The position numbers and the translations under genes are program-made. Below the pieces are notes generated by a model. It did no database searches. It was not told the DNA's origin and saw nothing but the letters and a program-made list of their open reading frames with translations. From the NCBI GenBank assembly GCA_028228555.1, contig JAOJBP010000003.1, forward strand, positions 1 through 64,000: 64,000 nt of DNA. The letters run 5' to 3'. Each line of letters begins with the position of its first letter. Positions within the stretch are counted from its first letter, which is position 1. Positions 1-64,000 of this stretch are shown one piece after another. Origin of the DNA: Candidatus Thioglobus sp. Lineage in GTDB: Bacteria > Pseudomonadota > Gammaproteobacteria > PS1 > Pseudothioglobaceae.

Positions 1-1269
1 TAATTTAAGCTCTAATATCGCTTCAGCTTGAATTTCACCTAGCTTAAAGTGTGACATTAAAATTGGCTTTGGCTTATCATTTTCTCTAATGATGGCAATC
101 ACTTCATCAATATTTAGAAAGGCAATTAGTAGGCCTTCCAAAATATGTAGACGCGAAAGAATTTTATCTAGACGAAAGTTAAGACGCTTAGTAACAATCT
201 CAATTCTATAAGTTAGCCACTCTTTAAGCATTGGCACCAAAGGTTTAACTTGTGGCTTGCCATCTAGACCAATCACATTCATGTTAACGCGATAATTTTT
301 TTCAAGATCAGTTGTGGCAAATAAATGTAGCATTAAGTTGTCAGCATCCACTCTATTTGAACGCGGTACAATTACAATACGTGTTGGATTTTGATGATCT
401 GATTCATCACGAATATCATCAACCAACGGTAATTTTTTGGCACGCATTTGGCTAGCTATCTGAGTGATTACTTTAGAACCAGAGGTCTGAAAAGGCAATG
501 TTTCGATCACAATATCGCCGTCTTCTTTTTGATAAGTTGCTCGCATTTTGACCGAGCCATGTCCAGTTTCGTAAATTTGCTTTAAATCTTGCGGGCTTGA
601 AACAATATGTGCATTGGTTGGATAATCCGGTGCAGGGATAATCTTCATAATTTCATCTAAATCACTAGACGGCTTATCTAATAGCTGAATACAAGCATGC
701 ACCACTTCTGTAAGATTATGGGGTGGCACATCTGTTGCCATACCAACCGCAATACCCGAAGTACCATTAAGCAATAAGTTTGGCACTTGTGCTGGCAAAT
801 TTTTAGGCTCTTGGAGAGATCCATCAAAATTATCTGCCCAGTTGGCCGTACCTTGGTTTATTTCTGAAAGTAATAAATCTGCATAACGAGAAAGCTTACT
901 CTCGGTATAACGCATCGCAGCAAATGATTTTGGATCATCAGGTGCACCCCAATTACCCTGTCCATCAATAAACGGATAGCGATAAGAAAACGGCTGAGCC
1001 ATGAGAACCATCGCCTCATAACAAGCGCTGTCGCCATGTGGATGAAACTTACCCAAAACATCACCAACAGTACGAGCTGATTTTTTAAATTTAGCAGTTG
1101 ACTTAAGCCCCAGCTCACTCATCGCATAAATGATACGACGTTGTACCGGCTTGAGGCCGTCACCAACAAACGGCAAAGCACGATCAAGAATGACGTACAT
1201 AGAATAGTCAAGATAAGCGCGTTCAGAAAACTCTGCAACGCTTTGCTGCTCAAGGCCGATTTGGCTCAT
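1..1269 (-). CDS. parC: DNA topoisomerase IV subunit A, N-terminal 423 residues (cut by left window edge)
   Basis: This subunit breaks and rejoins DNA in topoisomerase IV, which decatenates daughter chromosomes with ParE. My reading of the minus strand from the ATG at 1269 gives an open frame to the window edge. It contains the [13 protein letters not shown] block and the AAMRYTESK motif, whose Tyr121 corresponds to the catalytic tyrosine. The quinolone-pocket residues Ser81 and Glu85 look wild type. ParC is preferred over GyrA because of the [14 protein letters not shown] sequence and the short N-terminus. A strong AGGGGG ribosome binding site precedes the start. The C-terminal part lies outside the window. 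No parE neighbour is visible. Confidence 0.95.
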
Positions 1270-1358
1270 TTTCCCCCTGGAAATAATGGTTTTTTAATTT
1301 AACAAAAACCTAAAGTTTTGAGCTATTTTAATGCAACTTTTAGATGAGAAAAGTTAAA

Positions 1359-4157
1359 TTATGCAAAGTCTTCTGTAGTTACACAAGAACAGAAAAGGTT
1401 TCGATCACCATAGACGTTATCGATACGCTTTACGGGAGGGAAGTACTTGTTAGCCACTAAAGACTCAACAGGATATAAAGCCTCTTGTCGCGTATATGGA
1501 TAAGTCCATTCACTGGTCATTTCGTGTGCTGTATGCGGTGCATTCTTAAGTGGGTTATTATCTTTATCCCAACGACCGTCAATTACCTTTTGAATTTCAT
1601 CATGAATGCTAATCATTGCCGTAATAAAGCGATCTATCTCACGCTTTGATTCACTTTCAGTAGGTTCGATCATTAGTGTGCCCGCTACTGGAAATGACAT
1701 AGTTGGCGAATGAAAACCATAATCCATTAAGCGTTTAGCGATATCTTCTTCAGAAATCCCACTTTTCTCTTTAAGAGGTCGAATGTCAATAATACATTCA
1801 TGTGCAACCATGCCTTGATCGCCACGATACAAAATTGGATAACTCTGAGCTAACTCATGCGCAATGTAATTAGCGCTGACAATAGCAATTTCAGTTGAAC
1901 GTTGCATGCCGTATTTACCCAGTAGTTTAATATACGACCACGAGATTGGCAAAATAGAAGCAGAGCCATACATCGCTGAAGAAACAGCATTAGAGTTAGA
2001 CACTAATGGGTCACCTGGTAAGAACTCAGCTAAGTGAGCCTTAACACCGATTGGACCCATACCTGGACCACCACCGCCATGAGGAATGGCAAACGTTTTA
2101 TGCAGGTTAAGGTGCGATACATCTGCACCAAACTCACCCATACGGGTAACCCCAACCATGGCATTTAAATTAGCACCGTCTAGGTAAACCTGACCGCCAG
2201 CGGCATGAATAATTTCACAAATTTTCTTTATTTCTACTTCAAAAACACCATGTGTTGATGGGTACGTAACCATAATGGCTGCAAGCTTATCAGCGTGCTT
2301 TTCAACTTTAACATTTAAATCATCAATATTAACGTTGCCCGACTCGTCACATTTAACAATCACCACCTTCATGCCAGCCATAATAGCGCTCGCAGGATTT
2401 GTACCGTGTGCTGATGAAGGAATTAAACAGATGTTACGATCATGATCACCACGAGACTGATGATATGCATGAATAGCTAAAAGACCTGCAAACTCTCCTT
2501 GAGAGCCTGCATTAGGCTGTAATGACACAGCATCATAACCCGTCACTTCACATAAATCATGCTCCAAATCTTTAAACAACTGCTGATAGCCTTTGGTTTG
2601 GTCAACTGGCGCATAAGGGTGTAGTTTTGAAAACCCTGGCAAGCTAATTGGATACATTTGCGTCGCAGCATTAAGCTTCATTGTGCAAGAGCCTAATGCA
2701 ATCATTGAGTGATTAAGGGCGATATCTTTATTCTCTAAACGCTTCAAGTAACGCATCATTTCAGTTTCACAATGGTAATCGCTAAACACCGGGTGAGTTA
2801 AATACTTAGAGGTACGCAGCATATTTTCAGACAAAGCGCCCTCTGATTCTGCTAATTTATCTATTGAAAAAACAGCCAAAAGTGCAAGTAATTCTGCCTC
2901 AGTAGTAGTTTCATCTACTGAAATACTCAACTGATTATCACAAAGCAAGCGAAGATTAATACCTGCTTTTTGCGCACTATCAAATAATACTTTTGCTTGA
3001 TCAGTAACTAATGTAATGGTATCAAAAAATTGATCAGCTGCTAGCTCGAACCCTGCTAAGCTTAAGCTCGCTGCAAGACTACTAGCCTTAGCATGCACCT
3101 TGGTAGAAATTTTCTTTAGCCCTTTAGCGCCATGATAAACACCATAAGCCGCAGCAAGCACTGCCAATAAAACTTGTGCAGTACAAATATTACTGGTGGC
3201 TTTGTCACGACGAATATGTTGCTCACGAGTTTGTAAAGACATACGCATTGCTGGATTTCCCAAAACATCTTGTGAAACACCAATAAGCCTTCCAGGCACC
3301 ATACGTTTAAACTCATCACGCGTTGCTAGAAAAGCAGCATGCGGTCCACCAAATCCCATCGGTACGCCAAAGCGCTGAGAATTACCAACAGCGATATCAG
3401 CACCCATGTCGGCTGGAGTTTTGATCAAAGCGAGTGCTAATACATCACAAGCAATAATCGTTAACACACCATTAGCTTTTGCCTTGGCAATATCATTGCT
3501 TAAATCACGCACTTCACCATTCGTGCCTGGGGACTGCATAAGTGCAGCAAAGTAATCATTACAATCATTATTTTGGATATCATCCACAACTAGCTCAATT
3601 CCTAATGGTTTGGCGCGAGTTTGTAAAATGGTAATTGTTTGTATATTGGTGTTGCTGTCAATCAAAAATCGGTTGGATTTATTTTTGCGATTAGCACGCT
3701 TTGCCATCATCATTGCTTCTGCACAAGCTGTTGGCTCATCTAATAATGAAGCGTTAGAAATGTCCATTCCTGTTAAATCGATAATCATTTGCTGAAAGTT
3801 AAGCAACATCTCTAATCGACCTTGTGAAATTTCAGCCTGATAAGGTGTGTAAGCTGTATACCAACCTGGATTTTCTAAAATATTACGCTGAATAACGGTT
3901 GGCATTAATGTGCCGTAATAGCCTTGACCAATAAAGTTTGTCGCTATGACATTCTCACCAGCAAGTTTTGTTGCCAACTCTAAGCTATCACGCTCGGTTA
4001 GACCTTCATCTACATTCATGCGATTACCAAATAAAATAGATTCTGGAACCGTTTTAGAAATAACCTCATCCACCGATTTGCAGTTAATACTATTTAGCAT
4101 AGAAGTGACGTCTTGGGCGCTTGGGCCAATATGTCTGTCTAGAAATTCATTACTCAT
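1359..4157 (-). CDS. gcvP: Glycine dehydrogenase (decarboxylating), P-protein
   Basis: The P-protein of the glycine cleavage system is PLP-dependent. It decarboxylates glycine and passes the aminomethyl group to the lipoyl H-protein. The 932-residue single-chain form (fused alpha and beta halves) is close to the usual 950-960 residues. It starts MSNEFLDRHIGPS and contains the PLP-binding HLNLHKTFAIPHGGGGPG segment, with Lys687 as the expected Schiff-base lysine. The start has no clear Shine-Dalgarno sequence. It stands alone: gcvT and gcvH are not in this window. An IclR-like palindrome lies about 90 bases upstream of the start, linking it to the aceA locus at 57.8-60 kb (inference). Confidence 0.97.
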   Translation of the reverse strand: MSNEFLDRHIGPSAQDVTSMLNSINCKSVDEVISKTVPESILFGNRMNVDEGLTERDSLELATKLAGENVIATNFIGQGYYGTLMPTVIQRNILENPGWYTAYTPYQAEISQGRLEMLLNFQQMIIDLTGMDISNASLLDEPTACAEAMMMAKRANRKNKSNRFLIDSNTNIQTITILQTRAKPLGIELVVDDIQNNDCNDYFAALMQSPGTNGEVRDLSNDIAKAKANGVLTIIACDVLALALIKTPADMGADIAVGNSQRFGVPMGFGGPHAAFLATRDEFKRMVPGRLIGVSQDVLGNPAMRMSLQTREQHIRRDKATSNICTAQVLLAVLAAAYGVYHGAKGLKKISTKVHAKASSLAASLSLAGFELAADQFFDTITLVTDQAKVLFDSAQKAGINLRLLCDNQLSISVDETTTEAELLALLAVFSIDKLAESEGALSENMLRTSKYLTHPVFSDYHCETEMMRYLKRLENKDIALNHSMIALGSCTMKLNAATQMYPISLPGFSKLHPYAPVDQTKGYQQLFKDLEHDLCEVTGYDAVSLQPNAGSQGEFAGLLAIHAYHQSRGDHDRNICLIPSSAHGTNPASAIMAGMKVVIVKCDESGNVNIDDLNVKVEKHADKLAAIMVTYPSTHGVFEVEIKKICEIIHAAGGQVYLDGANLNAMVGVTRMGEFGADVSHLNLHKTFAIPHGGGGPGMGPIGVKAHLAEFLPGDPLVSNSNAVSSAMYGSASILPISWSYIKLLGKYGMQRSTEIAIVSANYIAHELAQSYPILYRGDQGMVAHECIIDIRPLKEKSGISEEDIAKRLMDYGFHSPTMSFPVAGTLMIEPTESESKREIDRFITAMISIHDEIQKVIDGRWDKDNNPLKNAPHTAHEMTSEWTYPYTRQEALYPVESLVANKYFPPVKRIDNVYGDRNLFCSCVTTEDFA

Positions 4158-4247
4158 GAGCTTTACACAATTAAATTAAATTTAAGATCAAATTTTATAT
4201 TATTTTTCAAGTAGTAATACCAGTAGATATTGCTGCAATAATTAAGG

Positions 4248-4262
4248 TTTTATAATATGAAA
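4248..4262. promoter_or_regulatory. Putative IclR-type operator upstream of gcvP
   Basis: The 15 bases TTTTATAATATGAAA match the perfect palindrome TTTCATAATATGAAA at 59182-59196 with one mismatch. They lie in the 139-base gap between the 3' end of hinT and the gcvP start. The next bases, AATAAGTTA, are also identical to those after the related site at 59242-59256. That an IclR-type protein binds here is inference. No glycine riboswitch fold was recognised in this gap. Confidence 0.45.
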
Positions 4263-4296
4263 TAAGTTAGTTTTTTTTAGAGGTTTCAAAGGCTTA

Positions 4297-4635
4297 CTAG
4301 CCTGGAGGCCAAGTTAATGCGCGACCGCCTAAACAATGAAGATGAATATGATATACGGTTTGTCCGCCATCTTCATTGCAGTTCATTACCACACGATAGC
4401 CATCGTCTGCAAAACCTAAATCTTTGGCAATTTTGCTAGCTGTTAAAGTCAGCTTGCCGATTAATGCTGGATCTTTAGCATCATTAATGGTTGAAATATG
4501 CTCTTTTGGAATCACTAAAAAATGATGTGGCGCTTGAGCACTAATATCATGAAAAGCAAACACATCTTCATCTTCAAAAATCTTATTAGCAGGAATCTCT
4601 CCCTTGATGATCTTACAAAATAAACAATCTGACAT
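4297..4635 (-). CDS. hinT: HIT family protein (HinT-like purine nucleoside phosphoramidase)
   Basis: This is a small histidine-triad hydrolase acting on adenosine or guanosine phosphoramidates and on aminoacyl-AMP by-products in the cytoplasm. Its 112 residues start [15 protein letters not shown] and carry the family signature [10 protein letters not shown], with the three catalytic-site histidines, near the C-terminus. Length and both motifs fit bacterial HinT. It ends 139 bases before gcvP and follows the SQR-like gene by 10 bases on the same strand, so it may be the last gene of that transcript. Function is assigned from the family. Confidence 0.93.
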
Positions 4636-4645
4636 AATTCTTCTC

Positions 4646-5773
4646 CTAACGATACTGCCTTAGATACCACCAGCCAAATACTTTTTTAGCCACATGCATT
4701 AATCTTAAATTTGGCAACATTAAGCCACCTTTAAGGTTTCTAGAAATGTACATGCCTTTGTTATTTGAATCAACAATACACATTAACTCAATCTTAAAGG
4801 TATGGCTAGAATTTTCTCCATCAAGATTATCCAGTGCATTTTTTGCAGCAGCTGCCGCTTGTAAATCAGCCATATGCGCTTGTTTTGGCATCCACTCTGG
4901 TCCTGGGAAAGAGCCTGAATCACCTGCAACAAAAACACAATCAAAGTCTTCAACTTCACAAAATTGATTAGCTTTTAATAGGCCGCCTGTGCTTCGCGTA
5001 AGATTGGTGTTATCAAACCAAGTATTACCGGTCATGCCAGGCATGAATAAAATAAGTTCAGCAGCAAACTCTCCGCCTTCAGTTACAACCTTTTCAGCTG
5101 TAAACTCTTTCATCTTGTGTCCAAGATGGGTTTCAATATTGCGCTTTTTCATTTCAGACAAAAGCCCAGCAACAGCCTTCTTACCCAAACGTGCCCCTGG
5201 CTTTTCTGCTGGGGTAAAAAAGGTTAGCTTAAATTTATCCCGTCTGCCTTCAGCTCGAAGCTGAGTATCCAATCCGAACAAAAATTCAAACATTGGCCCG
5301 CCACGCATCGCACTAGGTTCTTTAGGGTTGCCGCTAAAACCAATGGCAATATTTCCGCCATCCATCGCTCTGACTCGATCGCGAATTTGTTCAGCTGAGC
5401 TTAGTCCTTCACAAGGCGTAATGGCATGTTTAATACCTGGCAATTTTTTAATAAAACGCCCGCCTGAGGCAATTATTAGCGCATCATTTTCATAAGTGCC
5501 AATTGGGGTAACCACCGATCTACCTTGGTCTTCTAATCCAGTCACTTCACTAACAATATGCACAACATTCATGCGCTTAAAGAAGTTAGTGAGTGGAAAA
5601 ACAATATCCTTTTTGCTAGCAGCGCCTGATGGCACCCAGATCAAACTAGGCATATAAACCAATTCTGCCTTAGGAGAAATTAGCGTAATTTCAGCTGTTT
5701 TATCTTTTTTTCGAATAGTTCGAACAGCAGTTAAGCCTGCAAATCCAGAACCAATAATTGTAATTTTTTTCAT
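4646..5773 (-). CDS. SQR-like FAD-dependent pyridine nucleotide-disulfide oxidoreductase
   Basis: The 375-residue flavoprotein has an N-terminal dinucleotide fold ([15 protein letters not shown], residues 6-20) and a second FAD-binding segment, [17 protein letters not shown], near 281-297. The [11 protein letters not shown] stretch and overall size match sulfide:quinone oxidoreductases and related FCC-type flavoproteins. Cysteines occur at 121, 272, 279 and 332. Cys121 and Cys332 (in CIVDSNNKG) align by eye with two of the three canonical SQR cysteines. The position of the remaining one, before the GGPMFEF block near 157-163, has no cysteine. A quinone reductase role on sulfide is therefore uncertain, and another polysulfide or NADH-linked substrate is possible. 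It overlaps the upstream small gene by 4 bases (ATGA), indicating translational coupling. Confidence 0.75.
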
Positions 5774-6078
5774 TTTTCAAAAACCTCTAATATTTGAGTA
5801 GTACTTGTTTTCATATTGGCAATATTGCAAAAATATTCCATCATTTGTGGCCAATTCTCCCTCGCCTCAAGTTGCTTAGTAAATCTTTCATGATGCATTT
5901 TACTTTGCCATTTCACCAAACAATATACGCGACCATTTTCATCAATACCAGAATCGCGCGAAATAAAGCCATCCGCATCAAAAATATCTTCATCGATTTC
6001 TTTTGATAAAGCTTTCCATTCATCAATCAAACTATTATCATTTAACTCAAATGACATAATTACAAAATGTTTACTCAT
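5770..6078 (-). CDS. Small antibiotic-biosynthesis-monooxygenase-like (dimeric alpha-beta barrel) protein
   Basis: The 102-residue cytoplasmic protein begins MSKHFVIMSFELND. A mid-part reading RVYCLVKWQSKMHHERFTKQ resembles the ABM / dimeric alpha-beta barrel fold, in which a strand carrying VKW is followed by a helix. No catalytic residue can be assigned. Its stop overlaps the start of the SQR-like flavoprotein by 4 bases, so the two are almost certainly translated together, which suggests a shared oxidative or redox task. The fold assignment is by eye and weak; hypothetical protein is the safe description. Confidence 0.6.
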   Translation of the reverse strand: MSKHFVIMSFELNDNSLIDEWKALSKEIDEDIFDADGFISRDSGIDENGRVYCLVKWQSKMHHERFTKQLEARENWPQMMEYFCNIANMKTSTTQILEVFEK

Positions 6079-6115
6079 TTTATCTTCCTATTTATTATGG
6101 CAAAAATGCTCACTA

Positions 6116-6358
6116 TCAGGCTCTTAAACACTTCTGACAATATTGTCCAAAAATGCTTACAACGCTTATTAATATATCATCTTGAGTGTCGTCATCAATA
6201 GATACAGTCTCACTTTGCACTGAGCCAAAATTTTCATCATTTTCAGACTTAAATTGTATTCCCACCTTTGTGAGGTGGTTTTTAAATTTGCCCGATAATT
6301 TAGAATCAAAAAATATATAATCTAATATGAATTTTTTTATAATTATATTGAGGTCATT
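6116..6358 (-). pseudogene. Stop-free stretch, possible remnant or unrecognised small gene
   Basis: On the minus strand the frame from 6358 down to the TGA at 6116-6118 has no stop for about 80 codons. It reads plausibly as protein near its end (SVQSETVSIDDDTQDDI, then GQYCQKCLRA). There is no ATG; the only usable internal start is a GTG in the middle, with no proper ribosome binding site. It lies just upstream of the ABM-like gene on the same strand. It could be a 5'-decayed gene, a gene with a rare start, or chance. A plus-strand hairpin (CCACCT/AGGTGG followed by T5) lies inside it at about 6262-6283. Confidence 0.22.
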
Positions 6359-6361
6359 TTA

Positions 6362-6943
6362 ATGCTTGATAACGACACACTAGACACTTTATTTCGTGAA
6401 GCCAGAAGCCATAATGGCTGGCTTGACCAAACAGTAGACAATGAGCAGATTAATCAACTCTATGAGTTAATGAAATATGGCCCAACAGCTGCTAACAACT
6501 CACCTGCTCGTATTACTTTCGTCAAATCAGACGCCGCCAAACAAAAGCTGAAAGCGCATCTTGATGAAGGCAATGTAGATAAAGCCATGGCCGCACCTGT
6601 TATCGCTATTATTAGCTATGATGTTGAATTTTATGAAAAATTACCCTTCTTATTCCCTCATGCTGATGCTCGTAGCTGGTACGCTGGCAATGATGCAAAG
6701 ATCAAATCAGCGGGTGAAATGAACGCCACCTTGCAAGGTGCATATTTCATGATAGCGGCACGTGCAGTTGGTCTTGATTGTGGCCCAATGGGCGGCTTTA
6801 ATAGCGATACTCTTGATAAGGAATTTTTTGCAGATGGCAAAACCAAATCAATATTTTTGTGTGCCATCGGACATGGCGATAACACTAAAATCTTCCCAAG
6901 AAGCCCACGCTTAAGCTTTGATGAGGCTTGCGAAATCGTTTAG
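6362..6943 (+). CDS. rutE: RutE/HadB-type nitroreductase family protein (probable malonic semialdehyde reductase)
   Basis: This 193-residue FMN-dependent nitroreductase-fold enzyme matches E. coli RutE along its whole length. Recognisable blocks are ARSHNGWLDQTV, LMKYGPTAANNSPARI, FLFPHADARSWY, GLDCGPMGGF and the terminal PRLSFDEACEIV. RutE reduces malonic semialdehyde to 3-hydroxypropionate during pyrimidine ring catabolism. No other rut genes are present here, so the natural substrate may be another small aldehyde or enone. It is transcribed divergently from the SQR-like unit and is followed by a strong terminator at 6998-7039. Confidence 0.85.
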   Translation: MLDNDTLDTLFREARSHNGWLDQTVDNEQINQLYELMKYGPTAANNSPARITFVKSDAAKQKLKAHLDEGNVDKAMAAPVIAIISYDVEFYEKLPFLFPHADARSWYAGNDAKIKSAGEMNATLQGAYFMIAARAVGLDCGPMGGFNSDTLDKEFFADGKTKSIFLCAIGHGDNTKIFPRSPRLSFDEACEIV

Positions 6944-7086
6944 AAATTTGAGAAATAATGAAAATGAGTCGCTAAATAGCCTTTTAAGACGCTAATACCC
7001 AATAAAATGTCGAAAAATGGCAGTTTTATTGGGTTTTTTGGTTTTGGAGCTGTGTTTTTTCTAAAATTTAGCAAATAATGGAAATG
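6944..7086 (+). repeat. Intergenic repeated element, copy 1 (about 143 bp)
   Basis: The gap after rutE is bounded by two similar direct repeats, 6944-6966 (AAATTTGAGAAATAATG then AAAATG) and 7064-7086 (AAATTTAGCAAATAATG then GAAATGG). Between them lie CTAAATAGC and a terminator hairpin ending GGGTTTTTT. The same parts in the same order occur, on the opposite strand, at 37682-37836. No protein-coding potential was seen. The element type is unknown; it could be a small non-autonomous repeat or a mobile terminator module. Confidence 0.5.
6998..7039 (+). terminator. Rho-independent terminator after rutE
   Basis: The arms CCCAATAAAA (6998-7007) and TTTTATTGGG (7024-7033) pair perfectly over 10 bases around a 16-base loop. 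They are followed directly by six T residues (7034-7039). The orientation fits termination of rutE. Confidence 0.85.
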
Positions 7087-7097
7087 GCTGGAAAATA

Positions 7098-7340
7098 CTA
7101 CTCTTTGCTAGATTTTTCTTGCTCTTTGGTTGGTGGACAGCCATTATGCTTAAGCCAGAGCTCTTCATGACCAATGGCTTTGGCAAATGATGGCACTTCG
7201 CACTCTTGTGCTGTTTTGGCGTTACTATTCTCAGATTCTTGATGATCTTTACCGTTAGATTCATCCAAACCAAATGCAGCAAAAGCACCTAGGGCGATAA
7301 ATGTCCAAGAAATGGCAAATAATGTTCTAATTTTTTTCAT
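7098..7340 (-). CDS. Small exported protein of unknown function
   Basis: The 80-residue protein has an N-terminal signal or anchor segment (MKKIRTLFAISWTFIALGAFAAFG). A hydrophilic, Lys/Glu-rich mature part follows, with two cysteines (QECEVPSF and NGCPPTKEQ) that could form a disulfide in the periplasm. I do not recognise a family. It follows the metallo-beta-lactamase-like gene by 16 bases on the same strand, so it is probably the third gene of that operon and acts with it outside the cytoplasm. A second frame is open over much of this stretch, but only this one carries an export signal. Confidence 0.6.
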   Translation of the reverse strand: MKKIRTLFAISWTFIALGAFAAFGLDESNGKDHQESENSNAKTAQECEVPSFAKAIGHEELWLKHNGCPPTKEQEKSSKE

Positions 7341-7356
7341 AATTTATCCTTTCTGA

Positions 7357-8268
7357 TTAATAATCAAATTCCATTTGTTCAAATACCCATTGTGAATTTT
7401 TGCCAGCAATCGATTCATGACCGCTTAAAAAGTGAAAGTCTGATTGGTCTATTTTACTTGCTTGCAACATGTTGCCATCGGTATCTAGAATTTTGGTGAC
7501 TTCGTATATTAAAAACTTTAGATAGCTTTGTGTGTTTTTGATAGCAGTTGGCAGGTCAGATACATGACCATGGCCTGGAACAATATACTTTGGCTTGAAG
7601 TTGGCCATTTTATCAAACACATCAACCCAGCTTTGTGCATTTCTAGCTGGACCAACGCCTAGCATTCTGTCGTTAAAAACAATGTCGCCAGTGAACATGA
7701 TTTGCTCACTTGGCATATAAATAAAGATGTCGCCTGCTGTATGTGCTGAGCCAAAATAATAAAGCTCTAACTTAATGCCGCCGAGTTTTAGTGTTTTTTT
7801 GCTGTCGAATACTTCTGATGCAACAACAGGGTTTGTGCCTTTTAAGCTTTCACCAATAAGTCCATCTAGTCTGGTTAGGTGGTAGTCAGCTCTGGCTTTT
7901 TGATCAGCTTGGGCTTTAGTGGAAGCGATAACTCTAGCGCCTAATTTTTGGAAATAATCATTGCCCAACCAGCGATGATCTTGCCCGCCGGTGTTGATGA
8001 CTACTTTTACTGGTTGCTCTGTAAGCTTTTGAATGGCTTTATGGATTTGCTTAGCGCCTAGATAACTTGCACCTGAGTCAATTAAGATAACACCATCGTT
8101 GGTGATGATAACGCCATGTGTTGAGTTATTGCCAAAATTAGTAGGAGATCTTTGAGTGGTTTCACCGACTAGCGCATAAACATTGTTAGCTACTTTGTGT
8201 ACTTCTAATGAAGCCTGAGCTATAGCTATGTTTGCCATTAATAATAAAAATATTGCTGTTTTTTTCAT
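7357..8268 (-). CDS. Exported metallo-beta-lactamase-fold protein with degenerate metal motif (SoxH-like)
   Basis: The start is the ATG at 8268, which has a good GGAGAG site at 8273-8278; an upstream in-frame TTG is less likely. The product is 303 residues with a signal peptide (MKKTAIFLLLMANIAIAQA). The metallo-beta-lactamase order is kept: His176 in GSAHTAGD, Asp195 in FTGDIVF and a His in PGHGH (233/235). The key HxHxDH motif instead reads TGGQDH at residues 93-98, so two of the zinc-binding histidines are missing. Related exported proteins (SoxH-like, quinoprotein-relay hydrolases) occur near sulfur or PQQ genes. It follows the DUF4395 gene with one base between stop and start. Confidence 0.75.
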   Translation of the reverse strand: MKKTAIFLLLMANIAIAQASLEVHKVANNVYALVGETTQRSPTNFGNNSTHGVIITNDGVILIDSGASYLGAKQIHKAIQKLTEQPVKVVINTGGQDHRWLGNDYFQKLGARVIASTKAQADQKARADYHLTRLDGLIGESLKGTNPVVASEVFDSKKTLKLGGIKLELYYFGSAHTAGDIFIYMPSEQIMFTGDIVFNDRMLGVGPARNAQSWVDVFDKMANFKPKYIVPGHGHVSDLPTAIKNTQSYLKFLIYEVTKILDTDGNMLQASKIDQSDFHFLSGHESIAGKNSQWVFEQMEFDY

Positions 8269-8269
8269 G

Positions 8270-8890
8270 CTACTCTCCAAAAATTAAAAAATTGATAACG
8301 CCGCCAAATGCTAAATATAAAAAAATAAGAATTGATACTGTAAATATGGCTTTTTGTGTAATATCCAGATACTGAATTGGCGCTCGAGCTCTTGTTAAAT
8401 CACAAACTTCTCCAGGGCAATGTTTGACTTTGTCTTGATGAAATAGATTATAAATTTTGCAACCGACACAAATACCAAATACCGATTCAAAAAACAACAA
8501 GCTCAAGCATAGGAAACAAGTCAAGATATTAATCGGGCCACGAACATCATTAAGCACAATTAAATAAAACAATATGGCCGCCAAAACAAAGCCAAAACCC
8601 CAGGCCCATCTTTTGGGCTTGGCATCGGTGTATTCTGGCTTTTGGTTGTTAACGATCCAGCGCCCCACAACCATGGATGGTGCGTACTTTGGATTTAAGG
8701 CAATTCGAATAAAAAAATCAAACAAAAAAGCCGATACCATAAGCTTAGTTGGTTCGTTGTTGCCGGTTAAAAAGCCGTTCATGAATGCCATAAAGGCAAA
8801 CAAAAAGACAATACCTGCGGCCGCTCTAACTTCTCGTTCGTTAAAAACGAGGACATCATAGCCGCTAACTTTTTCACCAAATTTGATCAT
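8270..8890 (-). CDS. DUF4395 domain-containing integral membrane protein
   Basis: The 206-residue inner-membrane protein has about four hydrophobic segments, near residues 24-40, 98-113, 117-138 and 180-202. The DUF4395 family features are visible: NEREVRAAAG early, an FDFFIRI segment, LNPKYAPS, and the cysteine-containing GICVGCKIYNL followed by a KHCPGEVC pair. The CxxC and CPG cysteines suggest a thiol-redox or sulfur role, but the family has no established function. It is the first gene of the three-gene unit with the degenerate metallo-beta-lactamase and the small exported protein. Confidence 0.8.
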   Translation of the reverse strand: MIKFGEKVSGYDVLVFNEREVRAAAGIVFLFAFMAFMNGFLTGNNEPTKLMVSAFLFDFFIRIALNPKYAPSMVVGRWIVNNQKPEYTDAKPKRWAWGFGFVLAAILFYLIVLNDVRGPINILTCFLCLSLLFFESVFGICVGCKIYNLFHQDKVKHCPGEVCDLTRARAPIQYLDITQKAIFTVSILIFLYLAFGGVINFLIFGE

Positions 8891-8954
8891 TTTTGCTCGC
8901 TTATTATCACGCTAGTAATCATACACAGATAATAAGGATATAGATGATTTTAAA

Positions 8955-10139
8955 TTAAACTACCTGTCCTGCAGCCCAGCCTGATGACCAAGCCCATTGG
9001 AAGTTATAGCCACCAAGCCAGCCGGTAACATCAACCGTTTCACCAATAAAATAAAGGCCTGGGTGCTTGTTTGATTCCATGGTTTTAGAGGATAGCTCGT
9101 TGGTTTCAACGCCACCTGTACAAACCTCAGCCGTGCGCATGCCTTCTGTACCACTGGGTGATAGCATCCAATTATTCAAGCAATATCCAAAAGCTTTAAG
9201 GTCGTGTTGTTTAATTTCACCCAGGGTTGTATCTGCTATTTTTTTGGCACTTAGTGTATTGGCAAAACGCTCAGCCAAACGCTTAGGAAAGAATTCACCC
9301 AGAATGGTTTTAAGCTCTGCTTTGCCACGTTTTTGCTGCATATCAAGTAAAAATTCACTTGCATCCAGATCGGGCAAAAGGTTGATTTCTATGTAATCAC
9401 CTTTGTGCCAATAGGATGATATTTGTAAAATGGCTGGCCCGCTTAAGCCACGATGTGTGATAAGTAGCGCTTCTCTAAAACTGGCATTGTTACAGCTAAT
9501 CACTGCGTCTAATGAGAGGCCAGAGAGGTCTTTAAAATAGGTGTTAATATCGTGCTGATGAAAAGTAAGTGGCACCAAGGCAGGCTTAAATCCGACTGAT
9601 TTAAGGCCAAACTGTTTGGCTGTTTGCAGGCCAAAATCAGTGGCGCCCATTTTAGGAATACTTGGCCCACCTGTTGCTATGACTAATGATTGAGTTTGGT
9701 AATCGCCATTATTGGTCGTGAGCATATAGCCCTGCTCAGATTTAATGTCGCTGGTTTCGACATTAAGCTCAATATCTGCCCCTTCGCACTCTGATAATAA
9801 TCCTCTTAGGACGGCACTTGATTTTTGATCACAAAATAGTTGTCCTAAGGTTTTTTCAGTCCAAGTGAGCTGGAACGATTCTAATAGGGCAATAAAATCC
9901 CACTGCGTGTAGCGTGATAGTGCTGATTTACAAAAATGAGCGTTGTTTGAAATGAAGGCCTGAGGCTCGATATTTAAGTTTGTAAAATTACAACGACCAC
10001 CTCCAGAAATGAGAATTTTTTTGCCGGCTTTGTTGGCTTTGTCTAGGATTAGCACACTTTTATTGCGCTTTAAAGCTTGTGCGGCGCACATCAAACCTGC
10101 AGCGCCTGCACCAACAATAATCACATCATATTGTTTCAA
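8955..10139 (-). CDS. HI0933/BaiN-family NAD(P)/FAD-dependent oxidoreductase
   Basis: The flavoprotein has an N-terminal FAD fold (YDVIIVGAGAAGLMCAAQAL) and the family signatures GKKILISGGGRCNFTN and GYNFQWAWSSGWAAGQ, typical of HI0933-like proteins of about 390-410 residues. Cellular function is not settled for the family. A TTG at 10137-10139 overlaps the stop of the upstream thioredoxin-fusion gene (TTGA) and starts four codons before the FAD fold, so I prefer it. An ATG at 10181 would add 14 residues and overlap the upstream gene by 46 bases. It is the last gene of the operon running from 12631. Confidence 0.88.
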   Translation of the reverse strand: MKQYDVIIVGAGAAGLMCAAQALKRNKSVLILDKANKAGKKILISGGGRCNFTNLNIEPQAFISNNAHFCKSALSRYTQWDFIALLESFQLTWTEKTLGQLFCDQKSSAVLRGLLSECEGADIELNVETSDIKSEQGYMLTTNNGDYQTQSLVIATGGPSIPKMGATDFGLQTAKQFGLKSVGFKPALVPLTFHQHDINTYFKDLSGLSLDAVISCNNASFREALLITHRGLSGPAILQISSYWHKGDYIEINLLPDLDASEFLLDMQQKRGKAELKTILGEFFPKRLAERFANTLSAKKIADTTLGEIKQHDLKAFGYCLNNWMLSPSGTEGMRTAEVCTGGVETNELSSKTMESNKHPGLYFIGETVDVTGWLGGYNFQWAWSSGWAAGQVV

Positions 10140-11380
10140 AAGAGTTTTTCGATTGTTTTTATAATCACGGGAGAATCCCATTCTAGTGCGCCACGATAAG
10201 TGTAGCGAATGATGGCGTTTTTATCCAAAATAAAATTTGATGGATACGCATACACACCCCAATCTTGGACGGCTTTACCTTCAACGTCTAGTAGGATGGG
10301 TAGATCAAATTTTACATGTTTTTTAAAGTGGCTAATTTCGAGAGATGACTCGCCCACATTAACGGTGATAATTTCAAAATCTTGTTGTTTTAGTTGCTCA
10401 CCAAGTCTAACCAAAGAAGGGATTTCTTTAATACAAGGCTTGCACCAACTTGCCCAAAAATTAAGCAAAATGACTTTGTCTTTATAATCACTCAGTTTCA
10501 CTGTATTGCCATTTAAATCTTTTAGTTGTAAAGCAATGTTTTGTTTACCCTTATAAGGCTTGAGTGTTGGTTCGCTAAAATTAAGACTGACTTTAGTAGT
10601 TTTGCGTTTTGATAATGTTTTTGGTGCAAGTGGGGAAACAGTTGAAAGTAAGTTAGCTGCTTGGCTGTAGATATTGGCCAAATCTGCTTTTACTTTTAGA
10701 TCTAGTTTGGTTAGATCCTCTTCATTGCGCATGTAAAACCCACCACGCACGCCTTTTAATCGGTGCACGAATACTGAACTGCCGCCCAATTTTAAGGCTT
10801 GTAAGATCTCTTCAGCACGGAAATATTTGGTGCTGTATTGGGTTAGAATCATATAAATGGGTAGATTGCTGACTTTAGCAACGTTCACATATTCTGCCTC
10901 AGTACCTAATGCAGGTGCGCCTTTTATTAGATGCGGAGAGTGGAAAATATGGCCTTTTAGGTAAAGGTTATCAGGATGTTGAGTTTGCCATTGATACGCT
11001 GCTTTTAGGGCAAGCTGGGCGCCTCTACCAGAGGTGATAAAGAATAATTTTTTAAAGCCTTTGTCTTGCGTGAGGCTTATCAACTCTACGATATCATCTG
11101 TACTGAATTCGTTGACACTGCTGCGATTCTTAGGCGTCATGTAGCTGGCATGTAAATCAAGCACCCAAACATCGTTTCCATCAAAAGCCAGCTGTTGTGC
11201 TGTTGTAATATGACCTTTACCAAAACCGCGCTCAGATGGAAGATATAGATATAAGGTCTCACCATCGGCTTTAAAAGTATCTGCTAGGATTACTTCACCA
11301 GAGCTGAGTTCAATTTCTATTTTGTCATCAGCAACAACGATGGATGACAAAAAAAAGATTGTGAGTAGAAGCCATTTCAT
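10136..11380 (-). CDS. Exported fusion: alpha/beta-hydrolase-like (DUF3530-like) domain plus TlpA/ResA-type thioredoxin
   Basis: The 414-residue protein has a signal peptide (MKWLLLTIFFLSSIVVA). A middle region of about residues 40-245 resembles an alpha/beta hydrolase: VWVLDLHASY, then a nucleophile-elbow-like ITSGRGAQLAL, then a strand HIFHSPH. The elbow reads SGRG rather than a clean GxSxG, so hydrolytic activity is doubtful. Residues 281-414 form a complete TlpA-like thioredoxin with active site WCKPC (Cys313, Cys316) and the cis-proline segment VYAYPSNFIL. A periplasmic thiol-disulfide role is expected. It overlaps the 83-residue gene before it by 4 bases and is coupled to the flavoprotein after it. 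Confidence 0.82.
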   Translation of the reverse strand: MKWLLLTIFFLSSIVVADDKIEIELSSGEVILADTFKADGETLYLYLPSERGFGKGHITTAQQLAFDGNDVWVLDLHASYMTPKNRSSVNEFSTDDIVELISLTQDKGFKKLFFITSGRGAQLALKAAYQWQTQHPDNLYLKGHIFHSPHLIKGAPALGTEAEYVNVAKVSNLPIYMILTQYSTKYFRAEEILQALKLGGSSVFVHRLKGVRGGFYMRNEEDLTKLDLKVKADLANIYSQAANLLSTVSPLAPKTLSKRKTTKVSLNFSEPTLKPYKGKQNIALQLKDLNGNTVKLSDYKDKVILLNFWASWCKPCIKEIPSLVRLGEQLKQQDFEIITVNVGESSLEISHFKKHVKFDLPILLDVEGKAVQDWGVYAYPSNFILDKNAIIRYTYRGALEWDSPVIIKTIEKLF

Positions 11381-11628
11381 GGGTAGTTATACATGTCCAA
11401 AATATAGTACAAAGTTACGCCTTCAGAGGAGCGAGATGGGCCCAAGACTTTGGCGGCATATAAGTGATTAGCCGTATCTGATTTTTCGATTGCTTGTTCC
11501 AGAGTTTCAACCACTTCAACATTATTTGCAGGCACACGCTCTCGCTTGACACGAGGAATACGCACCACGGCATAGTGCTCGGTGACAACCTTGATTTTGG
11601 GATGTGGATCTAGTGAATAACCTCTCAT
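11377..11628 (-). CDS. Small conserved-looking hypothetical protein (83 residues)
   Basis: This soluble 83-residue protein starts MRGYSLDPHPKIKV and ends LYYILDMYNYP. It has no signal peptide, membrane segment or cysteine, and I recognise no family. Its start lies two bases after the persulfide dioxygenase stop, and its end overlaps the thioredoxin-fusion start by 4 bases. This tight packing supports it as a real gene and suggests a role with the neighbouring sulfur or redox proteins. Confidence 0.65.
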   Translation of the reverse strand: MRGYSLDPHPKIKVVTEHYAVVRIPRVKRERVPANNVEVVETLEQAIEKSDTANHLYAAKVLGPSRSSEGVTLYYILDMYNYP

Positions 11629-11630
11629 AT

Positions 11631-12335
11631 CTACTCGGTAATGATCCTTGATCCACAGACTTGGTTTGAAGGCACGGCAACATGAATTTTTGCTGGAAGT
11701 GATAGCTTCATTGCATCAACACGACGAACAAACTCGGCTTGATCAACGCCGCCACCAATCATTTCATTAAAGGCTTTTTCTTCCCAAATCGAGCTGACTG
11801 TTCGTCCACCATAATCATGTGCTGGATAAACTAATGTTTCCTCTGGTAAAGTGAATAAATATTGGATCGAGTTGTATAGATTTTCAGCAGAGCCGCCTTG
11901 GAAATCACACCGTCCACAGCTTCTGATTAACAATGCATCTCCGGTGAAAACTTTATCATTAATAGCATAAGACATGCAACCACTGGTGTGGCCTGGGGTA
12001 GTCATGGCTTTAATTTTAAATTCACCAAATTCTAATTGCTCGCCATCCTTAATTAAGATATCTGCGCAAGCTACAGGGCTGGCATCACCCAGAACAATTT
12101 GTGCCTGTTTGAATTGGTCTTTTAGTGGGCATGAGCTGGTAATATGGTCTGCATGGATATGCGTTTCAATAATGTATTTAAGCGTTAATCCAAGCTCTTC
12201 AATTAGGCCAATATCTCGCTGTTTGGTTTCGCTAACGGCGTCAATAATAACCGCTTCTTTAGTTTTAGAATCGGCCAATAAATATGTGTAAGTTGAGCTT
12301 TCTTTTTCAAATAAAGGACGGAAAATTAAACTCAT
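11631..12335 (-). CDS. ETHE1-type persulfide dioxygenase (metallo-beta-lactamase fold)
   Basis: The enzyme is expected to oxidise glutathione persulfide to sulfite with molecular oxygen, using mononuclear iron. The 234-residue protein has THIHADH (His59, His61, Asp63, His64), His116 in PGHTSGC, Asp133 in FTGDALL and His173 in YPAHDY. The block [17 protein letters not shown] is diagnostic for ETHE1 and sulfur dioxygenases rather than glyoxalase II. It overlaps the YciI gene start-to-stop by 4 bases. In a sulfur oxidiser it may detoxify persulfides or feed sulfite production; the choice between these is inference. Confidence 0.92.
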
Positions 12336-12631
12336 GGTAATACCTTTTTAAATGGCTTAACAATCACACTAGCGTAAGCACCTGATGACATGTATGGATC
12401 AGCATCTGCCCAGGCTTGTGCGTCTGCCAAGCATTCAAACTCTGCAACAACCAGAGAGCCTGTAAACCCTGCTTCGCCAGGTTCGTTGTTGTCGATGGCT
12501 GGATGTGGGCCTGCTAGGATTAAACGACCTTCGCTTTGTAAAATCTTTAAGCGCTCAACATGTGCGGGACGCACTGACATTCTTTTTTCTAATGAATTTT
12601 CTACATCTTGTGAAATAACAGCATATAGCAT
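12332..12631 (-). CDS. YciI family protein
   Basis: The 99-residue protein has a dimeric alpha-beta barrel (ferredoxin-like) fold. It starts [18 protein letters not shown] and has the family's [11 protein letters not shown] segment with its conserved histidine and the [12 protein letters not shown] segment with a conserved aspartate. YciI-like proteins are putative small hydrolases or dehydrochlorinase-like enzymes with no settled general function. It is the first gene of the minus-strand operon that continues with the persulfide dioxygenase, overlapping it by 4 bases. Confidence 0.88.
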
Positions 12632-12642
12632 TTAAATTCTCC

Positions 12643-13386
<744 letters not shown>

Positions 13387-13411
13387 CTATTAATTAAAAA
13401 TTAAGCTTAAA

Positions 13412-14242
13412 CTATTCTTGTCTAATCCTTAAATATACTGGATATTTGAAACTACCCTTTTTTGTGAAGCCGTAATATTTGAATGTAATTTTACTACCAA
13501 TAGCTGGCGGGTTTGCTCTGTCTTTATCCTTAAAACCAGAGCCAATTTTTAATTTCTTGCCAGTATCTGTCTGACATAAAACTGATCCCATCATGTTTTG
13601 GTATCTACCTTTTCCTGGCAAAATTTCTAATACGATGCATTCGGTATCAAAGTACTGCTTAACCTTAAGCGCTGAAGGTAGCCGCCCTGTTTGATATAAA
13701 GTATCTGGGTTTCTAACAACAACACCTTCGCCTTTATCGGTGGTAACTTCTTTTAAAAAATCAGCCAACTGACCTTTGGTGTTAATAACTGTTTGAGGAA
13801 TAATTTGAAGATGAGAATTAGGGTTGTCGCGCAAATATTCTTTCAAAACACCCAACCTTTTAAGTAATCCACCCGATTGACCTGGCACTTCAAAGATGTT
13901 GTGTGTAATGCTCTTCCAGCGCTGATTGGAGTTTTTAGATCGTACGATTGAGCTGATATTTTCAAAATCACCGCGCTGCGTCCATAGCTCGCCATCAATA
14001 GCAAATGGTGGGTAATTTTGTGTAAACCATGCGGGCGCATGAATAGGGTTTCCACCGCGACTAACCAGCTCTTTGCCAGTCCAAAATCCACGAATGCCAT
14101 CTAGTTTTTCACTCATTACCCAGCCCATAACATCCTTACTGTCGTCGTAAGTTTTTAGTAAGAATAAATCAGGCTTAGTAGCTAAAGCCACTTGAGCAAG
14201 CATTAAATAAGCGAAAACTAATTTAATACTTGCTTTAATCAC
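13412..14242 (-). CDS. Exported ATP-dependent DNA ligase (LigE-type)
   Basis: The 276-residue minimal DNA ligase has an N-terminal signal peptide (MIKASIKLVFAYLMLAQVALA). The adenylation motif SEKLDGIRGFW has Lys46 as the AMP-accepting lysine. Further nucleotidyltransferase motifs visible are FAIDGELW, EGVVVRNP and ALKVKQY, and a short OB-fold follows (KGRYQNMMGSV onward). ATP-dependent ligases with export signals are known in proteobacteria as LigE and are thought to act in the periplasm, perhaps during DNA uptake. It lies between dapB and kdsA, 7 bases after kdsA. Confidence 0.9.
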   Translation of the reverse strand: MIKASIKLVFAYLMLAQVALATKPDLFLLKTYDDSKDVMGWVMSEKLDGIRGFWTGKELVSRGGNPIHAPAWFTQNYPPFAIDGELWTQRGDFENISSIVRSKNSNQRWKSITHNIFEVPGQSGGLLKRLGVLKEYLRDNPNSHLQIIPQTVINTKGQLADFLKEVTTDKGEGVVVRNPDTLYQTGRLPSALKVKQYFDTECIVLEILPGKGRYQNMMGSVLCQTDTGKKLKIGSGFKDKDRANPPAIGSKITFKYYGFTKKGSFKYPVYLRIRQE

Positions 14243-14249
14243 AGGCTTT

Positions 14250-15083
14250 TTATAGCTCGTCTTCTAAAAAGCCATTTTGCTTAGTAATGTTGTCAATATC
14301 TTGTAAGGTTTTCAGCATGTCTGCCATTCTATGAATAGGGATCATATTTGGGCCGTCACTCAAGGCATTTTCAGGATCTGGATGAGTTTCCATGAAAAAC
14401 CCAGATACGCCAACTGCTGCTGCTGCTCTTGCTAAAACAGGCACCATTTCTCTTTGTCCGCCTGATGTTAAGCCATTGCCGCCAGGTTGTTGCACAGAAT
14501 GTGTAGCATCAAACACAATCGGCCTGCCTGTTGAACGCATGGTAGATAATCCGCGCATATCAGAGACTAAAGTATTGTAACCAAATGAAGTGCCGCGATC
14601 ACAAATGGTGATTTGTTGATTGCCCACTTCAAAAGCTTTATCGACTACATTTTGCATATCCCATGGCGCTTGAAACTGGCCTTTTTTAATATTAACGGGA
14701 ATACCTTGTCTACAAACATTCTGAATAAAATTTGTTTGACGCACTAAAAACGCTGGCGTTTGCATCATATCAACCACACTAGCTACTTCATCAAGAGGCG
14801 TGTCTTCGTGAACATCGGTTAGAACTGGTACGCCAATCTCATCTTTAACTTTTTGTAAAATTCTTAAGCCTTCTTCAACACCAAGACCTCTAAAACTACC
14901 AGTACTTGAGCGATTAGCTTTATCATATGAAGATTTATAAATAAAGTTAATACCTAAATCTTCGGTGACTTTTTTAAGTGTTTCAGCACTCTTCATCGCT
15001 AAGGATTCTGACTCGATAACACAAGGGCCTGAAATCAAAAAAAATGGCTGATCAATACCTATTTCAAAGTCTAATAGCTTCAT
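14250..15083 (-). CDS. kdsA: 3-deoxy-8-phosphooctulonate synthase (Kdo-8-phosphate synthase)
   Basis: KdsA condenses phosphoenolpyruvate with arabinose 5-phosphate for the Kdo sugar of lipopolysaccharide. The 277-residue protein has ISGPCVIES near the start, [30 protein letters not shown] (with the cysteine typical of metal-dependent forms nearby), [11 protein letters not shown] and [12 protein letters not shown]. These are all standard for KdsA. Gram-negative outer membrane synthesis is also represented by kdsB, lpxK and mlaA in this window. Its start lies 69 bases from the divergent trpC. Confidence 0.97.
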
Positions 15084-15152
15084 GTTATTTCACTGGGTTA
15101 ATAAATTGATAAGGTTAATTATAAGCCAAACAATTCATTAAAATACTGAATC

Positions 15153-15950
15153 ATGACAAATACACCTGACATTCTAAAAAAAATCATTGCTCGCAAAGAG
15201 CAAGAGATTAAAGAGGCGATCAAGATAGTTCCATACAACACAATGATGGAAACTGCTTATGAAGACCGAACAACGCGTGATTTTTATCAAGCATTAAAAG
15301 ATAAAACTGATCTTAAACAAAATGCTATTATTGCTGAAATAAAAAAAGCTTCTCCTTCCAAAGGTGTTTTACGTGAAGATTTTAATGTGGCTGAAATTGC
15401 TAATAGCTATGCAAAACATGGTGCTACTTGTATATCGGTATTAACCGACAAAGATTTTTTCCAAGGCGATGATAAATATGTCGCTGAGGTTAGGTCAGTC
15501 GTCACATTACCTGTATTGCGCAAAGAATTTATCATTGAGCCTTACCAAGTATTTCAATCACGTGTTTTAGGTGCAGACTGTATTCTGCTGATTGCTGCTT
15601 GTTTGGAAGATCAGCGAATGGAAGATTTAGCCATGCTGGCAATTTCTTGCCATATGGATGTTTTAATTGAAGTACACAACCTTGAGGAGCTTAAACGCGT
15701 TCAGGAGCTTCGCTTGCCAATGGTTGGCATTAACAATCGCAACTTGCGCACATTTGACGTTACCTTACAAACAACCATTGATTTACTAGACGCCATTGAT
15801 GATGACACAATAGTCATTACCGAGAGTGGTATTGTTAGTGCGCAGGATGTTAAACTGATGAAAGAACATGATATTCATGCATTTTTAGTGGGTGAAGCAT
15901 TCATGCGCCAAGACAACCCTGGCCAAGCTTTAGAAGATATTTTTGCCTAA
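15153..15950 (+). CDS. trpC: Indole-3-glycerol phosphate synthase
   Basis: TrpC closes the indole ring from carboxyphenylaminodeoxyribulose phosphate in tryptophan synthesis. The 265-residue TIM barrel has the typical ILKKIIARKEQEI start, the catalytic AEIKKASPSKGVLR segment, VLTDKDFFQG, VLRKEFIIEPYQ, VGINNRNLRTF and a TESGI phosphate-binding end. It is monofunctional, with no fused TrpF domain. The usual trpG/trpD partners are not in this window upstream; it is divergent from kdsA. Confidence 0.97.
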   Translation: MTNTPDILKKIIARKEQEIKEAIKIVPYNTMMETAYEDRTTRDFYQALKDKTDLKQNAIIAEIKKASPSKGVLREDFNVAEIANSYAKHGATCISVLTDKDFFQGDDKYVAEVRSVVTLPVLRKEFIIEPYQVFQSRVLGADCILLIAACLEDQRMEDLAMLAISCHMDVLIEVHNLEELKRVQELRLPMVGINNRNLRTFDVTLQTTIDLLDAIDDDTIVITESGIVSAQDVKLMKEHDIHAFLVGEAFMRQDNPGQALEDIFA

Positions 15951-15970
15951 ATGGCACAAGGATACTAATA

Positions 15971-16384
15971 ATGAACACAACAGTTAAATGGATTGATGGC
16001 ATGATGATGGTGGGTGAGTCAGCTAGTGGACATGCCATTGTTATGGACGGACCTGAAGATCTGGGTGGTAAAAATTTAGGCATCCGGCCAATGGAAATGC
16101 TGTTATTAGGGATGGGTGGTTGTACTACGATTGATGTGGTTTCCACCTTGAAAAAAATGCGCGAAGAGGTGCGCGATTGTAGCGTTGAAATAGCAGCTGA
16201 GCGCGCTGACGAACATCCAAAAGTTTTTACTAAAATACATCTGAATTTTATTATTAAAGGTAATAGCCTTAATGAGAAAAAAGTAGAAAAAGCAGTAAGC
16301 TTATCAGCTGATAAATATTGCTCTGCTTCTATCATGCTTGGAAAAATGGCTAATATCACTCATGACTTTATAATCAATGAATAA
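15971..16384 (+). CDS. OsmC family protein (YhfA-like)
   Basis: The 137-residue OsmC/Ohr-fold protein has the two redox cysteines of the family in LGMGGCTTIDVVST and SADKYCSASIM. It starts with the VKWIDGMMMVGES strand. OsmC relatives reduce organic peroxides through these cysteines; YhfA-type members have no firm function. It starts 20 bases after trpC and overlaps the next small membrane gene by 8 bases, so the three genes are probably co-transcribed. Confidence 0.9.
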   Translation: MNTTVKWIDGMMMVGESASGHAIVMDGPEDLGGKNLGIRPMEMLLLGMGGCTTIDVVSTLKKMREEVRDCSVEIAAERADEHPKVFTKIHLNFIIKGNSLNEKKVEKAVSLSADKYCSASIMLGKMANITHDFIINE

Positions 16385-16598
16385 TTTTTGGGGATGGATC
16401 GGAACAGTCACGGGCATAATAGGTGCGGTGTTTGTTGCTCTAAACTTTGAATACTCGAAGTTTGGTTATATATCGTTTATGATATCTGCGATTACTTGGA
16501 CTATCCAGGGCGCTAAAAATAAAGACAAATCATTAGTATTTTTAAACTCTGTTTTTATCTGTGTTAACGGACTAGGTATCTATCGTTGGTTTTTCTAA
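16377..16598 (+). CDS. Small two- to three-segment membrane protein, unknown function
   Basis: The 73-residue, very hydrophobic protein starts MNNFWGWIGTVTGIIGAVFVALN and has further membrane segments around FGYISFMISAITWTIQG and VFLNSVFICVNGLGIYRWFF. The layout resembles small half-transporter-like proteins, but I cannot name a family. Its ATG overlaps the OsmC-like stop by 8 bases and its end overlaps the next gene by 13 bases, which supports translation. Confidence 0.6.
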   Translation: MNNFWGWIGTVTGIIGAVFVALNFEYSKFGYISFMISAITWTIQGAKNKDKSLVFLNSVFICVNGLGIYRWFF

Positions 16599-17014
16599 AG
16601 CCTTCTGTTTATTTAATTTCAAGTGTTATTATGGCACTAAGTACGATGACTTTCGCTGAAGGTATTCAAGAAAAAATTGCTGATATTACTCAAAGCATTG
16701 AGTCTATTAATAATGATATTTTAGATCTTGAAGTAAGCTATGAGCTTGATGAGGGTGGTATTGATATCAATCAAGACTTGGCTGATATTAGTAATGAACT
16801 GCTTTATCACGAATACTCAATTGGTACACCAATAGACGGAAATAGCAACTGGAATGAATCAGAGCAAATGATTCTTGATGCAAAAATTAAACTTCAAGCC
16901 CTGCAAGAAAAAATCAAACTCGAGGGTGATTGGGGGCAATTACGTTTTCGGGTAATTGACTTTAAAGGAGAAGACCCTGGCCAGCTAAAGCTCAGATACA
17001 ACTACGGTTTTTAA
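16586..17014 (+). CDS. Exported protein of unknown function (142 residues)
   Basis: The frame opens with a TTG at 16586; an in-frame ATG at 16631 is possible but would cut the signal peptide short. The N-terminus KPSVYLISSVIMALSTMTFA looks like a signal peptide. The mature part begins with a heptad-like helical stretch (IQEKIADITQSIESINNDIL) and has a second helix (LQALQEKIKLEG) before a strand-rich end. No cysteines or known domain are seen. It is probably periplasmic, last in the trpC transcript, just before tRNA-Ser. Confidence 0.55.
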   Translation: MVFLKPSVYLISSVIMALSTMTFAEGIQEKIADITQSIESINNDILDLEVSYELDEGGIDINQDLADISNELLYHEYSIGTPIDGNSNWNESEQMILDAKIKLQALQEKIKLEGDWGQLRFRVIDFKGEDPGQLKLRYNYGF

Positions 17015-17039
17015 AACTATCCCCTTAAAATAATTAGCG

Positions 17040-17045
17040 TATAAT
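17040..17045 (+). promoter_or_regulatory. Probable -10 box of the tRNA-Ser promoter
   Basis: A perfect TATAAT lies 12 bases before the mature 5' end of tRNA-Ser. The matching -35 position (CTATCC) is poor. The context is AT-rich, so the call rests on the -10 sequence and its spacing to the tRNA. Confidence 0.4.
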
Positions 17046-17057
17046 ATTTTTTTTCAT

Positions 17058-17149
17058 GGAGAGTTGGCTGAGCGGTTGAAAGCGCGCCCCTGCTAAGGGT
17101 GTAAAGGGTTTATCCCCTTTCGAGGGTTCGAATCCCTCACTCTCCGCCA
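17058..17149 (+). tRNA. tRNA-Ser (anticodon GCT)
   Basis: A class II tRNA with a long variable arm. The acceptor stem GGAGAGT (17058-17064) pairs with ACTCTCC (17139-17145), followed by discriminator G and an encoded CCA. The anticodon stem-loop reads CCCCTGCTAAGGG with anticodon GCT. The variable arm pairs AAAGGG with CCCCTTT, and the T arm reads GAGGGTTCGAATCCCTC. It decodes AGC and AGT. Confidence 0.97.
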
Positions 17150-17172
17150 TTATTTAAAAAATTCTTATCCAT

Positions 17173-17952
17173 ATGACTGACACACCTTTAGTAATCGCAG
17201 GAAAAACTTACAACTCGCGCTTACTGGTTGGCTCAGGAAAATATAAAGATTTAACGCAAACAAAACTAGCCACCGATGCTGCACAAGCCGATATTATTAC
17301 GGTTGCAATTCGACGCACTAATATTGGTCAGGATGCAAATGAGCCTAATTTACTCGATGTTATCTCACCAGATACTTACACTATTTTGCCAAATACAGCA
17401 GGCTGCTACACCGCTAAAGATGCGGTGCGTACTTGCCAGCTAGCACGTGAATTATTGGGCGGACATAATTTGGTTAAGCTTGAAGTATTGGGTGATGAGA
17501 AAACTCTTTATCCTAACGTTGTTGAAACACTCGCTGCTGCTAAAACATTAGTAGACGATGGATTTGATGTAATGGTTTACACCAGTGACGATCCAATCAT
17601 CGCTAAAGAGCTTGAAAACATCGGCTGTGTTGCAGTTATGCCACTCGCCTCACTGATTGGCTCTGGCCAAGGTATTGCCAACCCTGCAAACATCAAACTT
17701 ATTAAAGAACAGGCCAATGTACCCATACTCGTTGACGCAGGTATTGGCTGTGCTTCAGATGCAGCGCGCGCTATGGAGCTGGGCTGTGATGGTGTATTGA
17801 TGAACTCAGCGATTGCCAATGCACAAGATCCAGTTTTAATGGCGAGTGCCATGAAGCATGCGGTTATAGCAGGTCGAGAGTCTTATCTAGCTGGAAGGAT
17901 GATGAAAAAAGCGTTTGCTTCTGCTTCATCACCAATGGAAAACCTAATCTAG
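17173..17952 (+). CDS. thiG: Thiazole synthase
   Basis: ThiG builds the thiazole phosphate of thiamine from deoxyxylulose phosphate, dehydroglycine and ThiS thiocarboxylate. The 259-residue TIM barrel has [11 protein letters not shown], the [15 protein letters not shown] segment with catalytic Lys102, [14 protein letters not shown] and [18 protein letters not shown]. No thiS, thiO or thiF neighbours are present, so the pathway is split across the genome. It follows tRNA-Ser by 23 bases and converges on the DUF6172 gene with a 9-base overlap. Confidence 0.96.
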
Positions 17953-18282
17953 AAAGCTTTCATCTTCTTTTAATTCTACTTCTCTATTTTCCTCTATGGG
18001 CTTTTTAGTTCTTTTTGCTGGCTTAGCAATTACTTCTAAGAAAAAAGACTCCAACCCTTCTACATCGGCTTCTGCAATCACTTTATTAATCTCAGTGACA
18101 TGAATCGAGCTACTAGAAGCTTCAGTTGCACCAAAACGGCAATCAAAATCCCAAAAATCTACATCGTCAGGTAGTTTTTTATTGCGTTCACGCTTAATAT
18201 ACTTTCTAAGTTCGTATTTGATGGCTTCAGCCACTCTGGTTCTTTGCTTTTTTGGGTGAGAGAAGCTGAATATTTTTTTCAT
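17944..18282 (-). CDS. DUF6172 family protein
   Basis: The 112-residue soluble protein starts [21 protein letters not shown]. It carries the family-like stretches [21 protein letters not shown] and CRFG, followed by a ferredoxin-like strand pattern and an acidic tail ([16 protein letters not shown]). Members occur widely in proteobacteria without known function. It is convergent with thiG and divergent from bioF. The family call is from memory of its signature. Confidence 0.75.
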
Positions 18283-18411
18283 AGTAAATTAGATTTAGTC
18301 GTTTAATGCGTTGAATTATACGCGCTAATCAGCTTTACAACGAGCACCCTATTGGTCACTTTTTTTGATTCTTCGTTAAAATTGACTAATAAATATCATA
18401 AAATAGAAATC

Positions 18412-19518
18412 ATGGATTTTTCAAAAAAATTATCAGAAATAAAGCAAGCTCATCTTTATCGCTCAAGAAAAGTATCTGAAAATGCACAAGATATTCAGCT
18501 GATGATTAATAAAAAATCGCTGATTAATTTTTGCTCTAATGACTATTTATCTCTGGCTAATCATCCAGAGGTTATACAGGCGTTAAAAAAAGGTGCTGAT
18601 CAATACGGTGTTGGATCAGGCTCATCTCATTTGGTAAGTGGACATTCTCGTGCTCATCACGATTTAGAAGAGGCTTTAGCTGATTACACCGGACAAGATC
18701 GAGCATTGCTGTTTTCAACGGGTTATAGTGCAAATTTAGGTATTTTCTCTGCCCTAAAAGATGAGCTTAGTTGGGTATTACAAGATAAGTTTAATCACGC
18801 ATCATTGATTGATGGAAATCAGTTAATTGGTCTTCCAATTCAGCGATATTTGCATAACGACCTTGAATCATTAAACAAAAAGATTGTCAAACAAACTGGC
18901 AGAGGCATGATTGTGACTGACACAGTGTTTAGTATGGATGGTGATCGGGCAAATATTGGTGATTTGCAAAAAATCGCAAATTTTTCACAAGCTATTTTGA
19001 TGCAAGATGATGCACATGGATTTGGCCTGTTTAAGCCCAATATTCCTAAAAACTCAATCTATATGGCCACTTTGGGCAAGGCAGCAGGCACAATGGGCGC
19101 TTTCGTCGCTGGAAATGACGATTTTATTGAGTTTTTAATCCAAAAATCACGTCCTTATGTGTATACAACAGCTATGTCACCTGCTATTTGCGTAGCAACT
19201 CTAAAAAGTCTAGAATTGATCAAAAAAGCAGAGCAAAAAACAAAATTATTAGCTAATATTCATTATTTCCGAAATTTTTCAAGCTCGCTTGATTTACCTA
19301 TCGAACCTTCTGATTCAGCTATTCAACCTTTAATCATTGGAGACAGTGAAAAAGCCCTAAAAATCAGTCAAACTTTGTTTGATAAAGGTTTTTATGTAAG
19401 TGCTATTCGTCCGCCAACGGTACCAAAAAATACTGCACGATTACGAATTACACTAAATGCTGATCATACTCAAACACAAATTGAGCAACTATTAATCCAG
19501 ATTAAACATGCTCTATAG
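18412..19518 (+). CDS. bioF: 8-amino-7-oxononanoate synthase
   Basis: BioF condenses pimeloyl-ACP (or CoA) with L-alanine in biotin synthesis and is PLP-dependent. The start is the ATG at 18412 (MDFSKKLSEIKQ), which fits the family N-terminus; a TTG 60 bases upstream would add 20 atypical residues. The 368-residue protein has NFCSNDYLSLANHPEV, GSGSSHLVSGHSRAH, MQDDAHGFGLF and the PLP lysine Lys223 in ATLGKAAG. It overlaps bioH by 11 bases, giving a two-gene biotin operon. Confidence 0.95.
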   Translation: MDFSKKLSEIKQAHLYRSRKVSENAQDIQLMINKKSLINFCSNDYLSLANHPEVIQALKKGADQYGVGSGSSHLVSGHSRAHHDLEEALADYTGQDRALLFSTGYSANLGIFSALKDELSWVLQDKFNHASLIDGNQLIGLPIQRYLHNDLESLNKKIVKQTGRGMIVTDTVFSMDGDRANIGDLQKIANFSQAILMQDDAHGFGLFKPNIPKNSIYMATLGKAAGTMGAFVAGNDDFIEFLIQKSRPYVYTTAMSPAICVATLKSLELIKKAEQKTKLLANIHYFRNFSSSLDLPIEPSDSAIQPLIIGDSEKALKISQTLFDKGFYVSAIRPPTVPKNTARLRITLNADHTQTQIEQLLIQIKHAL

Positions 19519-20206
19519 TAGCGCCATAGGTACTGGAAAAGATTTAGTCTTACTTCATGGCTGGGGCTTTAATGCTGACTTATTTAATGATTTAATTAAA
19601 ACCCATAAAGAGCAATACCGCATTACCAAAATTGATTTACCCGGCCATGGCAGAAGTGATGAGGTCGCTGGCGGGATCGACGAATGGTGTAATGAAATTA
19701 TTAAAATTTTGCCTAGCAACCCAATCTTACTCGGCTGGTCTCTAGGTGGGTTATTGGCTATCAATATTGCTCGTCAAGTACAAATTTCAAAGCTTATATT
19801 GGTAGCTTCTAGTCCTAATTTTATACAAAATGACCATTGGAAATTTGGCATAGATGCTGATAATTTCAACCAATTTTCAGATGCATTGCAACTCAATTTA
19901 TCAAAAGGACTTAAGCGTTTTATTAGCTTACAAACCAAAGATAAGTCCCAAATAAGACAACTCGGATCCTCTATAGATACTTTTCCTGCTTCAACAACAG
20001 CACTCAATCAAGGATTGGAAATATTGCTTAACACGGATTTAACTGAGCAATTTTTAGCTCTGGATATTGATATAAAGGTTATTTTAGGTAGAAAGGATAC
20101 TTTAGTGCCTAGTGCAGTATCTAGCTGGTATGAGTCTCAATCAATCGATACTGTGATTTTGAATACAGGTCATTTGCCGTTTTTAAATGCCGGCTTTGAA
20201 CTATAG
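19508..20206 (+). CDS. bioH: Pimeloyl-ACP methyl ester carboxylesterase
   Basis: BioH removes the methyl group from pimeloyl-ACP methyl ester, ending the synthesis of the biotin precursor chain. The 232-residue alpha/beta hydrolase has an HGWGFNADLF oxyanion region, the nucleophile elbow GWSLGG (Ser78), the acid residue in ILGRKDTLVP, and the catalytic histidine in NTGHLPF. Location directly after bioF with an 11-base overlap supports BioH rather than another esterase. It is slightly short at the C-terminus compared with E. coli BioH (256). Confidence 0.92.
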   Translation: MLYSSAIGTGKDLVLLHGWGFNADLFNDLIKTHKEQYRITKIDLPGHGRSDEVAGGIDEWCNEIIKILPSNPILLGWSLGGLLAINIARQVQISKLILVASSPNFIQNDHWKFGIDADNFNQFSDALQLNLSKGLKRFISLQTKDKSQIRQLGSSIDTFPASTTALNQGLEILLNTDLTEQFLALDIDIKVILGRKDTLVPSAVSSWYESQSIDTVILNTGHLPFLNAGFEL

Positions 20207-20242
20207 TATAATGCTCATCAGTATTAAACTTTGGAGATAGCG

Positions 20243-20731
20243 ATGAGTGCAGTTGTTGGTGTTATTATGGGCTCGAAATCAGATTGGCCGACCATGAAGC
20301 ATGCGGTGGAAATGTTGGATGCGTTAGGTGTCGCCCACGAAGTGCAAGTTGTTTCCGCGCATCGCACTCCAGACCTTATGTTTGAATACGCAGCGAGTGC
20401 TAGTGATCGTGGCTTGAAAGTTATCATTGCTGGCGCTGGTGGTGCAGCTCACTTACCAGGTATGGTCGCTGCCAAAACCATTGTGCCCGTGTTAGGTGTG
20501 CCTGTTCAGTCTCGGGCACTCAGCGGACAAGATTCATTATTATCTATCGCTCAAATGCCGGGTGGTATTCCAGTAGGAACACTAGCTATTGGTGATGCTG
20601 GTGCAAAAAACGCTGGGATTCTAGCTGCACAAATTATTGCCAATGAAGATAAGATTGTTAAGGCCAAAGTAGTCGCCTTTAGAGCAAAACAAACTCAAGA
20701 TGTTTTAGACAATCCAAATCCGGCTTTATAG
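20243..20731 (+). CDS. purE: N5-carboxyaminoimidazole ribonucleotide mutase (PurE)
   Basis: PurE converts N5-CAIR to CAIR in purine synthesis. The ATG at 20243 has a TTGGAGA binding site at the right distance, so the upstream in-frame TTG is rejected. The 162-residue protein has [42 protein letters not shown] and [17 protein letters not shown]. PurK follows after 3 bases, so the pair makes the ATP-dependent bacterial route. Confidence 0.97.
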
Positions 20732-20734
20732 CAT

Positions 20735-21826
20735 ATGAAAATAGGGGTACTTGGCGCAGGCCAGTTGGGCAGAATGATGGCTATATCAGGCTATCCTCTT
20801 AATCATCAATTTGGATTTTCTGGTAATTCCCATGACGAACCATCGGCTCTATTGGGTCACATGTTTGCGCTTGAAGATAATGCTGAAAGTATTGAATCTC
20901 TAGTGGCATTTGCGGATGTGATCACTTATGAAAGTGAAAATACTGATGTTGAAATGGCTAAACAAATTAATAAAGACGTGCCAGTTTATCCGGGTGAAAG
21001 ATCTCTATTTATCACTCAGCATCGTGGTCGCGAAAAAGCCTTATTTGACCAACTAGAAATTCCTTGTGCACCTTATCAAATGGTGAACTCATTAACTGAT
21101 CTTGAAAAGGCTGTTGAACATATTGGACTGCCTGCTATTTTAAAAACAGCAACGCAAGGTTATGATGGCAAGGGTCAGTTTCTAATACGCAGTTCAGATC
21201 AAATTAAAAAAGCATTTGAAAGCATGAATGGGGTTGAATTGATTCTTGAGGGGTTTGTTAAATTTAAGCGTGAATTATCTTTAATTGCAGTGCGTAATAA
21301 TGATAATGAGCACCAGTACTATCCTTTGGTTGAAAACACTCATCATAACGGTATCTTAAGATTAACTATTGCTCCTGCTCAAAATATTGATGCTGAGGTA
21401 CAAAAAACTGCTGAATATTACATGCAAACCTTGCTTGATGAAATGGATCATGTCGGCGTATTAACAATTGAACTATTTGAAACTGAAAATGGGCTAGTTG
21501 TTAATGAAATGGCGCCACGTGTCCATAACTCTGGGCATTGGAGTATAGAAGGTGCTAATACCTCTCAATTTGAAAACCATATTCGTGCTATTAGTGGCAT
21601 GCCTCTGGGGGATACAACCCCCACTCACAACTTTAGTGCGATGGTGAATATTATTGGTAAAATTGGGCCTATACAAATTCCGTTAACAATGCCTAATGCC
21701 CACTTGCATTTGTATGACAAAAGTGAGCGCGATAATCGTAAACTCGGCCATATTAATATCACTGCTGATTCATTAGCAGAGCTTGACAACAGCATTGAAC
21801 AACTAAAAGAATTTCTACCTAATTAA
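20735..21826 (+). CDS. purK: 5-(carboxyamino)imidazole ribonucleotide synthase
   Basis: PurK carboxylates AIR with bicarbonate and ATP to give N5-CAIR, the PurE substrate. The 363-residue ATP-grasp enzyme begins MKIGVLGAGQLGRMMAISGYP and has ILKTATQGYDGKGQF, ELILEGFVKFKRELS, and the metal-binding VVNEMAPRVHNSGHWSIEG block. Length and order fit PurK. It is co-transcribed with purE. Confidence 0.97.
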   Translation: MKIGVLGAGQLGRMMAISGYPLNHQFGFSGNSHDEPSALLGHMFALEDNAESIESLVAFADVITYESENTDVEMAKQINKDVPVYPGERSLFITQHRGREKALFDQLEIPCAPYQMVNSLTDLEKAVEHIGLPAILKTATQGYDGKGQFLIRSSDQIKKAFESMNGVELILEGFVKFKRELSLIAVRNNDNEHQYYPLVENTHHNGILRLTIAPAQNIDAEVQKTAEYYMQTLLDEMDHVGVLTIELFETENGLVVNEMAPRVHNSGHWSIEGANTSQFENHIRAISGMPLGDTTPTHNFSAMVNIIGKIGPIQIPLTMPNAHLHLYDKSERDNRKLGHINITADSLAELDNSIEQLKEFLPN

Positions 21827-21849
21827 CTTATACAAACAGGATTTATATT

Positions 21850-22155
21850 ATGTCAGAAGAATACAATTGGCCTTCATCAATGCTTTATCATCCAACAGGC
21901 GATCCAATCAATATCAAGCCTATTGATAACAATGATTCATTTGGTACAGATGAGCTGCAAACTTTTATTGGTGGCCCTATTGGCCATATTAAGCTTGATA
22001 ATGGTATGCTAGTGATTAATGATGAAGGTCAAAAAATGGATTTACCATTAAATGATATGGCCAGTAAAAATGGTTATTCTTTGTATGGAAATGTTATCTT
22101 TGTGCCGAAGCTTATTCAAGCTAAACCGGTTAAATTTAATATTAAAGATCTGTAG
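21850..22155 (+). CDS. DUF3846-like small protein
   Basis: The 101-residue protein has a central block LQTFIGGPIGHIKLDNG, then VINDEGQKMDLPLNDMA and GNVIFVP. This resembles DUF3846, a family usually found in phage or antirestriction-type contexts, where a GGYIE-like strand is followed by NEEG and PLN motifs. No function is known. It follows purK by 23 bases and may be read with it; it converges on the LysE-type gene with a 3-base gap. Confidence 0.6.
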   Translation: MSEEYNWPSSMLYHPTGDPINIKPIDNNDSFGTDELQTFIGGPIGHIKLDNGMLVINDEGQKMDLPLNDMASKNGYSLYGNVIFVPKLIQAKPVKFNIKDL

Positions 22156-22158
22156 TTA

Positions 22159-22749
22159 TCACTTAAACACACTCGGTATTACCGAAACCAAAAGCAGTAT
22201 CGCCATGGTACGATTAAACATCTTGTAATGAAAATCTGTTTTGATTAGTTTTTTCATCTGAGATCCTAGAAAAAGCCAAGAGCCATTACATGGAAAGATA
22301 GCAATAAAAAAGCTTAATGCTAAGATTAATGTGGTTGTTTGCATGTCAATGCTGGTGGTAAACACACCTATTCCACTAAATATCATCACCCAAGCTTTAG
22401 GGTTTACCCATTGAAAAAATATTGCTTGTAAGAATGTTAGAGGCTTAGCACCTTGATCTATTTTTCTTTGCTGGGTGGTTATAAACATCTTGTAAGCTAA
22501 AAATAGCAAGTAACCAACACCGGCCACCTTAACAAATAGATATATAACAGGTATTTGCGTGACTAAAGAGTCAAGCCCAAAACCAACGGCTATTAGCATT
22601 ATTGGAAAGCCAAAAGCGATGCCTAGTAGATGAGGAATGGATTTTCGAATACCAAAATTCAAGCCAGACGCTAAAATCATGATATTGTTAGGGCCAGGTG
22701 TAATGGTCATAACCAGTGAAAACAGAAAAATCGATAATAAATTATCCAT
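22159..22749 (-). CDS. LysE/RhtB family amino acid exporter
   Basis: The 196-residue inner-membrane protein has about six hydrophobic segments. The N-terminal signature MTITPGPNNIMILASGLNFG is typical of the LysE family, and the QWVNPKAWVMIFS segment in the middle is equally typical. Substrate cannot be read from the sequence; homoserine, threonine or other amino acids are usual. It follows the glutaredoxin-like gene by 4 bases on the same strand. Confidence 0.92.
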   Translation of the reverse strand: MDNLLSIFLFSLVMTITPGPNNIMILASGLNFGIRKSIPHLLGIAFGFPIMLIAVGFGLDSLVTQIPVIYLFVKVAGVGYLLFLAYKMFITTQQRKIDQGAKPLTFLQAIFFQWVNPKAWVMIFSGIGVFTTSIDMQTTTLILALSFFIAIFPCNGSWLFLGSQMKKLIKTDFHYKMFNRTMAILLLVSVIPSVFK

Positions 22750-22753
22750 TTAT

Positions 22754-23131
22754 CTACTGGCCGAACTCCTTTTCTAAATAAGTTTTAATGTCATTAGATT
22801 CATACATCCAGCTAACTTTTTTACCTTCAGTAATTTTTAAACAGGGCACCTGAACCTTGCCGGCCTCTTTCAGAAGCTCTTCGCGATATTGGCCACCTCG
22901 GGTCTGCGCATCTCGAGTAACAATATTAATATTTAAGCTTCTAATCACCCTTCTACTCATAATGCAAAAAGGACAAGCAAAAAATTGATACAACTCGATT
23001 TTTGCCGCTTTTTCATCAGCTAATACTTGAGCTTGTGCATCTCTTTTAACTTTACTAACTGGGATCAATCGACTTACAAGTGCGATCAATGAACCCAATC
23101 CATTTCTAAATGCTTTTATAAATAATTTCAT
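22754..23131 (-). CDS. Glutaredoxin-like / GST N-terminal domain protein
   Basis: The 125-residue protein has a basic, moderately hydrophobic N-terminus (GLGSLIALVSRLIPVSK). A glutaredoxin fold follows, with the redox motif CPFCIMSRR at about 53-56 and the cis-proline segment VQVPCLKI. MYESNDIKTYLEKEFG is the usual end of the domain. The N-terminus may anchor it to the membrane. It is placed five bases after folD on the same strand. Confidence 0.85.
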   Translation of the reverse strand: MKLFIKAFRNGLGSLIALVSRLIPVSKVKRDAQAQVLADEKAAKIELYQFFACPFCIMSRRVIRSLNINIVTRDAQTRGGQYREELLKEAGKVQVPCLKITEGKKVSWMYESNDIKTYLEKEFGQ

Positions 23132-23136
23132 ATTTT

Positions 23137-23970
23137 TTATTTCCTATTTTGGTATGCAGTAAGTGTATTTTCTAGCAAGGTGGCAATTGTCATTGGGCCA
23201 ACGCCACCTGGAACAGGTGTTATCCAGCCAGCATTTTTAATGGCTAACTCAAAATCTACATCACCCACAAGTTTGCCAGTTTCTAATCGGTTGATACCAA
23301 CATCAATAACGACAGCGCCCTTTTTAATCCAATCCCCTTTGATTATGTGCGCAACACCAACAGCAGCAATGATTACATCAGCTCGTTTTAATTTTCCAGA
23401 GAGATCTTGGGTTTTGCTATTACAAATGGTGACAGTGGCATGCGCATTTAACAGCTCCATTGCCATTGGCCTTCCAACTATATTAGATGCGCCCACAACA
23501 ACACAATCTTTGCCTACTAAATCAATGCCTGTTGTTGCCAGCATAGTCATCACCCCTTTGGGCGTACAAGGGCGTAAATTAGCCTTATTTTGCATAAGTT
23601 TGCCGATATTCTCACTATGGAATCCATCTACATCCTTTTGTGGAGAAATGGTCTCAATAACTAAATTTGTATCCAAATGTTTAGGCAGTGGCAATTGCAC
23701 TAAAATTCCATCGATCTTGTCGTCATTATTTAAACGAATAACTTCGTCCAGTAATTCTTGTTGGGTGATATTTGCAGATTTGCTTATTTTTTCAGAATAA
23801 AATCCAACCTCTTTACAGGCATTATCTTTGTTACGAACATAAATAGTAGAGGCCGGATCGTCGCCAACAAGTATTACTGCTAAGCCAGGCGCGCGCTCTA
23901 ATTTTTTTACTTTTTGGGCAATGTCATTGCGTAATTTTTGGGCAATTTGTTTGCCATCAATAATATTCAT
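23137..23970 (-). CDS. folD: Bifunctional methylenetetrahydrofolate dehydrogenase / cyclohydrolase
   Basis: FolD interconverts methylene-, methenyl- and 10-formyl-tetrahydrofolate with NADP. The 277-residue protein shows [20 protein letters not shown], the catalytic-lysine region, [14 protein letters not shown], the nucleotide-binding [14 protein letters not shown] and the [18 protein letters not shown] end. It supplies one-carbon units together with metF and gcvP elsewhere in the window. Confidence 0.97.
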
Positions 23971-23989
23971 ACTTACTCTTTTTTTAATG

Positions 23990-24730
23990 TTATTTCGCTG
24001 TTAAAGCGACGCGTACTTTGTCTAAATCTTCTTGTGTATCAACCCCAAATCCTGTTTCAGCGCAAGCAATAGCCACATGAATGCCAAAACCTTCGTTAAG
24101 GACAGTTAGCTGCTCTAATTTTTCAACTTGCTCAAATCGAGAGCTGTCCATTTGTAAATATTGCTTAATAAACCCTGAGCGATAAGCGTAAATACCAATA
24201 TGTTTATAGCAAAGTGATAAGTCAAAGTCTTGCTCATCTCTAAAATAAGGAATTGGTGCGCGAGAAAAATACAAAGCTTTGCCCCGCTGATCAAAGACTA
24301 CTTTGACACAATTAGGATCAAGGTATTGCGCTTTGTCGATTACTTGCTCGCATAGAGTTGCCATTTGCATTTGACTCTGAACTAAATTATTAGCAACTTG
24401 ATCAATAACACTCGAACTTAGCATTGGCTCATCGCCCTGCACATTAATCACTACTTCATCATCAGCAATATCAAGTTGGGTCAATACTTCAGCAATTCTT
24501 GCTGTACCAGATGTATGATTTTCATCTGTCATGCATACTACAGCACCAAATCCCTGAGCTACTTCTTTAATTCGCTCATCATCGGTTGCAATAATAACTT
24601 TTGAAGCGCCACTTTTTAATGCATTTTCATACGTTAGCTGAATGAGTGGCTTGCCATGAATATCTTTTAATAATTTTGCTGGTAGTCTGCTAGAGGCATA
24701 ACGAGCTGGAATAATAACACTAAAGTTCAT
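23990..24730 (-). CDS. kdsB: 3-deoxy-manno-octulosonate cytidylyltransferase (CMP-Kdo synthetase)
   Basis: KdsB activates Kdo as CMP-Kdo for lipopolysaccharide. The 246-residue protein has [63 protein letters not shown] and the [18 protein letters not shown] block. It follows the Trm112-like gene by three bases in the order lpxK, trm112-like, kdsB, a common gammaproteobacterial arrangement. Confidence 0.97.
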
Positions 24731-24733
24731 GAG

Positions 24734-24895
24734 TTAATCTAGCTTTCTAGCTTCTTCCTCTAACAAAACTGGAATGCCGTCATTAATTGGATAAGCTAGG
24801 CCGCTCACTTTACAGATTAGTTCTTCACCTATTTGTATTAAAGGTGCTTTAGATTTTGGACAGACCAATAGTTTTAAAAGTGCTTCATCAATCAT
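24734..24895 (-). CDS. Trm112/YcaR family small protein (53 residues)
   Basis: Read directly from the sequence: ATG at 24893-24895, TAA at 24734-24736. The product begins [19 protein letters not shown] and contains [21 protein letters not shown], which is the UPF0434/Trm112 pattern (CP..K.PL then YPI.DGIPVLL). The zinc-binding cysteines are reduced to two (residues 12 and 28). Its start overlaps the lpxK stop (ATGA) and it ends just before kdsB, exactly where ycaR sits in many gammaproteobacteria. Confidence 0.93.
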
Positions 24896-25842
24896 ATTTT
24901 TGCCGCTAAGTTAGTAAAAAAATCCTCGCTAATATCAAGATCTATCTCTAAGTAATACATCTTATCATTAGCAAACTCCCTACATTTTACCCAATCTTTA
25001 GCTGTCATTATTATTGGATGATTATCATTGAATTCTAAATCCTTAGATTGATACTGATAGTGGTCTGTAAATTCGTGCTCTTGCACTTGAACACCTAACT
25101 GCATCAGGGTTTGAAAAAAACGCTGAGGATGTCCAATACCCGCAACACCATGACAAGCTTGATGATTGAAAAAATCTAAAGGTTTTTTTTCACCTGATAT
25201 TAAATTAACAAAGTGAGTTGGTTTTATTTGAGCACTAACCTCTCCTGGGAAAACGGAGCCATTGTTAATAACAAAATCAACACTTTTAAGTCGACTAAGA
25301 GGCTCTCGTAGTGGGCCAGCAGGCAAGAAAAAACCATTACCAAAACGTCTATGGCCGTCTACAACAGAAATCTCAACCGCTCTATCCATGGCATAATGCT
25401 GTAAACCATCATCACTAATAACCACCTCAACTTGATGTTGATCAATCAAGTCCTTAACGGCTTGGGAACGGCATTTATTAACCATCACAGGTGCGCCTGT
25501 TTGAGTCGCAATTAACAAGGGTTCATCACCCGATACTAGTGCATTAGTATCTGAATTTACTAACAAACTAGCATTCGCATGAGAGCCACCATAACCTCTA
25601 GAAACCACCCCAACTCGCCTACCTTGTTGTTTGAAATGCTCGACTAATTTAATTACAATCGGCGTTTTACCACTACCACCAACGGTAATATTACCCACGA
25701 CTATGACGGGGACCTTGAATCGATTGGTGCGAAAAATACCAAAGTGATAAAAGGCTCGACGTATTTTACTTAAGGCATAAAAAACACCAGAGACTGGCCA
25801 TAAAAGATAATTAACAACACCTCGAGTATTTAAATCCATCAA
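24892..25842 (-). CDS. lpxK: Tetraacyldisaccharide 4'-kinase
   Basis: LpxK phosphorylates the lipid A disaccharide at the 4' position at the inner membrane. The 316-residue protein has a membrane-associated N-terminal helix region, the P-loop [14 protein letters not shown] (about 51-64), [25 protein letters not shown] and the [12 protein letters not shown] segment. Its stop overlaps the Trm112-like start. An msbA gene, the usual upstream partner, is not present; a PsiE-like gene is found there instead. Confidence 0.96.
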
Positions 25843-25845
25843 GCT

Positions 25846-26277
25846 TTATTTAAAACACTCGCCTTTGGTATCGTATTTTTTCTCGGTAAATCTGAGCACG
25901 CCTGCAGCAAACGTTAAGATAAGTATCGATGCCACCATAATCAACAAGTTGAAATTATCACTCGACATTAGTGCTTTCATATCTATCACCATAAAACGTG
26001 TGATAGCGGTTATTGCAATAAAAATAAGGAAAATAACGGGTAAGCGATGTGTTTTAAAATAAATACCAGTCATAGCGCCTAATTCTAAATAGATAAAAAG
26101 TAGCAAGATATCCTTCAAGGAAGCAAATCCAGATTCATGCTGCATGATGATGATATATTCCCCAATGGCTGACCAAACAATTGTCGCACCAATAACAAAC
26201 AAGCCAACAATATGAAAAGTTTCAATTAAAAAATCTCCTAATTGATCAATCCTATCTTTTAATGCAATCTTCTCCAT
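25846..26277 (-). CDS. PsiE family membrane protein
   Basis: The 143-residue protein has four hydrophobic segments. The family's LLLFIYLELGAMTGIYFKTHRLPV stretch is clear, followed by IAITAITRFMVIDM. PsiE is induced by phosphate starvation in E. coli but its action is unknown. The start is 59 bases from the divergent lolC-like gene and its end is 3 bases from lpxK, so it heads the lpxK-kdsB transcript. Confidence 0.85.
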   Translation of the reverse strand: MEKIALKDRIDQLGDFLIETFHIVGLFVIGATIVWSAIGEYIIIMQHESGFASLKDILLLFIYLELGAMTGIYFKTHRLPVIFLIFIAITAITRFMVIDMKALMSSDNFNLLIMVASILILTFAAGVLRFTEKKYDTKGECFK

Positions 26278-26336
26278 TTTTCTCCTCAGATATTTAGTTA
26301 TTAGTAAAGTGCTAATTATGACAAAATATCACCACC

Positions 26337-27572
26337 ATGAGTATTGAATTTGACATTTCCAACCAGTATTTACGTTCTAATCGTAAAAAAGGCTTCATTT
26401 CCTTTATTTCTGGCGTCTCTATGGTCGGTCTTATTCTAGGAGTAATGACCTTGATCACTGTTTTATCGGTCATGAATGGCTTTCATAAAGAACTAAGAGA
26501 GCGCGTATTAAGCGCCATCTCTCATTCATATATCAGCGAGCATAATGGACCACTAACTGATTGGCAAGAATTACAAGTAAAAATCAATCAGCATCCAGAG
26601 GTGATTAGTTCTTCCCCTTATATTGAAAAGTATGCCTTATTAAACACCACCAAAGGTGCGCAAGGCATTAGTGTCAGAGGAATCATTCCTCAACTAGAAA
26701 AGCAAACCTCTGTTCTACTCGATAAGATTAAATTTGGCTCAAGCCAGTTAACAAAATCTGATATTTTGATTGGTTCTGGGCTTTCAAACCAATTGGGCGC
26801 TCAAGTTGGTGACAAAGTCACTTTATTAACTCCTGAACTTTCGTCTAATATTATAGGTATTCAGCCTCGGTTCAAACGTTTTACGGTGGCTGGAATTTTT
26901 GATGCAGGTATCAATGAATATGATAATAATTTAGCTTTTATCCAGCTAAGCCAAGCTCAAATTCTTTATTCTATGAAACATCAGGTATCTGGCATTCGCC
27001 TTAAAGTGGCTGACTTGTTTCAAGCTAAGAGAATTACTCAAGAAGTGTCTGACAAGCTAGGTAGTGACAAATACTACGGTATTGATTGGACTCGTCAAAA
27101 GGCAAACTTTATTAAAGCGCTTGAGCTTGAAAAGCAAATGATTGGCGTGATCTTATCTTTAATAGTGGCTGTTGCCGCTTTTAACATCGTCTCTATGATG
27201 GTTATGGTGGTAACTGATAAAACCGCTGATATCGCCATTCTACGAACCCTGGGTATGACACCAAAACGCATCGTTAAGGTTTTTTTCTATCAAGGTTTAA
27301 CCATTGGGATTATTGGTATCACTATTGGCGTCATACTCGGCATCCTACTGTCTCTTAATATCGAAACAATAGTGAGCGGCATTGAAGCGATTCTAGGATT
27401 TGAATTTTTTCCAAAGGAAGTTTTCTACATCAATCGATTCCCTTCTGAAATTCATTCGGGCGATATTATTAACGTCGCATTGGGCTCTTTTGTATTGGTC
27501 ATATTAGCTTCTATCTATCCTGCTAAACGCGCTGGAGAAATCACTATTGCCAAGGTGTTAAATCATGAGTAA
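26337..27572 (+). CDS. lolC: Lipoprotein-releasing ABC transporter permease (LolC/E/F type)
   Basis: This inner-membrane permease releases lipoproteins for transfer to LolA. The 411-residue protein has the start-like motif YLRSNRKKGFISFISGVSMVG with the first membrane helix. A large periplasmic domain (about 50-260) follows, then three C-terminal helices including ILSLIVAVAAFNIVSMM with ADIAILRTLGMTP. Only one permease gene flanks lolD here, so it may work as a homodimer (LolF-like) unless a second gene exists elsewhere. It overlaps lolD by 8 bases. Confidence 0.93.
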   Translation: MSIEFDISNQYLRSNRKKGFISFISGVSMVGLILGVMTLITVLSVMNGFHKELRERVLSAISHSYISEHNGPLTDWQELQVKINQHPEVISSSPYIEKYALLNTTKGAQGISVRGIIPQLEKQTSVLLDKIKFGSSQLTKSDILIGSGLSNQLGAQVGDKVTLLTPELSSNIIGIQPRFKRFTVAGIFDAGINEYDNNLAFIQLSQAQILYSMKHQVSGIRLKVADLFQAKRITQEVSDKLGSDKYYGIDWTRQKANFIKALELEKQMIGVILSLIVAVAAFNIVSMMVMVVTDKTADIAILRTLGMTPKRIVKVFFYQGLTIGIIGITIGVILGILLSLNIETIVSGIEAILGFEFFPKEVFYINRFPSEIHSGDIINVALGSFVLVILASIYPAKRAGEITIAKVLNHE

Positions 27573-28230
27573 CCTTATTAGTTGTCGAAATATTAACTAT
27601 CAGTATGATGATGGTGGGAATCACAATCAAGTGATTAAAAATCTAAATCTTGAAGTGGATTCAGGTGAAACAATTGCCATTCTCGGACAATCTGGCTGTG
27701 GAAAATCAACCTTATTAAATCTATTAGGTGGCATTGATCGACCAAATAGTGGCCAAATTATTATTAACAATACAGATATTGGTAGCTTAAATGAGGAAGA
27801 GATAACAAATTTTAGGTCTAATAATCTTGGCTTTATCTACCAATTCCATCACTTACTAAAAGATTTTAGTGCTTTAAAAAATGTGATGATGCCGCTACTG
27901 ATTCAAGCAGATCCTCTTGCTGAAGAAAAAGCCATGCAAATGCTTATTAAGGTTGGACTTGAATCTAGAGCAAGTCACCTGTCAAGTGAATTATCAGGTG
28001 GAGAGCGTCAAAGAGTAGCCATTGCTCGAGCACTCATTACACAGCCAAAATGCCTACTTGCTGATGAACCTACTGGAAGTCTTGATGGAAAGAATGCACG
28101 TGAAACGCTTGATTTAATGATGGAGCTAAATCAAACACATGATAACTCTTTAGTGATCGTAACTCATGATGAAAAAATTGCTAGCAAGATGCAACGAGTA
28201 CTTGTTTTGGAAAATGGTCAATTTAGCTAA
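27565..28230 (+). CDS. lolD: Lipoprotein-releasing ABC transporter ATP-binding protein
   Basis: The 221-residue ATPase subunit of the Lol complex has Walker A GQSGCGKSTLLNLLGGIDRP, the Q-loop region LGFIYQFHHLLKDFSAL, signature LSGGERQRVAIARAL, Walker B CLLADEPTGSLD and the H-loop VTHDEKIA. FHHLLKDF with ALKNVMMPLLI is typical of LolD. It overlaps the permease gene upstream and converges on panD with a 4-base gap. Confidence 0.96.
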   Translation: MSNLISCRNINYQYDDGGNHNQVIKNLNLEVDSGETIAILGQSGCGKSTLLNLLGGIDRPNSGQIIINNTDIGSLNEEEITNFRSNNLGFIYQFHHLLKDFSALKNVMMPLLIQADPLAEEKAMQMLIKVGLESRASHLSSELSGGERQRVAIARALITQPKCLLADEPTGSLDGKNARETLDLMMELNQTHDNSLVIVTHDEKIASKMQRVLVLENGQFS

Positions 28231-28234
28231 TAGT

Positions 28235-28591
28235 TTAGCTTTTCCTGGTTAGCGTGTTATTTTCATCCACATAGCACAAGTTAGGTGCATAATTTTTAAT
28301 CTCATGTTCATCGTAACTAGCATAAGCAGCAATAATCAGTAAATCACCCTTTGCTGCTTTATGAGCAGCTGCACCGTTAACTGAGATGACACCTGTATTT
28401 TCTTTACCACGTATGGCATAGGTTGTAAATCGGTTACCATTAGCAATATTATAAATTTGAATTTGCTCAAAAGCACTAATACCAGCAGCATCCAGCAAGA
28501 TACCGTCAATTTCACAAGAACCTTCATAATCTAACTCTGAAGCTGTTGTTGTAACACGATGTAGTTTTGCTTTTAAGAAAGTTCTTTGCAT
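28235..28591 (-). CDS. panD: Aspartate 1-decarboxylase (pyruvoyl enzyme)
   Basis: PanD makes beta-alanine for pantothenate and cleaves itself at Gly-Ser to form the pyruvoyl group. The 118-residue precursor has the cleavage site YEGSCEIDG (Gly24-Ser25), [12 protein letters not shown] with the catalytic lysine region, and [19 protein letters not shown]. Length fits the family. panB and panC are not adjacent. Confidence 0.97.
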
Positions 28592-28748
28592 AATGTTTTT
28601 ATTTTAAATTTAATACTTTGGAATTTTGCAAGTATTTCTCTTTTTTATTAGGCATTTCTTTGAGTAATTGACGAAACATAGATAAGACTAAGTGACCGAG
28701 TGCATGTAAAAAATAACAACACACAAGAGACAAAGACGTAGTAAAAAA
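28592..28748 (-). other. Gap between oadB and panD with a stop-free 47-codon run
   Basis: Directly after the oadB stop, and in the same frame, the minus strand stays open to a TAA just before panD. The best internal start would give MFRQLLKEMPNKKEKYLQN and a few more residues, without a recognisable ribosome binding site. It may be chance in AT-rich DNA. No hairpin terminator was seen, so oadB and panD may share a transcript. Confidence 0.2.
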
Positions 28749-29879
28749 TTAGCTTAATAGTTGGATCATAATACCTGCTGCAATAGCTGATCCAATGACA
28801 CCTGCAACATTAGGACCCATAGCATGCATCAGTAAGAAGTTATGTGGATTAGACTCAAGACCTACCTTGTTTGAAACACGGGCTGCCATTGGAACCGCAG
28901 ATACACCGGCAGAACCAATCAATGGATTGATTTTATTTTTACTAAACAGGTTCATTGTTTTAGCCATTAATAAGCCACTTGCTGTACCAATTGCAAAAGC
29001 AATCATGCCTAATACTAAAATACCTAGCGTCTCTGGCTGCAAGAATTGATCTGCCATCAGCTTAGAGCCAACTGCTAAGCCTAAAAAGATAGTAACAATA
29101 TTGATCAAAGCATTTTGAGTAGTATCACTTAAACGGTCAACCACACCGGATTCTTTCATTAAATTGCCAAAAGCAAACATACCTAATAAAGGTGCTGCAT
29201 CTGGTAATAATAAGGCCACTAACATTAACAGCATTACTGGGAAAATAATCTTTTCAGCAGTTGACACTTCGCGTAACTGCACCATTTCTATTTGGCGTTC
29301 TTTTTCTGTTGTTAATGCACGCATAATTGGCGGCTGAATCAGTGGCACAAGTGCCATATAAGAATATGAAGCAACTGCAATCGCACCTAATAACTCAGGT
29401 GCTAATTTACTCGCAACATAGATACTGGTCGGGCCATCTGCACCGCCAATAATACCAATTGCAGCAGCATCTTTTAGACTGAAATCAAATATACCAAGAG
29501 TGGTAAGGGCCATAGCACCTAGCACTGTTGCAAAAATACCAAATTGTGCAGCAGCGCCTAGTAACAATGTTTTTGGGTTGGCTAAAAGTGGTCCAAAATC
29601 TGTTAACGCTCCCACACCCATAAATATAATTAATGGAAATGCGCCAGACTCAATACCTATAACATAGAAGACATGCAAAATTCCACTACCCTCTGCAATA
29701 CCTGCGCCAGGAATGTTTGCCAAAATTGCACCAAAGCCAATTGGTAATAAAAGTAATGGTTCAAACTTCTTAACAATTGCTAAATATAACAACAGCATAC
29801 CAACCAATAGCATTAAGCCTTGACCCCATACCATTTGATATAAGCCTGTATTAAACCATAATGAATTTAATTGTTCCAT
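28749..29879 (-). CDS. oadB: Sodium-translocating oxaloacetate decarboxylase, beta subunit
   Basis: The integral membrane subunit removes CO2 from carboxybiotin and exports sodium ions. The 376-residue protein has about ten hydrophobic segments and the family motifs [65 protein letters not shown] and [21 protein letters not shown]. The aspartate in GGADGPT corresponds to the sodium-coupled site. Order oadG-oadA-oadB is standard. Confidence 0.96.
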
Positions 29880-29895
29880 AATAGACTCTGGGTAA

Positions 29896-31731
29896 TTAAG
29901 CTAAAGATAATAAAGCTTGGCCAACTTTAACTGCGTCGCCTTCTTTGACGCTAATCTCTGTTACCACTCCACTTCTAGCTGCTTTAATTTCTGTTTCCAT
30001 TTTCATAGCTTCAAGAATTACTAGCACGTCGCCTTCGTTAATTTTTTGATTAAGCGATACCATCACTTTCCATATATTGCCAGAAAGTGGCGCACCAATT
30101 GGCTCGCCGCCAGTTGCTGGCGCTTCACTAACAATCTCTTTTTCAGCAACAGGTGTAGCTGATGTAGAAGTATCCGAAGCTGCTTTCATTGACGTTACAT
30201 CGCCACCTGCAGAAACTTCGACTGAATATGAAGTGCCTTTAAAGGAGACAGTATAAGTGCCTTCTTCATTATCTGATTCAGTAGAAGTGTCACTTTCTTG
30301 AGGGACTGGCTCAAAGAAACCAGGATTATCACGATTTTCTAAAAATGAAATGCCTACTTGTGGAAACAAGGCATAAGTCATTAAATCATCGATTTTATTA
30401 TCTGCTAATTTAATACCTTTTTCAGCCACAATCTTGTCAAACTCTTGCTCAAGAACGAACATCTCTGGTGCAATATTATCTGCAGGACGACAAGTAATTG
30501 GCTCAGTTCCACCTAAAATTTTAACTTGTAATGCCTGATCAACTGGAGCAGGTGTTGCACCATATTCGCCTTTAAGTATGCCAGCTGACTCCTTGGTAAT
30601 CGTTTTATAGCGCTCTCCTGTTAGTACGTTCAGTACTGATTGGGTGCCTACAATTTGAGAAGTTGGTGTAACAAGAGGAATATAACCCAAATCTTTTCTT
30701 ACTCTAGGAATTTCTGCCAATACTTCGCTCATTTTGTCAGTAGCATTTTGCTCGCGCAATTGACTTTCCATATTGGTCAACATGCCGCCTGGCACTTGAG
30801 CTAATAAAATACGCGCATCAACCCCTCTTAAAGAACCTTCAAACTTCGCATATTTACGACGAATTGGCCTAAAGTAGGCGTCGATTTCTTCTAATTTCTC
30901 TAAATCTAATCCAGTTTTTCTAGGGCTGTTTTCTAAAATAGACACAACCGAGTTGGTAGCAGAGTGACCATAAGTCATACTCATTGAGCCGATAGAAGTA
31001 TCAACGCGATCAATACCAGCTTCAACAGATTTAACAATAGTGGCTGTTGATAGTCCAGTGGTTGCGTGCGCATGCAGTTGGATTGGAATGTCAATCGTCT
31101 CTTTTAATTGCTTGACTAAGTCATAAGCAACATATGGCTGCAATAAACCGGCCATATCTTTAATACACAAAGAGTGCGCGCCCATGTCTTCGATTCTCTT
31201 AGCCATATCCAGCCAAGTTTGTGTATTGTGAACAGGGCTAAGCGTGTAAGAAATTGTGCCTTGAGCATGTTGATTTAACTTAACCGCCTGATCAACAGCC
31301 GTTTTCAAATTTCTAACGTCGTTCATGGCATCAAAAATTCGGAATACACCGACACCATTCTCTGCACAACGATCTATAAATTTACGCACAACATCATCGC
31401 TATAATGGCGATAACCCAAAAGATTCTGGCCACGTAAAAGCATTTGCTGAGGCGTATTAGGCATAGCCGCTTTCATCTCACGAATGCGGTCCCAAGGATC
31501 TTCACCCAGATAACGAATACAAGAATCAAATGTAGCGCCACCCCATGACTCTATAGACCAATAGCCAATTTTATCTAGCTTCTCAGCAATAGGTAGCATG
31601 TCATCGATTCGCATTCGTGTTGCAAACAATGACTGATGGCCGTCTCTTAAGACAAGCTCTGTAATACCAACTTTTTTGTTAATAGCTTTTTCTGGTTTTT
31701 TCATTATATTTTTTAGATAACTTAGCATCAT
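29896..31731 (-). CDS. oadA: Oxaloacetate decarboxylase alpha subunit (biotin carrier fused)
   Basis: This carboxyltransferase moves CO2 from oxaloacetate to biotin. The 611-residue protein has an N-terminal TIM-barrel domain ([18 protein letters not shown], with the metal-binding HAHATTGL region), a middle PYC/OadA domain, an Ala/Pro/Thr-rich linker (about 485-545) and a C-terminal biotinyl domain with EAMKMETEI, Lys577 being the biotinylated residue. Two tandem ATGs follow the oadG stop; a later ATG (residue 10) is also possible. Confidence 0.96.
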
Positions 31732-31733
31732 CC

Positions 31734-31979
31734 TTATGCTCCCCTATGCATCTTAATCGCTTGCTCAATAACAAATTTTGTCTCTTCATCCATTTCTTGT
31801 TCAAGTGTTGTTGAGTTATTATTTTGTCTTGGGCTAGCTTTAATACGAGCTTCAAGTTTTTGGATAATAACAGACATCAATTTGGTTACAAAGACGAGCA
31901 ATGTCAAAAACAAGAAAACAAAACCCATACCAAACATAGTTAGGTTTAATGCTTGCGCTAAAAGATCTGCTTGTTCCAT
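31734..31979 (-). CDS. oadG: Oxaloacetate decarboxylase gamma subunit
   Basis: The 81-residue single-pass membrane protein holds the OAD complex together. The hydrophobic segment LTMFGMGFVFLFLTLLVFVTKLM, with its FGMG start, is typical of OadG. It is followed by a charged linker and a short C-terminal helix (ETKFVIEQAIKMHRGA) that in relatives contacts the alpha subunit. It begins 25 bases after tRNA-Leu and heads the oadGAB cluster. Confidence 0.92.
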   Translation of the reverse strand: MEQADLLAQALNLTMFGMGFVFLFLTLLVFVTKLMSVIIQKLEARIKASPRQNNNSTTLEQEMDEETKFVIEQAIKMHRGA

Positions 31980-32003
31980 AAAATACCCCTCTCTATTTTA
32001 ATT

Positions 32004-32088
32004 TGGTACCGATGGACGGACTCGAACCGTCACTCCGTGAGGAACCGGATTTTGAATCCGGCGTGTCTACCAATTCCACCACATCGGC
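32004..32088 (-). tRNA. tRNA-Leu (anticodon CAA)
   Basis: A class II tRNA on the minus strand. The 5' arm GCCGATG (from 32088) pairs with CATCGGT at the 3' end, followed by A and an encoded CCA (32004-32006). The anticodon stem-loop GCCGGATTCAAAATCCGGT carries CAA. The T arm reads GACGGTTCGAGTCCGTC. It decodes TTG and lies between infA and oadG on the same strand. Confidence 0.97.
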
Positions 32089-32100
32089 AATAAACTTTCT

Positions 32101-32319
32101 TTACTTATGTCTAAAAGTGATCCTACCTTTGGTTAGATCATAAGGTGTCATCTCAACAGTTACCTTATCGCCTGGCAGAATACGAATATAATGTTTGCGA
32201 ATTTTTCCAGAAATATGCGCCAAAACACTGTGGCCATTTTCTAACTCAACAGTAAAGGTTGTATTAGGCAGCTTCTCTTTGACAACGCCTTCTAACTCAA
32301 TGTAATCACTTTTTGACAT
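32101..32319 (-). CDS. infA: Translation initiation factor IF-1
   Basis: IF-1 binds the ribosomal A site during initiation. The 72-residue protein starts at the ATG at 32319 ([20 protein letters not shown]); an upstream start at 32403 would add 28 unrelated residues and is rejected. The S1-like OB fold contains [20 protein letters not shown] and [18 protein letters not shown] with the final KGRITFRHK. tRNA-Leu follows 12 bases later, so processing from a shared transcript is likely. Confidence 0.97.
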
Positions 32320-32453
32320 AAATTTTAAATTTAAACTCAGTAAATAGAATAATTTTACCCGAATACCAAGCTCCCCTAATACAAAAACCGAGTCACTCTT
32401 CATGATTTGAAATAAGCTATAATTAGCCTACTTTTAATTAACGTTAACTATCA

Positions 32454-33275
32454 ATGCAATTAAGTTTTGAATTTTTCCCCCCAAGAACAGACCAAGGTAA
32501 ACTCAACTTGAAACAAGTTCGTCAAGAGTTATCTGTCATTAAGCCGCATTATTTCTCAACCACTTTTGGCGCAGGCGGGACTACGCAAGAAGCAACTCTG
32601 GAAACTGTATTAGATATTCAAGCTCATGATGGCGTTCCAGCAGCACCTCACTTATCTTGTATTAATTCTGAAAAATCCAACATCTTAACTCTTTTAAATC
32701 AATACAAAGCAGCTGGAATTAATCGCATTGTCGCCTTAAGGGGTGACATTCCTTCTGGTGTTCGTGATATTGGTGATTTTCATTATGCCAATGAGTTGGT
32801 TGAATTTATTCGACATGAATTTAATAATCATTTTCATATTGAGGTGGCCGCTTATCCAGAAATGCATCCACAAGCTAAAAATATGAATACCGATCTTGTG
32901 AATTTTTCTAATAAAATTAAAGCTGGTGCAAATAGTGCTATTACTCAATATTTTTATAATGTTGATGCTTATTTAAGATTTGTAGATGATGTACAAAAAA
33001 TGGGTATTGATGCGCCTATTACCCCAGGCATTATGCCGATTACTAATCATGATCAATTACTTAGATTTTCAAACATGTGTGGTACAGAGATACCACGTTG
33101 GATCGAAAAACGATTAACAACCTATGGTGACGATTTAGAATCTTTATCTGCTTTTGGTCTAGATGTTGTCAGTAATCTTTGTGATCAACTTAAGTCTCAA
33201 GGAGTAGAAAGCTTTCATTTCTACTCAATGAATAAATCACAGCCATCTTTACAGTTGGCTAAAAATTTACTTTAA
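32454..33275 (+). CDS. metF: Methylenetetrahydrofolate reductase
   Basis: MetF reduces methylene-THF to methyl-THF with NADH and FAD, supplying methionine synthase. The 273-residue TIM barrel starts LSFEFFPPRTDQGK and has FSTTFGAGGTT, IVALRGDIPSG, AAYPEMHPQA, and ITQYFYNVDAYLRF with GIMPITN. A perfect TATAAT at 32418-32423 lies upstream but without a good -35 box. It is divergent from infA. Confidence 0.96.
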   Translation: MQLSFEFFPPRTDQGKLNLKQVRQELSVIKPHYFSTTFGAGGTTQEATLETVLDIQAHDGVPAAPHLSCINSEKSNILTLLNQYKAAGINRIVALRGDIPSGVRDIGDFHYANELVEFIRHEFNNHFHIEVAAYPEMHPQAKNMNTDLVNFSNKIKAGANSAITQYFYNVDAYLRFVDDVQKMGIDAPITPGIMPITNHDQLLRFSNMCGTEIPRWIEKRLTTYGDDLESLSAFGLDVVSNLCDQLKSQGVESFHFYSMNKSQPSLQLAKNLL

Positions 33276-33277
33276 TC

Positions 33278-33715
33278 TTAATTAGCTTGTTGATCAACCC
33301 AATTTTGTAATTCACTTAAAAGCTGTTTATCTTGCTCATGGCAACACTTTTCAAGCACTTGTAAGCGCCCTGCTAATTCTGAAAAAACCAGTTGATAGTG
33401 CTCATTTTTTAATTTTTCTTTATAGATTTTAGATTTTAATGAGGCAATGATAGTCATCAACGCTTGTTCATTTTCTTGCTTAATAACATCAGCTGCGCCA
33501 GCTTTATACATCGCGTCAGCCTTAATTTGTTGCATCTTTTTTAGGCGACTCTCTTGCTCTGAGTGAAGGCTATGAGATGGGTAAGCCAACCTAATACTAT
33601 CTGTTGTAACGTAGCCTTCGTGGGTTTGTAATTTGCCTGCATTAATTTGTTCTTGAATATTGGAACGGCTCACCCCTAGTCGGCGAGCTGCTTGCGAAAC
33701 ACTTAGTTTAATCAT
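33278..33715 (-). CDS. Helix-turn-helix protein with coiled-coil C-terminus
   Basis: The 145-residue protein has an N-terminal MerR/excisionase-like HTH (LSVSQAARRLGVSRSNIQEQINAGKL, then EGYVTTDSIRLAYP). A long charged helical region (about 50-145) includes SRLKKMQQIKADAMYKAG. Its role is unknown. Similar N-terminal HTH domains occur fused to ferredoxin domains in other proteobacteria, but no such domain is present here. It converges on metF with a 2-base gap and follows hemD. Confidence 0.65.
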   Translation of the reverse strand: MIKLSVSQAARRLGVSRSNIQEQINAGKLQTHEGYVTTDSIRLAYPSHSLHSEQESRLKKMQQIKADAMYKAGAADVIKQENEQALMTIIASLKSKIYKEKLKNEHYQLVFSELAGRLQVLEKCCHEQDKQLLSELQNWVDQQAN

Positions 33716-33773
33716 ATTATTTCTCTCCCCAGAAAAATATCATTTATTGCTGACCAAATTAATCAAGTTTACT

Positions 33774-34505
33774 TTAATTGTCAAGTGTATTATCTTGTCC
33801 TAATACTGAAACAATTGCCTGATCGCTAATATCTGGGGTCACAATTATTCGTTTAAAGCCAAAAGATTGCGCGTATTCTTGAATACGCTCACTCAGGACA
33901 ATCATTGGGTATTGCTTTAAATTATCAAACCAATTTAGTTGAGTTGCTAAAACCCTTAAGCCGTCCAAATTTTCATTACTGGTTATGCTAATAAATCCCT
34001 GTTTATCAGATAAAAAAACCTTTAATGATTGCTGATGTAATTCGGTTAAGCTACAAACCACACGAGCATAAACTTGCGCATATTCGATTTTATTGTTATT
34101 TTTTTCTAAGCCAATTCTAAGGGTTTCTCGCCCACCCTTACCTCTGAAAATTAAGATATTTTTACCCTTCAAGCATGATACAGATTTAAGATTTAATAGT
34201 GACTCACTGGAAGCTTTCTCTTTAGGGAAATCATCAACCATGATATGGTTATCGTTCAATTTTTTAGCTGTAGCAGCGCCAACTGCAAATATATTTAAAT
34301 ACTCAATTTTCTTTAAAACTTCTAATCCATGCTCAACCGCATTGGCACTTATAAAAATCACTGCATCATATTGATCTCTTTTAACAATCGCATCAATAGG
34401 TTGAATCTCAAGCGTTGGGAATAACAAAGGCTGATGAGTAGACTCAATCATTAAAGATTTAAGCTCTTTGACCTGGGCAAGTGGACGAGTTAGTAAAACT
34501 TTCAA
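33774..34505 (-). CDS. hemD: Uroporphyrinogen-III synthase
   Basis: HemD closes hydroxymethylbilane to uroporphyrinogen III, the branch point to siroheme (needed by DsrAB), heme and cobalamin. The 243-residue protein has VLLTRPLAQVKELKSL, VIFISANAVEHGLE, FAVGAATAKKL, ILIFRGKGGRETL and FISITSNENLDGL, all in the HemD order. Sequence is divergent, as usual for HemD. No hemC is adjacent. It follows the DUF72-like gene by 3 bases. Confidence 0.92.
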   Translation of the reverse strand: MKVLLTRPLAQVKELKSLMIESTHQPLLFPTLEIQPIDAIVKRDQYDAVIFISANAVEHGLEVLKKIEYLNIFAVGAATAKKLNDNHIMVDDFPKEKASSESLLNLKSVSCLKGKNILIFRGKGGRETLRIGLEKNNNKIEYAQVYARVVCSLTELHQQSLKVFLSDKQGFISITSNENLDGLRVLATQLNWFDNLKQYPMIVLSERIQEYAQSFGFKRIIVTPDISDQAIVSVLGQDNTLDN

Positions 34506-34508
34506 AAT

Positions 34509-35102
34509 TTAATAGCCCAGAATTTCAGCAATGACTCGAATTTTATGCAAAGCTTCACTTTCAGCACTTTTGCAGATAAGTATTGTCCGGGTGTTAATTT
34601 CAGCTATTTTTTCAATATTCGCTCTCATCTTTTTATCATCGCCACTACCTTGCATACTAAAAACTGGCAGATGCGAGTAATATAGATACTGGCCCATGGC
34701 CTGTTTATTATTAAGACTAAGATCATATTGAGCATCAGATTGAAATGACACTCGATAATTATCCAACAAAGCCATAACCTTGGCACTTGGATGCTGCTCT
34801 AACTCACAAGATAAAATAAACCAGGATTGATACGGCTCAACAACACTTAGTAAAGCGCTTAAGGTATTAATATCTAATAATTGGTGAGGTTCAATGGTTA
34901 ATACCAGCTCAAACTCTTCATCAGAATCTTCTATCTCTTCAAAGATAAGCTCTAAGTCTTCTTCGGTATCAATAGGTAACGACAAGGCTTTAAATAGCGT
35001 TGAATAGAAGTCAAAACGCCACTCGCTAGGTAAGTCATCTGGATAAAAATCGTCTATTAAATCTAAACCACGACGGCCAATTAAAAATTCTGTTTCACTC
35101 AT
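34509..35102 (-). CDS. Divergent DUF72-like hypothetical protein
   Basis: The 197-residue protein begins FLIGRRGLDLIDDFYPDDLP followed by WRFDFYSTLFKALSLP. This resembles the start of DUF72 (an IGTSGW..FYP..LP....FY...F pattern), but the rest is acidic and shorter than DUF72 proteins (about 240-300). A hydrophobic core and a C-terminal ILICKSAESEALHKIRVIAEIL remain. It could be a reduced DUF72 or an unrelated hypothetical. It lies directly upstream of hemD and is probably co-transcribed. Confidence 0.5.
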   Translation of the reverse strand: MSETEFLIGRRGLDLIDDFYPDDLPSEWRFDFYSTLFKALSLPIDTEEDLELIFEEIEDSDEEFELVLTIEPHQLLDINTLSALLSVVEPYQSWFILSCELEQHPSAKVMALLDNYRVSFQSDAQYDLSLNNKQAMGQYLYYSHLPVFSMQGSGDDKKMRANIEKIAEINTRTILICKSAESEALHKIRVIAEILGY

Positions 35103-35150
35103 TTTTTACGCTTCGGCCTTTATAATAAACAAAAATTAAAAAAAATCAAT

Positions 35151-36104
35151 ATGCCCGATATTCTACTACCAATTATTGCTTTATTATCAGGTTTTGCGCT
35201 TTTAATTTGGAGCGCAGACGAATTCACAGAGAATGGTGCCAAAATCGCCAATATCTTTAAGGTATCGCCTTTGGTAATCGGCTTGTTAATTTTTGGTTTT
35301 GGTACTTCTGCACCGGAAATGTTAGTTTCAGGACTGGCCGCTATGAATGGCAATACTGGCTTAAGTATTGGCAATGCAGTGGGTTCTAATATTTTTAATA
35401 TCGCCCTAGTATTGGGTGTTAGTGTGATCATATCGCCCATCGAAGTAAAGAGCAACATTCTGCGAAAAGAATGGGTATTTTTAATGGTAGCCACCCTGGT
35501 TGCAGGACTGCTTCTTTTAGATCTTCGCTTAGATGTATTTGATGGTTTTATTTTGCTAGCTCTGCTATTTTTATTTTTAGGCTATACGTTTAGAGAATCA
35601 AAAAAATCTCAAAATCATGAATTTGACGAATTTGCAAAAAAAATTGATAAAAGCGAAACCGTCAAAACTTGGGTGATGCTTATCATTGGTTTAATTGTTT
35701 TAATCTCAAGTGCGAAATTAGTAGTTTGGGGAGGTGTAGAGATTGCACAAGCATTTGGTGTGTCTGATTTAATCATCGGGCTAACAGTTGTCGCTTTAGG
35801 CACTAGCTTGCCAGAATTGGCTGTTTCTATTGCCAGTGTTTTGAAAAAACAATATGAAATGGTAGTGGGTAATGTTATTGGCTCTAACTTATTTAATACC
35901 ATTGCTGTACTGGCCATCCCAGGCTTTATCCATCCATCAGATGTTGCACCTGAAGTAATGACACGTGACTATCCAGTGATGCTACTATTAACGATACTAC
36001 TATTTGCTGTGTCTTACAAATTTGGTAAAAAACACATTATCAACCGTTTTGAGGGTGTGCTCTTAGTGGGTGTATTTGGTCTTTATATGTGGCAATTGTT
36101 TTGA
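35151..36104 (+). CDS. Calcium/sodium antiporter (CaCA family, YrbG-like)
   Basis: The 317-residue inner-membrane protein has about ten hydrophobic segments in two inverted halves. The two alpha repeats are visible: GFGTSAPEMLVSGLAAMNG with GNAVGSNIFNIALVLG, and ALGTSLPELAVSIASVLK with GNVIGSNLFNTIAVLA. These acidic GTSxPE motifs bind the cations. It is followed by tsaE, whose start overlaps this gene's 3' end. Confidence 0.93.
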   Translation: MPDILLPIIALLSGFALLIWSADEFTENGAKIANIFKVSPLVIGLLIFGFGTSAPEMLVSGLAAMNGNTGLSIGNAVGSNIFNIALVLGVSVIISPIEVKSNILRKEWVFLMVATLVAGLLLLDLRLDVFDGFILLALLFLFLGYTFRESKKSQNHEFDEFAKKIDKSETVKTWVMLIIGLIVLISSAKLVVWGGVEIAQAFGVSDLIIGLTVVALGTSLPELAVSIASVLKKQYEMVVGNVIGSNLFNTIAVLAIPGFIHPSDVAPEVMTRDYPVMLLLTILLFAVSYKFGKKHIINRFEGVLLVGVFGLYMWQLF

Positions 36105-36556
36105 ATTTAGTCTTTAACCATGAATCTGAAACGCTTGATTTTGCGCGAAAATTAGCTACTTGTGCGCAATCCATTGATCAGGCAATTGTTATCTATTTAG
36201 AAGGGGACTTAGGGGCAGGTAAAACTACTTTAGCCCGAGGATTTATTCAACACTTTGGCTTTGATCGAGTCAAAAGTCCTACCTATTCATTAGTAGAAAG
36301 TTATATCAATGATACAATCAACATTCATCATTTTGATTGTTATCGCTTAAGCGATCCAGAGGAATTAGAATATATTGGTATTCGCGAATACTGCGCACCT
36401 GGACATATTCAACTGATCGAATGGGCTAATCTTGCTGAAGGTATTATTTCGCCAGCAGACTTAGTTATTAGCATTACCGGTGAAGATAACAGTAGAACTC
36501 TAATTCTTAGTGCGAGCAATAACTTAGGCGAACAACTCTTAAAATGTATCGACTAG
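36089..36556 (+). CDS. tsaE: tRNA threonylcarbamoyladenosine biosynthesis ATPase
   Basis: TsaE is the ATPase that assists TsaB-TsaD in forming t6A at position 37 of ANN-decoding tRNAs. The 155-residue protein has the P-loop EGDLGAGKTTLARGF, SPTYSLVESY, HHFDCYRLSDPEELEYIG and IQLIEWANLAEG. The start is either the GTG at 36089 or the TTG at 36101, which overlaps the antiporter stop (TTGA); both precede the conserved part. It overlaps the amidase gene by 13 bases. Confidence 0.95.
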   Translation: MAIVLNLVFNHESETLDFARKLATCAQSIDQAIVIYLEGDLGAGKTTLARGFIQHFGFDRVKSPTYSLVESYINDTINIHHFDCYRLSDPEELEYIGIREYCAPGHIQLIEWANLAEGIISPADLVISITGEDNSRTLILSASNNLGEQLLKCID

Positions 36557-37680
36557 CTAGCTTACTATTTGGCTTATTTTTCCTAACGAGCGCTTACGCG
36601 GACAACAAAACTACCCTACATGATTTTCGTTTTTGGAGCTCCCCTGATCGCACCAGAATTGTTATTGATGTCGATCCTGGCGTTAGATTTTCAATAAACC
36701 AAAAAAACAGTCAATTTACCTTAGGAGTTCAAAACGCAAAAATACTGAAAGACACCTATAAAAAACTTTTCTTTACCGATCAACGCATCAAAAAAACTCG
36801 TATTAAGCGAGATGGCACAACCTATCAATTTAAATTTAAATTGCATGGTCAGTATCTAATAAAAAGCTACACTCTAAAACCAAACGACAAATATCGTTAC
36901 AATCGCCTCGTGGTAGACCTATATGATCAAAAAAATCAGGCCATCAAATCTGTTAAAAAACCTAAAAAATCCGCAATTAAAAAACCATTCATTCAGCAAC
37001 AAACCACAAAAATTATTCTAATTGATCCAGGACATGGCGGAGAAGATTCAGGCGCAATCGGCTATAAACGCTCAAAAGAAAAGCGTATCACTTTAAGTAT
37101 TGCCAAAAAATTGGCTAAAAAAATTAACGCTACCCATGGTATGAAAGCCCTCTTAACGCGCCGTGGCGATTATTATGTGGGCCTCACTGAACGTATACGA
37201 ATCGCTCAGACTAGTAAAGCCTCTTTATTTATTTCTATCCATGCAGATGCCGTTAATAGCAGGCGCGCTCATGGTGCATCGGTCTACACCTTATCAGAGC
37301 GAGGTGGCTCTACCAAATTTGCACGCCGCTTAGAGACTTCTCAAAATACTTCAGATCAGTTTGGTGTCAAACAACAATCTAACAATAAAGATCAATATTT
37401 GAATAAAATTTTATGGGATTTATCAAGAAAAGATCGCAATATCCAAAGCCAAAAACTTGGAGTTAAGATCTTAGAGCAAATGAAAAAAATTGGACATTTG
37501 CATAAAAAAATACCTCAAAAAGCTGGGTTTGTAGTCCTCAAAACACCGGCCATTCCATCTGTATTGGTAGAAACTGCTTTTATTTCAAACCCTAAAGAAG
37601 AGCAGCGACTTAATAATAATAAAGAACAAGATAAAATTGCTAATGCTCTTTATCAAGGCATTATCAACTTCTATAAATAG
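36544..37680 (+). CDS. amiB: N-acetylmuramoyl-L-alanine amidase with AMIN domain (AmiB/AmiC-like)
   Basis: This periplasmic zinc amidase splits septal peptidoglycan during division. The 378-residue protein has a signal peptide (to about SAYA, residue 19), an AMIN domain (about 20-135, starting LHDFRFWSSPDRTRIVIDVD), a basic linker and an Amidase_3 domain. The latter contains ILIDPGHGGEDSGAIG, RIAQTSKASLFISIHADAV and the catalytic glutamate in VLVETAFISNPKEE. The tsaE-ami order is common in gammaproteobacteria. Confidence 0.95.
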   Translation: MYRLASLLFGLFFLTSAYADNKTTLHDFRFWSSPDRTRIVIDVDPGVRFSINQKNSQFTLGVQNAKILKDTYKKLFFTDQRIKKTRIKRDGTTYQFKFKLHGQYLIKSYTLKPNDKYRYNRLVVDLYDQKNQAIKSVKKPKKSAIKKPFIQQQTTKIILIDPGHGGEDSGAIGYKRSKEKRITLSIAKKLAKKINATHGMKALLTRRGDYYVGLTERIRIAQTSKASLFISIHADAVNSRRAHGASVYTLSERGGSTKFARRLETSQNTSDQFGVKQQSNNKDQYLNKILWDLSRKDRNIQSQKLGVKILEQMKKIGHLHKKIPQKAGFVVLKTPAIPSVLVETAFISNPKEEQRLNNNKEQDKIANALYQGIINFYK

Positions 37681-37681
37681 T

Positions 37682-37836
37682 CCATTTTCATTATTTGCTA
37701 AATTTTTAAAAGCTTAGTACTTTATACCGATAAAAAACCCTAAATAGCGCTATTTAGTGGCTTAGATCACTCTTTTTAATTGATATTGGCTAAGATTTTC
37801 CAGCTTTTAACAGCCATTTTGATTATTTTCAAATTT
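37682..37836 (-). repeat. Intergenic repeated element, copy 2 (about 155 bp)
   Basis: Read on the minus strand, this gap between amiB and dsrR repeats the plan seen at 6944-7086. A first unit AAATTTGAAAATAATC then AAAATGG lies at 37814-37836, followed by CTAAATAGC within the perfect 18-bp palindrome CTAAATAGCGCTATTTAG (37740-37757), then GGGTTTTTT. A closing unit AAATTTAGCAAATAATG then AAAATGG lies at 37682-37704. The palindrome plus T-run can end transcription of the dsr operon. No coding potential was found. Confidence 0.5.
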
Positions 37837-37860
37837 TTTAATCACTTAAAAACTTAAAAA

Positions 37861-38193
37861 CTAAGATTTACTTGGAGCGTATTCTTCTTCAGGGGGTACA
37901 TAACTTGGATCGTTTGGATTCATAAAGACAAAGCTATAATCCTGGTCAACTTCTATTTGATCAAAGTCAACCACCATTCCTTCTAATAATTCTTTTTGCT
38001 CGTAAGCCAAAATATACTCAACACCATTTGATTTTAGGTGAATATCACTATCATTACGATCATCAAAACCCATTAAGTACTGGAAACCTTCATCAGTTTT
38101 TTCAGCAGCAAAGCGAATGACCAATCCTTGCGTTTCTGGATTATGAGTTGAAAGTGATATTTCTTCTGCTGCTTTTTTTGTAATTGTGATCAT
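37861..38193 (-). CDS. dsrR: DsrR, A-type carrier-like protein without cysteines
   Basis: The 110-residue protein has an IscA/HesB-like fold (ITITKKAAEEISLS onward, GFQYLMGFDDRNDSD) but not a single cysteine, so it cannot carry Fe-S clusters in the usual way. This is the known property of DsrR, which in Allochromatium vinosum affects dsr expression post-transcriptionally. The acidic, proline-rich tail PPEEEYAPSKS is unusual. It overlaps dsrN by 4 bases and is the last gene of the operon here. Confidence 0.93.
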   Translation of the reverse strand: MITITKKAAEEISLSTHNPETQGLVIRFAAEKTDEGFQYLMGFDDRNDSDIHLKSNGVEYILAYEQKELLEGMVVDFDQIEVDQDYSFVFMNPNDPSYVPPEEEYAPSKS

Positions 38194-39548
38194 GGCTTTT
38201 GGTGTTTAATTTTTTGAATAAAATCGACAAATTGCTCAACCCACTGATTGCCGCCTACATTTCGCAAATGTGTATAGCAAGCAAGCAAGTTGTACTTAAT
38301 AATGCCGTCTTGCATATTATCCACACCCACACCACGCAAAACCTTAAAAGCATAACGTGTATTAGGGTCAATACGATCCAGCTTTGAATAATGAAATTCA
38401 TGTGCATAAATCGTTTTAGCTACGTTTTTCCAAGGGTGGTCTTTAGAGGGTTCTAACTGTACATAGCCACGACCAATTGGCTTAGGCGACATACTCGTTT
38501 GCGCGTCAATCACACCGGCCATCGGATACGTGCCAGCATTACCAGTGATTTGATTGGTTAAATACATCAAGCCACCACATTCTGCATAAGTAGGCAAGCC
38601 TTGTTCGATTTTAAATTTTATATCTTCAAGTAAAGATTGGTTAGCGCTTAACGCCTCTAACTGCATCTCTGGGAATCCGCCGCCAATAAATAAGCCATCA
38701 CACTGAGGTAAATGAGTATCCTTGAGTGTATCAAAGTAAAGAAGCTCAACACCAAGTTGGTTAAATTTATCTAAATCATCTTGATAATAAAAGCCAAAAC
38801 TACTGTCTTTTGCCACACCAACCTTTAGCTTGGTTGGAGTAATGTTAATATTAGGCACGATAGCAGTCTGAATGTTTTTTTCAAAGTTAATGATTTTATT
38901 TAAATCTACTTGCTCTGCAATTAACCTGGAAGCACTATCGATAAAATGATGAGATTGAGGCGTTTCATTGGCAGGCATTAAGCCTAAATGACGCTCATCA
39001 ATAATTAACTCTTTTGATCGGCGAATTGAGCCAATAACATCAAGGTCTGTGTAATGCTCGATAGCTTGAATAAGCTTTGATTCATGGCGCTCGCCCGCTA
39101 CTTTATTTAAGATAACGCCAGTAATATTAACATCGGTATCAAATGCTTGATAGCCTTTAACCAATGCTGCAACACCACGTGTAATACCAGTAGAATCTAT
39201 CACTAATACCACTGGCAGGTTAAGAAGCTTCGCTAGATCAGCGTTTGCATCGCCGCCAGTGACACTCATGCCGTCATATAGACCTTTATTACCTTCGATG
39301 ATAGAAATATCAGCTGTTGAATTTTTATCACCATATAACTGCAGAATTTCTGATTCAGTCATATTGTAGAAATCTAAATTGTAACAAGCTCTACCACTGG
39401 CCTGTGAAAGCCAGATTGGATCAATATAATCAGGGCCTTTTTTAAAAGGCTGGACGGATAATTTTTGCGCCTTCAGAGCGCCACAAATCCCCAGACTAAC
39501 AACTGTTTTACCTGAGGATTTGTGTGCTGCGGAAAGATAGATGGACAT
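38190..39548 (-). CDS. dsrN: DsrN, siroheme amidase (cobyrinate a,c-diamide synthase family)
   Basis: DsrN is a CobB/CbiA homologue thought to amidate siroheme to the siro(heme)amide used by DsrAB. The 452-residue protein has a P-loop ATPase domain (YLSAAHKSSGKTVVSLGI), the FKKGPDYIDPIWL segment, IIEGNKGLYDGM, and a C-terminal class I glutamine amidotransferase domain with AECGGLMYL (nucleophile cysteine). It is the expected neighbour between dsrP and dsrR. Confidence 0.94.
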   Translation of the reverse strand: MSIYLSAAHKSSGKTVVSLGICGALKAQKLSVQPFKKGPDYIDPIWLSQASGRACYNLDFYNMTESEILQLYGDKNSTADISIIEGNKGLYDGMSVTGGDANADLAKLLNLPVVLVIDSTGITRGVAALVKGYQAFDTDVNITGVILNKVAGERHESKLIQAIEHYTDLDVIGSIRRSKELIIDERHLGLMPANETPQSHHFIDSASRLIAEQVDLNKIINFEKNIQTAIVPNINITPTKLKVGVAKDSSFGFYYQDDLDKFNQLGVELLYFDTLKDTHLPQCDGLFIGGGFPEMQLEALSANQSLLEDIKFKIEQGLPTYAECGGLMYLTNQITGNAGTYPMAGVIDAQTSMSPKPIGRGYVQLEPSKDHPWKNVAKTIYAHEFHYSKLDRIDPNTRYAFKVLRGVGVDNMQDGIIKYNLLACYTHLRNVGGNQWVEQFVDFIQKIKHQKP

Positions 39549-39572
39549 GAACTGCCCTACTTTAAGCGCTTG

Positions 39573-40775
39573 TTAGCTTTTATGGTGCGGATCAGCAACA
39601 TTGTCAGCTAAACTTTCTGGCAAGAAAGGTAACACCTTAACCAGAAAAGCAATTGCAATTATGGCCACTGCCAAACCGCCCAAACCTAGCATTAATTCGG
39701 GCAATGTAGGTGCATACAAAGCGATAGCCCCGTAGCCTTCTAAAATTTCTTTACCAGGGAATAATTCCATTGGATATGCCTGACCACCAACAATAATAAC
39801 GTAGAGTTGTGCAATGCCACCTAAAATGACCAATACTGAAGCAAGGCCTAACATGGAGCGATTACCCTTAGTAGAGGGAGAGTAAAGCAGCGCCAATGGT
39901 ATCAAGCTACCCAGAATAATTTGACCATACCAAAATAGTTGCGTGTAGATGCCGCCATCCATTAAGACAAAGTTTTCAACACCTGAATTCTCAGCCAAAT
40001 ATAGATTACCTAAATGATAAACAGCAACAAAATATAAAACAGCTGCAACAAATACACCCAGTAAATTACTCAAGCGGCTAACAATAGCATCGCCCAATGC
40101 GCGATCTGTCCATTTGTAGCTTGCCATTAAGACTAATACAAAAAAAGCCAGGCCAAAGGAAAAGGACATTACTATAAACATTGGCGCCATAATAACAGCA
40201 TCATAAGCTTGTCGCGCTACTAGAAAACCAAAAATTGAACCGGTACCTGTTGTTAAAATTAAACGCCACGTAAAGGCAGCAATACCAACTTTACGACTGT
40301 ACTTATTCATGCGACGTTCAAACATCATCCATAAATAAATACCGACAATTAGGAAGAAACCGTTATATAAAATAATATTCCAAGCAAAAATAGACCCGAA
40401 GTTGTATTCGGTCATGGCTATGATTAGACGGTCAGGGCGACCCAAATCTAACACTAATACCATTAAACCACCTGCTAGCAGCGCTAAAGCCACAAGGGCT
40501 GATAAACGAGATAACGGCTTATATATTTTTTTATTAAAAACTGAGGCAATAGATGCAATATTAAGTGCACCAGATGCAGCTACAATTAAGAACAAGGCAA
40601 ACACATGAGGTAAGCCCCAAACAATATGATTACTCATACCTGTAACATGATGGCCATTGTGTTCCATAAAGTAAACACTACCCAATGCAGCTAAAATAAA
40701 AGCGCCTAGACCTGCAACCAATGCATAAAAACCTAAACTCTTACCTTGTGTTTGCTCGTAACGAATAATGCTCAT
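39573..40775 (-). CDS. dsrP: DsrP, NrfD/PsrC-type membrane quinol protein
   Basis: The integral membrane subunit of DsrMKJOP exchanges electrons with the quinone pool. The 400-residue protein has about ten hydrophobic segments, with NrfD-like features such as VLDLGRPDRLIIAM, FGSIFAWNIILYNG and GTGSIFGFLVARQAYDAVI. No heme-binding motif is expected. It overlaps nothing but lies 9 bases after dsrO. Confidence 0.95.
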   Translation of the reverse strand: MSIIRYEQTQGKSLGFYALVAGLGAFILAALGSVYFMEHNGHHVTGMSNHIVWGLPHVFALFLIVAASGALNIASIASVFNKKIYKPLSRLSALVALALLAGGLMVLVLDLGRPDRLIIAMTEYNFGSIFAWNIILYNGFFLIVGIYLWMMFERRMNKYSRKVGIAAFTWRLILTTGTGSIFGFLVARQAYDAVIMAPMFIVMSFSFGLAFFVLVLMASYKWTDRALGDAIVSRLSNLLGVFVAAVLYFVAVYHLGNLYLAENSGVENFVLMDGGIYTQLFWYGQIILGSLIPLALLYSPSTKGNRSMLGLASVLVILGGIAQLYVIIVGGQAYPMELFPGKEILEGYGAIALYAPTLPELMLGLGGLAVAIIAIAFLVKVLPFLPESLADNVADPHHKS

Positions 40776-40784
40776 AAACTTCTC

Positions 40785-41516
40785 TTAAATTCCACTGTAA
40801 CGTACGGCCGTATTTAGATTTAAATCTGCACGGATTTGTGTACTTTGAACTCTTTTTAATGTCTGATGGATGTTGCTAGTTACATCTAGTAAATCACCAA
40901 AAATAACTGCATCACTATTAACTGCTTCAACACAAGCCGGCTGTCCGCCTTTATCAACCTTATGAACACACATCGTACAAGATTCAACAGTACCCTTGCC
41001 TCGTGGCATGTGTTCTTTTTGATTAGTAATATCTTCATGAACAAAAGAACGTGCATCATATGGACAAGCCATCATGCAATAACGACAACCAATGCATCGA
41101 TGCTTATCAACCAAAACGATACCATCTTCACGCTTCATAGAAGCGTTGGTTGGACAAACATCTACACAAGGTGGCTCTTCACAATGTTGGCACATTAAAG
41201 CAAGATTACTGATACGTTGAGTGGCAGTATCCTTTACTTTAATTTTTTTAATCCAACTAGCTTTTTGATCACCTGTCGAGTGAGTTTCATCACCCCAACC
41301 ATGCTCTTTTTGACAAGCAGTAACCATGCCATCAATATCAGATTCAGTCAATCGATTAGTGTCAACTAACATTCCCCAACGCTTTTCATTAGTTACTGGA
41401 TTTTCATTGGCATTAGCATAGGTAGTTAAAGTAATTCCAGCACCTAACGCAGCAACACCAGCAGTTGTCGCAGTTGTCGCCTTGATAAAGTCACGACGAT
41501 TAATTGTACTATCCAT
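40785..41516 (-). CDS. dsrO: DsrO, periplasmic ferredoxin-like iron-sulfur protein
   Basis: The 243-residue protein has a Tat signal (NRRDFIKATTATTAGVAALGAG). Cysteine clusters for several [4Fe-4S] centres follow: CQHCEEPPCVDVCP, CIGCRYCMMACP and a CTMCVHKVDKGGQPACVEA segment. It connects cytochrome DsrJ to DsrP on the periplasmic side. Its start overlaps the dsrJ stop by one base, showing tight coupling. Confidence 0.95.
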   Translation of the reverse strand: MDSTINRRDFIKATTATTAGVAALGAGITLTTYANANENPVTNEKRWGMLVDTNRLTESDIDGMVTACQKEHGWGDETHSTGDQKASWIKKIKVKDTATQRISNLALMCQHCEEPPCVDVCPTNASMKREDGIVLVDKHRCIGCRYCMMACPYDARSFVHEDITNQKEHMPRGKGTVESCTMCVHKVDKGGQPACVEAVNSDAVIFGDLLDVTSNIHQTLKRVQSTQIRADLNLNTAVRYSGI

Positions 41517-41914
41517 TATTTATCTCCTTCTGCAGGGGTTGTCCTATGACAGCCAAAACAATCAACTGATATCGCCACCTTTTTATGACAAGTGGAGCAA
41601 AATTGTTCACTGGCATCAATTGCATGATAATCATTTGATTGATCTTTTTTACTAGCATGACAAGAAACACAACCTTTTAGCGAATACTCTTCTGTACGCA
41701 CGCCTTGTCTTAATGTTTTGTCACGTTTATGATTCATAAACTCAGGGTGCATTTTACGAATCATAGAGCTGCTTTGATGATACGTCTTACCAGAACTCTT
41801 CATTGAGTCAGCTTGAGTGCCCAACGAATGCTCACTGTTAGCATGTGTAAATACACTAGTCACCATCAAACTTAACAATAAAACCATAAATCGATTCATA
41901 ATTATTCTCTTCAA
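41516..41914 (-). CDS. dsrJ: DsrJ, periplasmic triheme cytochrome c
   Basis: The 132-residue protein has an N-terminal export segment (about residues 8-25) and exactly three heme c sites, CVSCH (82-86), CSTCH (106-110) and CFGCH (119-123). DsrJ in other sulfur oxidisers has an unusual His/Met, bis-His and His/Cys heme set. It is the periplasmic electron carrier of DsrMKJOP. An alternative start at residue 6 is possible. Confidence 0.95.
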   Translation of the reverse strand: MKRIIMNRFMVLLLSLMVTSVFTHANSEHSLGTQADSMKSSGKTYHQSSSMIRKMHPEFMNHKRDKTLRQGVRTEEYSLKGCVSCHASKKDQSNDYHAIDASEQFCSTCHKKVAISVDCFGCHRTTPAEGDK

Positions 41915-41923
41915 TAAATTGAA

Positions 41924-43879
41924 TTACTCACCTAGACCCATCTGAATATAGCCAGTAGGACATACATCAGCACAAATATGACAACCAATACACTTATTGT
42001 AATCAGTATCAACATAGCGACCTAAAGTAGCTTTATCAGCTTTCACTTTAAATACTGCATCCTGTGGACAGTACATGACACAGTTGTCACACTCAAAACA
42101 TAAACCACAAGACATACAACGTGCCGCTTCTTTTTGCGCCTCTTCTTCAGAATAGCCAATTAAGCGCTCTTCAAAATTACCAAGTACGTTACCCACATCT
42201 ACTAACTTGTGGTTACGTGCATGACGCTCCTCTTCATCAAAGTGGCCTAAGAATAATTCAGTATGAGAAATGATTGATGCATGGGCGCGATCTTCATAGT
42301 TATGAATTGCATAATCTGCAGTATCAGTTGCCTCACCTAATAAACCATCTTCGTAGTCTGAAGGAGAAAGGTCCCACTCGTCAAGCTTTTTGGCAAGATC
42401 AAAGTAATGTACATCAACCTTATTACGTGCTCTTTGACCATCACCTGATAAATAATCATTAATACTTTCAGCGGCAATACCGGCTTGGCCAATTGCAGTT
42501 GTTAATAGGTGTGGACGAACAACATCACCACATACAAAGAAGCCTGGCTTGTTTGGTACTTGATAGTTTTTGTCAGCATCAATGAAACCATATTCATTAA
42601 AGAATGAGTTATCTATACCATCAGCGTCTACTTGCTGACCAATTGCAGATACAATTAGCTCACATTCAACGTCAAATTCAGAACCTTCAATTTGAGTGCT
42701 GCCGTCGTTTTCTAAGCGAATGAAGCGCAGTGCAGTTGCACGGCCATCAGCATTCTTAATAACTTCGATAGGGCTTAATTGGCCTTGAATTTCAACACCT
42801 TCACGGGTTGCATCATCAATTTCTTCTTGAGCTGCAGGCATGTCGTCAATTGTAGAGCGAGTCGTTAATAGTACGTCAGCACCTAAACGATTAGAAGTAT
42901 CTACAACATCATGCGCTGTGTCGTTAAAAATGATATGCTCTGGGCGATCTTTTTCAGCAATATTTGTAATATTACCTAAACGACGAGCAACAGATACAAC
43001 GTCAATTGAAGTATCACCACCGCCAATACAGATTACTTTACCTGTAATGTGTTGCAAACGTCCTTGGTTGTATGCTTCAAGAAATGCAACACCAGATACA
43101 CAGTTACCTGCATCACCGCCAGGAATAGGCAATGCTCGACCGTTCCATGCACCAATAGCAAATAAAACAGCATCAAATTCTTTTTCAATTTCTTCAATTG
43201 ATACGTCAACACCAACTTTGGTGTTCATTCTTGTTTCAACGCCAGTAGCGATGATACGCTCCATTTCATAATTCAGAACATCACGTGGTACACGGTAATC
43301 AGGGATTCCGTACATCATCATGCCGCCTAATTGGTCAAATTTTTCAAATACTGTCACTGCATGGCCTTGGCGACGAAGTTGTAAAGCTGCCGATAGACCG
43401 CCACAACCACCACCAATAATAGCAACTTTCTTGCCAGTATCTGCTGCATTGATTTCAAATGTATAGCCTTCTTCTTTAGCGTTATCTCCAATAAATTGCT
43501 CAACTGCATTAATACCAACAGTATCTTCAACTTCATTACGATTACAACCATCTTCACAAGGTGCTGGACATACTCTACCCATAACAGATGGGAAAGGATT
43601 TGCGTCAGTTGAACGACGGAATGCGTACTCTTGCCATGTCATGTCACCAGCAGGTTTTTCCATGCCACGAACAATGTCTAACCAGCCACGAATGTTGTGA
43701 CCACTAGGACATGAACCTTGACAAGGAGGTGTTTGTGTTACATAAGTAGGACACTTGTGTGATGTGTCTTCCTTAAAAATTTTCTGACTATAAGGAACTG
43801 CACCTTTATCATCGTCTTCATATAATCTAAAAGTATGATTGTCACCTTTTGTTGGTGCACCGTAAGCATTCTTTTGCAT
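41924..43879 (-). CDS. dsrL: DsrL, iron-sulfur flavoprotein NAD(P)H:acceptor oxidoreductase
   Basis: DsrL is needed for sulfur oxidation; it binds DsrAB and links it to NAD(P). The 651-residue protein has an N-terminal GltD-like Fe-S region (PPCQGSCPSGHNIRGW, VCPAPCEDGCNRNEV). An FAD domain (VAIIGGGCGGLSAALQL), an NAD(P) domain (VICIGGGDTSIDVVSVARRLG), and a C-terminal two-[4Fe-4S] ferredoxin part (CNKCIGCHICADVCP-like, around 605-645) follow. It is encoded between dsrK and dsrJ as in A. vinosum. Confidence 0.96.
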   Translation of the reverse strand: MQKNAYGAPTKGDNHTFRLYEDDDKGAVPYSQKIFKEDTSHKCPTYVTQTPPCQGSCPSGHNIRGWLDIVRGMEKPAGDMTWQEYAFRRSTDANPFPSVMGRVCPAPCEDGCNRNEVEDTVGINAVEQFIGDNAKEEGYTFEINAADTGKKVAIIGGGCGGLSAALQLRRQGHAVTVFEKFDQLGGMMMYGIPDYRVPRDVLNYEMERIIATGVETRMNTKVGVDVSIEEIEKEFDAVLFAIGAWNGRALPIPGGDAGNCVSGVAFLEAYNQGRLQHITGKVICIGGGDTSIDVVSVARRLGNITNIAEKDRPEHIIFNDTAHDVVDTSNRLGADVLLTTRSTIDDMPAAQEEIDDATREGVEIQGQLSPIEVIKNADGRATALRFIRLENDGSTQIEGSEFDVECELIVSAIGQQVDADGIDNSFFNEYGFIDADKNYQVPNKPGFFVCGDVVRPHLLTTAIGQAGIAAESINDYLSGDGQRARNKVDVHYFDLAKKLDEWDLSPSDYEDGLLGEATDTADYAIHNYEDRAHASIISHTELFLGHFDEEERHARNHKLVDVGNVLGNFEERLIGYSEEEAQKEAARCMSCGLCFECDNCVMYCPQDAVFKVKADKATLGRYVDTDYNKCIGCHICADVCPTGYIQMGLGE

Positions 43880-43896
43880 AATAATTCTCCTTGTTT

Positions 43897-45480
43897 TTAT
43901 TCAGTTTCTGCTGCTTTCGCTTCAACAGCGTCAGTTGCTTCAATTTGTGGTTTGTCTAAAATAATTGCTGAACTCACCAACTGGTGCACACTAACAATCA
44001 TGTATGGGTCAAAATCAAATTTAGGCAATACTTTAGTAAATTGTGATTTACAAATGGCGCAAATTGCAGCCAATGTATTAACCCCTTCGTTTATTTCTAC
44101 TTGTTTGAGCGCCTGCATTCTCGGCATAGCACCCTTAATACGAATCTCCATAAGGTCATCTGTTAAAAGACCGCCGCCGCCACCGCAACAGAATGTAGAT
44201 TCTTTAATGGTTGATCTTTCCATGTCAACGTAATTATTGCAAACTGCTTTAATAACTTCACGTGGAAGAATAAATTGGCCACCTTCAATACCACCCATGT
44301 TGGTTGCGCGAGCTACATTACATGAGTCATGGAAGGTTACCGTATGATCATCGTTTTCAGACTTATCAAAGTTTAACTTACCTCTTTGAATTAAGTCATA
44401 GGTATATTCAATAATATGTTGTGGTTGTGGGTAGCGATCATCTAACTGGCTTTGCAACTTCAATGCATATTCATCACCTGATTGTGCACCGGCACCAACG
44501 CCGCTTAAGGTGTTCCAAAAACTATAAGCAACACGCCATGCGTGGCCACATTCACCAACCATGACCCGTGACACTTCAAGATCTAATGCTGCTTTACGAA
44601 TTCTAAGGGCCGCTTTACGCATAATATCGTAAGAACCAATAAACATACCAAAGTTAGCACCTTCAGAGGCGTAAGAACTCATGGTCCAAGAAACACCATC
44701 TTGATAAAAAACTTTACCATAGCCAATTAATCCATCAATATGCGGTTCTGCAAAGAAGTCTGCAGAAGGCGTGATGAGTAAAATTTCACTACCTTTAACA
44801 TCTAATGGATATTTAACAGGTGCACCAAAATCTTCTTCAACTTCTTCTTCCAGATCTAAGAGTGTATCCCTTAAAGCAGGCTCAGGCAAGCCGAGATTAT
44901 TACCAATGGTAAGCGCTTTACCTAAAATTTGGTTACAATATTTTTGACCAAGGCCAATTGTATCAAGCACTTCACGAGCTGCCATTGAAATTTCAGCCGT
45001 GTCAATACCATACGGACAAAATACTGAACAACGACGACATTGTGAACATTGGTGAAAATAGTTATACCAATCATCAACCATTTCATCATCTAACTCTTTA
45101 GCGCCGACTAATTTTGGAAAATGCTTACCTGCAAAGGTAAAATAGCGACGATAAACACTTCTGAATAAGTCTTGGCGTGCAACTGGCATATTTTTAGGAT
45201 CAGATGAGCCTAAAAAATAATGACACTTATCTGTACAAGCACCACATTTAACACAAGAGTCTAAGAAAACTTGTACAGAGCGGTATTTAGATTTAAGATC
45301 GCCCATCTTTTCGATAGCAACCTCTTTCCAGTTTTCAACTTTTTCACCAGGAAATCCTAAAGGATTTTGAAATTCATCAACTGATTTAAAAGGACCGTCT
45401 CCTTTCATTACATCTGGAGTTAACTCAGGAATTTCGATGTAAGTTGGTAACTTTGGGATATCAAATTCTTTAGCAGCCAT
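43897..45480 (-). CDS. dsrK: DsrK, HdrD-like iron-sulfur protein of DsrMKJOP
   Basis: DsrK is the cytoplasmic catalytic subunit thought to act on DsrC disulfide or trisulfide. The 527-residue protein has two [4Fe-4S] sites (CVKCGACTDKCHYF and CSQCRRCSVFCPYG). A C-terminal CCG-type domain carries HDSCNVARATNM, STFCCGGGGGLLTDDL and CAICKSQF, the noncubane-cluster motif of heterodisulfide reductase. It follows dsrM with one base between. Confidence 0.96.
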   Translation of the reverse strand: MAAKEFDIPKLPTYIEIPELTPDVMKGDGPFKSVDEFQNPLGFPGEKVENWKEVAIEKMGDLKSKYRSVQVFLDSCVKCGACTDKCHYFLGSSDPKNMPVARQDLFRSVYRRYFTFAGKHFPKLVGAKELDDEMVDDWYNYFHQCSQCRRCSVFCPYGIDTAEISMAAREVLDTIGLGQKYCNQILGKALTIGNNLGLPEPALRDTLLDLEEEVEEDFGAPVKYPLDVKGSEILLITPSADFFAEPHIDGLIGYGKVFYQDGVSWTMSSYASEGANFGMFIGSYDIMRKAALRIRKAALDLEVSRVMVGECGHAWRVAYSFWNTLSGVGAGAQSGDEYALKLQSQLDDRYPQPQHIIEYTYDLIQRGKLNFDKSENDDHTVTFHDSCNVARATNMGGIEGGQFILPREVIKAVCNNYVDMERSTIKESTFCCGGGGGLLTDDLMEIRIKGAMPRMQALKQVEINEGVNTLAAICAICKSQFTKVLPKFDFDPYMIVSVHQLVSSAIILDKPQIEATDAVEAKAAETE

Positions 45481-45481
45481 G

Positions 45482-46255
45482 TTATTCGTCCTTACCTAAT
45501 GTTTGTTCAAGCTTTACAGTATTTTCTTTTTCTTGCTTTAATGCCCAAGAAGAAATATGACGTTTTTTACGTGCGTTATCAACCTGGTTTAGTGTTGGGC
45601 TAAAGAATACACCGGGTACATGTAACAATTTTGAAATTGGAAAAATGGCCAACAGCACAAACACCAAAAATAAATGCAATAAAAAATTTATTTCGGTTGG
45701 TAAATTAGTCCAATCAAAAACAACCAATCCAGAGGCAAAATCTTTAACCATTATTACGTCAGTATGGTTGTTGGTAAATGTCATTATGGCACCACTAACT
45801 CCAATAGTAATTAGCATTAGAAGCATCAAGTAGTCACTTGGTGCTGAAATATAACGAATGCGTGGTACAAAAATACGACGAACCAGCAATCCACCTAAAC
45901 CAATTATCATCGCGAATGCAGCGTATTTAAAAGGCTGTATTAGTAAAAATATTTCCGGTAAGTCACCAGGAATAAAGTAACGCAAGTGACGAACTAAAAC
46001 GAGTAGTAAGCCAAAATGGAATAAGAATCCGAAAAGCCAGATCCATTTGTTTGATCGGAAAAGACTTTCAAATAAAGTCACTTCACGGATCATTTTAAAA
46101 ATTGCACCTGTTTGTGTTAATGGGGTTGGTGCAATTGGAATTTTAAGTGGGACAGGCGTCATCCAAAATTGACGGATCTTTCTAGCCATACCCACGATAA
46201 AAATAAATAAGGAAATGTAAAATAAAGCGGTAAATATAATGCTTATTAATGACAT
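45482..46255 (-). CDS. dsrM: DsrM, cytochrome b-type membrane subunit
   Basis: The 257-residue NarI-like membrane protein carries heme b and accepts or donates quinone electrons for DsrK. Five to six hydrophobic segments are visible (for example SIIFTALFYISLFIFIVG, WIWLFGFLFHFGLLLVLV). Candidate heme-ligand histidines lie in LFHFG, VRHLRYF and NFLLHLFLVF. It starts 74 bases after dsrC, the longest gap in the operon apart from the promoter, and this gap holds a hairpin. Confidence 0.95.
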   Translation of the reverse strand: MSLISIIFTALFYISLFIFIVGMARKIRQFWMTPVPLKIPIAPTPLTQTGAIFKMIREVTLFESLFRSNKWIWLFGFLFHFGLLLVLVRHLRYFIPGDLPEIFLLIQPFKYAAFAMIIGLGGLLVRRIFVPRIRYISAPSDYLMLLMLITIGVSGAIMTFTNNHTDVIMVKDFASGLVVFDWTNLPTEINFLLHLFLVFVLLAIFPISKLLHVPGVFFSPTLNQVDNARKKRHISSWALKQEKENTVKLEQTLGKDE

Positions 46256-46282
46256 ATTGCTCTCAAACTAAATGTTTAAAAA

Positions 46283-46311
46283 TAAAAAACATCTGCATAA
46301 ATGCAGATGTT
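46283..46311 (-). terminator. Hairpin with T-tract between dsrC and dsrM (probable attenuator)
   Basis: On the minus strand, AACATCTGCA and TGCAGATGTT form a perfect 10-bp stem around a 4-base loop. It is followed at once by a run of T residues (plus-strand A-run 46284-46289). It lies in the dsrC-dsrM gap. Because dsrM-dsrR have no obvious separate promoter in the gap, the structure probably causes partial termination or RNA processing, or protects the 3' end of the dsrC message. Confidence 0.75.
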
Positions 46312-46329
46312 CAAATGATCTATACCGAA

Positions 46330-46674
46330 CTAGATACAACCAGTTGGCTTCGGAAGACCTGCAAACTTACAACCTTGCTTACCTGGACCATAAGGGAATA
46401 AAGTGTAAAGATATTTAGAGTTACCTTTATCTTTACCAAGTTTCTTACCAACTGCTTTAGTCAAAACACGAACAGCTGGTGCAATTTGATATTCTTCAAA
46501 ATAATCACGTAAAAGATTTAGGACTTCCCAACGTTCCGTATATAAATCAGCGTCTTCATTTTCTAAATCAATTTCATCAGTCTTTCCCATTTCAATTGCA
46601 ATTTCTCTTGTCCAATCTTTAAGATTTACCAAGAAACCCTCTTCGTCTACATCAACGCCACAAATTTGTGCCAT
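46330..46674 (-). CDS. dsrC: DsrC, sulfur carrier protein
   Basis: DsrC carries sulfur as persulfide or trisulfide between DsrEFH, DsrAB and DsrK. The 114-residue protein has the conserved C-terminal arm with both functional cysteines, Cys102 (KQGCKFAGLPKP) and the penultimate Cys113 (TGCI). It is therefore a true DsrC and not a TusE or RspA-type paralog lacking one of them. A hairpin follows the gene. Other dsrC copies elsewhere in the genome cannot be excluded. Confidence 0.97.
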   Translation of the reverse strand: MAQICGVDVDEEGFLVNLKDWTREIAIEMGKTDEIDLENEDADLYTERWEVLNLLRDYFEEYQIAPAVRVLTKAVGKKLGKDKGNSKYLYTLFPYGPGKQGCKFAGLPKPTGCI

Positions 46675-46700
46675 AGTTATACTCCTATTTATTAATTAAA

Positions 46701-46997
46701 TTAAACCCAAGAAACCGCAGTTCCGTGTTTAACAACTAGATCTACAAAACCTGCATAATCAACTAATTTGATATTATCTGCAAGCTTCGAAGAAATTCCT
46801 CTCGCCTCAACATCACCCTGAAGTGCAAATACGCGGCCTTGAGTCGCAAGATCAGCAATCATTGATGATTTAGTATTATTCGCCGCGTTAATCACACCAT
46901 CTTCAATAAATAATATGACACTTGAATCGTCAATTGTACTTAAACAAGATTGTAGTGAATTACGCTCGAAAGATGATTTATTTACTGTATGTAACAT
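46701..46997 (-). CDS. dsrH: DsrH, subunit of the DsrEFH sulfurtransferase
   Basis: The 98-residue TusB-like subunit starts MLHTVNKSSFERNSLQSCL and keeps Cys18, equivalent to the conserved DsrH cysteine. The GVINAANNTKS segment and the C-terminal SWV are typical. With DsrE and DsrF it forms the hexamer that passes sulfur from TusA to DsrC. Confidence 0.95.
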   Translation of the reverse strand: MLHTVNKSSFERNSLQSCLSTIDDSSVILFIEDGVINAANNTKSSMIADLATQGRVFALQGDVEARGISSKLADNIKLVDYAGFVDLVVKHGTAVSWV

Positions 46998-47009
46998 ATT
47001 AAACCTCTC

Positions 47010-47414
47010 TTAGAAACTCAAGCAAACGTCTTGATCAGACATAATTGCTTTAAGTTCATCATTAGTAACAACTTTTATAGAAGGTTTTTCTTCCCAGTCA
47101 TCATCTTCATCTTCATACACTAAAGGCATTAAATCAGACTCAGATAAACCTCTTTCCTCTAAAGATTCTTTAGAAACGTAAAGCTTATTGATATCATAAT
47201 CACCTAGAGCATGAAACGTTTTAGAAAAGTTTTTCATACCAATACCGTCTGTATTTTGACCTTCAACGATTTGATATACACCATCATCCATAAAAGCCAA
47301 GGATACATCTTGCTCAAAAGCAGCGGCAATTAACACAACTTCTAATGATTCAATTGCATACACCGTACCAAATGAAGATCGGCGATTTAAATACATAAAT
47401 TTCTTTGTAGCCAT
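47010..47414 (-). CDS. dsrF: DsrF, subunit of the DsrEFH sulfurtransferase
   Basis: The start is the ATG at 47414 (MATKKFMYLNRRSSFG), which has a GGAG site just upstream; an upstream in-frame TTG is unlikely. The 134-residue TusC-like subunit has the segments GTVYAIESLEVVLIAAAFEQ, VSLAFMDDGVYQI and a C-terminal LKAIMSDQDVCLSF. It begins 1 base after the dsrE stop. Confidence 0.95.
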   Translation of the reverse strand: MATKKFMYLNRRSSFGTVYAIESLEVVLIAAAFEQDVSLAFMDDGVYQIVEGQNTDGIGMKNFSKTFHALGDYDINKLYVSKESLEERGLSESDLMPLVYEDEDDDWEEKPSIKVVTNDELKAIMSDQDVCLSF

Positions 47415-47415
47415 C

Positions 47416-47817
47416 TTAATCTCCAAATACTACTAAACGATCACTCTGAATACCTGCTTCAATTAACTGGCCTAGGCCAGAAATTCTGAATGCAGGATGA
47501 AGGTTGTTTCCTTCAATTGAGTTCTTAGTTGCTTCTGATTCGTCAAGCATTCCTCGACGAAGTGCAGCAGCAATACAAACTACTAATTCAGGTTCACCAT
47601 CAGCATCTTTAATATTTAAAGAAGCCCAGTTATTTACAACATGGCGATCATCTTGTGGTGGGAAAGTAAAACGAGATGCGTTATTTACACCATCATGGTA
47701 GAAAAAAACACGCATAATCTCGTGGCCATTTTCAATTGCCGCTTTGGCAAATTGAAAAGCCGTATCAGAAGCTTGATGCTGGTACGGACCTTCGTTAACT
47801 TGAATTGCAAACTTCAT
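47416..47817 (-). CDS. dsrE: DsrE, active-site subunit of the DsrEFH sulfurtransferase
   Basis: The 133-residue TusD-like subunit has the sulfur-accepting cysteine Cys81 in ELVVCIAAALRRG, equivalent to Cys78 in A. vinosum, and the N-terminal NEGPYQHQASDTAFQFAKA. Presence of this cysteine and of dsrH/dsrF marks the sulfur-oxidising form of the pathway. It follows dsrB by 11 bases. Confidence 0.96.
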   Translation of the reverse strand: MKFAIQVNEGPYQHQASDTAFQFAKAAIENGHEIMRVFFYHDGVNNASRFTFPPQDDRHVVNNWASLNIKDADGEPELVVCIAAALRRGMLDESEATKNSIEGNNLHPAFRISGLGQLIEAGIQSDRLVVFGD

Positions 47818-47828
47818 CTTAAAATTCC

Positions 47829-48905
47829 TTAGAAGCGAATGTGTGCAGAAGAGTTAAGCTGGTGACGTGAACCTTTCCAATCATTGATATGGAATTTAGT
47901 AAACGGCAATCCAGTCTTCTGGAAGAATGCTGGCCAACCGATACGCTCAACCCACTCTCCAACTCTTTCCCAGTCACGTGCGTCTTCTTTATAAACGCTC
48001 AAGATGTTCTTAACAACTGCACCAACTTCCGGCCATCTTGGCGGATTGTTAGGTAGGTTAGAAGCAACTAGCTTATGGAATGAAGGCTTAGATCTCGCAT
48101 TAGAGTTCTTACCACCAATCCATAAAGCAATCTTAGAATGCTCAGGATCGTTAATCTGCATTGGAGGACAAGGTGGGAAACATGCACCACAACAGATACA
48201 TTTCTTCTCATCAACTTCTAAAGTAGGCTTACCATTTACCATTGCAGGACGAATCGCAGCAACTGGACAACGGGCAACAACTGTAGGACGCTCACAAACC
48301 ATAGATACTAAATCATGGTTAATCTTAGGCGGCTTAGTATGCTGGATGTTAAGTGCGATATCACCTTGACCACCACAGTTAATCTGACAACATGAAGTTG
48401 TCATATGAACACGGTTAGGCATCTCTTCACGAGTAAATTCTTCGTGCATCTCATCCATTAACGATTTAACAACACCAGAAGCATCAGTACCTGGAATATC
48501 ACAGTGTAACCAACCTTGAGTATGAGAAATCATTGTTACTGATGGGCCAGTACCACCGACTGGGAAGCCTGCTTCTGTCAATGCTGATACTAATGGTTCA
48601 ACTTTAGAACCGTCTGCAACCATGAATTCAACATTTGAGCGCATAGTGAAACGAACAAAGCCATCTGCATATTCATCAGCAATATCTGCTAATTTTTTAA
48701 TTGTATACACGTCCATTTGACGTGCCGTACCACAACGAACAGTGTAAATTTCTTCATTGTTCTTTGAAGTGTGTCGTAAAACACCGGCGCGAGGACGGTC
48801 ATGATATGCCCATTGACCATAATTACGGCGCATAGTTGGGTGCATGTATTGAATAGGATCTGGACATCCAGATTCGATAGGCATTCTAGGTGCTGCTTTA
48901 GCCAT
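47829..48905 (-). CDS. dsrB: Reverse-type dissimilatory sulfite reductase, beta subunit
   Basis: DsrB carries the active siroheme of the alpha2beta2 enzyme that oxidises DsrC-bound sulfur to sulfite. The 358-residue protein has the cluster-siroheme cysteines in MTTSCCQINCGG and VARCPVAAIRP, and a ferredoxin insert (KKCICCGACFPPCPPM). The C-terminal SSAHIRF end is typical. The oxidative direction is inferred from the DsrEFH and DsrL genes in the same operon. Confidence 0.97.
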   Translation of the reverse strand: MAKAAPRMPIESGCPDPIQYMHPTMRRNYGQWAYHDRPRAGVLRHTSKNNEEIYTVRCGTARQMDVYTIKKLADIADEYADGFVRFTMRSNVEFMVADGSKVEPLVSALTEAGFPVGGTGPSVTMISHTQGWLHCDIPGTDASGVVKSLMDEMHEEFTREEMPNRVHMTTSCCQINCGGQGDIALNIQHTKPPKINHDLVSMVCERPTVVARCPVAAIRPAMVNGKPTLEVDEKKCICCGACFPPCPPMQINDPEHSKIALWIGGKNSNARSKPSFHKLVASNLPNNPPRWPEVGAVVKNILSVYKEDARDWERVGEWVERIGWPAFFQKTGLPFTKFHINDWKGSRHQLNSSAHIRF

Positions 48906-48972
48906 TTTTTTACTCCTTGTTATGTAATCAGGTGAATTTAATCACCCAAAAATTATATTCTTTTATTGATTA

Positions 48973-50277
48973 TTAAGCGTTTGCTTCAGCTTTATTTTCA
49001 AACCATTTAACAGCTTCTTCGTCCCAATCATCCATACGAACGTATGAAGAAGTACGAGTTTCGTTAATCATGTTTGGATCTACTTTAATGCCAATACCTT
49101 CTAAGAAGTTAACAACACCAACACGTTCAATCATTTCACCTGTGCGTTCGTGCTCTAATGCATTTTCAGCAAAGAAGTCAACTACTTCGCCTGCTAAATC
49201 TTCGATTGCCTCTAGGTCATCAGCAGTATCCATCTTCATAAATGGAACAACAACAGAACCGAACAAATCACCGATCTTCAATGTACGCTTACCACCCATA
49301 ATAATCATAACGCCTTTATCATCACCAGTAGCTAAGATAGGCTCAACGTCGCCTTCAGAGATGTACTTATGAGTTAGTGGAGAAGTAACATTTAAACAAT
49401 GCATACACTTAACACAGTTTTTATTATCAATTGTTAGTGAGTTATCAGCATTTACTTTCATTGCTGAAGTAGGACAACGACCTGTAATATTATCAACTAC
49501 ATAGTCCATTCCTTTATCTTCAACCATTGCTTTCCATAAGTCTTGGTTGATTTTAATATCATCTCTCCAAGTACCGATAGTTGCGAAGTCTGCACGTTGT
49601 ACTGAGTTCATACAATCGTTAGCACAACCTGAAACTTTAAATTTCATTTTGTATGGTAATGCTGGACGGTGCATATCATCTAAGAATGCATTTACAAGTG
49701 TTCTAAGAACTGCTTGCTCATTTACATTTGACATTTCACAACGTGAAGCACCAACACAAGACATACCTGTGCGTACTGCTGGACCTGCACCACCTAAGTC
49801 AAAACCGTAATCATTAAACGTGTTAAAGATTGTTTGAGTTGTCTCTTCAGTAGCACCTTGTAACATGATGTCGCCTGACTGACCGTGGAATGCGATTAAG
49901 CCAGAACCACCGTTATCAGTAAACATATCACACATATCTCTTAAAAGAGTTGATGTGTAATGCATACCTGCTGGTGGTTGAATACGTAATGTGTGGAATT
50001 CGCCTGCAGCAGGGAATTTATAGTCACCATTGTCGTCTTTTAATTCGTTAAAACGTGGAATAATACCGCCACCATAACCGATAACACCAACTGTTCCACC
50101 TTTCCAATAACCTTTTTTAGTTACGTAAGATGTTTCAAGTGTACCTAATACATCACGTGCCATATCAGCACCTGCATGGGTATCGTTCGCTAGTCGCTTA
50201 AGACCTGTTACAAATGAAGGCCATGGACCGTTTTCCAACTCATCAAGGTTGGGTGTGTTATATAGCTCTTTTGCCAT
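48973..50277 (-). CDS. dsrA: Reverse-type dissimilatory sulfite reductase, alpha subunit
   Basis: The 434-residue DsrA has the siroheme/[4Fe-4S] ligands in GMSCVGASRCEMS (Cys174, Cys180) and KVSGCANDCMNS (Cys218, Cys222). A ferredoxin-type site is formed by Cys268, Cys288, Cys291 and Cys294. It is the first gene of the operon and starts after a 179-base regulatory gap. Sequence and operon order match oxidative-type dsr of purple sulfur bacteria and SUP05-like organisms. Confidence 0.98.
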   Translation of the reverse strand: MAKELYNTPNLDELENGPWPSFVTGLKRLANDTHAGADMARDVLGTLETSYVTKKGYWKGGTVGVIGYGGGIIPRFNELKDDNGDYKFPAAGEFHTLRIQPPAGMHYTSTLLRDMCDMFTDNGGSGLIAFHGQSGDIMLQGATEETTQTIFNTFNDYGFDLGGAGPAVRTGMSCVGASRCEMSNVNEQAVLRTLVNAFLDDMHRPALPYKMKFKVSGCANDCMNSVQRADFATIGTWRDDIKINQDLWKAMVEDKGMDYVVDNITGRCPTSAMKVNADNSLTIDNKNCVKCMHCLNVTSPLTHKYISEGDVEPILATGDDKGVMIIMGGKRTLKIGDLFGSVVVPFMKMDTADDLEAIEDLAGEVVDFFAENALEHERTGEMIERVGVVNFLEGIGIKVDPNMINETRTSSYVRMDDWDEEAVKWFENKAEANA

Positions 50278-50343
50278 TTTTGTTTCTCCAGTATATTAAT
50301 AAATCTCAGAAAACACAGTGTTTTAGAGATGTGAACGGGTCAA

Positions 50344-50386
50344 ATTATACTTAAATGCAAGGAAATACCACTGTTTTATAGTGATA
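50344..50386 (-). promoter_or_regulatory. Putative dsr operon promoter with overlapping inverted repeat
   Basis: On the minus strand a perfect TATAAT occupies 50349-50344, about 67-72 bases before the dsrA start. The -35 position reads AGTGGT, a poor match. It lies inside an inverted repeat, TATCACT (50386-50380) and AGTGGTA (50372-50366), with one mismatch and a 7-base spacer. The repeat centre would be near -39. A weak -35 replaced by a palindrome suggests an activator-dependent promoter; the protein is not identified. Confidence 0.4.
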
Positions 50387-50456
50387 TCTTCAGCTATCCC
50401 TTAGGGGGTATATATAAGTTTTTTAGATAAAAAGTCTACTCTGAGAAGAGTTTTTT

Positions 50457-51890
50457 TTAAGAGAGGTATTCATGAGTTCGCTTGGCAACACCGCGTCCTT
50501 CATCGATTGCCCAAACGACTAAAGACTGGCCACGACGACAATCGCCCGCAGTAAAGATGCCTTCTTGTGATGTTTGATATTGACCATAGTTAGCTTTGTA
50601 ATTACCTCGATCGTCTAATTCAATTTTCGCATCATCGCTGACATAATGCTCTGGTGACACAAAACCCATTGATAATAATACTAGCTGAGCTTCCCAAGTT
50701 TTTTCACTGCCAGAAATTTCAGTTAACTGACCATCATGGAACTCTACGTTTACAGTGATAAGGCCTGTTAAAGCACCATCTTTATCTTTAGTAAATGACT
50801 TAGTCATAAGTTGATATTGTCTCGGATCTTCACCAAAGGCTAATTTAGCCTCTGCATGTCCATAATCAACACGATAAATCAAAGGCCAAAGTGGCCATGG
50901 ATTGTTGTCTGAACGCTCAATAGGTGGCTGGCTCATCAACTCAAAATTAACCACAGACTTAGCGCCTTGGCGAATTGCTGTACCGATACAGTCAGTACCT
51001 GTATCACCACCACCAATAACAATAACATTCTTACCTTTGGCTGATAAATTTGAATCATCTGCAAGTCCAGTATCTAGCAAACTTTTCGTATTAGCAGTTA
51101 AATACTCCATTGCCCGATGGACGCCTTTGGCATCACGATTTTCAACAGGCAACTTTCTAGCTTCAGTAGCACCTGTTGTTAATATAACGGCATCAAAATC
51201 TTGTTGCAATGCTTGAATAGTAATATCCTTACCAACATTAACATTGGTAATAAATTCAATGCCGCAATCTTTCATGAGATTAACACGACGATCCACAACA
51301 TCTTTACCCAATTTCATATTTGGAATACCATACATTAATAAGCCACCAATGCGATCATCGCGCTCAAAAACACTAACACTATGCCCTAATTTATTAAGCT
51401 CGTCAGCTGCAGCTAAACCTGCAGGGCCAGAACCTATAATAGCTACTGATTTTCCTGTTTTAAATTCAGCATCGTATGGCTTAACCCATCCTTGTTCAAA
51501 ACCTTTATCGATAATCGCCTGTTCAATATTTTTAATAGTAACAGCAGGGTTGTTAATTCCAAGAACACAAGAGCCTTCACAAGGTGCTGGGCAAACACGT
51601 CCTGTAAATTCTGGAAAGTTGTTAGTTTTTAATAATCTAGATAAAGCTTCTTCCCACTTATCGTTATAGACAAGATCATTCCACTCAGGAATTAAATTGT
51701 TAATTGGACAGCCATTATCTGACTGGCAAAAAGGTACACCGCAATCCATACATCGAGCACCCTGTTCTTTTAGATGCGGCTCATCATGATCACCTGTAAA
51801 AATTTCACCATAATCCTTTAGTCGCAAATCAATCGGGCGATAAGCCTCTGTTTTTCTATCAAATTCTTTAAAGCCAGTTACCTTTCCCAT
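50457..51890 (-). CDS. gltD: Glutamate synthase, small (beta) subunit
   Basis: This NADPH-oxidising flavoprotein feeds electrons to GltB. The 477-residue protein has N-terminal cysteine clusters ([24 protein letters not shown]), an FAD site ([17 protein letters not shown]), an NADPH site ([20 protein letters not shown]) and the ending [23 protein letters not shown]. gltB is not adjacent, so either it is elsewhere or this acts as a GltD-like partner of another enzyme. It ends 180 bases before dsrA on the same strand; no strong terminator was seen. Confidence 0.95.
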
Positions 51891-51974
51891 TTCAAAAAAT
51901 GCATAAATATAAAGCTTTCAATTATGCCATATTTGCTCTAAAAATGCATCTATAAAAAAGATGGGATAGTTTGT

Positions 51975-52003
51975 TTGCCTGAAGCAATGTTTGACTGTAT
52001 AAT
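51975..52003 (+). promoter_or_regulatory. Probable rplS promoter
   Basis: A -35 box TTGCCT (51975-51980, four of six consensus bases) and a perfect -10 TATAAT (51998-52003) are separated by 17 bases. They lie 40 bases upstream of the rplS ATG. This is a standard sigma-70 arrangement. Confidence 0.6.
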
Positions 52004-52043
52004 TGCCTTTTTTTAAGAAACAAATATTTAAGGATAAGTTCAA

Positions 52044-52394
52044 ATGAATTTAATTGATCAAATTGAAAGTGAACAGCTTCGAGACGACATTCCTGCTTTT
52101 TCAGCAGGCGACACAATTATCGTACAAGTAAAGGTTCGTGAAGGTGATCGTGAAAGATTGCAGGCATTCGAAGGTGTTGTTATTGGTAAGAAAAATCGTG
52201 GAATTGGTTCAGCATTTACAGTGAGAAAAATGTCTCATGGTGAGGGCGTTGAAAGAGTTTTCCAAACACATTCTAAAATGATTGATTCTGTTGAAGTTAA
52301 GCGTCGTGGTAAAGTTCGTCAAGCGAAACTTTATTACCTTCGTGAACTTACTGGTAAGAAAGCAAGAATTAAAGAAAAATTGGCGACTAGATAA
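52044..52394 (+). CDS. rplS: Ribosomal protein L19
   Basis: L19 sits at the 30S-50S interface. The 116-residue protein starts [19 protein letters not shown] and has [41 protein letters not shown] and [18 protein letters not shown]. It has its own promoter and terminator; the usual rpsP-rimM-trmD neighbours are missing here. Confidence 0.98.
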
Positions 52395-52415
52395 GTTTCT
52401 CTACTTTTTCTTTCA

Positions 52416-52444
52416 AATACCGGCGTCTAGTCGGTATTTTTTTG
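52416..52444 (+). terminator. Rho-independent terminator after rplS
   Basis: AATACCG (52416-52422) and CGGTATT (52432-52438) form a 7-bp stem followed by a run of T residues. It separates rplS from xerD. Confidence 0.8.
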
Positions 52445-52458
52445 TCTAAAATTTAGAT

Positions 52459-53337
52459 ATGGAAAATAATATCCACCTTATTGAACAATTCCTCGATCAT
52501 TACTGGCTATCTTCAGGCGCCAGTAAAAATACCTTATCTGCATATCGATCTGATTTAATGCTATATTCGAAATGGTTAGATAAAATATCTATAGAAAGTT
52601 CTAGTGATACTAGTATTCTTAAATATTTTCAATATCGACAGATTAGCCCTTCTACTCAAGCGCGAATTCTTACTTGTTTTAGAATTTTTTATCAATATTT
52701 AGTATCTCAAAAACTTACAAGTATCAATCCAACGGCCAAGCTTCATCACCCAAAACAAGTACAAAAATTACCTGTTTTTTTAAGTATCAAGGAGGTTGAA
52801 AAACTTCTAGATGCACCTGACCAGAAAACCATTTTTGGTATGAGAGATCGAGCAATGCTAGAGCTTTTATACTCTTGCGGATTGCGTGTTACTGAACTTG
52901 TTAGCCTGGAATATCATCATATTAATATCAATGACGAATATATTCGAATTTTAGGCAAGGGAAATAAAGAACGATTCTTGCCAATGGGTGATTTAGCGAT
53001 AGAATACCTTTCTCAATATGAAAAAGAAGCTCGCCCATTTTTAATTAAAAAAGGTCAAACTGATGGATACTTCTTGTCTAATCGAGGCAGTAATATGAGT
53101 CGTCAAAATTTCTTTTACATGATTAAATCTTATGCTAAAAAAGCAGGAATTGACAAAACACTTTCTCCGCACAGCTTAAGACATGCATTTGCAACCCATT
53201 TAGTACAACAGGGTGCAGATCTAAGAAGTGTACAACTCATGCTTGGCCATAGTGATATTTCAACGACACAGATATATACTCACATTCAAAATGTCCAGCT
53301 GAAATCGCAACATAGCAAACATCACCCAAGAGGCTAA
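52459..53337 (+). CDS. xerD: Tyrosine recombinase XerD
   Basis: XerD resolves chromosome dimers at dif with XerC. The 292-residue protein has an N-terminal SAM-like DNA-binding domain (to about 105) and a catalytic domain with the full set Arg143 (SCGLRVTEL), Lys167, His238 and Arg241 (SPHSLRHAFATHL), His264 (LGHSDISTT) and Tyr273 (QIYTHI). The VQLMLGHSDISTTQIYTH end and lack of nearby mobile genes support XerD over a phage integrase. Confidence 0.93.
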   Translation: MENNIHLIEQFLDHYWLSSGASKNTLSAYRSDLMLYSKWLDKISIESSSDTSILKYFQYRQISPSTQARILTCFRIFYQYLVSQKLTSINPTAKLHHPKQVQKLPVFLSIKEVEKLLDAPDQKTIFGMRDRAMLELLYSCGLRVTELVSLEYHHININDEYIRILGKGNKERFLPMGDLAIEYLSQYEKEARPFLIKKGQTDGYFLSNRGSNMSRQNFFYMIKSYAKKAGIDKTLSPHSLRHAFATHLVQQGADLRSVQLMLGHSDISTTQIYTHIQNVQLKSQHSKHHPRG

Positions 53338-53356
53338 GTTTACTTATGATGTAGAC

Positions 53357-55480
53357 TTATAAAGATAGCTCAGCTAATCTTTTTTGTCGATACTCTTTCA
53401 AAGTTGATTCGGTATAACCGTTTGGCTCATTCACACCTCTATAAACTAAAGATAGTGCTGCATTAAATGCCATTCCATTATAGCTTGGTGCCATATTTTG
53501 ATACAGTGGATCATGTGCATTTTGTGCATCTACAACGAGTGCCATCTCTTTAAATACTTGCTTTATTTGCGCCTTACTGCAAATCTCATGATGCAGCCAA
53601 TTAGCCATATGCTGGCTTGAAATCCTTAGCGTCGCCCTATCCTCCATTAGCCCTACTTGATCAATGTCCATAACTTTTGAACAGCCTACACCTTGATCAA
53701 TCCAACGCACCACATAACCTAAGATACTTTGAGCATTGTTATTCAGTTCTGTCTTAATCTCATCCATGCTTAAAGTGCTGGTGGAGTCTAATATTGGAGC
53801 AAGCAATAAATCATGCTCATCAGTTTCCAGATGCTTTTTCATTAATTGTTGCTGTCTAGCGAAAACATCAAATCGATGATAATGTGTCGCATGCAAGGTA
53901 GCAGCTGTTGGCGAAGGCACCCAGGCACAATTAGCACCTGCTTCTAAATGGCTAAGCTTACTCCCAAGCATTTCACGCATTTGATCAGGTTGTGCCCACA
54001 TACCTTTACCAATTTGTGCTTTTTTATACATGCCACAATCTAAACCAACTTGAACATTTAAAATCTCATAAGCTTTAATCCATGGCTGATTTTTAATTTT
54101 CGCCTTAGGGAGCATAACTCCAGCTTGCATGCTGGTGTGTATCTCATCACCAGTGCGGTCAAGAAAACCTGTATTAATAAAAATTACCCGTTTAGCTGCT
54201 GCTTTAATACATGCTGCTAGGTTAACGCTTGTACGGCGCTCTTCATCCATAATGCCAATTTTAATTGTATTAGCTTTAAGTCCAAGAGCCTGCTCAACCC
54301 TTCCAAACAGCTTAACACTAAACGCCACTTCATCAGGGCCATGCATTTTAGGTTTAACAATATAAACATTGCCTTTTTTTGAATTAGCGCCTAAACGCTG
54401 AATATCATGCAGAGCGATTAACGTTGTTATTAATGCATCTAAAATACCTTCTGGCACTTCTTGATTATCTGGAGTTTTGATTAAATCAGTTAGCATATGG
54501 TGCCCAACATTACGAACCAACATCAAACTACTTCCTGACAAAGTACCAGGCTTGCCTTTTGTATTTGTATAGCTTTTGTCTGAATTTACTCTTCTTACAA
54601 CTGACTTCTCGCCTTTGTTAAATTTAATCTCTAAATCACGCTTCATTAGCCCTAAAAAGTTACGATAGGCATTAATTTTTTCTTCGCTAGAAACCGTAGC
54701 AACTGAATCTTCAAAATCAATAATAGTTGTTAATGCTGACTCCAAAAAGACATCTTGAATGCCTTTAGTGTCTGTATTGATAACTAGTTCGATATGCAGA
54801 TTATGGTGTTGAATTAAAATACTATGATCGGTACTACCAACAAAACTGTCTGAGTTTTTTAGCTGAGTTGTGCTCTTATCATTTAATGTAAATACTGGTT
54901 CATTTGAGTTATTATCAATAGAAATAACTTGATCATAAGAGCCCGAACTTAGCGGAATTGCCTCGTCTAAAAAAGTGTTACTCCAGCTGATGACTTGAGC
55001 GGCACGCTCGTCACCCTTGATTTTTCTATCGATAACATCACTACCATACAAGGTGTCATACAAGCTACCCCAGCGTGCATTAAGAGCGTTAAGCGCAAAA
55101 CGAGCACTGGAAATAGGTACCACTAATTGTGGTCCAGCTATTTTAGCAATCTCATCATCGACCTGATCTAGCTCAAGCTCGAAAGGGGTTGGTTTAGGTG
55201 ATAGATAACCAATTTCTTCTAAGAATATTTTATAAGCTTGTAAATCAAATGGTCCAGTATTATCCTTATGCCACTTATCAATTTGAGATTGTAGCTTATC
55301 GCGTTGAAGCAATAAATCTTGATTTTCCTGAGTTAACTCGGAAACAATCGTTAATAATTTAGAGAAAAATTCATCTACCTTAATATCCAAACCCGGAAGA
55401 ACTTCTTGCTCTATAAACTGATACAAGTTACGATCAACTTGGTAATCTGCTAAATTTTTATATCCTTCAACTAAAATCAT
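53357..55480 (-). CDS. glcB: Malate synthase G
   Basis: The enzyme joins glyoxylate and acetyl-CoA to malate, completing the glyoxylate shunt. The 707-residue length and the isoform G pattern are clear: IIDFEDSVATVSSEEKI, VYIVKPKMHGPDEVAF, GIMDEERRTSVNLAACI, FINTGFLDRTGDEIHTSM and GANCAWVPSPTAATLHATHYH. Isoform G (single long chain) rather than the shorter isoform A is used here. It overlaps the RraA-like gene by 4 bases. Confidence 0.96.
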   Translation of the reverse strand: MILVEGYKNLADYQVDRNLYQFIEQEVLPGLDIKVDEFFSKLLTIVSELTQENQDLLLQRDKLQSQIDKWHKDNTGPFDLQAYKIFLEEIGYLSPKPTPFELELDQVDDEIAKIAGPQLVVPISSARFALNALNARWGSLYDTLYGSDVIDRKIKGDERAAQVISWSNTFLDEAIPLSSGSYDQVISIDNNSNEPVFTLNDKSTTQLKNSDSFVGSTDHSILIQHHNLHIELVINTDTKGIQDVFLESALTTIIDFEDSVATVSSEEKINAYRNFLGLMKRDLEIKFNKGEKSVVRRVNSDKSYTNTKGKPGTLSGSSLMLVRNVGHHMLTDLIKTPDNQEVPEGILDALITTLIALHDIQRLGANSKKGNVYIVKPKMHGPDEVAFSVKLFGRVEQALGLKANTIKIGIMDEERRTSVNLAACIKAAAKRVIFINTGFLDRTGDEIHTSMQAGVMLPKAKIKNQPWIKAYEILNVQVGLDCGMYKKAQIGKGMWAQPDQMREMLGSKLSHLEAGANCAWVPSPTAATLHATHYHRFDVFARQQQLMKKHLETDEHDLLLAPILDSTSTLSMDEIKTELNNNAQSILGYVVRWIDQGVGCSKVMDIDQVGLMEDRATLRISSQHMANWLHHEICSKAQIKQVFKEMALVVDAQNAHDPLYQNMAPSYNGMAFNAALSLVYRGVNEPNGYTESTLKEYRQKRLAELSL

Positions 55481-55950
55481 ACTAACTCCTTCACAATAAT
55501 AACGCCATCTTGATCGGCATACAAATAATCCCCAGGGACAAAATTAACGCCAGAAAAACTTAAATTAAGACCCTTCTCTCCGACGCCCTTCTTAATACTT
55601 TTCAAAGGGTGCGTGCCCAAAGCACGAACCCCAATTAACATTTTATTAATCATCTCAGAATCTCTGATCAAGCCATAAATAATAATGCCAGACCAATTAT
55701 TTTTAACTGCTTTGGCAGCGAGCTGATCTCCCAACATGGCACAACGTTTTGAACCACCTGCATCTACCACTAAAACACCACCCTGGCCATCAGTATCAAG
55801 CAGCTCTCTCACTAAAGAATTATCTTCAAAACACTTAATAGTATGGATAACACCAGAAAAATCGATCTTGGCACCATAACCATTATAAATAGGCTCCAAA
55901 TACTGGACATTAGGATGGAGTTGGTCTGAAATATCGCTGGTTTTTTGCAT
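55477..55950 (-). CDS. rraA: RraA family protein
   Basis: The 157-residue protein has the RraA/HMG-aldolase fold with VVDAGGSKRCAMLGDQLAAKA and YGLIRDSEMI. The Gly-Asp-x-Leu and Arg-Asp pair corresponds to the metal-binding site of the aldolase branch. RraA proper inhibits RNase E; other members are 4-hydroxy-4-methyl-2-oxoglutarate/oxaloacetate-decarboxylating aldolases. The location between aceK and glcB might favour a metabolic role, but this is inference. Confidence 0.85.
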   Translation of the reverse strand: MQKTSDISDQLHPNVQYLEPIYNGYGAKIDFSGVIHTIKCFEDNSLVRELLDTDGQGGVLVVDAGGSKRCAMLGDQLAAKAVKNNWSGIIIYGLIRDSEMINKMLIGVRALGTHPLKSIKKGVGEKGLNLSFSGVNFVPGDYLYADQDGVIIVKELV

Positions 55951-55955
55951 ATAAG

Positions 55956-57710
55956 TTAGGCGGATTGTGAATAAATTTGGGACATTCTGAATCTTTGTCG
56001 ATACGGGTAATAATCAATAATCTTGCCATTTTGAATATTATCTTGTACAGATTTCCAATAATCAGCACTTAGTAATTTGTCATAGGATTTGGCAAAAATT
56101 TGCTTACTATCATTTTGACTAAACATAAATAGTTTAAATTCTTCAGGAAAAACATCTTCTGGGCCAACGTAATACCAAGGTTCAGCAGCCATTTCATCCT
56201 CTTCATGTCGTGCATCTGGAATTTTTCTGAATACAGGTTTATCCATGGTGGTGATTTCATCATAGTCATAAAATACAACACGATTTTGTCGAGTAACACC
56301 AAAATTTTTAGTGAGCATATCACCTGGAAAAATATCTGCATTAATCAACTCATCAATTGCCCTTCCATAATCATTAACAATGTGCTTAAGATCTTCTTTA
56401 TTAGCATTTTGGATATATAAATTAAGCGGAATCATTTTATTTTCCATATACAAATGCTTAATAATAAGTAAGTCACCCTCAATAGTGATATTTGATCCAA
56501 CCTTTAATTTTAACTCATTGAGTAGATCTTCATCCAAATCACGAATAGGAAAGGCAACATTTGAAAACTCCCATGTGTCTGCTAAACGACCAACCTTACA
56601 ATGATTTTTAACAAAGAAATATTTATCTTTAACTTGTTGCTTGGTGGCAGTTTTAGGTGGGGAAAAATTATCATTAATTACTTTAAACACATAAGGAAAC
56701 ATCGGAAAAGTAAAGACAGTCATCACCATACCTTTAATACCAGGAGCAAGAATTAGCTTTTCGCCGGTACTACGAGAATATTTCAAAAACCTTCGATATA
56801 ACAAAGTTTTTCCATGCTTATGCAGACCAATAGAGCTATAAAGCTCAGCTTTAGTCTTGCCTGGAAGGAGTGTTTTTAAAAAATCAACAACAGCTGCAGG
56901 ATAATCTGTATCAATAAAAAAGTATGCCCTAGAAAAGCTAAAAACTGTGGATATATTGGCAACATCAGTCAACAATGCATCAACATATATTCCTGTTTTT
57001 TCATCATTTAATAGGGCTATTAATACAGGTCGAACTTGACTATTTTTTAATACAACCTGACCGACGATATAGGCAGCTTTTCTTCTAAAAAAGGTACTTT
57101 TAACCAATTGCAATTCAAACTCTTCATCTTCCGATAAATTTAATTGTTTAACAAATTGCATTTTTAGCCGCGACATATCGCGATCTAAATTTTGATAGGG
57201 CGTATCAAAGTCTAGTTTTAAAAAACTTGCTTGCAGTGTTTGCTCTAATTGATGAGTTTTAATATAGTGACTAACTATAATTGGATCATCCATATCAATA
57301 AAAGTAGTTGATATGGATGGCTTAACAAAAATAAAATTATTTTTATAAAAACGCTTATCAAACAATAAACAAAAAACTGAGTTATAGAACGTTTCAGCTA
57401 ATTCTGGCTGCTTATAATTTAACGTTAAACTAATATAAGCAAGCTTAGTGTTTATCCAAACCTGTTCATCAAACATTTCTGTATTGAGCTCTTTTTTAAG
57501 CTCAAGACAGAAATGTTTGACTTGCTGATCATAAAAATAAAGGCGAGCCTTATAATCATCTAGTAATTGCTGCCATTCGCAGTGATCAAATCTAGATTTA
57601 GCTTGCACAGAGGCCTGTTGAAAAGCACGATAATGCCTCTCAAAGCCCGCCAATATTTTTTTGGAAGTCGCTTCAGAAAGATTGCTTGATTGCGTGCTCA
57701 ATTCTGTCAT
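55956..57710 (-). CDS. aceK: Isocitrate dehydrogenase kinase/phosphatase
   Basis: AceK phosphorylates and dephosphorylates isocitrate dehydrogenase, directing isocitrate to isocitrate lyase. The 584-residue protein has the regulatory N-terminal half and the ATP-binding region APGIKGMVMTVFTFPMFPYV. The kinase-like block GDMLTKNFGVTRQNRVVFYDYDE contains the catalytic Asp/Asn. Presence of AceK implies a phosphorylation-controlled IDH in this organism. It follows aceA by 69 bases, and a weak copy of the palindrome lies in between. Confidence 0.96.
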   Translation of the reverse strand: MTELSTQSSNLSEATSKKILAGFERHYRAFQQASVQAKSRFDHCEWQQLLDDYKARLYFYDQQVKHFCLELKKELNTEMFDEQVWINTKLAYISLTLNYKQPELAETFYNSVFCLLFDKRFYKNNFIFVKPSISTTFIDMDDPIIVSHYIKTHQLEQTLQASFLKLDFDTPYQNLDRDMSRLKMQFVKQLNLSEDEEFELQLVKSTFFRRKAAYIVGQVVLKNSQVRPVLIALLNDEKTGIYVDALLTDVANISTVFSFSRAYFFIDTDYPAAVVDFLKTLLPGKTKAELYSSIGLHKHGKTLLYRRFLKYSRSTGEKLILAPGIKGMVMTVFTFPMFPYVFKVINDNFSPPKTATKQQVKDKYFFVKNHCKVGRLADTWEFSNVAFPIRDLDEDLLNELKLKVGSNITIEGDLLIIKHLYMENKMIPLNLYIQNANKEDLKHIVNDYGRAIDELINADIFPGDMLTKNFGVTRQNRVVFYDYDEITTMDKPVFRKIPDARHEEDEMAAEPWYYVGPEDVFPEEFKLFMFSQNDSKQIFAKSYDKLLSADYWKSVQDNIQNGKIIDYYPYRQRFRMSQIYSQSA

Positions 57711-57735
57711 ATCACTTCATAAAGTAGTTAGCTTA

Positions 57736-57750
57736 TATCATAGTATAAAC
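57736..57750. promoter_or_regulatory. Weak IclR-like palindrome match upstream of aceK
   Basis: TATCATAGTATAAAC agrees with TTTCATAATATGAAA at 11 of 15 positions. It lies 26 bases upstream of the aceK start. In such AT-rich DNA this match alone is weak; it is listed because the genes on both sides are controlled together. Confidence 0.2.
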
Positions 57751-57779
57751 CAACCAACTTTATCAAAAAATATCAAGCT

Positions 57780-59084
57780 TTAGAACTGCTCTTCTTCAGT
57801 TGAACCTGTTAATGCTGTCACTGATGATTGACCACCCTGAATAACTGTTGTTACATCATCAAAGTAACCTGCACCAACTTCTTGTTGATGTGATGCAAAA
57901 GTATACCCTTTGTCTGCTGCTGCAAATTCTGGCTCTTGAACCTTCTCTACGTAATGTTTCATGCCTTCGCCTTTAGCATATTCGTGTGCTAAATCGAACA
58001 TGTTGTACCACATATTGTGAATACCAGCTAACGTAATAAATTGATACTTATAACCCATTGCAGCAATATCTTCTTGGAAAGAAGCAATTTGAGAATCACT
58101 TAAGTTTTTCTTCCAATTGAACGATGGTGAACAGTTGTATGCTAATAATTGATTTGGATTTTCAGCTAAAACCGCTTCTGCAAATTCTCTCGCAAAACCT
58201 AAATCTGGTTTGCCAGTTTCACACCAAACTAAATCAGCATATGGTGCATAAGAAACACCACGAGAAATAGCTTGATCAAGACCGTTTTTAACTACATAAA
58301 ATCCTTCTGGAGTGCGCTCACCAGTAACAAATGGCTCGTCAATTGGATCTACATCTGAAGTAATTAATGTTGCTGCTTCTGCATCCGTACGTGCTAGTAA
58401 CACTGTTGGTACACCCATTACATCAGAGGCCAATCTCGCAGCATTTAATTTTTCAATCGCATCTCTAGTTGGTACTAATACCTTACCACCCATATGGCCA
58501 CATTTTTTAACAGAAGCCAATTGGTCTTCAAAATGTACACCTGATGCACCAGCAGTAATCATATTTTTCATTAATTCATATGCGTTCAGTACACCACCGA
58601 AACCTGCTTCAGCATCTGCCACAATTGGTAAAAAATAATCAACAAAGCCCTTATCTCCAGGATTCATACCTTTAGCATGTTGAATTTCATCTGCGCGTTT
58701 AAATGTATTGTTGATACGACGCACCATTGTTGGTACAGAATCGTAAGCATATAAAGACTGGTCCGGATACATAGTTTCTGATGTATTACCATCAGCAGCC
58801 ACTTGCCAACCTGATAAATAAATAGCCTCAATACCTGCTTTAGCTTGTTGCATAGCTTGACCACCAGTAATAGCACCCATACAGTTAACATAGCCTTTTT
58901 TAGAGCTGCCGTTAATTAAGTTCCATAATTGATCAGCACCATCTTTGGCATGTGTATATTCAATAGGCTTAGATCCGCGAAGTCGTATAACATCTTCAGC
59001 GCTATAGTTACGCTTAACGTCTTTCCAACGTGAATTCTCAGCCCAATCCTTTTCTAATGCTTTAATTTGATCTTGTCTGCTCAT
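57780..59084 (-). CDS. aceA: Isocitrate lyase
   Basis: AceA splits isocitrate into glyoxylate and succinate. The 434-residue protein has the signature KKCGHMGG with catalytic Cys195, the metal-binding [23 protein letters not shown] and the [11 protein letters not shown] segment. It is the short proteobacterial form (E. coli 434 residues). It is divergent from the IclR-type regulator across a 178-base gap with several palindromic sites. Confidence 0.97.
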
Positions 59085-59181
59085 AGTATTTTCCTCTTTA
59101 TGGATTATTATTTAATTACTTTTTTTTACTTGAATTAATGATACTGTTTTTTTTTCTTTTATTTCATTATATAATATGTTT

Positions 59182-59256
59182 TTTCATAATATGAAATATA
59201 TCTTTCTATATAAATTTTAATTTCATAATATAATGTCATTTTTTTATAATACGAAA
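59182..59256. promoter_or_regulatory. Operator array between aceA and iclR-like gene
   Basis: A perfect 15-bp palindrome TTTCATAATATGAAA lies at 59182-59196. TTTCATAATATAATG (59221-59235) matches its left 11 bases, and TTTTATAATACGAAA (59242-59256) matches it at 13 of 15. The second and third begin 21 bases apart, two helical turns. A further partial form (TTTCATTATATAATA) begins at 59162. The last site ends 6 bases before the regulator start, suggesting autoregulation. Confidence 0.6.
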
Positions 59257-59262
59257 TAAGTT

Positions 59263-59958
59263 ATGTTATCAAATTCTCTGAATCCGGAAAAGAAAGTAAC
59301 TGCTATTGAAAAAAGTTTAATTATTATGTCAATCTTTTCGATGGAAAAACCTTCCTTAAGCCTTAAAGAAATTTGTGATCAAGTTGGTTTTAACGCATCA
59401 ACTACATACAGAATATTGCATACCTTATCAGAATATGGATACATTATTAGAACAGCTGATAAAAACTACTGCATTGGCACAACACCTTTATCTCTAAGTG
59501 CGATCTATCAAAAAACTAACCAATTAACGCAAATTAGTCCTATTGTTGATCATATTAGAGATATGACTAACGAAACGGCATCATTTTTTATTCAACAAGA
59601 TAATGAGAGAATTTGCTTATATCGTGCACATTCGCGTGATGAAATTAGGCACAATATCGATGTAGGAACACAACTAGAACTTAATCGTGGCGCCTCAGGT
59701 AGGGTTATTTTGGCTTATGGTCAGCGCTTACAAGATAAGAGTGGCTATTTTAAAAATATCCGCGATAAAGGTTATTATCTGTCAGTAGATGAACACAATG
59801 CTGCTTTATTTGCTGTAGCTAAGCCTATTATGTCTGAAAGTGGACATCTTATTGGCGCTCTCACAATATCAGGACCAATAAGTCGTTTCAATGAAGAAAA
59901 AATTCAATCCTTTTTAGACTTATTAGCCGAACAAATTGAAAAAGTAAAAATTCTTTAA
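59263..59958 (+). CDS. IclR family transcriptional regulator
   Basis: The 231-residue protein has an N-terminal winged HTH (about 10-75: VTAIEKSLIIMSIFSMEKPS, LKEICDQVGFNASTTYRILH). An effector-binding domain with the IclR features LELNRGASGRVILAYG and AVAKPIMSESGHLIGALTISGP follows. IclR proteins that neighbour aceA control the glyoxylate shunt in response to glyoxylate or pyruvate. It is divergent from aceA and likely controls it, itself and perhaps gcvP through the shared palindrome. Confidence 0.93.
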   Translation: MLSNSLNPEKKVTAIEKSLIIMSIFSMEKPSLSLKEICDQVGFNASTTYRILHTLSEYGYIIRTADKNYCIGTTPLSLSAIYQKTNQLTQISPIVDHIRDMTNETASFFIQQDNERICLYRAHSRDEIRHNIDVGTQLELNRGASGRVILAYGQRLQDKSGYFKNIRDKGYYLSVDEHNAALFAVAKPIMSESGHLIGALTISGPISRFNEEKIQSFLDLLAEQIEKVKIL

Positions 59959-59966
59959 GCGTTTAT

Positions 59967-60443
59967 TTAAAGATACTTAACCGTTAAGATTTCATAAATA
60001 ATATCACCTCTAGGGGCTTTTACAGTGACCTCATCGCCCTCTTCATTGCCCATTAGTGCGCTAGCAATAGGGGAATGACAAGAGATTTTATTCTGAGCTA
60101 TATCAGCCTCATCTTCGCCAACAATTTGATAAGTAATTTCACTATCGTCTTCGACATTCATTAGACTGACTGTTGTTCCAAATACACAGCGGCCATTTTG
60201 AACAAGCTTACTAACGTCAATAATCTGCATACGAGATAGCTTTGATTCAATCTCTTTAATTCTACCTTCACAAAAGCTTTGCTCTTCTTTTGCCGCATGA
60301 TACTCTGCATTTTCTTTCAAGTCACCATGTGCTCGAGCAGTGGCAATATCTTCAACAATACGAAAACGAGTAACATCTTTAAGCTTTAAAAGTTCAGCTT
60401 CCAATGCTTTTGCACCGCCTACTGTCATTGGAATACTTTCCAT
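59967..60443 (-). CDS. greA: Transcription elongation factor GreA
   Basis: GreA rescues backtracked RNA polymerase by stimulating transcript cleavage. The 158-residue protein has the coiled coil with [23 protein letters not shown] at the tip (acidic Asp/Glu residues) and the C-terminal FKBP-like domain with [25 protein letters not shown]. It follows carB by 12 bases, the standard carAB-greA order. Confidence 0.97.
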
Positions 60444-60455
60444 AAAGTCCTTCTC

Positions 60456-63400
60456 TTAATTATTGAGAGATTGCATAGTTCTCACTGTAATCTCTTCATG
60501 CGTCTTTAAACCATCAAGCGTAGCAAATGCTGCAGCTACAGTGGTTATAAAGGCCACCTTATGAACTAAAGCTTGACAACGAATGACAGCAGCATCTTCA
60601 ATACCCTGAGTATCTTCAGTCGAATTAATAATTAAATCAATTGTATCATTTTTAATCATATCAACAATATGTGGCGATCCTTCTGATACCTTATTAATCA
60701 TTTCACACTCTAGACCTGCTTCAATTAGAGTATCTCTGTTACTGCGCGTAGCTACTAAATTAAACCCTTGATAAGATAATTTTTCACCCAAATCAACTAA
60801 GTAATCGCGATCTAGTCGTCGAAGACTGATAAAAACAGTGCCCTTTTCAGGTGCACGTGATCCAGCAGCTAATTGTGCCTTATCAAAAGCAGAGGCAAAA
60901 TCATCACCAATACCCATCACTTCACCTGTTGAACGCATTTCTGGACCTAAAATTGGATCTACGCCTAGGAACTTATTAAATGGAAATACTGCCTCTTTGA
61001 CACTGTAATGCTTAGGAATAATCTCTTTTGTAAAGTTAAGCGACTTAAGTGTTTGACCCGACATGACACGTGCAGCAATATTAGCCAATGGCACACCAAT
61101 TGCCTTAGAAACGAAAGGAACAGTTCGAGATGCTCGAGGATTAACCTCGATCACATAAATTTCTCCGTCTTGATAGGCTAGCTGAGTATTCATTAAACCA
61201 ATAACATTTAGCGCTTTAGCCATGGCAACTACCTGTTCACGCATTTGATCAAGTACACCGCTCTCTAAAGAGTAAGGTGGCAATGAACACGCAGAATCTC
61301 CAGAATGAATACCTGCTTGCTCAATATGCTGCATAATTCCGCCAATGACAACATCTTCACCATCAGAAATAACATCAATATCTACTTCAATCGCATGATC
61401 TAAGAATGAGTCAAGCAGCACTGGGGAATCATTAGAAACTTTAACTGCAGTATGCATATAGTGGTCTAGAGAATCTTTATCATAGACAATTTCCATCGCA
61501 CGACCACCTAATACATAAGATGGGCGAACCACTAATGGAAATCCAATAGCATCAGCAATATCTTGTGCTTGATCTAATGAACGTGCAGTCCCATTTAAAG
61601 GCTGCTTTAAGTCAAGCTCTTGAAGTAAAGCAGAAAAACGCTCACGATCTTCTGCTAAGTCAATTGCATCTGGACTGGTGCCAATAATTTTTGCACCGCT
61701 CTTTTCTAAAGCCTCTGCCAGTTTAAGGGGGGTTTGCCCACCATAATGAACAATAATACCATCTGGATTTTCAATATCTACTATCGCAAGAACATCTTCT
61801 AAAGTAAGCGGTTCAAAATATAGGCGATCTGAAATATCATAATCGGTTGAAACTGTCTCAGGATTACAGTTAACCATAATGGTTTCAAAGCCATCTTCAC
61901 GTAATGCTAAAGAAGCGTGGACACAACAGTAGTCAAATTCAATGCCTTGACCAATTCTATTTGGGCCACCCCCCAAAATCATAATCTTTTTCTTATCCGT
62001 TGGGTTGGCTTCACATTGTTGCTGATACGTAGAATAAAGATAGGCAGTTTGTGTGTCAAATTCAGCAGCACAACTATCAACACGCTTAAAGACTGGTTTA
62101 ATATTTAGCACCTTACGTCGTTCACGTACTGAAGATTCGTTACAATTTAACAATTGCCCAAGACGCGCATCTGAAAATCCTTTACGCTTTAAGGTAAACA
62201 TTTCGTCTGCCTCAATGTCAGTAAGGTTTGCACCATTAATCTGCATTTCTGTCGATACAAGATCTTTAATTTGTGCCAAGAACCACAGATCTACTTTAGA
62301 TAATTCAAACACCTCTTCCAAACTCATGCCCAATCTAAAAGCATCCGCAAGATAGAAAATACGCTCACCACGAGCTGTAATACACTCTGAACGAATTTTA
62401 TTACGTGCATCATCAGCACTTAAATCAACCATTGGATCAAGACCAACTTTATCAGTCTCCAGGCCTCTTATTGCCTTTTGTAAAGACTCTTGGAATGTTG
62501 AACCCATGGCCATTACTTCGCCCACTGATTTCATTTGAGTAGTTAGGCGATCGTCTGCTTTAGGGAATTTTTCGAAAGCAAAACGAGGAATTTTAGTAAC
62601 AACGTAGTCAATACTTGGTTCAAACGAAGCTGGTGTTTTCCCGCCTGTAATATCATTATCAAGTTCGTCAAGCGTATAACCTACTGCTAATTTTGCTGCA
62701 ACTTTAGCAATCGGAAAGCCAGTTGCTTTAGAGGCTAACGCTGATGAACGAGATACGCGAGGATTCATTTCAATAATAGTCAGGCGTCCATTACCAGGGT
62801 TAACTGCGAATTGCACATTTGAACCACCCGTATCAACACCAATTTCGCGCAGAACAGCCAAAGAAGCATTGCGCATAACTTGGTATTCTTTGTCCGTTAA
62901 AGTCTGTGCTGGAGCAACTGTAATGGAGTCGCCTGTATGAACGCCCATTGGATCAAAGTTCTCAATAGAACAAATAATAATACAATTGTCTTTAGTGTCT
63001 CGCACTACTTCCATTTCAAACTCTTTCCAGCCTAAGATTGACTCTTCAACCAATAGCTCATTCGTCGGTGAAAGGTCTAATCCACGCTCACAAATTTCAA
63101 CAAATTCTTCTTTGTTAAAAGCAATACCTCCCCCTGAACCACCCATCGTAAAAGAAGGTCGAATAACTGTTGGGTAGCCAACCGTCTCTTGAACAGCAAA
63201 AGCTTCTTCTAATGTATGAGCAACTGCTGCTTTAGGCATTTCCAGACCAATTTTAAGCATTGCTTCACGGAACAAATCTCGATCTTCAGCCTTATCAATC
63301 GCTTCTTTCTTGGCACCAATCATCTCAACACCATGCTTTTCTAATATACCATGACGTTCTAAATCAAGCGCACAGTTCAATGCAGTTTGACCGCCCATTG

Positions 63401-63665
63401 TTGGCAAAAGCGCATCAGGCTTTTCAATCTCAATAATTTTTTCAACTGTGCGCCATTCAATGGGCTCAATGTAAGTAGCATCCGCCATTTGCGGATCGGT
63501 CATTATGGTTGCCGGATTAGAGTTCACCAGAATAACGCGAAAACCTTCCTCTCTTAGTGCCTTACAGGCTTGTGCACCAGAATAATCAAATTCACAGGCC
63601 TGCCCAATAACAATTGGCCCGGCACCGATAATTAAAATACTTTTTAGGTCTTGTCTTTTTGGCAT
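60456..63665 (-). CDS. carB: Carbamoyl-phosphate synthase, large subunit
   Basis: CarB makes carbamoyl phosphate for arginine and pyrimidines from bicarbonate, ATP and ammonia delivered by CarA. The 1069-residue protein has two ATP-grasp halves ([18 protein letters not shown] and [18 protein letters not shown]), two [26 protein letters not shown] entry motifs and the C-terminal MGS-like allosteric domain. carA, usually immediately upstream, is absent here; an mlaA-like gene takes its place. Confidence 0.98.
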
Positions 63666-63687
63666 TATTCTCTAAATGTTAATTCTT

Positions 63688-64000
63688 TTAAAATTCGTCT
63701 TTTTCAACTGGCAGATTGCCATCAAAAATATCAAACTTGCGCTTTTGTAGATAAGAAGATCTCATCGTAATATAAGGATCATCTGACTGATCTAATAAAT
63801 CAGTGATAGGTAGTAGCTCAACTCTCTTATCAATAATATTCATAGCACTGGCACTAAGAGCGCCAACATCATCTAATTCATTAACTAAATTTGCATCTGA
63901 GGTCATATCAACATACATGCCTGCGCCATCTCTAAGCGTCGATGGACCCATCAAAGGTAGCATAATAAAAGGCCCGCTATCCACACCCCAAACTGCAAGT
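63688..64000 (-). CDS. mlaA: MlaA/VacJ family outer-membrane lipoprotein, C-terminal part (cut by right window edge)
   Basis: MlaA is the outer-membrane component that removes surface phospholipids and passes them to MlaC. The visible part begins in frame at the edge as LAVWGVDSGPF and continues MLPLMGPSTLRDGAGMYVDM. This is the core MlaA motif of the form WGV.SGP...LP..GPSTLRD..G. The 3' end, QKRKFDIFDG then NLPVEKDEF, is short. The start and lipobox lie outside the window. It lies 22 bases upstream of carB. Confidence 0.9.
   Translation of the reverse strand, partial: LAVWGVDSGPFIMLPLMGPSTLRDGAGMYVDMTSDANLVNELDDVGALSASAMNIIDKRVELLPITDLLDQSDDPYITMRSSYLQKRKFDIFDGNLPVEKDEF

Follow-up and report, generated by a model that had tools for sequence, protein, structure and literature searches.

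The glycine decarboxylase gene gcvP of a Candidatus Thioglobus genome is preceded by a short, imperfect palindrome that resembles two sequences next to aceA and an iclR-like regulator gene, which raises the question whether a single IclR-type protein acts at both places. The question was addressed in the window, i.e., the whole 64,000-nucleotide stretch of DNA under analysis, in the 1.25 Mb genome it belongs to and in a sample of 83 genomes of Pseudothioglobaceae, Candidatus Ruthturnera among them. Our preferred answer, to which we assign a probability of roughly 77%, is that the sequence before gcvP is a binding site of the IclR-type protein encoded at 59263-59958. As judged from the sequences, this protein would control itself, the aceA gene run, acnB, gltA and, in relatives, ppsA, with gcvP having been added in one clade.

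A shared motif at gcvP and at the aceA/iclR locus

The candidate operator TTTTATAATATGAAA occupies positions 4248-4262, approximately 90 bp 5' of gcvP (1359-4157, minus strand, 932 aa; TIGR00461 1356.7 bits, PF02347) and within the 139-bp gap that separates gcvP from a hinT-like HIT-domain gene (4297-4635, minus strand; PF01230). The site itself is assigned to no strand; in the direction of gcvP it reads TTTCATATTATAAAA and spans -105 to -91 from the ATG. Both genes lie on the minus strand, and it is gcvP that is downstream of the site, while the hinT-like gene borders it with its 3' end and is not its target. A glycine riboswitch upstream of gcvP was not found by Rfam, which yields only two tRNAs in the window.

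At the other locus, the perfect palindrome TTTCATAATATGAAA (59182-59196) lies in the gap between aceA and iclR, and TTTTATAATACGAAA (59242-59256) directly precedes the iclR start. Each is accompanied by a weaker element, TTTCATTATATAATA (59162-59176) at 20 bp from the former and TTTCATAATATAATG (59221-59235) at 21 bp from the latter, and none of the four has a strand. The gcvP site differs from the palindrome at 59182 and from the site at 59242 by one base each, exactly as the first-pass annotation had it. The nine identical bases it saw after both the gcvP site and the iclR-proximal site amount to only seven (TAAGTTAgt after 4262, TAAGTTAtg after 59256). Since this TAAGTTA flank is not kept at the gcvP sites of relatives, we attribute it to chance and do not count it as part of the site.

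According to PMC8222616, IclR-family operators of group 1 (WTT-11-AAW) follow the consensus WTTYCRYW3RYGRAAW, with the centers of tandem sites 18-22 nt apart. Positions 59181-59197 match this consensus throughout. At gcvP, one half-site departs from it at the inner G and at the outer W, and the operator is single, with no partner at 18-22 nt.

Is such a sequence to be expected by chance? When up to two mismatches to the raw 15-mer were allowed, 18 matches were found in the genome as compared to 23 for a reversed control. The loose count is uninformative because it shows no excess over the control, and it was replaced by a matrix built from 24 iclR-upstream sites, all of them from genera other than that of the window, so that the test at gcvP is independent of the window. 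Genome-wide counts were obtained by pattern searches with mismatches; the matrix was applied to the window and to chosen upstream regions. Within one mismatch of the symmetric word TTTCATANTATGAAA, four places were found in 1.25 Mb as compared to one for the control, namely the aceA/iclR, purB/acnB and hinT/gcvP gaps and a position upstream of an ABC-transporter gene. The matrix gives the gcvP site 17.5 bits, the second-best match in the window, whereas chance alone would yield 0.1 matches of at least 17 bits in 64 kb and 0.005 in the intergenic part of the window. A further candidate, TTTCTCAATATGAAA at 53009, was discarded as an operator as it lies inside a recombinase gene.

These numbers bear on the alternative that the 15-mer is a chance match in AT-rich DNA, or merely a promoter part, at which no IclR-type protein acts. 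The intergenic DNA is indeed AT-rich, the core of the site resembles a -10 hexamer, and the failure of the loose matches to outnumber the reversed control fits this explanation as well. However, the expectation of 0.005 speaks against it, and together with the comparison among relatives given below it leads us to regard this alternative as unlikely.

Conservation of the site and of its presumed regulator

The operator beside iclR is conserved across the family. An intact orthologue of the regulator is present in 29 of the 83 genomes, and nearly all of these carry a palindrome just 5' of the regulator gene, down to approximately 60% protein identity. This palindrome is most often perfect, with a second, weaker element about 20 bp further upstream. 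The proposal that gcvP and the aceA/iclR gap carry one and the same motif was borne out. In the genus, aceA, malate synthase and iclR co-occur, and in genus g1 aceA is found in every regulator-bearing genome; G068, in which aceA lies at a contig edge, was left out of the presence/absence comparison of the regulator.

Six more genomes of genus g6, each with one small chromosome (G041 [L055], G036, G037, G039, G040 and G042), contain only fragments of iclR, and some of them retain the aceA-side operator (20.9 bits in G036). The fragments may reflect decay of the regulator, in genomes possibly of symbionts.

To assess conservation upstream of gcvP, regions of up to 300 bp were scored with the matrix. 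The best match lies at -105 or -106 in each of the five IclR-positive congeneric species, scoring 17.5 bits in G000, G072 and G062, 12.2 in G065 and 5.7 in G066. The G066 copy, TTTTATAATATAAAG, is badly decayed, with both half-sites damaged and a shuffle p of about 0.12, and this lends some support to a chance match. In six IclR-negative congeners no gcvP site was found; their best matches (-6.6 to 0 bits) lie at other positions. Fourfold-degenerate sites of gcvP are saturated among the five species (mean identity 0.47), and yet the 15-mer has an identity of 0.87, as compared to 0.33 for the 40 bp before it and 0.82 for the 25 bp after it. A fixed position in five species at such divergence, next to essentially random preceding bases, argues against chance.

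The 25 bp after the site are nearly as conserved as the site itself and are found again in some species without IclR. Some of the conservation around the site may therefore belong to the promoter, as the promoter alternative would have it. However, the six IclR-negative congeners, which in part keep this following element, are without the site. A conserved element, with the sequence CCTTgTTTTTTATAACAATATCTA in relatives, occupies 4222-4247 on the minus strand, between operator and gcvP promoter; it also occurs in some IclR-negative congeners and may be a candidate site of another gcvP regulator.

The five IclR-positive species form one clade in a combined tree of gcvP and gltA (96/96). In a tree of gcvP only they are not grouped, and a single clade is not rejected by the test (p 0.10). 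Five positives against six negatives were therefore dropped as independent events: with the positives in one clade, presence and absence of the gcvP site count as a single evolutionary change, either one gain or one loss. Retention of the site within the clade points to selection; the genomes are MAGs with contig ends, and the evidence on the gcvP site comes from this one clade.

Outside the genus the picture changes. IclR-positive genomes of g4, g5, g6 and g8, among them G004, G044, G045 and genomes of g5 and g8, have no comparable site 5' of gcvP or of a gcvT-gcvH-gcvP run. In most g5 genomes gcvP is the last gene of a run that begins with gcvT-like and gcvH-like genes, upstream of which nothing comparable was found. 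Conservation upstream of gcvP, which had been put forward as a test, therefore holds for all five IclR-positive congeners and fails for the other IclR-positive genera. Inside the genus, neither an abundance of unrelated matches nor a want of conservation before gcvP where iclR is kept, the two outcomes named beforehand as fatal to the idea, was encountered.

A search with PF01614 detected one IclR_C protein in the window's genome, the product of 59263-59958, and one in each IclR-positive congener; in the five IclR-negative congeners searched it detected none. This result weighs on a second alternative, namely that another regulator, with a palindrome of similar form, acts at gcvP and that the site resembles the aceA/iclR operator by convergence. 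AT-rich palindromes are used by other regulator families too, and the adjacent conserved element suggests a second regulator at gcvP. Against this stand the single IclR_C protein detected in the genome, the loss of the site where the IclR protein is absent and the high score obtained with a matrix of iclR-adjacent sites alone. We thus consider convergence very improbable and retain the IclR-type protein as the one predicted to bind the gcvP site.

The predicted regulon and its possible mode of control

On the minus strand next to the aceA/iclR gap, aceA (isocitrate lyase, 57780-59084; PRK15063 761.5 bits) is followed by aceK (isocitrate dehydrogenase kinase/phosphatase, 55956-57710; PRK02946 707.7 bits), an RraA-like gene (55477-55950; PRK09372 204.8 bits) and glcB (malate synthase G, 53357-55480; PRK02999 1021.2 bits). 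This same-strand order represents a full glyoxylate bypass. The idea that glyoxylate is forced out through glycine for want of malate synthase was rejected, as the window encodes malate synthase G; with malate synthase G and aceK in the aceA run, glyoxylate need not leave through glycine.

Further copies of the motif precede acnB in 6/6 IclR-positive genomes, G004 among them (a tandem spaced by 21 bp), gltA in 5/5 of the genus (a weaker tandem, spaced by 20 bp) and ppsA in all four readable congeners, i.e., three IclR-positive ones and G068. The ppsA count omits G000 and G066, where contig ends are too close, and ppsA of G004 has no motif. Tandem centers are 20-21 bp apart at aceA/iclR, acnB, gltA and ppsA, with pairs in most cases. 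Many g5 species, as well as G045 of g6, keep an acnB site of varying strength at a similar position, and in some g5 genomes the gltA site lies further upstream. The names ppsA, acnB, gltA, aceA, aceK, glcB and gcvP rest on family models, and those of neighboring genes in L014, L088, L108 and L340-L343 partly on sequence reading.

The first-pass annotation had suggested that the protein could balance C2 and C1 metabolism, and a dedicated regulator of this kind, with isocitrate lyase and glycine decarboxylase as its main targets, would fit the presence of the site at both aceA and gcvP, within the window as well as among congeners. However, acnB, gltA and ppsA carry the motif as well or better, gcvP is without it in other IclR-positive genera, and malate synthase offers glyoxylate its usual exit. 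We therefore hold such a dedicated role to be quite unlikely. The better conservation at acnB, gltA and ppsA takes gcvP out of the core and points to citrate/glyoxylate/PEP control: the center of the predicted regulon is citrate, glyoxylate and PEP metabolism, with gcvP peripheral. Because acnB keeps its site in g5 and G045 and gcvP does not, acnB, aceA and iclR look like an old core and gcvP like a young, single-site addition in one clade.

Several other copies of the motif were recorded. Sites of 17-20 bits lie approximately 150 bp 5' of an ABC-transporter substrate-binding-protein gene in G000 and G072 (L339:2620 and L343:1661), where they adjoin a 2-methylcitrate-like gene cluster; G065 has no such site. 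Possible regulon members in g5 are a gene for ATP-type PEP carboxykinase with a copy upstream (G030, L109) and aminotransferase-like and glycolate-oxidase-like genes with a copy between them (G028, L108). In G004 (L088) a perfect palindrome lies about 290 bp 5' of genes that, judged by eye, resemble those of a 2-oxoacid:ferredoxin oxidoreductase. Other recurrences were set aside as coding constraint: TGTCATAATATGAAA, recurrent in g5, is internal to a conserved CDS; the ATGAAA start of one and the same gene overlaps with TTTCATACTATGAAA in G032 and with TTTTACACTATGAAA in the genome of the window; and TTTCATAATATGGAT in G062, G065 and G066 falls in an overlap of two CDSs beside acs-like and actP-like genes.

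Over its first 150 residues, AcnB of G062, G065, G066 and G004, the last from another genus, is 87-91% identical to that of the window's genome, as compared to about 61-66% in IclR-negative congeners (L163-L168 vs L172, L176, L180, L188 and L192). This difference suggests that acnB has been exchanged, possibly with its operator along with it.

Motif identity, positional conservation, co-occurrence with the regulator and the sole detected IclR_C protein were computed, whereas binding itself is inferred; the regulator would occupy the site in dimeric or tetrameric form, on a single face of the DNA. At iclR, aceA and acnB, pairs of the promoter-like form TTCATA-N17/18-TATAAT coincide with the tandem operators, an overlap that would suit repression by occlusion at these three genes; it is suggestive only, since the motif itself resembles promoter hexamers. 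Downstream at acnB, a TTATAC is common to IclR-negative species and, if taken as the promoter element, would place the sites near -46 and -67.

The arrangement at gcvP is of another kind. Alignment points to a probable -10 element, TAAAAT at 4192-4197 on the minus strand, which is common to several IclR-negative congeners, while no convincing -35 hexamer was found. The implied start lies approximately 69 bp downstream of the operator center in congeners. A site centered near -69 is an arrangement seen more commonly with activators or auxiliary elements. Since the site is single and lies this far upstream of the start of a promoter that also occurs in IclR-negative relatives, we would favor activation from upstream or an auxiliary role. 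For the predicted gcvP site we would give activation an even chance, while repression seems the less probable outcome and binding with little effect is doubtful. The likely purpose would be to set gcvP expression against the capacity of the citrate and glyoxylate pathways.

The regulator in comparison with known systems

The regulator (P0001, 59263-59958, plus strand, 231 aa) belongs to the IclR family, with PF09339 at 39.8 (cut-off 22) and PF01614 at 72.3 (cut-off 24). Models of characterized members fit it less well: it scores 65.7 bits against 380 for PRK11569, the E. coli-type IclR equivalog, 85.8 against 350 for the BhcR equivalog NF045644 and 111.1 against 284.75 for TIGR02431 (PcaR/PcaU/PobR), which is nevertheless the best-scoring model. 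In E. coli IclR, glyoxylate and pyruvate are contacted by G160, A161, D212, S239 and S241 (PMC11323563). In an alignment of four sequences the regulator has A, S, S, T and S at these positions. Moreover, about 20 residues of the effector domain (E. coli ~182-202) are missing, a gap common to orthologues from other genera. With 24% identity to E. coli IclR, the low PRK11569 score, this gap and one of five contacts (S241) identical, the protein is, on its sequence, not an E. coli-type IclR, although an operator at glyoxylate bypass genes, a trait of that type, is found at the locus.

Taken further, one IclR-type protein whose ligand pocket has changed might serve this family as a central-carbon regulator. 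In its bound form it would keep down acnB and the glyoxylate bypass and, within one clade, simultaneously switch on gcvP from an upstream site, so that a single protein shifts glyoxylate/glycine flux between two outlets, malate synthase and the C1 pool. We regard this complete scheme as speculative and rather unlikely.

New here are the predicted regulon as such, the family of its regulator in this lineage and the apparent capture of gcvP within one clade; no paper naming both Thioglobus and IclR was found in the literature searched. The analysis offers a concrete predicted regulon (the aceA gene run, acnB, gltA, ppsA, gcvP and iclR) for relatives of vent-clam symbionts. It also appears to catch this regulon while gaining a gene, as gcvP carries the site in a single clade, one member of which already has a decaying copy.

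As in the E. coli IclR/aceBAK system, an IclR-family regulator is tied to aceA, aceK and malate synthase and to 15-bp AT-rich palindromes, whereas the predicted regulon here is wider. The E. coli IclR box, given as TGGAAATNATTTCCA in PMC8222616, has the opposite half-site order to the present operator. The main operators agree with the group 1 WTT-11-AAW sites of that source in both consensus and 20-21 bp tandem spacing, unlike the single, imperfect gcvP site, and its available part describes neither this regulon nor this lineage. BhcR of Paracoccus, also of the IclR family, serves glyoxylate assimilation as a shown activator of the bhc cluster and a proposed autorepressor (PMC11323563); it controls the beta-hydroxyaspartate cycle, unlike the aceA/acnB/gltA/gcvP regulon predicted here. 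RccR of Pseudomonas, an RpiR-family protein, is autoregulated, controls the glyoxylate shunt (aceA, glcB) and gluconeogenesis (pckA) and responds to KDPG, and gcvP is not among its listed targets (PMC5489143). Autoregulation and joint control of the shunt and of gluconeogenesis are what it has in common with the regulator as predicted here, while protein family and motif differ. HexR of Shewanella and Vibrio, likewise of the RpiR family and thus of another family than the present protein, has a central-carbon regulon expanded to the glycine cleavage system, according to PMC5343134 (citing Leyn 2011), which provides a precedent for joining central carbon and glycine cleavage. The comparison suggests that an IclR-type protein may do here the work done elsewhere by RpiR-type RccR or HexR.
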